Shown: positions 1 through 35,073 of the stretch, one piece after another
How the letters are laid out: every line of letters starts with the position of its first letter
How positions within the stretch are numbered: the first letter of the stretch is position 1
NCBI GenBank assembly: GCA_019429045.1
Contig: JAHYJL010000010.1
Coordinates: 1 to 35,073, forward strand
DNA from: Bacteroidales bacterium
Lineage (GTDB): Bacteria > Bacteroidota > Bacteroidia > Bacteroidales > JAGOPY01
Length of the DNA: 35,073 nucleotides
Direction: 5' to 3'
The notes under the pieces: generated by a model
Databases searched by the model: none
Told to the model about the DNA's origin: nothing
What the model saw: only the letters and a program-made list of their open reading frames with translations
Translations under genes and position numbers: made by a program

Positions 1-1
1 A

Positions 2-988
2 AATGTGCGGGTGGTTTTCGGCGATCCCGACCGCGACCGAAAAGCCGACGTGATCCTGGAGAACCATTATTATCCCTTCGGCATGACCTTTGGCGGGCTG
101 GAATATTCCGCCGGGTTGGAGAACCGCTACCTTTACCAGGGCAAGGAGACCACCGGCGATTTCGGCCTGTGGTGGAGCGATTTTTCCGCCCGCCGGTTCG
201 ACAGCCAATTAGGCCGCTGGCACATCCCCGATCCCGCCGGCCAGTTCGCCAGTCCGTATCTGGGCATGGGGAACAGCCCGGTGGCGGCCGTGGATCCCAG
301 CGGTTTATGGGCTGTCGACGGCAGGTTTGCCGAAATGCAAATGCTGCGCCAGGCAGAGCAAAAAGTACGGGATTTTCAGAAGCAGCTAATGGAATCGTTT
401 TCCTATGAGGAGATGGAGCGTGAGCTTGAAATGATGCTCTTATGGGAAGATATATTAAGTGGAAAATACAAAAAGGATGCCGGCATAGGACAACCGGAGC
501 TGGAAGGTAGCCCGGATGATCCGCCGGGGAATAATCTGCAAAACGGAAACAATGGAAATAAGAACCCTGATATTAACAGCCCTGGATTGATCACTCAAGC
601 AGGATTAACATTCACGCTTGCAGCTGGTATTATTGGAGGAAGTATTGAATTCGGAATCGCTTATGATGGTATTAATTATAGTCTATATTTAACATTAGAA
701 CATTCAACTGGTTTTGATATTTCTGCAGGTGGAATCGTAAATGTACTGATCTCGTCTGAAGGACATCTGACTTTTGATCAAGTGGAAGGTTGGGGAGAAT
801 CTTACAATAGTGCAATATGGATAATCGATGGCACCTATGGAGGAGATTCATTTTACCCAGGATTAAAATATGAAGATTACAGAGATATTCATAATACTTA
901 CCAGATTTACGGATTGGGACTCTCTTGGGGTTTGCCAATAGGATTTACAAAGAATAAAGGGTATTCTTGGTATTTCTTAAAATTTTAA
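2..988 (+). CDS. RHS repeat-associated core protein, C-terminal part with variable tip (5' end outside window)
   Basis: This is the 3' end of a large RHS/YD-repeat protein; the frame is open to the left edge, so the start lies outside. Residues about 20-100 are the conserved RHS core end, with YYPFGM, YLYQGKE, DFSARRFDSQLGRW, PDPAGQF, and the NSPVAAVDPSGLW stretch that closes the RHS shell. After a linker rich in Glu, Met and Gln (about residues 104-145) base composition drops from GC-rich to AT-rich, and a tip of about 190 residues follows. The tip is Gly-, Tyr- and beta-rich and I recognise no toxin family or nuclease motif in it. In RHS proteins the shell encloses a toxic C-terminal tip that is autocleaved and delivered to rivals; toxicity of this tip is inference. 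A small membrane-protein gene begins 10 bp after the stop, where a cognate immunity gene is expected. Confidence 0.88.
   Translation, partial: NVRVVFGDPDRDRKADVILENHYYPFGMTFGGLEYSAGLENRYLYQGKETTGDFGLWWSDFSARRFDSQLGRWHIPDPAGQFASPYLGMGNSPVAAVDPSGLWAVDGRFAEMQMLRQAEQKVRDFQKQLMESFSYEEMERELEMMLLWEDILSGKYKKDAGIGQPELEGSPDDPPGNNLQNGNNGNKNPDINSPGLITQAGLTFTLAAGIIGGSIEFGIAYDGINYSLYLTLEHSTGFDISAGGIVNVLISSEGHLTFDQVEGWGESYNSAIWIIDGTYGGDSFYPGLKYEDYRDIHNTYQIYGLGLSWGLPIGFTKNKGYSWYFLKF
223..416 (+). repeat. RHS core-end direct repeat, copy 1 (in the intact gene)
   Basis: About 194 bp covering the end of the RHS core (IPDPAGQF to SFSYEEM). It recurs at 1736-1929 at a constant offset of 1513 bp with about 90% identity. 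Similarity ends where the variable tip begins, which is the pattern expected when tips are exchanged by recombination in the conserved core. Confidence 0.93.
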
Positions 989-998
989 TAATATAGCT

Positions 999-1352
999 AT
1001 GTTTAGACATATTTTTGTGATAGTTTTTTTAATTACATTAATAATAATTGTAATTAGTGGAATTAATAAGCAAATTTTACATTTTAAATTATTGAAAGAA
1101 ATATATCCTTCTCATCTATCGAAGATTAATTCATATTTCAATCCGCTTGCGATTTTCTATCTATTTAGGCTAAAGATTTCAATTATATTTTGGTTTAGTA
1201 TTCCGCTTTATTACAGAAAGATGAATATTATTATTGAAAATAACCGGGTTATCACATTAGAAAAGAAATTATTTTCCAACAATAAAAGAATTTATATGTC
1301 ACTTATCATATTGTTTATATGGATCTTGTTCGGAGTTATTTATTTTCAATAA
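999..1352 (+). CDS. Small multi-pass membrane protein, candidate immunity partner of the upstream RHS tip
   Basis: A 117-residue Ile/Phe/Leu-rich, strongly AT-rich ORF starting 10 bp after the rhs stop. Hydrophobic segments lie at about residues 4-21, 50-72 and 98-116, suggesting an inner-membrane protein with a short basic region between the last two. No family is recognised. Position and low GC match those of immunity genes in polymorphic-toxin loci; a membrane immunity protein would suit a tip that acts in or at the membrane. That role is inference from context only. No strong ribosome-binding site is visible, which is normal in Bacteroidota. Confidence 0.68.
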   Translation: MFRHIFVIVFLITLIIIVISGINKQILHFKLLKEIYPSHLSKINSYFNPLAIFYLFRLKISIIFWFSIPLYYRKMNIIIENNRVITLEKKLFSNNKRIYMSLIILFIWILFGVIYFQ

Positions 1353-1735
1353 GCCAAAGTATTATGGTGGTCTGATATATTAAATAGTCTTACCAGACGA
1401 TAACATCACAGACAGCGAAATGACAAAACTCAATGAATCCTGCACCATTCCACCTCTCCCGTCAATTAGACTGGAGGAGGCCGGAAAAAGTACCGGCTCG
1501 TCCATCGGCAGCAAAATGCCGATGTCTGTTCAGCATAATCATATAGCACATCTTCCATGTCCCATCGCCCATGATGCAATGCAAGTTGGTATTTGGCATA
1601 TAATAATTGGGATATCCCATTGTAAATGGGCACATGGGCGATGGAAGAAGGGCGATGGCGAAGTGTTCCCAGGGTGAAACAAAAAAAAATGAGCAGGATC
1701 TATGATATACCCTCGCCGGGAGGGGCTGGCCGGCC
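1353..1735. other. Gap between RHS modules: repeat element plus a breakpoint region
   Basis: No convincing gene. Positions 1405-1639 are copy 1 of the hairpin-rich repeat described separately. The remaining part, 1640-1735, joins directly to the middle of the RHS core at 1736 and holds a small hairpin (CCCTC/GAGGG around 1711-1725). It does not resemble RHS coding sequence, so it marks the 5' breakpoint of the orphan tip. Confidence 0.6.
1405..1639. repeat. 235-bp structured intergenic repeat, copy 1
   Basis: Matches 3474-3708 at a constant offset of 2069 bp without net insertion or deletion. The part from 1491 onward is about 95% identical; the left part is more diverged. It holds several inverted repeats: GCCGG/CCGGC near 1480-1498, ATCGGCA/TGCCGAT at about 1504-1523, CCATCGCCCATG pairing with CATGGGCGATGG across about 1562-1645, and CCCATT/AATGGG at 1616-1630. 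The last stem is kept by paired changes in copy 2. It sits directly after an RHS tip plus partner gene in both places. Confidence 0.9.
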
Positions 1736-1929
1736 CATCCCCGATCCCGCCGGGCAGTTCGCCAGCCCGTATCTGGGCATGGGGAACAGCCCGGTGGCGG
1801 CCGTGGATCCCAGCGGTTTATGGGCTGTCGGCGGCAGGTTTGCCGAAATGCAAATGCTGCAGCAGGCGGAACAAAAAGTCCGGGATTTTCAGAGGCAGCT
1901 CATGGAATCGTTTTCCTATGAGGAAATGA
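1736..1929 (+). repeat. RHS core-end direct repeat, copy 2 (in the orphan tip)
   Basis: Second copy of 223-416 in the same reading direction. Mostly single-base differences; the encoded linker changes by a few residues (D to G, R to Q, K to R). Its left end is a sharp breakpoint. Confidence 0.93.
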
Positions 1930-2501
1930 TGCGATCACTACAGCAGGAACTATTATGGAACGAGTTTATCGATGATCCATTTGGGTGGGGAGAAGCTAAT
2001 AGCAGACAGATTGATATACCAGAACGTTTGTTGATCAATTCCGAACTTTTAAACCAGCCAACAAGTGTGCCTACTATTGAAGAGATGCAGGCAACAATGA
2101 ACAATGCAATAAAGATAATGAGGCAATTTTATTTATTGCAATTAGAAAATAAAAAACCAGATAAATTATTCTATCCAGTTGACTTCAATTTCAACGGTAA
2201 AATTGGAAGTCCCGATATATTTGGTGGCCGTAACTATCGTTATGATATTACATTATCATTGGGATTGCAGGAGGTATCAGCTGTTTTTATTTTTACCCCT
2301 CATGAAAATCCAATTGCCAATTTTTTAACAAATTTTATTCCTTTAGGTTATCGAAGAAAGTCTGTTTATGAAGTATATACCGGTTACGGTGTAGAATTGC
2401 ATAATTACTATTCACGCATACGTCAATGGACGATTGGTCTTTTGTACTTTTCGAGTTTTGAAGATTATAATAATTTTCTTATATATGTCAGATATCCGTA
2501 A
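1736..2501 (+). pseudogene. Orphan RHS tip (headless core fragment plus a second variable C-terminal domain)
   Basis: The fragment enters the RHS core abruptly at IPDPAGQF, repeats the core end and linker of the upstream gene, then continues into a different 190-residue AT-rich tip (begins near position 1930; contains a Tyr/Phe-rich beta-type C terminus). The upstream flank has no RHS sequence; the only in-frame starts upstream (from 1626) lie in unrelated repeat DNA, so it is unlikely to be made as a working protein alone. It fits the orphan or silent rhs-CT cassettes known from Rhs and CDI loci, which can replace the active tip by recombination in the shared core. The tip itself is not recognised. 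Confidence 0.82.
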
Positions 2502-3393
2502 GTTTAATTATAAAAGATACAGCATATTAGCGATACTTTCTTTCGTTATATTGATTTACGGAATCATTTGGCTGGCTCCGAAAATAAGTATGTACATGTG
2601 GCTTAAATCCAATGAGTTTGATTCATACAGGAATGGCCTGGGCAAATACCTTCATTTATTTCATTCACATTATCTCCGAACACCTGTAAATTCAGCGGAA
2701 TTCATCTTTTTCTTAGAAAACTTTTATGCCGATTTACCTGATGAGTATTTGAAATTTATTCTGGAAACAAGTTTAAAACACAGTTCAAGGATCATTTTTT
2801 CGTCTGAAAATGATACAACTGTTATCGTTTTGTTTTCCCCTGGATTGTCATGTATTGATAGTGCGTTATCCAATAGCCCGGCAATAAAAGCAATAGATGA
2901 CGTATCCATTCCCGACATTTTATTCAGAAATAATTCAATATTCAATTTAACAGAATATGACTTTCCGGAATTTTGCTATTCCTATTTCCATAGCTATCGC
3001 GTATTCCTGGATAATATACCATATTTCAGCTACCCTGGTATTGACGAATCAATTGATGCCTTTGTATCAACATTGATACATAATTTTTATAATGATTTAA
3101 GTTTGGAGATATCACAAAAGCCTATAAGCAATGATACATTACAAGTGGTATTAAAATTTCTTGTAAAACTATTACCTGCCGGGTCTGGTTTCCTGTCAGA
3201 ATTCACCTGTTACAATTTCAAAAAGGAATCTGAGTTTCACCGCTTCAGGAATTATTTCAATTCGGGCATATCCAATTTGTCAATTGAACCAAAGCCTGAT
3301 AGCATTTATCTGCCTGTATTTGTTTCCCACAATACCAAAACCGGAATGTTGAATATACATACCTATACAAAACATTCAGAGTACATACATTAA
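2485..3393 (+). CDS. Single-pass membrane-anchored protein, candidate partner or immunity protein of the orphan RHS tip
   Basis: I place the start at ATG 2485 (MSDIRKFNYKRYS) because earlier in-frame starts lie inside the tip coding region. It overlaps the tip stop by 17 bp, indicating translational coupling in the ancestral locus. The protein has 302 residues: a basic N terminus, one transmembrane helix at about residues 13-33, and a long, mainly extracytoplasmic domain without recognised motifs. Base composition is AT-rich like the tip. Pairing with the tip suggests an immunity role, but it is larger than most immunity proteins, so it could be an accessory or fused immunity protein. Function is inference from context. 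Confidence 0.7.
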   Translation: MSDIRKFNYKRYSILAILSFVILIYGIIWLAPKISMYMWLKSNEFDSYRNGLGKYLHLFHSHYLRTPVNSAEFIFFLENFYADLPDEYLKFILETSLKHSSRIIFSSENDTTVIVLFSPGLSCIDSALSNSPAIKAIDDVSIPDILFRNNSIFNLTEYDFPEFCYSYFHSYRVFLDNIPYFSYPGIDESIDAFVSTLIHNFYNDLSLEISQKPISNDTLQVVLKFLVKLLPAGSGFLSEFTCYNFKKESEFHRFRNYFNSGISNLSIEPKPDSIYLPVFVSHNTKTGMLNIHTYTKHSEYIH

Positions 3394-3833
3394 ATAGTTT
3401 TATTTTCGGAAAGTTAATGGAACTCAATTTAGTAAGGTTATTGCAATGCGTAAATGCCAAAGAACGGGAAACTATCACCGACATCAAAATGAACATAATC
3501 AATGAATCCTGCGCCGCAACGCCACTCCCGTCGGTTAGACGGGAGGAGGCCGGAAAAAGTGCCGGCTCGTCCATCGGCAGCAAAATGCCGATGTCTGTTC
3601 AGCATAATCATATAGCACATCTCCCATGTCCCATCGCCCATGATGCAATGCACGTCGGTATTTGGCATATAATAATTGGGATATCCCATAGCATATGGGC
3701 ACATGGGCAGGCGCTGAATGACAATTCTTTGTGAACTTTGTGAGTTCACTCTGAGATCTTTGTGAGATATATTCATGATCGTTGATCTGGATTAAAGACC
3801 GGGAAAGTGAGGAGATTGGGCGGATTCCTAAGC
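3394..3833. other. Gap after the orphan-tip module
   Basis: Holds copy 2 of the structured repeat (3474-3708) and then about 125 bp with a loosely repeated CTTTGTGA word (about 3724-3770). Short reading frames here overlap the repeat hairpins and show no recognisable protein. I see no gene and no further RHS core sequence. Confidence 0.6.
3474..3708. repeat. 235-bp structured intergenic repeat, copy 2
   Basis: Copy of 1405-1639. It has a perfect 8-bp stem CTCCCGTC/GACGGGAG around 3525-3545, where copy 1 carries one mismatch. It retains the ATCGGCA/TGCCGAT hairpin and has a CCCATA/TATGGG stem (3685-3699) where copy 1 has CCCATT/AATGGG. It follows the partner gene of the orphan tip. Confidence 0.9.
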
Positions 3834-4757
3834 TCAAACCTCTAACTTTTTAAAAATCACCAATGAATCCTTTTCTATTCTGGAGAAGGCAAACCACTTT
3901 TTGCCCAAATCCTTCAGCGAAGCACCAATGTGATACGCGTCAGTTTTATCAATTAACAAAAATCGGTCGTGAGAAGCATTAAATGTATTAAGGCTCAGCC
4001 CACCAAACTGTTCGTTAAACTTTTTAGCATCTTCCTTCAAGGCCCGACTAATGTTTTGGGTGTATATGCTCACGCTTACGCCTTTTTTCTTCTTGGTAAA
4101 AAGCGACAGCACGCTTTCATCCACGTAATTGTCAATCAAAATCAGGCTGGATTTTGCGCTTCTAATCAAATCACTTATCAACACCCAGGCATCAAACACT
4201 TGCCCATTAAAAAATATACCCTGCCGGGGTTTGAGCTCTTTCTTTTCCATGGCAATTAGCAGCAATTGCACTTTACTTTCTGTTATAATTTGCCTGGTTT
4301 CCACCTTTTCAATGCGCTTTAAAAGATCTGCATTTTCCATCAAAAAATACCTCATTTCAACAAAGGCATTCATTATAGCAACACTTGTTTTTATGGCTGT
4401 TTCAGAATTGATTACAGCTGACAGCATTGCAACACCCTGCTCTGTAAAAGCATAAGGCAAATATTTTCTATGTTTTCCTCTACCGGTATTTAAGGTGCCA
4501 TTTTGGAACCTTAAATAATCACCCTCTATTGAGGTGCCAATCAGGAATTTCAATTTTTCATGTTCTTCTTTGGTCAATTGGAACATGAAGGATTCGGGGA
4601 ACCGGTCAGGATTTCTTTTCACAGCACGGTTCAGGTATTTGGTTTCGATGTCATACAATTCTGATAAATGCTCATCAATCATCACCTGCTTGCCCCGAAT
4701 GGTAAAAATCCGGTTGATTATTTGCTGCATATACTTTTGCATTGAATGTTCACTCAT
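3834..4757 (-). CDS. ORF6N domain protein with a C-terminal PLD-like domain
   Basis: 307 residues. Residues about 10-100 form an ORF6N (KilA-N related) DNA-binding domain of phage and mobile-element type: IRGKQVMIDEHLSELYDIET, then LNRAVKRN and RFPESFMFQL, and YAFTEQGVAMLSAV following. A short coiled segment (140-175) leads to a C-terminal domain (180-307) like a half phospholipase-D fold, with HDRFLLID (263-270) in the place of HxKx4D, Lys replaced by Arg, and a GASLKDLGKK stretch after it. Such chromosomal proteins are common in Bacteroidota and often sit beside mobile or variable regions, as here. Start is ATG 4757. The role is probably DNA-binding regulation; enzymatic activity is doubtful. 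Confidence 0.85.
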   Translation of the reverse strand: MSEHSMQKYMQQIINRIFTIRGKQVMIDEHLSELYDIETKYLNRAVKRNPDRFPESFMFQLTKEEHEKLKFLIGTSIEGDYLRFQNGTLNTGRGKHRKYLPYAFTEQGVAMLSAVINSETAIKTSVAIMNAFVEMRYFLMENADLLKRIEKVETRQIITESKVQLLLIAMEKKELKPRQGIFFNGQVFDAWVLISDLIRSAKSSLILIDNYVDESVLSLFTKKKKGVSVSIYTQNISRALKEDAKKFNEQFGGLSLNTFNASHDRFLLIDKTDAYHIGASLKDLGKKWFAFSRIEKDSLVIFKKLEV

Positions 4758-4976
4758 ATCCCCAATTTTTAAAAAATGGTTTTCAATTCGGTGTTATTGC
4801 CTATCTGTTAATCGGTTTTTTTAAGAAATATACCCGTCGAGGAAGGAATTTTTCGCTGAAATGGCGATGTTTCGATGCTTCGATACTTTTCAGTGACTTT
4901 CCGAATAATTCCGACCATTTGATCCACCCTCTTCTGGAAAATCTTACCGACCTTTGTGTGGAATAAAACATTGAAT
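4758..4976. other. Divergent intergenic region, ORF6N gene / T9SS plug gene
   Basis: Two start sites face away from each other across 219 bp. A TCGATGTTTCGATGCTTCGATA run lies near 4868-4892 in shortened form (three TCGAT words). No full TAnnTTTG box is seen for either gene; GACCTTTG near 4946 is the nearest match for the plug gene. Confidence 0.4.
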
Positions 4977-6281
4977 ATGCAGATAAAAACTTCTTATCAT
5001 TACATACTTGCAGGAATAATGATGCTCTTATGGGGTGATTTGCACGCTCAAAAGGATGAATACTTCCGGGAAAAAGTTGTCCGTAACGATAATCTTACCT
5101 ACCGCGACAATATCCAGACGGTTTTGCTCTACAAAGCAGGTTTCGAGCTGTCGCCCCCCATTATCCAGCTGGGTACCGCAGATAAGCTGATTCTGTCGTT
5201 CGACGATTTGGACGCGGAGCACAAATCCTTTAAATACACGCTGATCCATTGCGATGCCTACTGGAATGTTTCGACACTGCAGCAGATGGAGTACCTGGAT
5301 GGTTTTTTTGAAGATCGGATCGATGATTACAAATATTCTTTCAACACTACGGTACCGTTCGTGAATTATGTACTGGTTTTCCCGACGGAATACTTGCGGC
5401 TGAAAAAATCGGGGAACTACATCATCAAGGTTTACCTGGGTCCGGACAGGGATGAAAATGTGGTCCTCACGCGGCGCTTTATGGTCTCTGATCCGAAAGT
5501 AAATATTACCGGAAATATCGGGAATACGGTTGACCTGCACCTGCGATACACCCATCAGCAGGTGAATTTCAAGCTGACCCCGGCCAACTACCAGCTTACC
5601 GAGACGCACCGCGACCTTCACGTTTTCATTCAGCAGAACGGCCGCTGGGATAATATGATGCAAAACATCCAGCCGCGGCTGATCAGCGGAGGCGTATATG
5701 ACTTCAGCCAGATGCCGGGACTGGCTTTCGAAGGGGGAAACGAATTCAGGTATTTCGACATGAAAACGCTGCAGTACAATACCGACCGGATGAAGTCGCT
5801 GCAATATACAACAGAGGGTTACCAGGTTGTCCTGCAAACCGATATGCCGAGGGCATACAGCAATTTCCGTTCGGAAGAAGATATCAACGGGCGCCGGCTA
5901 ATTTCAGTGAACCATGCGCAGGATTCCTATACCGAAGGCGATTATGCCTGGGTACACTTCCTGCTGCCTTACCGGGAACCGCTCGACAACGGCAACCTTT
6001 ATGTTTTCGGCGCACTATCCGACTGGCAGTTCAGACCGGAAAACCTGATGCGGTATAACTACGAATTAAAGGCTTACGAGGCGAAGATGTTTCTTAAGCA
6101 GGGATATTATAACTACATCTATGCCTTCCTGGAAAATAATAAAAACACCGGTGATATCACATTAATTGAAGGGAGCTTCTGGGAAACGGAGAATGAATAC
6201 ACCATCCTGGTCTACCACCGCCGGCAGGGCGATGTGTACGATCAGCTCGTAGGAGTCGGATTTCTGAATAGCACTGATTAA
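4977..6281 (+). CDS. Type IX secretion system plug protein (DUF5103 family)
   Basis: The protein starts at ATG 4977 (MQIKTSYHYI), giving a clean signal peptide ending near LHAQ; the earlier in-frame start at 4956 would add seven residues before it. It has 434 residues. The N-terminal DUF5103 part follows the signal peptide with IQLGTADKLILSFDDLD, YTLIHCDAYWN and RRFMVSDPKVNI; the C-terminal part has the Ig/E-set-like YVFGALSDWQF and ends with a short beta-rich tail. In T9SS structural work a protein of this family occludes the SprA translocon on its periplasmic side, holding it closed until substrate binding. No other T9SS gene is in this window. A weak -7-like GACCTTTG lies just upstream (about 4946-4953). 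Confidence 0.87.
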   Translation: MQIKTSYHYILAGIMMLLWGDLHAQKDEYFREKVVRNDNLTYRDNIQTVLLYKAGFELSPPIIQLGTADKLILSFDDLDAEHKSFKYTLIHCDAYWNVSTLQQMEYLDGFFEDRIDDYKYSFNTTVPFVNYVLVFPTEYLRLKKSGNYIIKVYLGPDRDENVVLTRRFMVSDPKVNITGNIGNTVDLHLRYTHQQVNFKLTPANYQLTETHRDLHVFIQQNGRWDNMMQNIQPRLISGGVYDFSQMPGLAFEGGNEFRYFDMKTLQYNTDRMKSLQYTTEGYQVVLQTDMPRAYSNFRSEEDINGRRLISVNHAQDSYTEGDYAWVHFLLPYREPLDNGNLYVFGALSDWQFRPENLMRYNYELKAYEAKMFLKQGYYNYIYAFLENNKNTGDITLIEGSFWETENEYTILVYHRRQGDVYDQLVGVGFLNSTD

Positions 6282-6298
6282 AAGATGGAGTTTCTGGT

Positions 6299-6360
6299 TA
6301 ATGTCCACTTAATGTCCATGAATGTCCACCTAATGTCGCGAGCGCAGCGAGCGAATGTCC
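6299..6360. repeat. Degenerate short tandem repeat (AATGTCC word) between convergent genes
   Basis: Five AATGTC(C) words spaced 10-22 bp (starting about 6300, 6311, 6321, 6332 and 6354) flank a GC-rich GCGAGCGCAGCGAGCG direct repeat. It lies in the 100-bp gap between two converging genes. The GC-rich core could form a hairpin; no T-run makes a standard terminator. Confidence 0.6.
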
Positions 6361-6381
6361 GTGTGATCTTAAATAAAAACC

Positions 6382-7623
6382 CTATTCATAGCGCAGCGAC
6401 TCGATCGGGTCGAGCCGGGCGGCTTTATTGGCGGGGATAATGCCTGAGGCCAGGGCCACGATGAAGCAGAGGGTGACGCCAAGGAAAATCCAGGGCCAGG
6501 GGATGATGAAGCTGCTTTGCAGGATCATGGAAAGCACGTTCCCGATGACAATACCGAATGTGATGCCCAACAGGCCGCCGAGCTGTGCAATGACAACAGC
6601 TTCCACCAGGAACTGGTTCCGGATCACCCGTTGCGTGGCGCCCATGGCTTTCCGGATTCCAATTTCCAACGTGCGCTCTGTGACGGATACGAGCATGATG
6701 TTCATCAACCCTATGGCCGCCCCGAGCAATGTAATCAGACCGATGAACGTTGCCGCCAGTGCCACATATTTGATATTGTCGGTAAGCATTTTGGCGATGC
6801 TGTCGCTTTTACTGATCTGAAATGTCTGCTCCTGCCCTACCCTGTCGCCCCGGACAATCCGGAACACGCCCGTCGCCTCTCCGATGGCCTGTTCCATCAT
6901 CAAGGGATCAGGCACGGTCACACTGATGACAAATGTCCGGTCAGGACGTGGAAAGTACTGCCTGACATTGCTCAGCGGCAGGATGCAGTCACGGTCGCCC
7001 GAAAAGCCAATGCTCGATCCTTTTTCCTTCATCACGCCGATGACCTGGTACTTACCCGGCCCGATGGAAATGATCTTACCTATGGGATCTTCGTTGGTTT
7101 TGAACAACAGTTTTTCGATCTCACTCCCTATCACGACAACATGGGCCCCGCGATGCACCTCGCTTTCATTGAAGTTCCTCCCCTTGCTGATCTCCTGCCC
7201 GGCGGTGATGAAATAGTTCTCATCCGATCCCCTGACGGTCACATTCGGATTTGATTTTTCCGATTTATATTTCAATGTTGCCGTGTGGGAGGCAAATGTT
7301 GAGATGGAAGTAAATGCCGGGAAATCAAACTGTTGCTTAAAACGCACTGCCTGGTCGTAAGTGATGCGCTTGTACATCTTGGGATCGCTGCGCCTGCCGC
7401 CCATCTGTACCATGATCTCCCGGTTCCGGATAGAAAAAGTGTTGGCTCCCATCATGGCGAAATTCTCATTCAGGAAATATTTTATCGAATCAATGGCTGT
7501 CAGTATGCCCACAAGCGCCATGATACCAAAGGCAATGATCGTAACGGTCAGGATCGTTCGCAGCAGGTGGCTGCGGATCGACTCCAGCGAGATACGGATA
7601 TTTTCCAGGATGAGAAGTTTCAT
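6382..7623 (-). CDS. MacB/FtsX-type ABC transporter permease
   Basis: 413 residues. One N-terminal transmembrane helix (about 22-45), a periplasmic MacB_PCD domain (about 50-250), then three helices (about 285-310, 335-360, 375-400) with the FtsX signature TERTLEIGIRKAMGAT before the second-last helix, and the typical end PANKAARLDPIESLRYE. Start is ATG 7623, which overlaps the upstream gene's TGA by one base. MacB-type permeases couple to a LolD/MacB-like ATPase for mechanotransmission or export across the envelope; no ATPase gene is next to it, so it must recruit one from elsewhere or the pair is split. As last gene of the operon it may export or place the product. Confidence 0.93.
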   Translation of the reverse strand: MKLLILENIRISLESIRSHLLRTILTVTIIAFGIMALVGILTAIDSIKYFLNENFAMMGANTFSIRNREIMVQMGGRRSDPKMYKRITYDQAVRFKQQFDFPAFTSISTFASHTATLKYKSEKSNPNVTVRGSDENYFITAGQEISKGRNFNESEVHRGAHVVVIGSEIEKLLFKTNEDPIGKIISIGPGKYQVIGVMKEKGSSIGFSGDRDCILPLSNVRQYFPRPDRTFVISVTVPDPLMMEQAIGEATGVFRIVRGDRVGQEQTFQISKSDSIAKMLTDNIKYVALAATFIGLITLLGAAIGLMNIMLVSVTERTLEIGIRKAMGATQRVIRNQFLVEAVVIAQLGGLLGITFGIVIGNVLSMILQSSFIIPWPWIFLGVTLCFIVALASGIIPANKAARLDPIESLRYE

Positions 7624-8564
7624 CAACGCAAAGATAATGATTTATAAGCCTTCGCTACTATCCTCGCCAACCATGGCAGCCGGTTGAGATGGAGCCGCAT
7701 GTAAACACATTCCCGTGAGCCGAAGCTTTTATAAAACCTGGCCAGGTTGGGGTCGTTGGAGCCGTCGAAATCAAATGTAAGATGGCGGCCGGCGTGATGA
7801 CGGATATAGCTGTCGATCAAAAATGGCATGGCGCCCGCGGCACGTCCCTCTCCGCTGAGCCCTGAAAAAAGGAAAATGGCCTTGTTATTGCTCCGGATGA
7901 AAAAGGCCCCCGCGCAGAGCTGGTTTCTCCGGTCATAGGCGCCCCAGATATTCGCTATCCCCTTGTAAATACAGGTATATGCCAGTCGCTTGAGCCGCAG
8001 GTAATCGGCATCCCGGAGATGTTTGAGCTCACCGCCCCGGTTTGCCCGGAACAGGTCGATGATGTCGTCGGGACGGATATTTTTGGAAATTGTCAGCCCG
8101 GCCTTCTCAGCCTTCTTGATGTTCCGGGCAAGGTTTTCGGAATAGTTTTCACGGATTTTCGGGTAGGAATGGATCAGGTCCAGTTCGTGGTTGATTTGCG
8201 GGATCAGTCTGAAGTCTTTCTCATCCACCTTATTCAGGGTATTCAGGTTGATCTCCACCTGTTTGAACCTCACCGGGATGGCCCGGATAAAATTCCCCAA
8301 TACCTCCGCATCGAGCCGGTGAACCGAATACAGTCCGAGTTGCTGGGTGAAAAAGGGCTGATAGATATAGGATATCCCGAATTTTCTCCTGTGCACCAGC
8401 GGAAAGACGCGCTCGTAATCGCCTTCGATAAGTGCATCCCACTCACCCTGTGCTACAATATCCAGAAACCAGGAATATCCGTAAAGGTTCCCGTTGAATG
8501 ACCGGCCGATGCAACCGTCCCATTTCTCATTGTCGATATCTTTTCTCTCCAGGTACCGGATCAT
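7623..8564 (-). CDS. FemAB-like / GNAT-fold acyl or aminoacyl transferase
   Basis: 313 residues from ATG 8564, chosen because it overlaps the preceding stop as ATGA; an upstream TTG would run 51 bp into the previous gene. Features of the peptidoglycan-bridge (FemAB) acyltransferase group: an N-terminal half ending in a long strand pair, then LARNIKKAEKAGLTI (basic helix before the second GNAT domain), LCAGAFFIRSNNKAIFLFSGLS, and FDFDGSNDPNLARFYKSFG near the C terminus. Classical Fem enzymes move amino acids from aminoacyl-tRNA to lipid II; relatives linked with exopolysaccharide loci exist in other phyla. Here a carrier-protein-bound donor is possible given the operon. Substrate is unknown. 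Confidence 0.8.
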   Translation of the reverse strand: MIRYLERKDIDNEKWDGCIGRSFNGNLYGYSWFLDIVAQGEWDALIEGDYERVFPLVHRRKFGISYIYQPFFTQQLGLYSVHRLDAEVLGNFIRAIPVRFKQVEINLNTLNKVDEKDFRLIPQINHELDLIHSYPKIRENYSENLARNIKKAEKAGLTISKNIRPDDIIDLFRANRGGELKHLRDADYLRLKRLAYTCIYKGIANIWGAYDRRNQLCAGAFFIRSNNKAIFLFSGLSGEGRAAGAMPFLIDSYIRHHAGRHLTFDFDGSNDPNLARFYKSFGSRECVYMRLHLNRLPWLARIVAKAYKSLSLR

Positions 8565-9874
8565 GCCGTTGTGTTTGCGAATTTCGACAAAATGCCTTCG
8601 AGTAATCCGCGCCATCCCCGGTATGGCCCGCGGTCGCTCAACGCATAATTATGCCAGATCCCGATGGCTTCTCCGCCGTACTGGCTGACGAGGCCGGTGA
8701 GCTTCACCGCTTCTTCCAGCGCCTGTTCCGGGGAATATTTTAATTGGTCCGCCATGGCCGAGTCCATGAAAATGAACGGGTGCAGGGTCAGTTTGGTTGC
8801 CTCTTCCTTCAGGAGATCATAGAATAAAAAAGGAGTGGCCGTACCCGCCCTGAAACCATTGACAGTGGAATAGCCCAGCGAGTAATCATCGGTAAATCCC
8901 AGGTCAATAAGGGTCCGGTATGACTGCGGAAAGCCAAGGCGGAGGTAATGAAAGCGGCTCATATGCACGGGCTTGCCGGTGATGTTTTCCAGGCGGCTTT
9001 TTTCGACCCGGATCTGCGCCGGTCGAAGGTGGGAACGATAGGAAGGATGAATCCCGATTTCTGCCCTAATGCTCAGCATCCGGATCAATTCCCTGAATTT
9101 CAACCCCTTGTAATCGGTGTTCCGGTCATGCTTTCCAAAATCACTCATCAAGACGAAATACAATGGGTGATATCCATATTTTCCTGCCAGTTCCAGTTGA
9201 TAATCGAAATTGTCAAACGGGTCCTTCATTTTCCCCCGGATGGTCAGCCGGCGTTCCTGTATCTGGCCGATATCGGCCTTCAGTAAAAGTTTCAGCCAGG
9301 CTGCAGTGGCCCTCATCCATCCTTTGCCCAGGTGCGCAAAGGCGATATCGATATCGAATGAAGGGATGAACCGGAAAGCCCCTGAGGGGAAATTCAAATG
9401 CGGGAAATTTTCGACGAGCAGAGCTTTCAGCCGGTCTGCAAGAATATCAGCCAGGGGTATGTCTAAAAAGCCATCCCTGTAAGCCAGGCTCATGAGAGCA
9501 GGGAAACGCCCGTGCGCATCGGGCTGAAATGGAAGGTATTCCTCATACCGGGTAACCAGGAAAAAGATCAGTGCAAAGGGATCGAACGGCCATGCCGATA
9601 GTCCGTCCGCCTGGAAGAAAATAGGAAGTCCCTGCCAGCGGGTGACCCTGATATTTTGTTCCCTAACCCCTTTCTCTTTCAATAAAGTATGCGACAGAAA
9701 ATGCAGCCGCGAACCGGGATTGTCAGCTCCATAGCTGAATTTTGGACCGGTAAAGCAAACAAACTCAGCCCTGTCATGCGTGAGCCTGTATTCCAATCCC
9801 AGCAAATCTCCAAGAATAAATCTGAAGATATAAGCATGCCGCGGGTTGATATGGTCACAATACACCAGGATCAT
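8561..9874 (-). CDS. Polysaccharide deacetylase family protein
   Basis: 437 residues from ATG 9874 (MILVYCDHINPRH); the upstream in-frame TTG at 9892 is less likely. It overlaps the previous gene's 3' end by 20 bp and the next gene by 4 bp (ATGA). An N-terminal accessory domain (1-170) precedes a NodB-like barrel: FIPSFDIDIAFAH carries the catalytic/metal Asp pair, YPLYFVL-like strands follow (here YHPLYFVLMSDF), IGIHPSYRS supplies the metal-binding His region, and HPFIFMD and IGIWHNYALSD the late motifs. The family removes N-acetyl groups from glycans. In this operon it could expose amines on a glycan that the neighbouring transferases then modify; that is inference. Confidence 0.86.
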   Translation of the reverse strand: MILVYCDHINPRHAYIFRFILGDLLGLEYRLTHDRAEFVCFTGPKFSYGADNPGSRLHFLSHTLLKEKGVREQNIRVTRWQGLPIFFQADGLSAWPFDPFALIFFLVTRYEEYLPFQPDAHGRFPALMSLAYRDGFLDIPLADILADRLKALLVENFPHLNFPSGAFRFIPSFDIDIAFAHLGKGWMRATAAWLKLLLKADIGQIQERRLTIRGKMKDPFDNFDYQLELAGKYGYHPLYFVLMSDFGKHDRNTDYKGLKFRELIRMLSIRAEIGIHPSYRSHLRPAQIRVEKSRLENITGKPVHMSRFHYLRLGFPQSYRTLIDLGFTDDYSLGYSTVNGFRAGTATPFLFYDLLKEEATKLTLHPFIFMDSAMADQLKYSPEQALEEAVKLTGLVSQYGGEAIGIWHNYALSDRGPYRGWRGLLEGILSKFANTTA

Positions 9875-10799
9875 GGCTGATTTTATCGGCAACCGTATAA
9901 ACGCCCAGTCTGTCTAAAAATTTCTTTGCCATATCACGAAGGTATAATTTCCCGCTGAAACGGGCAATACTGGCAGCGCGGTTTTGAAGAATATCATGCC
10001 GGATGACCGGATAAGCGGCTGCGAGGCCGACTTTCGTAAAAAACAGATTATTGATCATAACCTTCTGTGCAACAGATTGTTCCAGCAAAAGGGTTTCCAA
10101 CCCGCTCATCTCCATCGTCCATCCCGGTTTTTTGGCAAAGAGAAGATATTCCTCATGCTTTTTTTCATCTTCCAGAAAGATGTTAATCTTCTTCATTTTA
10201 CGGTATCGAACCTGCTCCATCTCTTCCACATGATGGACAAATGTAAAAGCGGACCGGATATGAATATCGGCCAGCAGCATGACAGCATGGTGCTCCCGGA
10301 AAAAAGCGAAAGGTGAACCGGGGCCGAAAGAACTTTTATTGTCCAGCCTGACCAGATCCCCGGCATGTTTGCCCCAGGCCAGGAAAGAATGAAGCGGGTT
10401 GGCTGTGCGTTGAAAATCAGTCCATTTTAAAGCTGCCTGTGCCAGTGAGCCGGTGATGGGAAGGGTATGGATCCGGCTGTATGGGTCGTTATTGCGAAGA
10501 TTGAAGTTGAATGACGGGATGACCAGCGTGCCTTCCGGTCCCAGAAAATCCTGAAAGCCCTCTATAAAAATGCGCACATCAAAATTCCCCTCTTTCCGGA
10601 GCGCCAGCATGGCCATGCGGGTCAGGTCGGCCGATAAGACAACCAGGTCTCCGGGTGCGATGCCGCTGTGGCCGGCCGCTTCAGCATAGGGTATGTAGGT
10701 TGATTTCGTCAGAATGATGTTAATTATTAGCGATGCTTCAGAGTGTCTTTCGATATTGCCGGAGTTCTTCCAGATACCCGAGTTTTTTCCAGAAATCAA
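9855..10799 (-). CDS. AAC(3)-family (YokD-like) N-acetyltransferase homologue, start uncertain
   Basis: Conserved from about residue 35 on: GIAPGDLVVLSADLTR, LGPEGTLVIPSFNFN, FQRTANPLHSFLAWGKHA, FGPGSPFAFF, and FTFVHHVEEM, matching the antibiotic 3-N-acetyltransferase fold, which uses acetyl-CoA on amines. Members in sugar and surface-polysaccharide loci act on amino sugars, so resistance is not the likely role. The first in-frame start is TTG 10799, inside the preceding GNAT gene. After that gene's stop (10738) no ATG, GTG or TTG occurs before the conserved region; only ATT, ATC or CTG codons at about 10725-10710 are available. So translation either overlaps the GNAT gene by about 60 bp or uses a rare start. 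It overlaps the next gene by 20 bp. Confidence 0.85.
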   Translation of the reverse strand: MISGKNSGIWKNSGNIERHSEASLIINIILTKSTYIPYAEAAGHSGIAPGDLVVLSADLTRMAMLALRKEGNFDVRIFIEGFQDFLGPEGTLVIPSFNFNLRNNDPYSRIHTLPITGSLAQAALKWTDFQRTANPLHSFLAWGKHAGDLVRLDNKSSFGPGSPFAFFREHHAVMLLADIHIRSAFTFVHHVEEMEQVRYRKMKKINIFLEDEKKHEEYLLFAKKPGWTMEMSGLETLLLEQSVAQKVMINNLFFTKVGLAAAYPVIRHDILQNRAASIARFSGKLYLRDMAKKFLDRLGVYTVADKISHDPGVL

Positions 10800-11217
10800 T
10801 GCCTCCTGTGTTCCCGGTAATCACCTGCAATTCAACCGAATGAACTTTTTTTTGACGGAACCATTCCTCAAGCATTTCGACCATTCGCCTGCCTGTTCCG
10901 GTTTCGCGGTAATTGTTGTCCACATAAATATGGGTGACGAAGCCGATGGCGTGACCACCGAGATAATCGGGCAGAAACTTAATCATTCCATGAGCAAATC
11001 CGATAATGCTGCCGTTGGCTTTCGCCACCACCATCCGGCCAAACCGGCCGATGGTATTCCGGACCGGTTTCAGCCACATTTCCGCACCTCCTTCCGCAAG
11101 CGGAAATGGCCATCCCTGCGACTCCAGGGATGAATACATGGCCTCCATGCACTCCCCGAGCCGGTCCCATTCCTGGCCATCCCTGTCATCCAGTATCAGA
11201 TAGTCGATTTTATCCAT
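10738..11217 (-). CDS. GNAT family N-acetyltransferase
   Basis: 159 residues from ATG 11217 (MDKIDYLILD), overlapping the carrier-protein gene's 3' end by 8 bp. It shows a full GNAT fold: FGRMVVAKANGSIIGFAHG (beta-bulge strands 2-4), THIYVDNNYRETGTGRRMVEML (strand 4 and the acyl-CoA pyrophosphate loop R/QxxGxG/A), HSVELQVITGN, then FWKKLGYLEELRQYRKTL. The gene lies between a carrier protein and an AAC(3)-like enzyme, so the donor may be CoA or a carrier-bound acyl or aminoacyl thioester. The acceptor is unknown. Confidence 0.9.
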   Translation of the reverse strand: MDKIDYLILDDRDGQEWDRLGECMEAMYSSLESQGWPFPLAEGGAEMWLKPVRNTIGRFGRMVVAKANGSIIGFAHGMIKFLPDYLGGHAIGFVTHIYVDNNYRETGTGRRMVEMLEEWFRQKKVHSVELQVITGNTGGIDFWKKLGYLEELRQYRKTL

Positions 11218-11473
11218 GCATATGATTTTCAAAAGTCCTGATCAGGCCGCCCGGCGTCGTAAGTTCACCTTTTTCGAAGGCGGCTTCGTAATCGATTTCA
11301 CAGTGAAACTCCTTTTCAAGCAAGGCAACGATCTCAACGAATTCCAGGGAATTGAGCAGTCCGCTGCCTACCAGGTCGAAATCATCGCCGATCTCCGATT
11401 CACTGACACCGATCCGGCGGAGTTTTTCCAGGATCATATTGAACAAGCATACTCTAATCTCATTTTCCATCAT
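11210..11473 (-). CDS. Acyl/peptidyl carrier protein
   Basis: 87 residues, four-helix carrier-protein pattern. The phosphopantetheine site is in DLVGSGLLNSLEFVEIV, with Ser42 as the attachment residue (NSL instead of the common DSL). It starts at ATG 11473 (a second ATG at 11470), overlapping the adenylation gene's 3' end by 14 bp, so it is very likely that enzyme's partner. The arrangement mirrors DltA/DltC and stand-alone A/PCP pairs. This is a dedicated carrier and not the fatty-acid AcpP, which usually carries DSL and sits with fabF. Confidence 0.92.
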   Translation of the reverse strand: MMENEIRVCLFNMILEKLRRIGVSESEIGDDFDLVGSGLLNSLEFVEIVALLEKEFHCEIDYEAAFEKGELTTPGGLIRTFENHMHG

Positions 11474-12884
11474 AGTATTTCTGCAGCAGGGCCTGTTTAT
11501 CCATTTTCCCGTTCCGGTTCAGGGGGATTTCATCAACAAAGATAAATTTTCCCGGGATCATATACCAGGGAAGTTTTGTACGGCACCAGGCATCCATTTC
11601 CGGCTCGTTGCTATAATCTTTATTCTCCGGCAGAATGAAAGCGATCATGATGCCCGGACCGTCATTTTGGTTCTTATAAAGCACCACAGCCTGATCGACG
11701 GAAGGGTGTGCCGTGAGCACGCTTTCGATTTCACTGAGGTTCACCCTGTAACCGGAGACCTTCACCTCCGCGTCGAGCCTCCCCAGGAAAAAGAGATCGC
11801 CGCCGGCATCTTCCCTGACCAGGTCGCCGGTCTTGTACCAGCGCTTACCGGCATTATCAGTGAAAAAGGATTGCCGATCGGCAGCCGGATTATCAAAATA
11901 GCCGTCTACCACCTGTTTACCGCTAAGGCACAGTTCGCCCCGCTTGTCCTGCGATGGTTCATGTAACAGATAATCGTTTTCCTGAAAGATTTTACCGATG
12001 GACACAATTCCCATTTCCTGCTTTACCATTTCAGCATTGGCAGGGATGTCGTACCGGCTGATGGCGATGGTTGCTTCGGTAGGGCCATAGAGATTCACGA
12101 TCCGTGAATTTGGGACAGCCTGCTTCCAGGCTTCCACCGTGCTGTCATAAAGCGGTTCTCCGCAAAAGAAACTCAGCCTGACCGATGGAAAAGCGTCCGG
12201 TTTAAGCAGCCGCATCCGGTCCATCAGCATGATGGTCGAAGGCACAGAGAACCAGACGGTTGGCTTCACCTCTTTGATGAACTTAGCCATGGCAAAGGAA
12301 GAATTGTCATCCGGCACGCACAGGCATCCCCCAGTTGACCAGCAGAGGAAAAGGTCGTGCACGCTGAGGTCGAAGGTCAGGTCGAAAACCTGGGTAAACC
12401 GGTCTTCGGGGCTGAAATCGTAGGCTTCCAGCATAAAATCGAGGTAAGCGCAGACGTTCGCCTGGGAGACGGCCACTCCTTTGGGTTCCCCGGTCGAACC
12501 GGAGGTGAACAGCAGGTAGGCGGGCATCCTGCCCGGATCCTCCAGATAAGCAATTTCCAGGCTCCCCTTCTGTGCTTTTTCAGTCATAAAACGGTTCCGC
12601 GCTTCGGGGAATTTCGGGTTGAGCGGCAGGTAGGCCTTGCCGGCCAGCAGTGCGCCCAGGATAGTGGTATAGCAGACAAAGCTCTTATCGGCCATCACCG
12701 GCACGAAAGGACCGGAATGGTTCCTGGAAATATTTTCTGCCGCCTCCATGGCAGCTTGCTTCAGTTGTGCGTATGAATAGGGATGGAGTCCCGGATGGAG
12801 TCCCGGCCGGTCGGGATACCTTTCCGCCGTTTGTAAAAAGAGCTCCGCCAGTGTTTTTGGTTTCGGATATGTGTGATGGCTCAT
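11460..12884 (-). CDS. Stand-alone adenylation enzyme (DltA-like amino acid:carrier protein ligase)
   Basis: 474 residues with an almost complete set of adenylation core motifs: A3 LLFTSGSTGEPKG (about 125-136), A4 region FDLSVHD (171-177), A5 LYGPTEAT (265-272), A6 GELCLSGKQV, A7 YKTGDL (350-355), A8 GRLDAEVKVSGYRV (368-381), and A10 NRNGKMDK with the catalytic Lys460. It activates a carboxylic acid as the adenylate and loads it on a carrier protein, here surely the next gene. The Asp in FDLS lies where amino-acid-activating enzymes, including DltA, hold the substrate amine, so an alpha-amino acid is likely (inference). Start ATG 12884 overlaps the upstream TAA by one base. A GLHPGLHP doublet near residue 28 reflects a 12-bp tandem duplication. 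Confidence 0.94.
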   Translation of the reverse strand: MSHHTYPKPKTLAELFLQTAERYPDRPGLHPGLHPYSYAQLKQAAMEAAENISRNHSGPFVPVMADKSFVCYTTILGALLAGKAYLPLNPKFPEARNRFMTEKAQKGSLEIAYLEDPGRMPAYLLFTSGSTGEPKGVAVSQANVCAYLDFMLEAYDFSPEDRFTQVFDLTFDLSVHDLFLCWSTGGCLCVPDDNSSFAMAKFIKEVKPTVWFSVPSTIMLMDRMRLLKPDAFPSVRLSFFCGEPLYDSTVEAWKQAVPNSRIVNLYGPTEATIAISRYDIPANAEMVKQEMGIVSIGKIFQENDYLLHEPSQDKRGELCLSGKQVVDGYFDNPAADRQSFFTDNAGKRWYKTGDLVREDAGGDLFFLGRLDAEVKVSGYRVNLSEIESVLTAHPSVDQAVVLYKNQNDGPGIMIAFILPENKDYSNEPEMDAWCRTKLPWYMIPGKFIFVDEIPLNRNGKMDKQALLQKYYDGK

Positions 12885-14080
12885 TATTTCATCTCCTCCT
12901 CGAGCATCAGGGCGTCACAGAAAAATTTCGTGGCCCAGTTGGGAAACGCAAACGGTTCATACCGGCCCCATAAGGGAAAAGAGCCGGGAATGGCGCCCAG
13001 CGTTTCCGGTTTTTCATCCCGGAACCTCCGCTGTATGAAGATCAGCAGGTCGATCATCCGGCCGGCGGCCAGGCGGAAGCGTTCTTCGCGGCTGAGCCAG
13101 AACAGTTTCAGCCAGACAATGGCCATCTGCGCCCCGCCGGTGCAAATAAAATGCTCCCGCCCCTTCCAATGATGGTCATAACGGCCATTTAAAATGCCCT
13201 GCTGCAGGAAGAGATCGCACAGGACAGATGCTCCGGGGATGGCGGCCTGCAGGTATTTTTCATCTTTTAACCACCTGCTGCAGTCAATCAGCCCTTCCAG
13301 CGTATATGCGATGGTATGCAGGATCGGTTTGTCGTTGCGCCTGACGGTGTTATCACAGTCTTCGCACCAGCCGTTCTGCAAAAGTTTGTTTTCGGTTACC
13401 CAGTCGAGATTTTTCACGGTTGCATCCCGGTATTTTTTTTTGCCGGTGATCTCAGCCAGATGCAGCAAAGGCGCATCAACATAGGTGTCATACACCCTGG
13501 CCTCGTTCATCAGGGCGTGGGATTTCCAGAACCCTTCCGGATGCTGGATTTTACATAGCCAGTCGCCGGCCCTGGCTGCTGAATCAATATATTTAGAATC
13601 GCCGGTATGCTCATAAGCGGCCATCATTCCACGGATCACCTGCCCGGTATTGAATACTATTTCCGGTTTGTTTTCATTGACCCTTCCCCCCTGCCACCCA
13701 CCACTTTCTTTCTGGATTCCCAACAGGAAATCAGCCGCCCTCACAGCGGCCTCCAGGACTTCCGGTTTGTTGAATTTACCGCCGTAATCAATCAGGGTCG
13801 GGATGATGTAACCGGTGGTCTCGGGATACGAGGACGACCATTTATTTACCAGGTGATAAGAACCCATGCCACCGTCGCCTGCGGCCTTTTGCGCCTCCAG
13901 CAACCAGCCTGCACCTTTATCAAGAGATTCCCTTCGTATTTCAGAGGAATATTGTGGTATTGACCGGAAAACACCCGGCCGCAAAACATACCTTTCCATA
14001 TCAAGCCAAAGAAATCGCCGTTCAGGGCCGGGTAATGTCATGATAAAAAATTTTGCATACAAGCGGAGGCTATTCAGCAT
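12884..14080 (-). CDS. Alpha/alpha-toroid protein, first gene of the envelope-tailoring operon
   Basis: 398 residues, start ATG 14080. The sequence repeats helix pairs with GWLLEAQ, FLLGIQ, DWLCKIQ, DWVTEN, ending in FPNWATKFFCDAL, and Gly/Trp-rich turns (SGGWQGG, EGFWKS, NGWCEDCDN). That pattern is the (alpha/alpha)6 toroid shared by terpene-cyclase-like, GH-like and lanthionine-cyclase-like proteins. I see no DxDD of squalene-hopene cyclases and no zinc triad that would settle the class; His and Asp residues (ARVYDTYVDAPLLHLAE) could form a sugar or substrate pocket. No signal peptide is obvious. Its TAATG overlap with the adenylation gene ties it to the same pathway. Function unassigned. 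Confidence 0.8.
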   Translation of the reverse strand: MLNSLRLYAKFFIMTLPGPERRFLWLDMERYVLRPGVFRSIPQYSSEIRRESLDKGAGWLLEAQKAAGDGGMGSYHLVNKWSSSYPETTGYIIPTLIDYGGKFNKPEVLEAAVRAADFLLGIQKESGGWQGGRVNENKPEIVFNTGQVIRGMMAAYEHTGDSKYIDSAARAGDWLCKIQHPEGFWKSHALMNEARVYDTYVDAPLLHLAEITGKKKYRDATVKNLDWVTENKLLQNGWCEDCDNTVRRNDKPILHTIAYTLEGLIDCSRWLKDEKYLQAAIPGASVLCDLFLQQGILNGRYDHHWKGREHFICTGGAQMAIVWLKLFWLSREERFRLAAGRMIDLLIFIQRRFRDEKPETLGAIPGSFPLWGRYEPFAFPNWATKFFCDALMLEEEMK

Positions 14081-14125
14081 GGCTGATTCAACGAATTGTT
14101 GGTTGAATAAATTGCTTTACCGAAA

Positions 14126-14133
14126 CAAAGATA
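14126..14133 (-). promoter_or_regulatory. Bacteroidota -7 box (TATCTTTG) for the 14080-6382 operon
   Basis: On the minus strand TATCTTTG matches TAnnTTTG exactly. It lies about 46 bp before the ATG of the first operon gene, giving a short leader. No TTTG is found at the -33 spacing. It is back to back with the dnaX box. Confidence 0.65.
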
Positions 14134-14160
14134 CTTAAGTCTGTCAAAAGGAAACTTTAC

Positions 14161-14168
14161 TATTTTTG
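14161..14168 (+). promoter_or_regulatory. Bacteroidota -7 box (TATTTTTG) for dnaX
   Basis: TATTTTTG matches TAnnTTTG and lies 25 bp before the dnaX ATG at 14194, leaving a leader of about 20 nt. No -33 TTTG at the right distance. Confidence 0.55.
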
Positions 14169-14193
14169 ACCATCAGCAAGATTTACCAACTGT

Positions 14194-15903
14194 ATGGAAA
14201 ATTTCATCGTATCAGCCCGGAAATACAGGCCAGCGACGTTCGACACGGTTGTCGGGCAGGACTCGATCACCTCGACATTGAAGAATGCGATCCGGAACAA
14301 CCAGCTGGCCCAGGCGTTCCTGTTCTGCGGCCCGCGGGGGGTTGGCAAGACCACCTGCGCCCGTATCCTGGCCAAGACGATCAATTGCTTCAACCCGGTC
14401 AACCAGGTGGAGGCCTGCAATGAGTGCGAATCGTGCCTGTCGTTCAACCGCTCCGCATCTTTTAATATCCATGAGCTTGACGCTGCATCCAACAATTCGG
14501 TGGAAGACATTCGCAACCTGGTGGACCAGGTGCGGATCCCGCCCCAGGTTGGAAAATACAAGGTATATATCATCGACGAGGTGCACATGTTGTCGGCCTC
14601 GGCCTTCAATGCATTTTTGAAGACGCTGGAGGAACCGCCGCCTTATGCCAAGTTCATCCTGGCCACAACCGAGAAGCACAAGATCATCCCGACCATCCTT
14701 TCACGCTGCCAGATTTTCGACTTCAAGCGCATCACGGTAAATGACATTGCCGGTTACCTGGCTTATGTAGCTAAAAATGAAGGAGTGACGGCTGAAGAAG
14801 AGGCCCTGCACATCATCGCCCAGAAAGCCGACGGCGCCATGCGGGATGCCCTGTCATTCTTCGATCAGCTCATCAGTTTTGCCGGAAACAACCTGACGTA
14901 TGAAACTGTTGCAGAGCACCTGAACATCCTTGATCACACATACTATTTCAGGGTCATCGACCAGGTGCTGGCCTATGATGTTCCGGGGGTACTGCTTACG
15001 ATCCATGAAATAATCGAACGGGGTTTCGATGGGCAATATTTCCTAATCGGACTTGGCGAACACCTGAGAAACCTGCTGGTTTGCCAGGACAAGGCAACCG
15101 TTAAATTGCTCGAGGTGAGTTCAAATCTGCAGGAAAAATTCACGGAACAAGCAGGCCGATGCAAAGCGTCATTCTTGCTCAAAGCGCTTGAAATCCACAA
15201 CCAGTACGATCAGAACTATAAGAACGCCAATAATAAGAGATTGCAGATCGAGCTGGCCATGTTGCAGATTTGCACAGCTATTTCTCAGGAATCAACAGCA
15301 GCACCAGAGAAAAAAAACACCCTGAACCCACCGAAAGGGTTTGAAGAAGGAAAAAAGACCGATAATACCGTCATTACACCTGCGAAAACGGAGAAAAAAC
15401 CTCCCGCAGCCGTGACTCCCGGACGCCCATCACCACCGGCTGCCGTTAGCCGGACCATCTCCATCAATCCCGAAAATCACCATAAAGGCAGGAATAACCT
15501 CCCTAACGGGGCAACCGATGCCGGGAATCAGCCGCAGCAGGATTTCTCCCAGGAGAAACTCGAGAAAGTCTGGGCCTACTATACCGAAAGCATAGCCCGT
15601 CAATTTCCGAACTTCTACAGCATACTATCCAGTCGCAAACCATTAAAGGGTGAAAATTATCATCTTGAACTAAAGCTCGACAACAAAGGCCAGGAACTGA
15701 CATTCAAAGAAAGAAGGATTGACCTGATGGAATTCCTGCGGAACGAGCTTCAAAATACTCACATTCAGATGGATGTGATTGTGGCAGAAACCAATGGTCC
15801 AACCCGCCCCTACACAGCCGATGAGAAGTACAAAGCGATGGTGGAAAAGAACCCGGCTTTACAGACGCTGAAAGAGGGCCTGGAGTTGGATCTTGAACTT
15901 TAG
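14194..15903 (+). CDS. dnaX: DNA polymerase III subunit gamma/tau
   Basis: 569 residues. The clamp-loader ATPase has Walker A GPRGVGKT (46-53), four zinc cysteines (C65, C75, C78, C81), ELDAASNNSVEDIR (94-107), Walker B YIIDEVH (125-131), and the sensor-1/SRC motif LSRCQIF (169-175). The three AAA+ and collar domains run to about residue 360, followed by a Pro/Lys/Thr-rich linker (about 370-445) and a C-terminal domain as in Bacteroidota tau. It opens the beta clamp for loading on primed DNA and joins the polymerase cores. It stands alone here, divergent from the large operon; no recR or ybaB follows. Confidence 0.97.
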   Translation: MENFIVSARKYRPATFDTVVGQDSITSTLKNAIRNNQLAQAFLFCGPRGVGKTTCARILAKTINCFNPVNQVEACNECESCLSFNRSASFNIHELDAASNNSVEDIRNLVDQVRIPPQVGKYKVYIIDEVHMLSASAFNAFLKTLEEPPPYAKFILATTEKHKIIPTILSRCQIFDFKRITVNDIAGYLAYVAKNEGVTAEEEALHIIAQKADGAMRDALSFFDQLISFAGNNLTYETVAEHLNILDHTYYFRVIDQVLAYDVPGVLLTIHEIIERGFDGQYFLIGLGEHLRNLLVCQDKATVKLLEVSSNLQEKFTEQAGRCKASFLLKALEIHNQYDQNYKNANNKRLQIELAMLQICTAISQESTAAPEKKNTLNPPKGFEEGKKTDNTVITPAKTEKKPPAAVTPGRPSPPAAVSRTISINPENHHKGRNNLPNGATDAGNQPQQDFSQEKLEKVWAYYTESIARQFPNFYSILSSRKPLKGENYHLELKLDNKGQELTFKERRIDLMEFLRNELQNTHIQMDVIVAETNGPTRPYTADEKYKAMVEKNPALQTLKEGLELDLEL

Positions 15904-15909
15904 AAGTAT

Positions 15910-15951
15910 CTTCTAACTTCTATCTTCTATCTTCTAACTTCTATATTCTAC
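15910..15951. repeat. Heptanucleotide tandem repeat (CTTCTAW)
   Basis: Six near-perfect 7-bp units, CTTCTAA or CTTCTAT with a last degenerate ATTCTAC. It fills the gap between the converging dnaX and peptidase genes and runs across the peptidase stop codon (TAG, read from CTA at 15948-15950). Confidence 0.8.
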
Positions 15952-18803
15952 TTTTTAACCGGATTCGCGATATTATCCTCGATATTCTCCGGTATCAGGA
16001 CCACTTCAACGATATTCTCGCCGAAGAATTGCTGTGCGGCCGCTTTCAGCGATTCGCGTGACAGGTTCCTGACATAATTCTCATATTTCAGGTACTCGGA
16101 CAGATCTGATTGGTTGAAATCACGGTTTCTCAGGACGCCCAGCCAGTACCTGTTACGCCGCAGGTTCTCCTGGTAAGTTTTCAGTTTATTTTCGACCACC
16201 CCTTTCAGGTCTTTATCGGCTGGTCCTTCATTCTGAAGTATCGCTATTTCCCGATAAATTATATCTTTTAGCCTGTCTGCATTTTGAGGATCGCAATCGA
16301 ATGAAATCGTAACCCTGTAATTCTCATATGGATATTTAGACATCGACTCATACACCCGCACGCCATAGGTACCGCCTTCTTCTTCCCTGACGGTTTCGAC
16401 ATAACGCACATTCAGTATATCAATTAACGAAGAAAGGTTGAGCCTTGACTGGTAATCATCGTAATCAAAGATTCCTGAATAGCTGATAAACACTGTCCCT
16501 TTCGGCACTTTCATTTCTCGTGTGATGTTCCTTTCCACTTTTCCTTCGGGTGGCCTGACGCCGTTGTCCACCCAGTTTTCCTGCCGGGTAACCGTTGGCA
16601 GTCCGCCCAGATATTTTTCGATCAAAGGCCTGGCTTGTTCGGGATCGATATTCCCGACAAAATAGAATGTAAAACCACCTGGGTCGCCGAAACGGTCGCG
16701 GAATATAGAACGGATACGCCTCAGGCTGGCTTCTTCCAGCATTTCAGAGGTCATGGGCCTGACCCGCGGATGATAATTGGCCATTACCACGGCCACTGTG
16801 TCCATCAACGAAGAAGAAGGATCCAGCGCTCTGTTGTCGAGCACCGCCCTCATCCGTTTGATAAAAGCATTGAATGCCACATCGTCGATCCGGGGGTTCG
16901 TGAAATACAGGTATACCATCTGCAGCATCGTTTCCAGGTCCTGCACGGAACAGCTCCCCTCAAGACCTTCATATGTGTCACCGATAACCGGCCGCAGGTT
17001 GACGATCTTTCCGGACAGCATTTTATCCAGGGATACCTTATCAAATTCGCCCAGGCCGCTCTCTGCGACCACACCTGCAGCAAATGAGGCTGAAGTCAGA
17101 TCCTTGATGTCATAAAGTGAAGTGCCACCAAAGCTGAAAGCTGACAGCAGGATTTCATCATCCTTGAAATCGGTGGTCTTCATCACTACCTTAACACCGT
17201 TGGGGAAAGTCCATTCGGTAGTGCCCAGGTCCTTGTTTTTACCCTTTTTTGCCACTTTAGCAGGAGCCGGCTCATCTGAGACCAGTGGCTTATCAATCAC
17301 TTTATCGACATACGCTTCAACTTCCGTTTCTTCCACCCGTTTCAGGATGTCCCAAATCAATGCCTCATCGGGAACAATGATATCGGGGTTATCGGGCGCC
17401 ATCATGACCACTACCCTGTTTTCCTCGCGGATCCATTTGCCAGCTTGTTCATTGATCTCCTCCAGTGTGATGCCCGGCACCACACTTTTGGAAAACGCAA
17501 AATCAAATTCCACGCCGGGAGCAGGCTCGCTCCTTAAAAAATGAGAATAATACTGCCACACAAAATTGGTGTTCTCCATTTTATCCTTTTCGGCATATTG
17601 TTTCTCCAGGGAGCGCATAAATTCATTTTTAGCCCTTTCGAGTTCCGTTCCGGTAAAACCATGATCACGAATGCGTTTGTTTTCCGTCAGCAAGCCATCC
17701 AGCGCTTTGTCAAGTTCATTGTTGTTGGCAACGGCGATGGCCATAAAGCCGTCCCTGGTTCTGACAAGGTTGGTATAAAAAGCATAACCATATACAAAAG
17801 GCGGGTCTTCCGAAATGATCAGTTCCTGCAGCCTTGTATTGAGCATTGAGTTGAACAGTTGTTGTTTGATGCCTTCCCTGTAATAATTCATATTTCTGTC
17901 CAGCATGGGATCATGCTTATAAACCAGCTGCACGATCGGGTACTGGGCCTCTTTATCGGTTTGGATGGTGATAAGGGTCTCCTCATGATCCGGTACCTTT
18001 GCATATTTTCTTTCGCGTGGGTTTGCAGCTTTGGGTTCACGTGAAAAAAGTCCGGTGATCTTTTCTTCGATTTCCCTGCCGTTGAAATCTCCCACGGCGA
18101 CGACAGCCAGCAGATCAGGCCTGTACCAGTCATTATAAAACCGCCTGATGACATCATATTCGAAATTATCGATGATATCGATATCCCCGATGACGTCATG
18201 ATCGGCATACTTGGAATTCCTGAGGAGGGTTTTATTGGCTTCCCGGCTCATCCGGAACATGGCGCTGCGGCCTGTCCGCCACTCCTCGTGGATTACACCC
18301 CGTTCATAGTCAATCTCTTCATCTTCAAAAGCAATGTTGAAGGCCCAGTCATAAAGGATCAGCAATGCCGTATCGACAACTTTCGGGTCGGATGTGGGCA
18401 CCTTCTGGAGCATGTAATTGGTTTCATCGCTGCTGGTAAAGGCATTGATCTCAGGGCCGAACTTCATACCGATCGATTGCAGGTAATTGATAATGGCTTT
18501 TTTGTCGAAGTTCTTTGTACCATTGAAGGCCATGTGCTCGGTGAAGTGGGCCAGGCCGTTCTGGTCGGGGTCTTCTGAAGTGGCGCCGACATTGACTACG
18601 AGGTAAAATTCAGCCCTTTCTTTCGGTTCCCGGTTTTCCCGCACATAGTAGGTCAGACCGTTATCGAGCTTGCCATAGATAACGGCAGCATCCAATGGTA
18701 TCGGGGCATCCGGTTTGTATATCACTTCCTGGGCCAGGAGCACTGTAGGAGAGATAAATAGAATCATCAATCCTAAAAACAGAATAAAAGATCTTGATTT
18801 CAT
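15948..18803 (-). CDS. Large M16 family zinc peptidase (pitrilysin/insulinase type), exported
   Basis: 951 residues with a signal peptide ending at VLLAQ (about residue 25). The inverted zinc motif HFTEH is at residues 86-90 (His86, Glu89, His90), and the distal zinc Glu lies in ERGVIHEEW about 75 residues later. Four M16 half-domains follow as in the one-chain ~100-kDa family; the second half lacks HxxEH, as is normal. A Lys/Ala-rich linker (PAPAKVAKKGKNKD) joins the halves near residue 515. It degrades peptides in the periplasm or at the outer membrane. The gene is monocistronic, with its own -7 box upstream and a tandem repeat at its stop. Confidence 0.95.
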   Translation of the reverse strand: MKSRSFILFLGLMILFISPTVLLAQEVIYKPDAPIPLDAAVIYGKLDNGLTYYVRENREPKERAEFYLVVNVGATSEDPDQNGLAHFTEHMAFNGTKNFDKKAIINYLQSIGMKFGPEINAFTSSDETNYMLQKVPTSDPKVVDTALLILYDWAFNIAFEDEEIDYERGVIHEEWRTGRSAMFRMSREANKTLLRNSKYADHDVIGDIDIIDNFEYDVIRRFYNDWYRPDLLAVVAVGDFNGREIEEKITGLFSREPKAANPRERKYAKVPDHEETLITIQTDKEAQYPIVQLVYKHDPMLDRNMNYYREGIKQQLFNSMLNTRLQELIISEDPPFVYGYAFYTNLVRTRDGFMAIAVANNNELDKALDGLLTENKRIRDHGFTGTELERAKNEFMRSLEKQYAEKDKMENTNFVWQYYSHFLRSEPAPGVEFDFAFSKSVVPGITLEEINEQAGKWIREENRVVVMMAPDNPDIIVPDEALIWDILKRVEETEVEAYVDKVIDKPLVSDEPAPAKVAKKGKNKDLGTTEWTFPNGVKVVMKTTDFKDDEILLSAFSFGGTSLYDIKDLTSASFAAGVVAESGLGEFDKVSLDKMLSGKIVNLRPVIGDTYEGLEGSCSVQDLETMLQMVYLYFTNPRIDDVAFNAFIKRMRAVLDNRALDPSSSLMDTVAVVMANYHPRVRPMTSEMLEEASLRRIRSIFRDRFGDPGGFTFYFVGNIDPEQARPLIEKYLGGLPTVTRQENWVDNGVRPPEGKVERNITREMKVPKGTVFISYSGIFDYDDYQSRLNLSSLIDILNVRYVETVREEEGGTYGVRVYESMSKYPYENYRVTISFDCDPQNADRLKDIIYREIAILQNEGPADKDLKGVVENKLKTYQENLRRNRYWLGVLRNRDFNQSDLSEYLKYENYVRNLSRESLKAAAQQFFGENIVEVVLIPENIEDNIANPVKK

Positions 18804-18830
18804 GACGAGTTATTTGGTTTTTAATAATGG

Positions 18831-18838
18831 CAAAGTTA
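18831..18838 (-). promoter_or_regulatory. Bacteroidota -7 box (TAACTTTG) for the M16 peptidase gene
   Basis: TAACTTTG on the minus strand, exact TAnnTTTG, 27 bp before the peptidase ATG. No TTTG is found at -33 spacing. Confidence 0.6.
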
Positions 18839-19186
18839 CAAAACGCTTACAATAATAAAGGGCACAGAAAAAAAATATGCACTCCCATATCAAATAAAGA
18901 TAAACAATTAAACCACAAGCCTTCTGGACCGGACGAAAAGAAGGAAACCATCTCACTTGCTTGTCAGTCAGTAAAATTTATAAATATACCCGGTCAAAAT
19001 AAAAAAGGGGGTGTCTCAAAAGTCTATGCAATCGAATTACTGCCTGGATTTGGGTCGTGCTCCAACGACTAAAGCCGTTGGTTCCGAGTATGTTACAAAA
19101 GTTGGAACCGACGGCTTCAGTCGTCGGACTACTAAAAAAACGAAACTTTTTGACTTCTGAGACAGCCTCTTAAAATCTGCAAAGTG
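18839..19186. other. Gap between the M16 peptidase gene and tRNA-Val
   Basis: Nothing coding is supported. 18839-19006 is AT-rich unique sequence; 19007-19169 is the MITE-like element; a short spacer then leads to the tRNA 3' end. Confidence 0.5.
19007..19169. mobile_element. MITE-like element with terminal inverted repeats
   Basis: 163 bp bounded by GGGGGTGTCTCAAAAGTC (19007-19024) and its inverse GAGGCTGTCTCAGAAGTC (read on minus, 19169-19152), matching at 15 of 18 positions. Inside is a second inverted repeat: 25-bp arms at 19061-19085 and 19104-19128 with three mismatches, around an 18-nt loop. There is no room for a transposase. The GTCTCA-type ends resemble those of some IS1182/IS4-like elements (recollection, not checked), which may move it in trans. 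A target duplication is not clear; A/T-rich sequence flanks both ends. The hairpin may also act as an RNA structure or terminator between tRNA and peptidase gene. Confidence 0.78.
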
Positions 19187-19261
19187 TGGGAGTTACTGGA
19201 TTCGAACCAGTGACTTTCTGCTTGTAAGGCAGACGCTCTGAACCAACTGAGCTAAACTCCC
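19187..19261 (-). tRNA. tRNA-Val (anticodon TAC)
   Basis: 75 nt on the minus strand. Seven-base acceptor stem GGGAGTT/AACTCCC with discriminator A; D stem GCTC/GAGC; anticodon stem TCTGC/GCAGA around loop CTTACAA, anticodon TAC; 5-nt variable loop; T stem ACTGG/CCAGT with loop TTCGAAT. All stems pair fully. CCA is not encoded (ACAC follows). TAC reads GUA and other valine codons by wobble. A consensus promoter lies just upstream. Confidence 0.98.
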
Positions 19262-19272
19262 TCAGAGGGCCG

Positions 19273-19303
19273 CAAAGGTACGATTAATACTTAGGTCTGC
19301 AAA
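19273..19303 (-). promoter_or_regulatory. Full Bacteroidota sigma-ABfr-type promoter for tRNA-Val
   Basis: On the minus strand TTTG (19303-19300), 19 nt, then TACCTTTG (19280-19273): an exact -33/-7 consensus with ideal spacing. The predicted start is about 5-6 nt downstream, close to the tRNA 5' end at 19261. It is the best promoter in the window. Confidence 0.88.
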
Positions 19304-19318
19304 TTAAAAAACCACTGC

Positions 19319-22300
19319 CTAATCTTTAATACATCGAACAGTATTTCCTTGTGCTTTAGGACGATAAGTACTATCAACTCCATTGTAAACAAAGGTTATG
19401 ACTTGACCTTGACTTTGAAAAGTATTCATTTGTTTACTCATCCAATATGTACCTCGGATACCCCTTTCGGTCAACGCAGCACTACTATTATGTATGTGTC
19501 CAGCTGCGTGTAATTTTAAAGCTGATGACCATGGTCCAGTCCAGGAACCACTCCATCCAAGAGCAGTTTTAACATTATACCATTCCCAATCAGTCGGCAT
19601 TCTCCAGTCATTTTCAAGCTCGATGGTACAAGGATCTTCTGACACAACCCATTGTGAGTTCTCATTAATACCAGTAATCCATGTAGTATTTGGCGTCCTG
19701 GTCGTACCATCATGCTTATACCCTTGTTTCCGGTTAAACTGCCAATACCAACCCGCAGATTCCTCTGTGGCATCATTCACCGCGGTGGCCTGGTGATCGG
19801 ATCCCAGGTTGCTGGTGGTCCAGCATTTTGTGAGTTCACCAGGGACATTGGTTACGGTGCCATAAGTGGTTGATTTCGTCACTGCAGCGACATTGCCAGC
19901 CACGTGATCAACGAACAGCGGCTCGCCACACTGCCAGCAGATCATGGTGGATTGTTCCAATGTTCTGACCGAGGTTGTGTCACAGTCATTGTAAGCCCAT
20001 ACATATCGGATATAGCTCTGGTTACAGGTCAGTCCATCCTCAAAATGACTGGTATCCAGACCTTTAGGGGTAGCTGAACCAATATCATTGGTATCATTCC
20101 ACAGGTACCCGATGGCTCCGGTACTGCCATTCCATTTCCAGTCAATCGTTTCCCTGGTAATATCATGCGTACCGGTTGTAGGAACTGGAGGCGATGCATT
20201 GGTTGTTAACTTTGAGATCACTGTATAACCAGACGGTCCACAGTCGTTGTATGCCCATATATACCGGGTATAGAGCGAGTCGCAGTCGAGGTCCGATTCA
20301 CTGTTTGAGGTGACATTCCCCAGGTTAACCGCATCATTATAAATATCCGTTATTCCCAATTTGTAACCTGTAGCCCCGGAGGCCACATTCCAGTTCCATG
20401 TTATGGAATATGCCGTTGCACTGTGTGTGCCGGCAACAGGTGAGCCGGGAGTTTCATTCAGTGTTGAATCAGTCATAATTCTAGCAACAGACACCCCACA
20501 GGGGCCGTATGCCCAGACATAACTGGTATACTCCTCATTACAAACCAGGGGGTTCTGGGTCCAGGATAAATTGGTGCCCATATCTTGTGCGTTGCTGTAA
20601 TTATTGTCCGCACTCCATTTGTAACCGGTAGCCCCATCGACGTTGTTCCAGTTCCAAACGATCTGAAAGGCAGAAGGAACATGTGTGCCGGCTGTTGGTG
20701 CGTCGGGCGGATCTGCCTGTGTAGCCTGTGTGAGAATGGTTGAATCGGAAACACCACAATTGCTATATGCCCAAACATACCGGACATAGGATAAATTACA
20801 GGTAAGGGTATCTTCCGTTATCAAGGTGACATTCAATAAATCAAGGGCTGTACTGTAATTGCCGGTAGTATTCCATTTGTAGCCATCGGCTTCCGGAACG
20901 GCCACCCACCTCCAGGTAATTTCCGTTAGCGTGGCAGTATGTGAACCTTCAGCCGGAGCTGCCGGCGGATCCATCAAAGTAGTGTCTGTCAGAGGTATCG
21001 ATCCGGAGGTATCACAATCATTATAAGCCCATACATAACGGGTATAGGGCGTATTGCAATCCAGGAATGTTTCCAGGTGAGAAGTATCTGTTCCCATGTC
21101 AGAAACTGAGTTGTAATCATTACTCGTAGACCACAAATATCCTGTAGCACCTTCAACCGCTTCCCAGTGCCATACCACCTGGTATTCAGACGGGACATGT
21201 GTACCGGCAACCGGTGATGCCGGTGGGTCATCGGTGGTAGACATAATTAAAGTTACTGGTTCTGAAACACCACAATCATTATATGCCCATAAATATCGGG
21301 TGTAGGCCACATCGCATGTCAAGCCTGGTTCCGGGTATGAAGAGACATTCCCCAGGTCGGTCGCTGTATCGTATACCGGTGTACTACCAAATTTGTAACC
21401 TTCCGCTCCGGCAACAGACCACCATTTCCATTCTATTGATGTCGCCGTTGCCACATGAATACCGGATAAAGGTGTAATAGGTGGATCAGTAAGTGTATTT
21501 GCAGAAAGAACTGTATAAGCAGACGGTCCGCAAATATTATAAGCCCATATATATCGGGTATATTGCATATCGCACACGAGTCCAGTTTCGGTGTATGAAG
21601 TCACCAGGCCCAGCTCATCTGCTGTTCCAAAATTAGCCGTATCATTCCACATGTAACCAATGGCGCCCGCAACGGGTTCCCAGTTCCATGTGATTATTGT
21701 CGCCAGTGTGTCATGTATGCCGGCAACAGGCGGATCTGTCACCGCATAAATAGTTGATCCTGTTAGTATTGCAGCTACTGATGCCGTGCAATTATTAATG
21801 GCCCATACATAACGGGTATAGGGCGTATTGCAATCCAGCCCTGTTTCGGTGTATGAAGTCACCAGGCCCAGCTCAACTGACGTTCCAAAATCATTTGTAT
21901 CATTCCACATGTAACCAATGGCGCCGGCAACGGTATTCCATTTCCAGATAACCTGATCAATGGATGGATCATGCACGCCTGCGGTTGGTACCGGTGGCAC
22001 ATCGATCAGCGTGGTAGCTGAAATAACCCTGGCGACAGACACGCCACATTCATCATAAGCCCAGATATAGCGGGTATAAAGTGAATCACAATCCAGGCCT
22101 GGTTCAGTATAGGTAGTCTGTATCCCCAATTCTTCCGCTGATTCAAAATCAATCGTATCGTTCCACCTGTATCCATCGACACCGGCAACAACATTCCAGT
22201 TCCACACGATCTGGTAAGCTGAGGGCACATGGGTCGAGGCAAGCGGGGCATCGGGCGGATCAGTGTCAGTTTTCTGCGTAAGTTGCGCTGATACGGAAGT

Positions 22301-23329
22301 GCCGCAAGGGCCATAAGCCCAGACATAACTATTGTATGTTGTATTGCACACAAGGTCTGCCTGTGTATGTGTCGTAAGATTACCTTTATCGATGGCTGTA
22401 CTGGTGTCGTTGGTAGCGCTCCATAGATAACCATCAGCATCGGGCACCTGTTGCCAGTTCCATTCGATTTGTATTACTGCAGGAACATGCGTTGCAGCAG
22501 CCGGCGGATCAGGCGGATTATCAATGGTAGATCCCGAAATGATGGTTGGTGTAGAATAACCGCATGCGTCGTAAGCCCATACATAGCGGTTATAGGTTGT
22601 CAGACAGGTGAGCCCTGGCTCCCACCAGATATTTAGATTAGGTATATCTACTGCGGAGTAGAAATCATCAATATCATTTATTCGATAGCCTGAAGCCCCC
22701 GACACTGCTCCCCAGGACCATACGATAGAAGTATCTGTGGCATTCATACCTCCCCCTCCGGCAACGGGTGTCGAAAAGGGAACCATATCCGTCGATTGTG
22801 TCATCACCAGTGGAATGGAAGGCCCGCATTCGTTATAGCCCCATACATACCTGGTATATTCAGTCCAGCAAGCCAGGACTGTTTCTGTGTATGTTGTATC
22901 AGAAAATAAGTCGGTAGCTGTGCTATAATCATTCACTGTATTCCATTTATAACCCGCGGTGTTCGGATTGCTGCTCCATTCCCAGACTATCTGATTCAGT
23001 CCGGGTGTGTGGCTTAATGGCGGTGGGGTCATGGGAACCATGCAATCCAGGTTAAAAGAGCGCCATCCCCCATTCTGAAAGATGCACAATATCCCGGTTG
23101 CATCGAATCCGCAATCAACACAATAAATTAACAAACCTTCTGCCGGTTCAAAAATGGCATTCCGCTGCTGTGCGGTTAGTCTCGGAAGCAGAACCCCTTT
23201 GTCTGTGAATTTAATCTCAAGCCCTGCTGAAGGATGGGGAGGGCTTCCATCCTCATTGATAGCCACCTGTGAAAAAGTTATATTACAAATTGTAAATAAT
23301 AATATGCCAAATATTAATGATCGAAACAT
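19319..23329 (-). CDS. Secreted multi-Fn3-like repeat protein with C-terminal Fib_succ_major domain
   Basis: 1336 residues with an export signal (MFRSLIFGILLFTICNITFSQ). Residues 21-96 are an N-terminal domain often found in Bacteroidota surface proteins (GVLLPRLTAQQRNAI, EGLLIYCVDC). Residues about 97-1130 hold twelve repeats of about 86 residues on a fibronectin-III-like plan: P-P-x-P start, I-x-W-x-W, GY-x-W, two cysteines per repeat in LxCxxxYTRYVWAYNxCG, then a Thr-rich end. Residues 1130-1336 match the Fibrobacter succinogenes major paralogous domain (WRMPTDWEW near the middle, final RCIKD). A T9SS sorting domain is not seen after it. Likely a surface adhesin or binding protein; partner unknown. 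Confidence 0.9.
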   Translation of the reverse strand: MFRSLIFGILLFTICNITFSQVAINEDGSPPHPSAGLEIKFTDKGVLLPRLTAQQRNAIFEPAEGLLIYCVDCGFDATGILCIFQNGGWRSFNLDCMVPMTPPPLSHTPGLNQIVWEWSSNPNTAGYKWNTVNDYSTATDLFSDTTYTETVLACWTEYTRYVWGYNECGPSIPLVMTQSTDMVPFSTPVAGGGGMNATDTSIVWSWGAVSGASGYRINDIDDFYSAVDIPNLNIWWEPGLTCLTTYNRYVWAYDACGYSTPTIISGSTIDNPPDPPAAATHVPAVIQIEWNWQQVPDADGYLWSATNDTSTAIDKGNLTTHTQADLVCNTTYNSYVWAYGPCGTSVSAQLTQKTDTDPPDAPLASTHVPSAYQIVWNWNVVAGVDGYRWNDTIDFESAEELGIQTTYTEPGLDCDSLYTRYIWAYDECGVSVARVISATTLIDVPPVPTAGVHDPSIDQVIWKWNTVAGAIGYMWNDTNDFGTSVELGLVTSYTETGLDCNTPYTRYVWAINNCTASVAAILTGSTIYAVTDPPVAGIHDTLATIITWNWEPVAGAIGYMWNDTANFGTADELGLVTSYTETGLVCDMQYTRYIWAYNICGPSAYTVLSANTLTDPPITPLSGIHVATATSIEWKWWSVAGAEGYKFGSTPVYDTATDLGNVSSYPEPGLTCDVAYTRYLWAYNDCGVSEPVTLIMSTTDDPPASPVAGTHVPSEYQVVWHWEAVEGATGYLWSTSNDYNSVSDMGTDTSHLETFLDCNTPYTRYVWAYNDCDTSGSIPLTDTTLMDPPAAPAEGSHTATLTEITWRWVAVPEADGYKWNTTGNYSTALDLLNVTLITEDTLTCNLSYVRYVWAYSNCGVSDSTILTQATQADPPDAPTAGTHVPSAFQIVWNWNNVDGATGYKWSADNNYSNAQDMGTNLSWTQNPLVCNEEYTSYVWAYGPCGVSVARIMTDSTLNETPGSPVAGTHSATAYSITWNWNVASGATGYKLGITDIYNDAVNLGNVTSNSESDLDCDSLYTRYIWAYNDCGPSGYTVISKLTTNASPPVPTTGTHDITRETIDWKWNGSTGAIGYLWNDTNDIGSATPKGLDTSHFEDGLTCNQSYIRYVWAYNDCDTTSVRTLEQSTMICWQCGEPLFVDHVAGNVAAVTKSTTYGTVTNVPGELTKCWTTSNLGSDHQATAVNDATEESAGWYWQFNRKQGYKHDGTTRTPNTTWITGINENSQWVVSEDPCTIELENDWRMPTDWEWYNVKTALGWSGSWTGPWSSALKLHAAGHIHNSSAALTERGIRGTYWMSKQMNTFQSQGQVITFVYNGVDSTYRPKAQGNTVRCIKD
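19942..23041 (-). repeat. Twelve tandem ~258-bp coding repeats (Fn3-like)
   Basis: DNA-level tandem repeats inside the surface-protein gene. Most units have drifted, but parts of two neighbouring units (about 21583-21690 and 21839-21945) remain nearly identical, so the array has expanded by duplication fairly recently. Boundaries are approximate. Confidence 0.85.
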
Positions 23330-23619
23330 GGTATAGGATTTTTGATTATATATATACTTAAGTATTTTGAAATCAGGTATTTTAATAATAAATGCATTGC
23401 GAAACTACTATGAATATCATGGGGAATTAATAAACTTATTAACAACTTATAAACCTTTCAGTGTTAGCATCTGTCATCACCAGGCCTGTTGATGATATGA
23501 GAAATATTAATTCATCATGCTTCAATTCCAATGCAAGATAACGCACAGGTTTATCTTTTAAAACCTTAAAAAGTAATACAAAAAAGAAATGAATTTTTCA
23601 ACGTTTTTCGTTCCTGAAT
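23330..23619. other. AT-rich gap between acyltransferase and surface-protein genes
   Basis: 290 bp with no gene or TAnnTTTG box on the minus strand for the surface-protein gene. A perfect 12-bp palindrome ATACTTAAGTAT at 23354-23365, some 25 bp upstream of the surface-protein ATG, could be an operator. Confidence 0.45.
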
Positions 23620-24168
23620 CTAAATTGCAATGAACTTTTCAGGATACTTCGGTGTCATTCCCCGGTAAAAGGACATAATCTCTATCATTTGCTCATCAAT
23701 ATTTCCATTAGGATAAATAACTTTTCCGACGCCTCCCTCCTTTTTGGCGTAATCAATATAGCCCAGTGCAATCGGTACCTGCGCCTGCAATGCGATATAA
23801 TAAAAACCCTTTTTCCAATGCCGGACCGGTTTCCGGGTTCCTTCCGGGGTAATGACCAGGTAGAAAGAATCGGACCTGTTAATTATATCAACGATCTGAT
23901 CGACCATTTTATTGCTTTTACCCCGATTTACCGGAATACCGCCCATATTCAGGATCAGCCGTTTTAACGGGAATTTGAAGAGTTCTTTCTTGATTAGAAA
24001 ATGGGCTTTAATACCTAACTGCCAGTAGGCCAGGCGGCCAATGACAAAATCCCAGTAACTGGTATGGGGGGCAGCAATGATGACACATTTCTCAGTGCCG
24101 GGGGGGATGACGCCGTTGATCTTCCAGCCCATCAGCTTCAAAACAAACCGGGCAAACAATGAAAGCAT
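23620..24168 (-). CDS. PlsC-like 1-acylglycerol-3-phosphate O-acyltransferase family protein
   Basis: 182 residues from ATG 24168 (a GTG two codons upstream is possible). Family motifs: acyltransferase motif I HTSYWD (HxxxxD), motif II near FLIKKELFKFP, GGIPVNRG, and motif III ITPEGTRK. The protein is shorter than typical PlsC (about 240) and belongs to the small Bacteroidota group with an uncharged N-terminal helix instead of a full membrane anchor. It acylates a lyso-lipid or another membrane acceptor at the inner membrane. It is divergent from tamL with its own -7 box. Confidence 0.9.
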   Translation of the reverse strand: MLSLFARFVLKLMGWKINGVIPPGTEKCVIIAAPHTSYWDFVIGRLAYWQLGIKAHFLIKKELFKFPLKRLILNMGGIPVNRGKSNKMVDQIVDIINRSDSFYLVITPEGTRKPVRHWKKGFYYIALQAQVPIALGYIDYAKKEGGVGKVIYPNGNIDEQMIEIMSFYRGMTPKYPEKFIAI

Positions 24169-24185
24169 ATACACGAATTGATGTG

Positions 24186-24193
24186 CAAAAATA
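24186..24193 (-). promoter_or_regulatory. -7 box (TATTTTTG) for the acyltransferase gene
   Basis: TATTTTTG on the minus strand, exact TAnnTTTG, 18 bp before ATG 24168; the leader would be very short. Confidence 0.55.
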
Positions 24194-24230
24194 TAAAATT
24201 ATAACTGCCCCGGTAAACTTTGAAAAATCA

Positions 24231-24238
24231 TATCTTTG
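24231..24238 (+). promoter_or_regulatory. -7 box (TATCTTTG) for tamL
   Basis: TATCTTTG, exact TAnnTTTG. It overlaps the TTG at 24236, so translation cannot begin there and must start at GTG 24260, giving about 15 nt of leader. A TTTG at 24219 is too near to be a -33 element. Confidence 0.68.
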
Positions 24239-24259
24239 CGACCGGCTGTATTGATACCT

Positions 24260-26635
24260 GTGATTAAATTTCTGTTATACTGCTCAAAAATATCATTTGC
24301 AACGATAGTTTTCCTGATGTTTCTTTCAGCTTGCAGCACGCAGCGGATTCTTCAGGACAATGAATTTCTTTTAATAAAAAACTCGATCAAGTTTGAAGGC
24401 AAAAATCCCGGAATAAACCGCGACGCACTATATTTAATTGCCAATCCCCGGCCTAACAGTAAATTTCTGGGGATAGCCCGTATCAAGCTATCTATGTATA
24501 ATCTTGGGACCCGTGGAAAAACTGAAAGCAAATTCAGTACCTGGCTCAGGGAAAAAGTGGGTGAACAGCCGGCCATATACGATTCGGCAAGTGCGATCAG
24601 TTCTTCATTTGAGATGAAGCAATATCTTTCTAAAGTTGGTTATTTCAATGCGGAAGTAAGCTTTTCAACAAGACGCCTGAAAAAGCATAAAGTCCATGTG
24701 GATTATTTAGTCATCCCCTCCACTCCATACATATTGAGCATAGTAAATTATGATATCAGCGACAGCCTGATTAAGCATTTCATTGACTTGAGCAAGACAG
24801 AGAAAAAAATCACTTCCGGTATTGTTTATAATGCATTTGAGCTGGACAGGGAGCGTGACCGGTTAACAGCCATCCTTAACAATAACGGTTATTATTATTT
24901 CCGGAAAGATCATATCTTCTATGAGATTGACAGTACACTGGGGAATAAAAAAATGAAACTTGATTTGAAAATCAGATCCTTACAAACCCCTTCGCTATCT
25001 GAACCATGGAAGATGGAGCAAAAAGAACACAAACAATACTTTATCCGCAATGTCTATATCCGGTCGGATTATGAAGCCATAACACCGGTTTCATCTCCAT
25101 CAGATACTCTTAGGTTCACTATATCTGACCGAAGGGGTATCAGAGACCCGTATGATTATTATATCATCCACACCAGCGATTTGAAGATAAGGCCTCTTAC
25201 CATCGCGCAATCTGTTTTTATCAAATCAGGCGAACCATATCGTCAGATTGACATAAATAGAACACGTTCCAGGATCAACGAACTGGGATCTTATATCCAT
25301 GCTAACATTCGGTTCAGGGATGTGACAATAGCCGATACCTCGAAAACAGGAACGCTCGATTGTAATATAGAATTGATCAGAAGAAAGCTACATTCATTTA
25401 CTGTTGAAACAGAAGCCACTAATTCAGGCGGACGTCCCGGCATCGGTCTGAATTTTACTTACCAGAATAACAATATTTTCAGAGGTGCGGAAATCTTCCG
25501 GATCAAAGCCAGGGGTGCCCTTGAAGCCCAAAAATTGTTTGGTGGCGATGCTGAGTATGCATCCAACTTACCATTCTTTAATACGATAGAAGCCGGTTTG
25601 GAGGCTACCGTTATCTTTCCCCGCTTCCTGATACCTGTCAGACAGGATAGGTTCCCTAAATATTTCAAGCCAAAGACTACCCTGAGCCTTGGCTTCGGTT
25701 ATGAAAACAGGCCAGAATATCACCGGTGGCTGAACAATCTCTCTTTCGGATATGACTGGAAAGAATCGGACAGGAAGCGGCACCAGATATTTCCATTTGA
25801 CTGGAGTTTGATAAATGTCAATCTTACACCTGAGTTTCAGCAAATCATTGATGATGAACCTAACGACCGTATTAAATACCAGTATTCTGATAATTTTATC
25901 ACAGCCATTCGCTATACATTTACTTATAACACGCAGGATATCAGGAAGATGCAAGACTTCTTCTATTTCCGTGGAAATCTCGAAACAGCGGGGAACCTTC
26001 TAAGGGCAGGTGCCGGGATTTTTGAAGCTAAGACAGACACGCTGGGGAATTATGTTTTTTTCGGTATTCCGTTTTCACAATATGCCAAGATTGATTTCGA
26101 TTTCAGGTTTTTCAATATCATTTCCCGGAACAATTCTGTGGCTTACCGGCTGTTTATGGGCGCAGGCGTCCCATACGGAAATGCCAGTGCCCTGCCGCTG
26201 GAGAAAGGTTTCTATGCCGGCGGTTCAAACGGGATGCGCGGATGGCCATACCGTCTGCTTGGCCCGGGCTCATATAATGATCCTGGTAATTCATTTGACA
26301 GGATGGGTGATATACAGCTTGAGGCAAACCTTGAATACAGGTTCGCAGTATACAGATTTATAAAAAGTGCGCTTTTCGCCGATTTTGGAAACATATGGCT
26401 CTTAAAAGAAGATAATTCTTACCAGGGCGGCGAATTTAAATTCGGCAGATTTTATAAAGAATTTGCCATAGATGTCGGATTGGGAGTCAGGCTTGATTTC
26501 AATTTTTTCATACTGCGTGTCGACTTTGCCATCCCATTGCGGGATCCTGCACAACCCGCAGGCTCCCGATGGGTAATCGATAAATGGCAGTTTTCGGATA
26601 TAATCATCAATTTCGGCATCGGATATCCATTCTGA
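24260..26635 (+). CDS. tamL: TamL-type lipoprotein outer-membrane assembly factor (BamA/TamA superfamily)
   Basis: I choose GTG 24260 as start because the earlier TTG lies inside the promoter; this gives 791 residues with a lipoprotein signal ending LMFLSAC (Cys the likely lipidated residue). Residues about 30-370 contain POTRA-like repeats; about 375-791 form a 16-strand Omp85 barrel, with FYAGGSNGMRGWPYR (the conserved lid-loop RG motif) and a final strand ending GYPF. TamL replaces TamA in Bacteroidota and works with TamB in envelope homeostasis. A tamB-like gene usually follows; here a small OMP-type gene does, so tamB is elsewhere. Confidence 0.9.
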   Translation: MIKFLLYCSKISFATIVFLMFLSACSTQRILQDNEFLLIKNSIKFEGKNPGINRDALYLIANPRPNSKFLGIARIKLSMYNLGTRGKTESKFSTWLREKVGEQPAIYDSASAISSSFEMKQYLSKVGYFNAEVSFSTRRLKKHKVHVDYLVIPSTPYILSIVNYDISDSLIKHFIDLSKTEKKITSGIVYNAFELDRERDRLTAILNNNGYYYFRKDHIFYEIDSTLGNKKMKLDLKIRSLQTPSLSEPWKMEQKEHKQYFIRNVYIRSDYEAITPVSSPSDTLRFTISDRRGIRDPYDYYIIHTSDLKIRPLTIAQSVFIKSGEPYRQIDINRTRSRINELGSYIHANIRFRDVTIADTSKTGTLDCNIELIRRKLHSFTVETEATNSGGRPGIGLNFTYQNNNIFRGAEIFRIKARGALEAQKLFGGDAEYASNLPFFNTIEAGLEATVIFPRFLIPVRQDRFPKYFKPKTTLSLGFGYENRPEYHRWLNNLSFGYDWKESDRKRHQIFPFDWSLINVNLTPEFQQIIDDEPNDRIKYQYSDNFITAIRYTFTYNTQDIRKMQDFFYFRGNLETAGNLLRAGAGIFEAKTDTLGNYVFFGIPFSQYAKIDFDFRFFNIISRNNSVAYRLFMGAGVPYGNASALPLEKGFYAGGSNGMRGWPYRLLGPGSYNDPGNSFDRMGDIQLEANLEYRFAVYRFIKSALFADFGNIWLLKEDNSYQGGEFKFGRFYKEFAIDVGLGVRLDFNFFILRVDFAIPLRDPAQPAGSRWVIDKWQFSDIIINFGIGYPF

Positions 26636-26728
26636 AAATGTTGGCTGTTCAAGCTGGTACACTATTTATTTTGGAATTTGCCTGTAACAAAATCATATCT
26701 GAAACGTTTATGTGACTAAAGAAAACTT

Positions 26729-27331
26729 ATGAAAAAGATTGCTATTATTAGTCTGCTGTCAATGCTCACGGCAAGTGCATCAATTGCCCAGCAAACAAAG
26801 TTATATGGTTCTACATCCATGGAAATGATCTTTTCCTTTGCCGACATTGAAAACCAGGGATACGACCAGGGAAATATTATGCGATGGGCGCCGGTTATCA
26901 ATCCACAGGTAATGGTCAATGCCGATTTTGGTAATGTCTTTGGATTGTTTTCCGGTCTTGCTATCCGAAATGTAGGTTTCATTTACGAAAACCCGCTGGA
27001 CGGCAACAAATACAAATATCGTACTTATAACGCAGGTATACCGGCAGGTTTCAAACTAGGGAAACTGGATAAGTTCTTTGTTTTTGGAGGATATGAAATC
27101 GAATTTCCCTTTGCTTACAAGGAAAAGCAATTTGTAGATGGAGTAAAGGAGGATAAATTCACGGTTTGGTTTTCCGATCGCGTTGAACCGGTGCAGCATT
27201 CGCTGCTGGCCGGCATCCAGTTCCCATACGGTATAGCAGTTAAGGTCAAGTATTATCTCACCAATTTTCATCATCGTGACTTCACAGCTACAGGCGCTGA
27301 TGGGAATGTGAAGCCATACGATTTCTCATAG
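26729..27331 (+). CDS. Small outer-membrane beta-barrel-type protein, cut by an in-frame amber codon
   Basis: 200 residues before the TAG at 27329, with a signal peptide ending SIAQQ. Alternating beta pattern with Gly/Tyr/Phe pairs (VFGLFSGLAIRNVGFIYENP, FVFGGYEIEFPFAY) suggests a small barrel. The same frame continues past the TAG for 29 sense codons to the next stop at 27419-27421, encoding NVFYFSLSFYPFKNWK and more, a typical last beta strand with terminal aromatic residues. So the gene probably once ended at 27421 and now either lacks its last strand or the TAG is an error or is read through. No family assigned. The spacing to tamL (93 bp) leaves cotranscription possible. Confidence 0.75.
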   Translation: MKKIAIISLLSMLTASASIAQQTKLYGSTSMEMIFSFADIENQGYDQGNIMRWAPVINPQVMVNADFGNVFGLFSGLAIRNVGFIYENPLDGNKYKYRTYNAGIPAGFKLGKLDKFFVFGGYEIEFPFAYKEKQFVDGVKEDKFTVWFSDRVEPVQHSLLAGIQFPYGIAVKVKYYLTNFHHRDFTATGADGNVKPYDFS

Positions 27332-27421
27332 AATGTGTTCTATTTCTCATTGTCCTTTTACCCGTTCAAAAACTGGAAAGCCTACGAACCGAAAAATATC
27401 AGCAAGATTGACCTGCGTTAG
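27332..27421 (+). pseudogene. In-frame 3' remnant of the barrel gene after the amber codon
   Basis: Thirty codons, last one TAG, in the same frame as the gene before. The strand pattern FYFSLSFYPF (aromatic and hydrophobic residues alternating) is what an outer-membrane C-terminal strand needs. A one-base change AAG to TAG would explain the break. Confidence 0.6.
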
Positions 27422-27432
27422 GGTTCCAGGAA

Positions 27433-28512
27433 CTAAAGCTTTCTTTTACATTTTATCAGCGTATGGCTGACCCCGATATGATCGATTGATTCTTCAATGT
27501 TGAGCCCGGACGATTCAATTAATTTGAAAAAATCGGATGAATGATACATCCGGCTATTGCCGTTTGCGAGACAGGTAAAATAGAGGGAGGTGGCATTCAG
27601 ACTATAGGATGACGCTTCATATTTCTGCCTGTCCCAGAAGAGTTCCAAAACATATAATGTACCTTCCGTCGTCATTGCTTTTACGGCACGCTCAAGAATG
27701 CTTAATATTTGCTCTTCGGAGAAGCAGTCCAGGAACTGGCTCATCCAGATGGCATCACACCCATGCGGAAATTCATCATGTACATTCAGCATGTCGGCCT
27801 GGTGGAAATCCACCCTTTCCTGCAATCCATGCTCCCGGATATTCTTTTCAGCTGCCTTTAGCGTGTCCGGTAAATCAACAATAGTGACATGCAGGCCTGG
27901 AATAGTAGTAACACACTGGATAGCAAATCTCCCTGTATTACCCCCGACATCCATGAGATTTTTATGGTTTCCCCTGACTATTTCCGGTATTATTTCGGGG
28001 AAAGCCAGATCGGAATAGAAGTGATCGAATGCAAACCAGCTCTTTTTAACTTTTTCCGGTAAAAACTGTAATCCGGGATAGATGGTTTCCCATTCGCCGA
28101 ATATCTTTAACCCCTCTGGTTTACCGCTTCGTATCGAGTCCTCCAGGGAGAAGAATGGCATGTAGCAAACGTCGTGGATAAAATCCATGTTGACACGCGT
28201 CATTTGGTCGCTCAAAATGAAATAGCCGGTCTTTGTCAGGATATATTTCCCATTGCGTATCATTACAATACCCATGCTCAGGCCTGCATCCAGCAAAACA
28301 CTAACACCATAGACTGAAATCCCCAGGGTATGAGCTACCTCTTCAGAGGAAACCCCTACAGCACCTTTATCACTGACCAGCTGCAATATCCCCAGTTTAC
28401 ACAACGCCCTGGCTGCCTGGAACATAACCGGTCCGAAAGCAATCTTCTGGGCCTCAGTCTTGGCTGAAAATGCCGATCGCTTGTCATTTCCAAAATCTTC
28501 TTTGGTGTTCAT
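27433..28512 (-). CDS. Class I SAM-dependent methyltransferase with N-terminal winged-helix domain
   Basis: 359 residues from ATG 28512 (a TTG 18 bp upstream is less likely). An N-terminal dimerisation/winged-helix domain (about 20-100, with VAHTLGISVYGVSVLLDAGLSMG) precedes a Rossmann methyltransferase: motif I NLMDVGGNTGRFA, motif II VTIVDLPDTL, an HQADMLN strand, DAIWMSQFLDCFSEEQ, and RAVKAMTTEGTLYVLELFW. This architecture is that of small-molecule O-methyltransferases acting on phenolic or polyene substrates; the substrate is unknown. No biosynthetic partner is adjacent, so linkage to pigment clusters is only a possibility. It converges with the small OMP gene. Confidence 0.9.
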   Translation of the reverse strand: MNTKEDFGNDKRSAFSAKTEAQKIAFGPVMFQAARALCKLGILQLVSDKGAVGVSSEEVAHTLGISVYGVSVLLDAGLSMGIVMIRNGKYILTKTGYFILSDQMTRVNMDFIHDVCYMPFFSLEDSIRSGKPEGLKIFGEWETIYPGLQFLPEKVKKSWFAFDHFYSDLAFPEIIPEIVRGNHKNLMDVGGNTGRFAIQCVTTIPGLHVTIVDLPDTLKAAEKNIREHGLQERVDFHQADMLNVHDEFPHGCDAIWMSQFLDCFSEEQILSILERAVKAMTTEGTLYVLELFWDRQKYEASSYSLNATSLYFTCLANGNSRMYHSSDFFKLIESSGLNIEESIDHIGVSHTLIKCKRKL

Positions 28513-28616
28513 CGAATGATAAGAATTCAATAATAACTCAATCTATCAAAGACGCAAAGTAAAGCAAAGAAATCCAAATCATCAACACTGATGAATTTCA
28601 ATGGTTATTTATCTCT

Positions 28617-28624
28617 TATTTTTG
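28617..28624 (+). promoter_or_regulatory. -7 box (TATTTTTG) for the GH2/GH20 operon
   Basis: TATTTTTG matches TAnnTTTG exactly, 66 bp before ATG 28690, leaving a leader of about 58 nt. A TTTC at about 28596-28599 sits near the -33 position. Confidence 0.6.
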
Positions 28625-28647
28625 CAGGCAATGTTAATGTACACTGA

Positions 28648-31884
<3,237 letters not shown>

Positions 31885-31897
31885 TTTAAATCTGTTG

Positions 31898-34267
31898 ATG
31901 ATGACCAGAATATTATCTTTCCTCTTATTGACATTTGTCCTCGCAACCGGATGTTCAGACCGTCAGACTCAGAAAGAACCGCCTGACATCATCCCCAGGC
32001 CGGCTAACATGACTGTTAAAAAGGGGTCGTTCAGGATCAGCCCCCAAACAACCATATGGATATCAATTGCAGGGACCCACATGGAAATGGTTGCAGAGGG
32101 ATTGAGCCAGACTCTTTCACGTCTGACCGGTGAAGAAATTCCTGTGGGACTGCTGGATGGCAAGCCTCCGAAAAATTCCGTCCTGCTCGCCATTGATAAT
32201 ACCATTGCCAGGGATTTCGGCCAGGAGGGATATATTTTATCGGTCACCCCTTCCAATATCATCATTACTGCGGCAGAGCCAATGGGGCTGTTCTATGGAA
32301 TCCAGACCATTTACCAGCTTATGCCTGTTGAAATTTTCAGCCAGGAGCAAGATCTTGTGAAGGGAAACCTCACAATTCCTTGTGTGGAGATAACGGATTT
32401 ACCCACTTTTTCGTGGCGTGGGATGCACCTGGACGTTTCACGGCATTTTTTCCCGAAGGAGTTCATTAAGAAATATATTGATCTGATTGCCTTGCACAAA
32501 ATGAATGTGTTTCACTGGCACCTGACCGATGACAATGGCTGGCGGATTGAAATCAAGAAATACCCTTTACTGACCGAAGTGGCAGCCTGGCGTGCCGACC
32601 GTGAAGGCATTTCATGGAACAAAAGGGCCCCGGCAAGGCTTGATGAGCCGGCCACTTATGGTGGGTTCTACACGCAGGACGATATCCGCGAAATTGTTCA
32701 ATATGCCGCCGAACGTTTCATCACCGTTGTGCCTGAAATAGAGATGCCCGGGCATACCAGCGAGGTGTTTTCAGCATATCCGGAATTTTCATGCAGCGGA
32801 AAAAGGATTCCTGTCCAGACAGGTGGCTATTGGCCCAATACCGATATCTTTTGCGCCGGAAAAGACGAGACTTTTAATTTCCTGGAAGATGTACTGGATG
32901 AAGTTTTGCAATTATTCCCCTCGCCTTTTATCCATATCGGCGGAGATGAGGCGGATAAGACAAACTGGAAAACCTGCCGGGAATGCCAGGCCAGGATGAA
33001 AAATGAGGGATTGGGAAATGCAGATGAGTTGCAAAGCTATTTCATCAAAAGGATCGGCCTGTACCTGGAATCCAAAGGGAGGCGGCTGATCGGATGGGAT
33101 GAGATCATGGAAGGCGGACTGCCCCGGGGCGCTGTGGTGATGTCATGGCGTGGTTTTGAAGGCGGTATTGAAGCGGCACAGAAAGGTCATATGGTCGTCA
33201 TGTGCCCTACTTCTCACTGTTACTTCGATTATTACCAGGCCGATCCCGATTTTCAGCCGGAGGCGATCGGCGGCCTGACCACACTCCGGAAAGTATATGA
33301 TTTCCGCCCGGCGCCCGAAGAACTCAACCAGTTCCAGGCCCGTAATATTCTGGGAGCCCAGGGCAATGTGTGGACGGAATATATAGCGACATCTACCCAT
33401 GCTGAATACATGGCATTGCCCAGAATGACAGCCCTGGCCGAAGTTCTCTGGACACCCCAGCATTTGCTCAACTGGCAGGATTTCAGAGAACGCCTGCAAA
33501 CTCAGTTCCAGCGGTTTGATCATATGGGTGTGAATTATTTTCCAGGATCAGGAAAAGTCGAAATTAATACACTCACCGATCCGGATAATAAAGCATTTTC
33601 CTTTACCCTTGAAGCCGAGGCTTATGATACGGAAATCTTTTATACACTTGACGGTAAGGAACCTGGAAAAAATTCCTTTCCCTATACCAAACCTGTCAAT
33701 ATTCAACATAATGCCACATTGAAGGCTATAGCTTACAAAAATGGGAAGGCGCTTGAAAAACCTGCTGTTTACGAGCTGAATTACCACGGTGGTTTGGGAT
33801 TGCCAATCACTTATCGATCAAGATACAGTCAGCGTTACCCGGCAAAGGGAGCCCATTCACTTTTCGATGGCCTGAAAGGATCATTGCGGCACAACGACGG
33901 TTTCTGGCAGGGCTACCACGGCAACAACATGGATGTTGTCATCCGGATTGATCAAGCTTTTGATATAAATTCCGTGAGCACTACTTTTTTACAGGACCAG
34001 GGCAAATGGATATTTTATCCGTCACAGGTGAATTATTATTTTTCTGAAGATGGCGTCAGTTTCAAGGGAATCGGAGGTGTCAAACGGAAGCCCTTAACCC
34101 CCGATGACATAGTGATGAGCAACGATTATACCATCAGGCTGCAGCGCCCGCTGAAGGTGAATTACCTGCGAATCGAAGCCATCAACATCGGGGTGTGTCC
34201 CGACTGGCATCCCGGCAATGGCGGAAAAGCATGGATTTTCGCCGATGAAATCATTATAAATCAATAA
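31898..34267 (+). CDS. Glycoside hydrolase family 20 beta-N-acetylhexosaminidase, lipoprotein
   Basis: 789 residues from ATG 31898; this yields a lipoprotein signal ending LATGC with Asp-containing +2 region (CSDRQ). An N-terminal GH20b domain (about 35-150) precedes the (beta/alpha)8 catalytic domain starting SWRGMHLDVSRHFF; HWHLTDDNGWR is the sugar-binding motif, and the catalytic pair Asp350-Glu351 is in HIGGDEADK. C-terminal: a chitobiase-type beta domain (YTLDGKEP) and a discoidin-like domain to the end. It cleaves terminal beta-GlcNAc or beta-GalNAc, using the N-acetyl group as nucleophile. It may be exposed on the cell surface. Together with the GH2 it would trim galactose-HexNAc chains. 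Confidence 0.95.
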   Translation: MMTRILSFLLLTFVLATGCSDRQTQKEPPDIIPRPANMTVKKGSFRISPQTTIWISIAGTHMEMVAEGLSQTLSRLTGEEIPVGLLDGKPPKNSVLLAIDNTIARDFGQEGYILSVTPSNIIITAAEPMGLFYGIQTIYQLMPVEIFSQEQDLVKGNLTIPCVEITDLPTFSWRGMHLDVSRHFFPKEFIKKYIDLIALHKMNVFHWHLTDDNGWRIEIKKYPLLTEVAAWRADREGISWNKRAPARLDEPATYGGFYTQDDIREIVQYAAERFITVVPEIEMPGHTSEVFSAYPEFSCSGKRIPVQTGGYWPNTDIFCAGKDETFNFLEDVLDEVLQLFPSPFIHIGGDEADKTNWKTCRECQARMKNEGLGNADELQSYFIKRIGLYLESKGRRLIGWDEIMEGGLPRGAVVMSWRGFEGGIEAAQKGHMVVMCPTSHCYFDYYQADPDFQPEAIGGLTTLRKVYDFRPAPEELNQFQARNILGAQGNVWTEYIATSTHAEYMALPRMTALAEVLWTPQHLLNWQDFRERLQTQFQRFDHMGVNYFPGSGKVEINTLTDPDNKAFSFTLEAEAYDTEIFYTLDGKEPGKNSFPYTKPVNIQHNATLKAIAYKNGKALEKPAVYELNYHGGLGLPITYRSRYSQRYPAKGAHSLFDGLKGSLRHNDGFWQGYHGNNMDVVIRIDQAFDINSVSTTFLQDQGKWIFYPSQVNYYFSEDGVSFKGIGGVKRKPLTPDDIVMSNDYTIRLQRPLKVNYLRIEAINIGVCPDWHPGNGGKAWIFADEIIINQ

Positions 34268-34268
34268 G

Positions 34269-35073
34269 ATGAAATTATTTGAAAATTATTCGTTTTACAA
34301 GTTACTGCCCCTGCTATTATTATTTGTTGCATCAATAAATCTGAAAAGCTATTCGCAACCTGACAGGAATACCTATCATGCCATTTCACGCCTGGATTAT
34401 TACACTGACGAAAAGACGGGTGAAATTGCTGTTTATATCCCAGAAAGCAAGGCGGAAATGGAGATCGCCATCGACCTGGTTTTTGAATTCCAATTTATTA
34501 ACAGAAGGTACCCGGTTGTACCCAGGGGTATCTCCTCAGTCCCGTTTTCATTGGAATTACTCCGTGTTGGCAATAATGAGGTCACGGTTTCTTTTTATGA
34601 AGATGAAAAATGGGTTGACAGCCGGAAGGTGAATGTGGAAATCAAGCCTGTCTCGATCAATGCAGTAAAAAGGGACAGGGCCACGGGTTGCCTTGCGCAG
34701 GGGGAAGAGCGAATTTTTCCTGTGGGCTTAAACTGTGAATGGCCTGTCAGCTCAATAAAATTAGCGGAGTATTCGAGCAATGGGCTGAAAATGATATCCC
34801 CGGATTGGAAAGCGGGCAGAAAAGGCAGAAAAGAGAGGATCAGGTTCATGAACCAGTGTGCAGCGTTGGGCATCTGGATAAATTATGATCTGTCAGCATT
34901 GGCCGGCAGCAGCATATCAGAACGTGACCAGGAGAAGAAGCTGAAAGCTTTGCAAAAAGAGTTGGCATTATTTCGTGATCACCCGGCCCTGCTGAGCTGG
35001 ATGATTCCCGGCAGCAGGGAAAACGAAAACATGTCAGTCGTTTATTATACTTTGATCAAAGAAACGGATCCCT
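34269..35073 (+). CDS. Exported protein of probable glycan-degradation role, N-terminal part (3' end outside window)
   Basis: Starts at ATG 34269, one base after the GH20 stop, and stays open to the edge of the window (268 codons). A signal peptide (LLPLLLLFVASINLKSYSQ) precedes a beta-rich stretch (residues about 35-130) and then an alpha/beta region with CAALGIWINYDLSALAG and FRDHPALLSWMI. The last phrase resembles the HPALLxWYI strand of TIM-barrel glycoside hydrolases, but the usual (A/G)DEP after it is replaced by PGSREN. It is cotranscribed with the hydrolases. Family not assigned because the catalytic half is missing. Confidence 0.75.
   Translation, partial: MKLFENYSFYKLLPLLLLFVASINLKSYSQPDRNTYHAISRLDYYTDEKTGEIAVYIPESKAEMEIAIDLVFEFQFINRRYPVVPRGISSVPFSLELLRVGNNEVTVSFYEDEKWVDSRKVNVEIKPVSINAVKRDRATGCLAQGEERIFPVGLNCEWPVSSIKLAEYSSNGLKMISPDWKAGRKGRKERIRFMNQCAALGIWINYDLSALAGSSISERDQEKKLKALQKELALFRDHPALLSWMIPGSRENENMSVVYYTLIKETDP

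Follow-up and report, generated by a model that had tools for sequence, protein, structure and literature searches.

The window, a stretch of 35,073 nt, opens with the 3′ end of an RHS gene and a small gene for a predicted membrane protein, behind which lies a second, displaced RHS C-terminal frame (RHS-CT) with a partner gene of its own (Table 1). As the start of the contig is base 1 of the window, the N-terminal part of the RHS gene is missing, and its reading frame is uninterrupted from base 2 to the stop codon at 986-988.

Table 1. Features of the two RHS cassettes (positions in the window)
Feature	Position	Strand	Basis or remark
3′ end of RHS gene, 328 codons, 5′ cut by contig edge	2-988	+	TIGR03696
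RHS core tail common with cassette 2	216-415	+	93.5% to 1729-1928 over 200 bases
PVAAVDPSGL, PxxxxDPxGL-type motif before tip 1	278-307	+	
Variable tip 1: linker and Gly/aromatic-rich domain (about 578-985)	421-985	+	nothing matched significantly in family libraries, among PDB sequences or in the other genomes searched
Partner 1: putative immunity protein of 117 residues, three membrane helices predicted	999-1352	+	ORF, hydropathy, model, one homologue in genome G970
Downstream repeat, copy 1	1405-1639	+	89.8% to 3474-3708 over 235 bases
Displaced (orphan) RHS-CT frame with the different tip 2	1626-2501	+	ORF
RHS core tail of displaced cassette 2	1729-1928	+	sequence comparison
Partner 2, one N-terminal membrane helix	2485-3393	+	ORF from 2434; 302 residues from the ATG at 2485
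Downstream repeat, copy 2	3474-3708	+	89.8% to copy 1

A profile search placed the RHS-associated core (TIGR03696) at residues 23-102 of the truncated RHS protein (E 6e-12, 45.9 bits against a cut-off of 32.5), which bears out the initial annotation of this frame as an RHS end. The core is followed by PVAAVDPSGL, a PxxxxDPxGL-type motif which we take to be the autocleavage site preceding an RHS toxin; a second copy of PVAAVDPSGL is found at 1791-1820, in cassette 2. The RHS core, the motif and a small gene directly 3′ of the tip, three of the features by which membership of the RHS toxins is judged, are all present at the locus. In RHS proteins, an aspartyl autocleavage frees the C-terminal toxin, according to the cited part of PMC10684867. 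When the N-terminal part of a 1190-residue RHS protein with a DUF6443 domain, from a genome of the same family as the window genome (G548), was used as the query against genome G000, no match was found, in a search that had no positive control.

After the motif come, in this order, 40-54 residues common to both cassettes, a linker and a domain of some 136 residues that is rich in Gly and aromatics, and the unique tip (tip 1) starts where the DNA match to cassette 2 ends, at 415 or 420. The last 150 residues of tip 1 consist of 16% Gly, 16% Tyr, Phe and Trp taken together and 13% charged residues, in line with its first description as Gly/Tyr-rich. It had also been called unrecognised, and beyond the RHS core it indeed matched no Pfam, NCBIfam or PADLOC family and no PDB sequence; a search of Pfam at E up to 10 returned no family, Ntox25 (PF15530) included, and PHROGs gave a single insignificant match (E 0.14). 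Profile searches of the family libraries matched tip 1 to no catalytic family and to no structural or adhesin family, the kind of match that the initial annotation had set against a toxin. The AlphaFold2 model of tip 1 from its single sequence has a pLDDT of 36.7, too low to use, and the strands in it are no evidence for the beta structure called probable in the initial annotation; it is the composition of the tip that suggests one.

Homologues of tip 1 were sought in six frames in 395 genomes of the phylum, 393 of the order and 395 of the class, in draws that partly overlap and at E limits of 0.01, 0.01 and 0.1, respectively. Besides the window's own genome, weak matches were obtained in two genomes of the phylum, three of the order and 21 of the class. 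On reading of their ORFs, none of these 26 matches was an RHS tip; they were propeller, NfeD-like, outer-membrane, glycosyltransferase and other proteins, 11 of the 21 class-search matches being judged by the best local match, not always the identical stretch. Pattern scans, which reach close relatives only, gave 68 matches in genome contigs and four in viral contigs, none of which was confirmed, and no match was found in plasmids and phages. Likewise, a phmmer search of 133 loci, most of them with RHS cores, returned nothing else below E 0.7. Tip 1 having neither a homologue nor a usable fold, its activity is thus unconstrained.

The gene behind tip 1 starts after a spacing of ten bases from the tip's stop codon. 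Its product has three separate hydrophobic segments, and a single-sequence model gives helices at residues 2-35, 37-46, 49-80 and 88-116 (pLDDT 75, pTM 0.34), which agrees with the 117-residue, three-helix membrane protein initially described. Because only four of 5000 sequences simulated at the local composition had an open frame of at least 117 codons in any of three frames, and because a homologue exists elsewhere, the gene can hardly be a chance frame. In the class, a search with the partner returned 72 of 395 genomes, its own included, at E up to 0.1, and rescoring of 30 of the returned loci (own included) with a two-sequence profile left only L045, in genome G970, as convincing; the next best, L059, proved spurious on reading. 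The homologue in G970 is also 117 residues long (E 2.1e-4, 25% identity), and an ungapped alignment of 107 residues scores 116, compared to 48 ± 9.7 for local shuffles, none of 2000 being as high. No match to the partner was found in genome contigs, viral contigs, plasmids or phages, and a second match within G970 was a 265-residue protein of another kind.

At L045:1471-1824, the homologue stands alone, flanked by the end of a gene and a transposase-like ORF. The transposase-like ORF is downstream, some 500 bases upstream hold no same-strand ORF of at least 50 codons, and there is no RHS tip beside the homologue at this locus. A search of 20 relatives of G970, one congener among them, did not find it, which is what a mobile or orphan immunity gene would lead one to expect. 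The homologue is naturally read as an orphan immunity gene, but a small membrane protein of different function would give an identical picture. As to the co-occurrence of tip and partner, tip 1 was found in no other searched genome and the single homologue of the partner is without a tip.

We compared the two cassettes of the window. Cassette 2 follows the same plan as cassette 1 (core tail, tip, partner, repeat), its partner gene overlapping the end of tip 2. Similarity between the tips is confined to the 54 residues that follow the motif (70%), and the two partners share no significant similarity. As a displaced RHS-CT with its own partner and with core homology to the main gene, cassette 2 has the features of an orphan rhs-CT. 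In both cassettes, a tip and a partner that differ lie between two repeats that are common, which suggests that the exchanged unit is probably the tip together with its partner, as in known main/orphan rhs toxin-immunity loci. The GC content, 0.59 in the core, drops to 0.36 in tip 1 and 0.22 in its partner, which fits swapped-in DNA. In the window's own genome, the long downstream repeat occurs at two places, 1405-1639 and 3474-3708, and the remaining four matches are all short or weak, three covering 32 bases at 91% and one covering 119 query bases at 69%; this repeat is a candidate for a downstream anchor for exchange or, alternatively, for a small mobile element.

Several other elements were seen around the cassettes. 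A 12-base inverted repeat, CCATCGCCCATG, lies around repeat copy 1, with arms at 1562 and 1633. Three other contigs of the genome also carry a 32-base piece of the 235-base repeat. Directly behind the cassettes, on the - strand at 3834-4757, there is an ORF6N-domain protein (PF10543, E 1.2e-31), presumably a phage- or mobile-element-type regulator.

The closest parallel in layout is the main/orphan rhs-CT/rhsI locus of Salmonella, for which the cited part of PMC3967940 gives evidence of recombination between the core copies and of cognate immunity. As in the window, a small gene lies behind the rhs end and a displaced RHS-CT comes next, again with a partner gene; the core stretch common to both copies measures 522 bp at 95% in Salmonella (PMC3967940) versus 200 bp at 93.5% in the window. 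Unlike the Salmonella locus as described there, the window has a second repeat (235 nt, 89.8%) behind each cassette.

RHS loci were also examined in related genomes, in a family-level search of three genomes and in the order, where 217 of 393 genomes have an RHS core at E ≤ 0.001 (207 above the family cut-off). The congener G440, with five RHS core matches in its whole genome, carries four core copies in tandem, 1.6-1.8 kb apart (L015:4572-11075), and behind each of them lie a separate tip frame and one more ORF. One of these four cores holds a TAG, and no full-length RHS ORF was found in the 19 kb examined around the array; GAGACTCCATCTC-type repeats are located near some of its cassettes. 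In G548, a 174-residue multi-helix membrane partner lies behind a tip dissimilar to tip 1.

To place the pair among the tips of the order, we sampled 133 loci: 100 regions of listed cores, 30 loci of the core search, the window and the loci of G440 (L015) and G548 (L016). A regular expression for the core end recovered 71 distinct tips from 47 loci, 12 of which have two or more tips (50 tips with a stricter expression), fewer than the cores among the matches listed. The longest candidate partner ORF starts within 60 bases of the tip stop in 64 of the 71 tips. At helix counts that depend on the hydropathy threshold, it has two or more membrane helices in 13 cases, including that of the window, one helix in 24 and none in 27, runs off the end in three and is missing in four. 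With a multi-helix partner behind 13 of 71 tips, in what is a sample of listed cores and not a census, membrane-partnered RHS tips are therefore a regular minority form in the order, and tip 1 is not special in this respect. The Gly content of the tips was not significantly related to a membrane partner in a rank test (p 0.18; 0.30 without the window), and a Fisher test at a Gly cut chosen post hoc gave p 0.04 (3/5 vs 10/66); we treat this as no association.

Some membrane-partnered cassettes of the sample are related to one another. Homology was detected between the tips of L167 and L176 (E 1.6e-23), each of which has a membrane partner, and a weak relationship between the partners of L167 and L154 (E 6.9e-5). 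Tips from three genomes, L161 (stop 7686), L167 (stop 878, - strand) and L176 (stop 1218, - strand), have a similar Trp/Gly-rich end with W[SD]IGWxLG, and with YGPSxWF in two of them; multi-helix membrane partners are present in two of the three. They are candidates for a recurrent family that would be better suited to study than the singleton tip 1.

Taking these results together, the explanation towards which we lean is that of an antibacterial RHS tip acting at the membrane and guarded by a membrane immunity protein, with cassette 2 as a spare. We infer toxicity, immunity, a membrane target, a beta fold and recombination at this locus, which could fit together as follows. The RHS shell would serve as carrier of the C-terminal piece, which would be set free behind PVAAVDPSGL; the first 40-54 residues of the released piece are those common to both cassettes, and the remainder, tip 1, would be the variable effector. 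The 117-residue membrane protein would be the immunity protein of tip 1, and the membrane location of this putative immunity protein suggests a membrane target, so that tip 1 may act in or at the target-cell membrane and its partner may block it within the bilayer. Most plausibly, tip 1 would be a small membrane-depolarising domain, Ntox25- or Tse4-like in action, which is our best guess for a Gly/aromatic-rich, weakly charged domain that matches no enzyme. Cassette 2 would be a displaced spare, able to replace tip 1 via recombination between the shared repeats. The toxin/immunity pair proposed in the initial annotation gains from the finding of one cassette between shared repeats and from the recurrence of multi-helix partners. 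Counting against the favoured explanation are the failure to find a homologue or a usable fold for tip 1, the position of the partner's homologue away from any RHS tip, the absence of a Pfam toxin match at E up to 10 and the lack of association between Gly content and membrane partners. The description as a new pair holds in the weak sense that tip 1 is an unmatched singleton; an RHS tip with a membrane partner is a kind of pair already well known, and swap-in pairs are common.

This proposal can be set against membrane-acting toxins that are already characterised. Disruption of the membrane potential has been reported for Ntox25 domains (PF15530; CDI toxin type 14), and there are beta-barrel models of Ntox25 and Tse4 with the immunity proteins modelled on them (PMC11630599, in the part cited). 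The likeness that we propose for tip 1 is that of a small membrane-depolarising domain; unlike Ntox25, tip 1 matches neither the Ntox25 nor any other Pfam profile, and its carrier is an RHS protein. The same part of PMC11630599 describes CDI type 10 toxins as alpha-helical ionophores forming a five-helix bundle, with CdiI proteins predicted as two-helix hairpins of 72-100 residues. The window's partner resembles these CdiI proteins in being a small, very hydrophobic membrane protein behind a polymorphic toxin tip, and differs from them in its three predicted helices and its 117 residues; nothing favours a five-helix-bundle tip. With Tse5, as described in the cited part of PMC10684867, the locus shares an RHS carrier and would share an autocleaved C-terminal membrane toxin, which is pore-forming in Tse5, and a cognate immunity gene. 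Tip 1 matches no PDB chain, but the Tse5 toxin domain is itself said not to be resolved there (PMC11630599, same part).

A more far-reaching form of this explanation, which we put forward tentatively, is that tip 1 may be the first member seen of a new and unrelated family of RHS toxins, small and membrane-inserting, whose own family of three-helix immunity proteins also circulates alone as orphan immunity genes. We regard as clearly less likely than the favoured explanation that the cassette encodes a genuine RHS toxin-immunity pair in which the tip is another envelope or cytoplasmic effector, for example, a periplasmic or lipid enzyme, and the partner sits in the membrane only to meet the toxin. 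Sampled tips of quite different composition do have multi-helix partners, and since one such tip in L161 (stop at 2689) ends in an apparently HINT/intein-like sequence, the mechanism cannot be read off a membrane partner; on the other hand, no catalytic family matched tip 1, and its richness in Gly and aromatic residues with few charged ones (13% of the last 150) argues against such an effector. It is improbable that the cassette is decaying or cryptic, a remnant that is inactive today, in the manner of other singletons from rapidly shuffled arrays. The lack of close relatives of tip 1 and its partner in the searches and the TAG in one of the four array cores of G440 would agree with decay, but the frames of tip 1 and of its partner are both intact, the latter staying open for 117 codons in DNA of 22% GC (four of 5000 simulations). 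Least probable, by our estimate, is a structural or adhesive C-terminus next to an unrelated small membrane ORF, which the compositional resemblance of some rejected tip 1 matches (L017, L029, L027, L031 and L032) to outer-membrane beta-barrel proteins and the absence of a tip adjacent to the G970 homologue would favour, but which no adhesin or structural family match supports and for which a second cassette repeating the plan with a dissimilar tip and partner would be needless.

In summary, what is new at this locus is a singleton tip with no detected relatives, in a cassette whose plan is already known. If the pair works as toxin and immunity protein, the membrane-acting RHS effectors would gain a tip for which no relatives were detected, and immunity genes that travel independently of their toxins could be traced through the single homologue of its partner.

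What the first reader, a model, noticed from the sequence alone, without database searches (positions are those of the whole stretch)
1405..3708. Pair of 235-bp hairpin-rich repeats following each RHS module, with paired compensatory changes
The two copies align without indels over 235 bp. The stem CCCATT/AATGGG (1616-1630) becomes CCCATA/TATGGG (3685-3699): both sides changed together. Another stem is perfect in copy 2 and one base off in copy 1. Compensation suggests selection on a folded RNA or single-stranded DNA, for example a regulatory RNA, a termination structure, or a recombination/cassette end.
Basis: seen in the sequence. Interest (0 to 1): 0.68.

Follow-up and report, generated by a model that had tools for sequence, protein, structure and literature searches.

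The report
Palindromic repeats ending duplicated RHS toxin-cassettes
The two 235-bp repeats are real, but they are best read as copied stretches of palindromic 'filler' DNA that sit after each of two swappable RHS (toxin-type) cassettes and belong partly to a small repeat family found only in this genome; there is no good evidence that they make a functional RNA.

Summary
Window 1405-1639 and 3474-3708 align over 235 bp without indels (211/235 identical) and are hairpin-rich. The paired T-A to A-T change at 1621/1625 exists.

The inference drawn from it does not hold. It is a single pair, it lies outside the minimum-energy fold of either copy, and simulation gives such an event in 1.6-7% of cases (44% if the changed positions are kept). 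The stem is absent from the repeat's relatives, and RNAalifold's covariation term is unfavourable.

The full repeat occurs only twice, at the genome's only RHS core. Its 3' ~105 bp belong to a small family of imperfect palindromes ('H'). Five further clear copies and one weak copy lie away from RHS. Several of these abut a diversity-generating retroelement and REP repeats. H was absent from 392 other genomes of the order.

The layout is [core end, tip, second ORF, repeat] twice, with core ends 93% identical. This matches the known displaced-tip RHS arrays. The repeats are most likely the cassettes' duplicated 3' flank, a composite of palindromic DNA elements that could serve as a second homology block for recombination. 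In the same-genus genome, RHS cassettes are followed by unrelated palindromic arrays. A small ORF or a dedicated cassette-end site remains possible but weakly supported.

The parts
2..988 (+). RHS core end plus variable C-terminal tip A (ORF open at contig start)
   Evidence: TIGR03696 Rhs_assc_core E=6e-12 over residues 23-102; only RHS core in the genome
999..1352 (+). 117-aa ORF directly after tip A, probable immunity gene by position (inferred)
   Evidence: ORF list; no Pfam/NCBIfam match
216..420 (+). RHS core-end repeat, copy A
   Evidence: 93% identical to 1729-1933 over 205 bp; dN/dS 0.24
1405..1639 (+). 235-bp hairpin-rich repeat, copy A (3' flank of cassette A)
1456..1476 (+). hairpin 1 CTCCCGTC-AATTA-GACTGGAG (one mismatch, T1472); a similar hairpin sits inside coding sequences on C36, C60, C198
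1480..1497 (+). hairpin 2 GCCGG-AAAAAGTA-CCGGC
   Evidence: sequence; in minimum-energy fold
1503..1524 (+). hairpin 3 CATCGGCA-GCAAAA-TGCCGATG, identical in both copies
1549..1657 (+). H palindrome, complete copy (arms 1549-1573 / 1633-1657)
   Evidence: inverted repeat I1; covariance model R1 92.6 bits; homologous without indels to dispersed copies
   Evidence: not in minimum-energy fold, not conserved in relatives
1690..2501 (+). displaced RHS tip B with a short core end; possible own start codon at 1690 (the ORF itself opens at 1626)
   Evidence: ORF list; core match 1737-1874
1729..1933 (+). RHS core-end repeat, copy B
2485..3393 (+). 302-aa ORF overlapping the end of tip B, probable immunity or partner gene by position (inferred)
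   Evidence: no Pfam/NCBIfam match
3474..3708 (+). 235-bp hairpin-rich repeat, copy B (3' flank of cassette B, the last one)
3525..3545 (+). hairpin 1 in copy B, perfect 8-bp stem
3618..3708 (+). H palindrome, copy B; the repeat ends inside the outer stem
   Evidence: R1 match 80.8 bits; alignment

Best explanation
The two repeats are the duplicated 3' intergenic flank of two RHS tip cassettes. Each cassette is [end of RHS core, variable tip, following ORF, 235-bp flank]. The flank is a composite of palindromic DNA elements: three short hairpins plus one copy of a ~105-bp imperfect palindrome ('H') that is dispersed in this genome only. Shown: the layout, the paralogy of both flanks (core end 93%, 3' repeat 90%), and the membership of the 3' half in the H family. 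Inferred: the second copy arose with the tip-displacement or duplication process known for RHS loci; the palindromes are passive REP/MITE-like DNA; and their only likely effect here is to give cassettes a second block of homology for RecA-type recombination.
For: The full repeat is found only at the single RHS locus. Core ends 216-420/1729-1933 are 93% identical and the repeats 90%, while the tips and following ORFs differ. Displaced-tip arrays with the same layout occur in many genomes of the order, and Jackson et al. 2009 (PMC2935791) describe such arrays and a recombination model. H relatives: C54, C101 x2, C172 x2 (90-96% identical to the C54 copy by BLAST, 59-65% to the window copies in the alignment), plus a weak one on C89. 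The five clear ones are intergenic and not at RHS. In the same-genus genome G001, repeats follow cassettes including the last one, but they are unrelated GAGACTCCATCTC palindrome arrays; in G095 they are another mosaic. So the position recurs while the sequence does not. The genome carries a large REP-like family (131 GGGACTCCRTCCC sites against 1 in the control) with a RAYT-type gene flanked by it.
Against: Conservation is uneven: 61 bp (1493-1553) are unchanged while the first 88 bp differ by 20%, which simple co-duplication explains poorly without gene conversion or constraint. No transposition signature (target-site duplication, empty site) was established for H. Recombination at the flank was not observed. 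Flank repeats of this kind were seen in only 2 of the 10 other array stretches examined.
Confidence: 0.72

Rival explanations
1. A dedicated single-stranded-DNA or cruciform recombination site that marks the cassette end, recognised by a HuH/Y1 or other recombinase, so that tips move as cassettes.
For: Palindromic, and sits at the 3' end of both cassettes. H copies on C101 and C54 lie 3' of DGR target/RT genes in the same relative orientation. Four Y1_Tnp genes are present.
Against: H does not flank any of the four Y1_Tnp genes, nor the C74, C27 and C102 DGR-target-like genes. It is absent from RHS arrays of other genomes. C172 copies lie next to unrelated genes. Repeat B ends inside the outer stem.
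Confidence: 0.1
2. A structured RNA: regulatory RNA, 3'-UTR stabiliser or terminator after the immunity gene.
For: Folding z about -3.1 to -3.2 for both copies; one compensatory pair.
Against: Compensation near chance; covariation term unfavourable; no Rfam match at gathering score; no terminator-like site; similar z-scores are common in other intergenic stretches (10 of 26 control segments at z<=-2.5 against 18 of 32 RHS flanks).
Confidence: 0.07
3. A small protein gene (about 80-105 aa) repeated after each cassette.
For: The same frame is open through all 235 bp in both copies without indels; dN/dS 0.47 in that frame with dS 0.19, close to the core's 0.205.
Against: No convincing relative in 392 genomes of the order (best other hit E=0.005, with stops). 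The homologous frame of the dispersed H copies is interrupted by stops (read from alignment A3). Another frame of this palindromic stretch is also nearly open.
Confidence: 0.06

Closest known systems
Displaced (orphan) RHS tip arrays: Jackson et al. 2009 (PMC2935791), Poole et al. 2011 (PMC3150448), Koskiniemi et al. 2014 (PMC3967940)
   Same: One core followed by core-end fragments, each with a different tip and a following ORF; core ends nearly identical, tips unrelated.
   Different: Here the 3' flank of each cassette is also a shared repeat. The passages read in these papers stress the core as the homology and do not mention a repeated 3' flank (only passages were read, except part 1 of the Jackson discussion).
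REP/BIME elements and RAYT (TnpA-REP), with the atypical Bacteroidetes subclass 2.6 (PMC6006769)
   Same: Genome-specific palindromes in intergenic regions, in mosaics of several kinds; the genome has a REP-like family with a RAYT-type gene.
   Different: H has only 7 clear copies, is ~105 bp, and does not flank a Y1_Tnp gene.
DGR target hairpin/cruciform downstream of VR (Guo et al. 2011, PMC3240598)
   Same: A palindrome downstream of DGR target genes; C101a lies 30 bp after a target-type gene's stop.
   Different: DGR hairpins have 7-10 bp stems, 4-nt GRNA loops, 4-34 bp from VR; H has a ~57-nt interior, variable distance (30 bp to 2 kb) and also occurs at RHS.

Membership tests
Displaced RHS tip cassette array | RHS core domain present upstream | tested here: met
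   TIGR03696 E=6e-12; the contig starts inside the core so the rest is not visible
Displaced RHS tip cassette array | downstream fragment with near-identical core end and an unrelated tip | tested here: met
   216-420 vs 1729-1933 93% identical; no repeat between the tips
Displaced RHS tip cassette array | tip toxic and following ORF neutralising | not testable with these tools
   no family match for either
Structured RNA family | covariation above chance in an alignment of homologues | tested here: not met
   A3: covariation term +1.45; 3 of 23 pairs doubly changed, reached by 73/500 shuffles; only 7 sequences in two subfamilies
Structured RNA family | match to a known family | tested here: not met
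REP/RAYT element | many short palindromic copies per genome | tested here: not met
   H: 7 clear copies plus one weak
REP/RAYT element | flanks its cognate Y1 transposase gene | tested here: not met
   no R1 match near the four Y1_Tnp genes
MITE-like element | inverted terminal arms, dispersed copies | tested here: met
   arms 25 nt, 80% complementary; dispersed copies
MITE-like element | target-site duplication or empty site | tested here: inconclusive
   ends of H blur into REP sequence; no empty site found
DGR target cruciform | 7-10 bp GC-rich stem, 4-nt GRNA loop, 4-34 bp after VR | tested here: not met
   H has ~57-59 nt between its GCCCATG/CATGGGC arms and lies 30 bp to 2 kb away (PMC3240598)
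Integron attC site | RYYYAAC/GTTRRRY ends and an integron integrase | not tested
   not searched for

The most novel reading that the evidence does not exclude
The H palindrome is a genome-specific 'variable-cassette end' element. It marks the 3' side of two unrelated C-terminal diversification systems, RHS tips and DGR-diversified Fib_succ_major proteins, in the same relative orientation, and may act as a cruciform that promotes recombination of the upstream variable segment.
Probability: 0.06. Interest if true: 0.75.

Novelty: new member of a known kind. Interest (0 to 1): 0.3.

Why it matters
If the ordinary reading is right, it shows that RHS cassettes in this order can carry a shared 3' flank as well as a shared core end. 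That gives two homology blocks and would make clean cassette exchange by homologous recombination easier. It also warns that 'compensatory changes' between two palindromic paralogues are weak evidence for RNA structure. If the novel reading were right, one DNA element would link two separate diversification systems.

Tried and rejected
(1) RNA: Rfam at gathering and permissive thresholds, RNAalifold, covariance model, pair counts, terminator scan; no support.
(2) Coding: open frame noted, but no convincing homologues in 392 genomes.
(3) Mobile-element origin in phages or plasmids: no DNA match. Viral contigs: scans with the following ORF's protein and with the hairpin-1 pattern gave nothing.
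(4) H in other genomes: none in 392 of the order. The 235-bp DNA query against 394 other genomes of the phylum gave one 31-bp match that looks coding.
(5) General hairpin enrichment after RHS cassettes: 18 of 32 flanks at z<=-2.5 against 10 of 26 other intergenic stretches (6 of 20 when those with H or REP are left out); suggestive at most, and the control comes nearly all from one genome.
(6) H as the DGR target cruciform: shape and distance do not fit.

Full report
WHAT IS THERE. The window is contig C189 of a 2.89-Mb, 239-contig genome. It opens inside an RHS core. Reading on the + strand there are two cassettes. Cassette A: core end 216-420, tip to 988, ORF 999-1352, repeat 1405-1639. Cassette B: truncated core end 1729-1933, a different tip to 2501, ORF 2485-3393, repeat 3474-3708. 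The core ends are 93% identical over 205 bp and the repeats 90% over 235 bp without a gap. A converging gene with an ORF6N domain follows (3834-4757, minus). Only the upstream core end matches TIGR03696, and the genome has no other RHS core.

THE COMPENSATION CLAIM. The both-sided change T1621-A1625 to A-T exists, next to a third change at 1623. The stem competes with TGGG-ATAT-CCCA for the same CCCA, and neither copy's minimum-energy fold contains it. In simulated divergence of copy A with 24 random substitutions, a stem of at least six pairs with a doubly changed, still paired position appears in 7% of runs. The figure is 1.6% with the observed regional rates, and 44% when the observed positions are kept and only the bases are random. 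One such pair is therefore weak evidence. In the five dispersed relatives, three of the six pairs are broken in all five.

THE 3' HALF IS A DISPERSED PALINDROME. Own-genome searches find the complete 235 bp only twice. The last ~105 bp is homologous, almost without indels, to elements on C54, C101 (two) and C172 (two), and more weakly to one on C89. The common plan is CCCATCGCCCATG, about 57 nt, then CACATGGGCGATGGG, with a shorter inner stem. The dispersed copies are 90-96% identical to the C54 copy, and 59-65% identical to the window copies in the alignment. A covariance model of seven copies finds no match in 392 other genomes of the order, including one of the same genus. On that alignment 90% of cells are paired, but RNAalifold's covariation term is unfavourable, and the number of doubly changed pairs is reached by 73 of 500 shuffles. 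This is a DNA palindrome family, restricted to this genome as far as was searched.

THE 5' HALF carries three short hairpins. Hairpin 1 resembles a hairpin found inside coding sequence, near the C-terminus of sorting-domain-like proteins, on C36, C60 and C198, in a different reading frame. Hairpins 2 and 3 have no convincing relatives.

SURROUNDINGS OF THE OTHER COPIES. The five dispersed H copies each lie within a few tens of bases of GGGACTCCATCCC-type palindromes. These occur 131 times in the genome against one control hit, and they flank a RAYT-type Y1_Tnp gene on C172. Three H copies abut a diversity-generating retroelement or its target genes. On C101 there is an RT gene (PF00078), a template repeat, and a target gene whose variable repeat differs from the template at 44 of 69 adenines and at none of 124 other bases. 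One H copy lies 30 bp after the stop of a target-type gene, one 83 bp after the RT's stop, and one 380 bp after the C54 target's stop. The two C172 copies lie 2 kb from a target gene with an unrelated gene between. Three other target-type genes (C102, C74, C27) have no H. Shared spread with duplicated target genes explains this as well as a function would.

RELATIVES. Displaced-tip arrays are common in the order: 49 of 149 genomes searched (own included) have RHS core-end matches, many in strings every 1.6-2 kb. Ten array stretches were examined. In two of them, G001 (same genus) and G095, a shared noncoding repeat also follows cassettes, including the last one. In G001 these are GAGACTCCATCTC palindrome arrays; in G095 another mosaic. 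None matches the H model. Folding z-scores of RHS flanks in these genomes (18 of 32 at or below -2.5) are not clearly more extreme than those of other intergenic stretches, nearly all from this genome (10 of 26).

MECHANISM. Shown: the two flanks are paralogous and composite. From the literature: dissociated tips accumulate downstream of RHS genes, and a model of recombination through the core with a circular intermediate has been proposed (PMC2935791); Salmonella gives evidence for core-mediated fusion of an orphan tip (PMC3967940). Inferred: each cassette here travelled or was duplicated with its 3' flank, and the palindromes arrived in that flank as REP/MITE-like repeats. The near-identity of 1493-1553 may reflect gene conversion. 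Any role is most likely as a second homology block.

LIMITS. The genome is a fragmented draft; no sister strain or transcript was available. Immunity roles of 999-1352 and 2485-3393 rest on position only.

Noticed in passing
G000 C101:4050-5316 and 6193-8635 (L214); C54:9301-11526 (L215); C172:27119-28324 (L216): A textbook diversity-generating retroelement: template and variable repeat differ at 44/69 A and 0/124 other bases; several Fib_succ_major target-type genes on other contigs.
   Followed up: partly
G000 C101:4050-5066 (minus): The DGR reverse transcriptase ORF has the YVDD motif but seems to lack the stretch with the usual GLPIGNLTSQ-like block, as if internally shortened; judged by eye, not tested.
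   Followed up: no
G000 genome-wide; C172:28808-29155: 131 GGGACTCCRTCCC palindromes (1 control hit) with a RAYT-type gene flanked by them; in the same-genus genome a related-looking GAGACTCCATCTC occurs in arrays.
   Followed up: partly
G000 C36:15080-15111, C60:15326-15357, C198:1968-1999: A CCCGTC-AATAA-GACGGG hairpin lies inside coding sequence near the C-terminus of what read like T9SS-sorted proteins, like a palindromic insert in a gene.
   Followed up: no
window 18997-19171: A ~175-bp repeat with inverted ends (GGGTGTCTCAAAAGTC .. GACTTCTGAGACAGCC) and an inner hairpin, 93% identical on C54:8838-9013 and 77% on C89:6191-6381, next to a tRNA at 19187-19261; looks like a MITE.
   Followed up: partly
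L199 (G001:C18), L200 (G113:C28), L201 (G145:C122), L202 (G107:C7): Tandem strings of four to six RHS core ends every 1.6-3 kb in other genomes of the order.
   Followed up: partly
G000 ends of H copies on C54 (L016) and C172 (L018): A 7-8 bp piece between H and the neighbouring REP reads TTGACCAT in one copy and ATGGTCAA in another, as if inverted in place (template switching?).
   Followed up: no
window 1493-1553 and 3562-3622: 61 bp without a single difference between the copies while the first 88 bp differ by 20%.
   Followed up: partly
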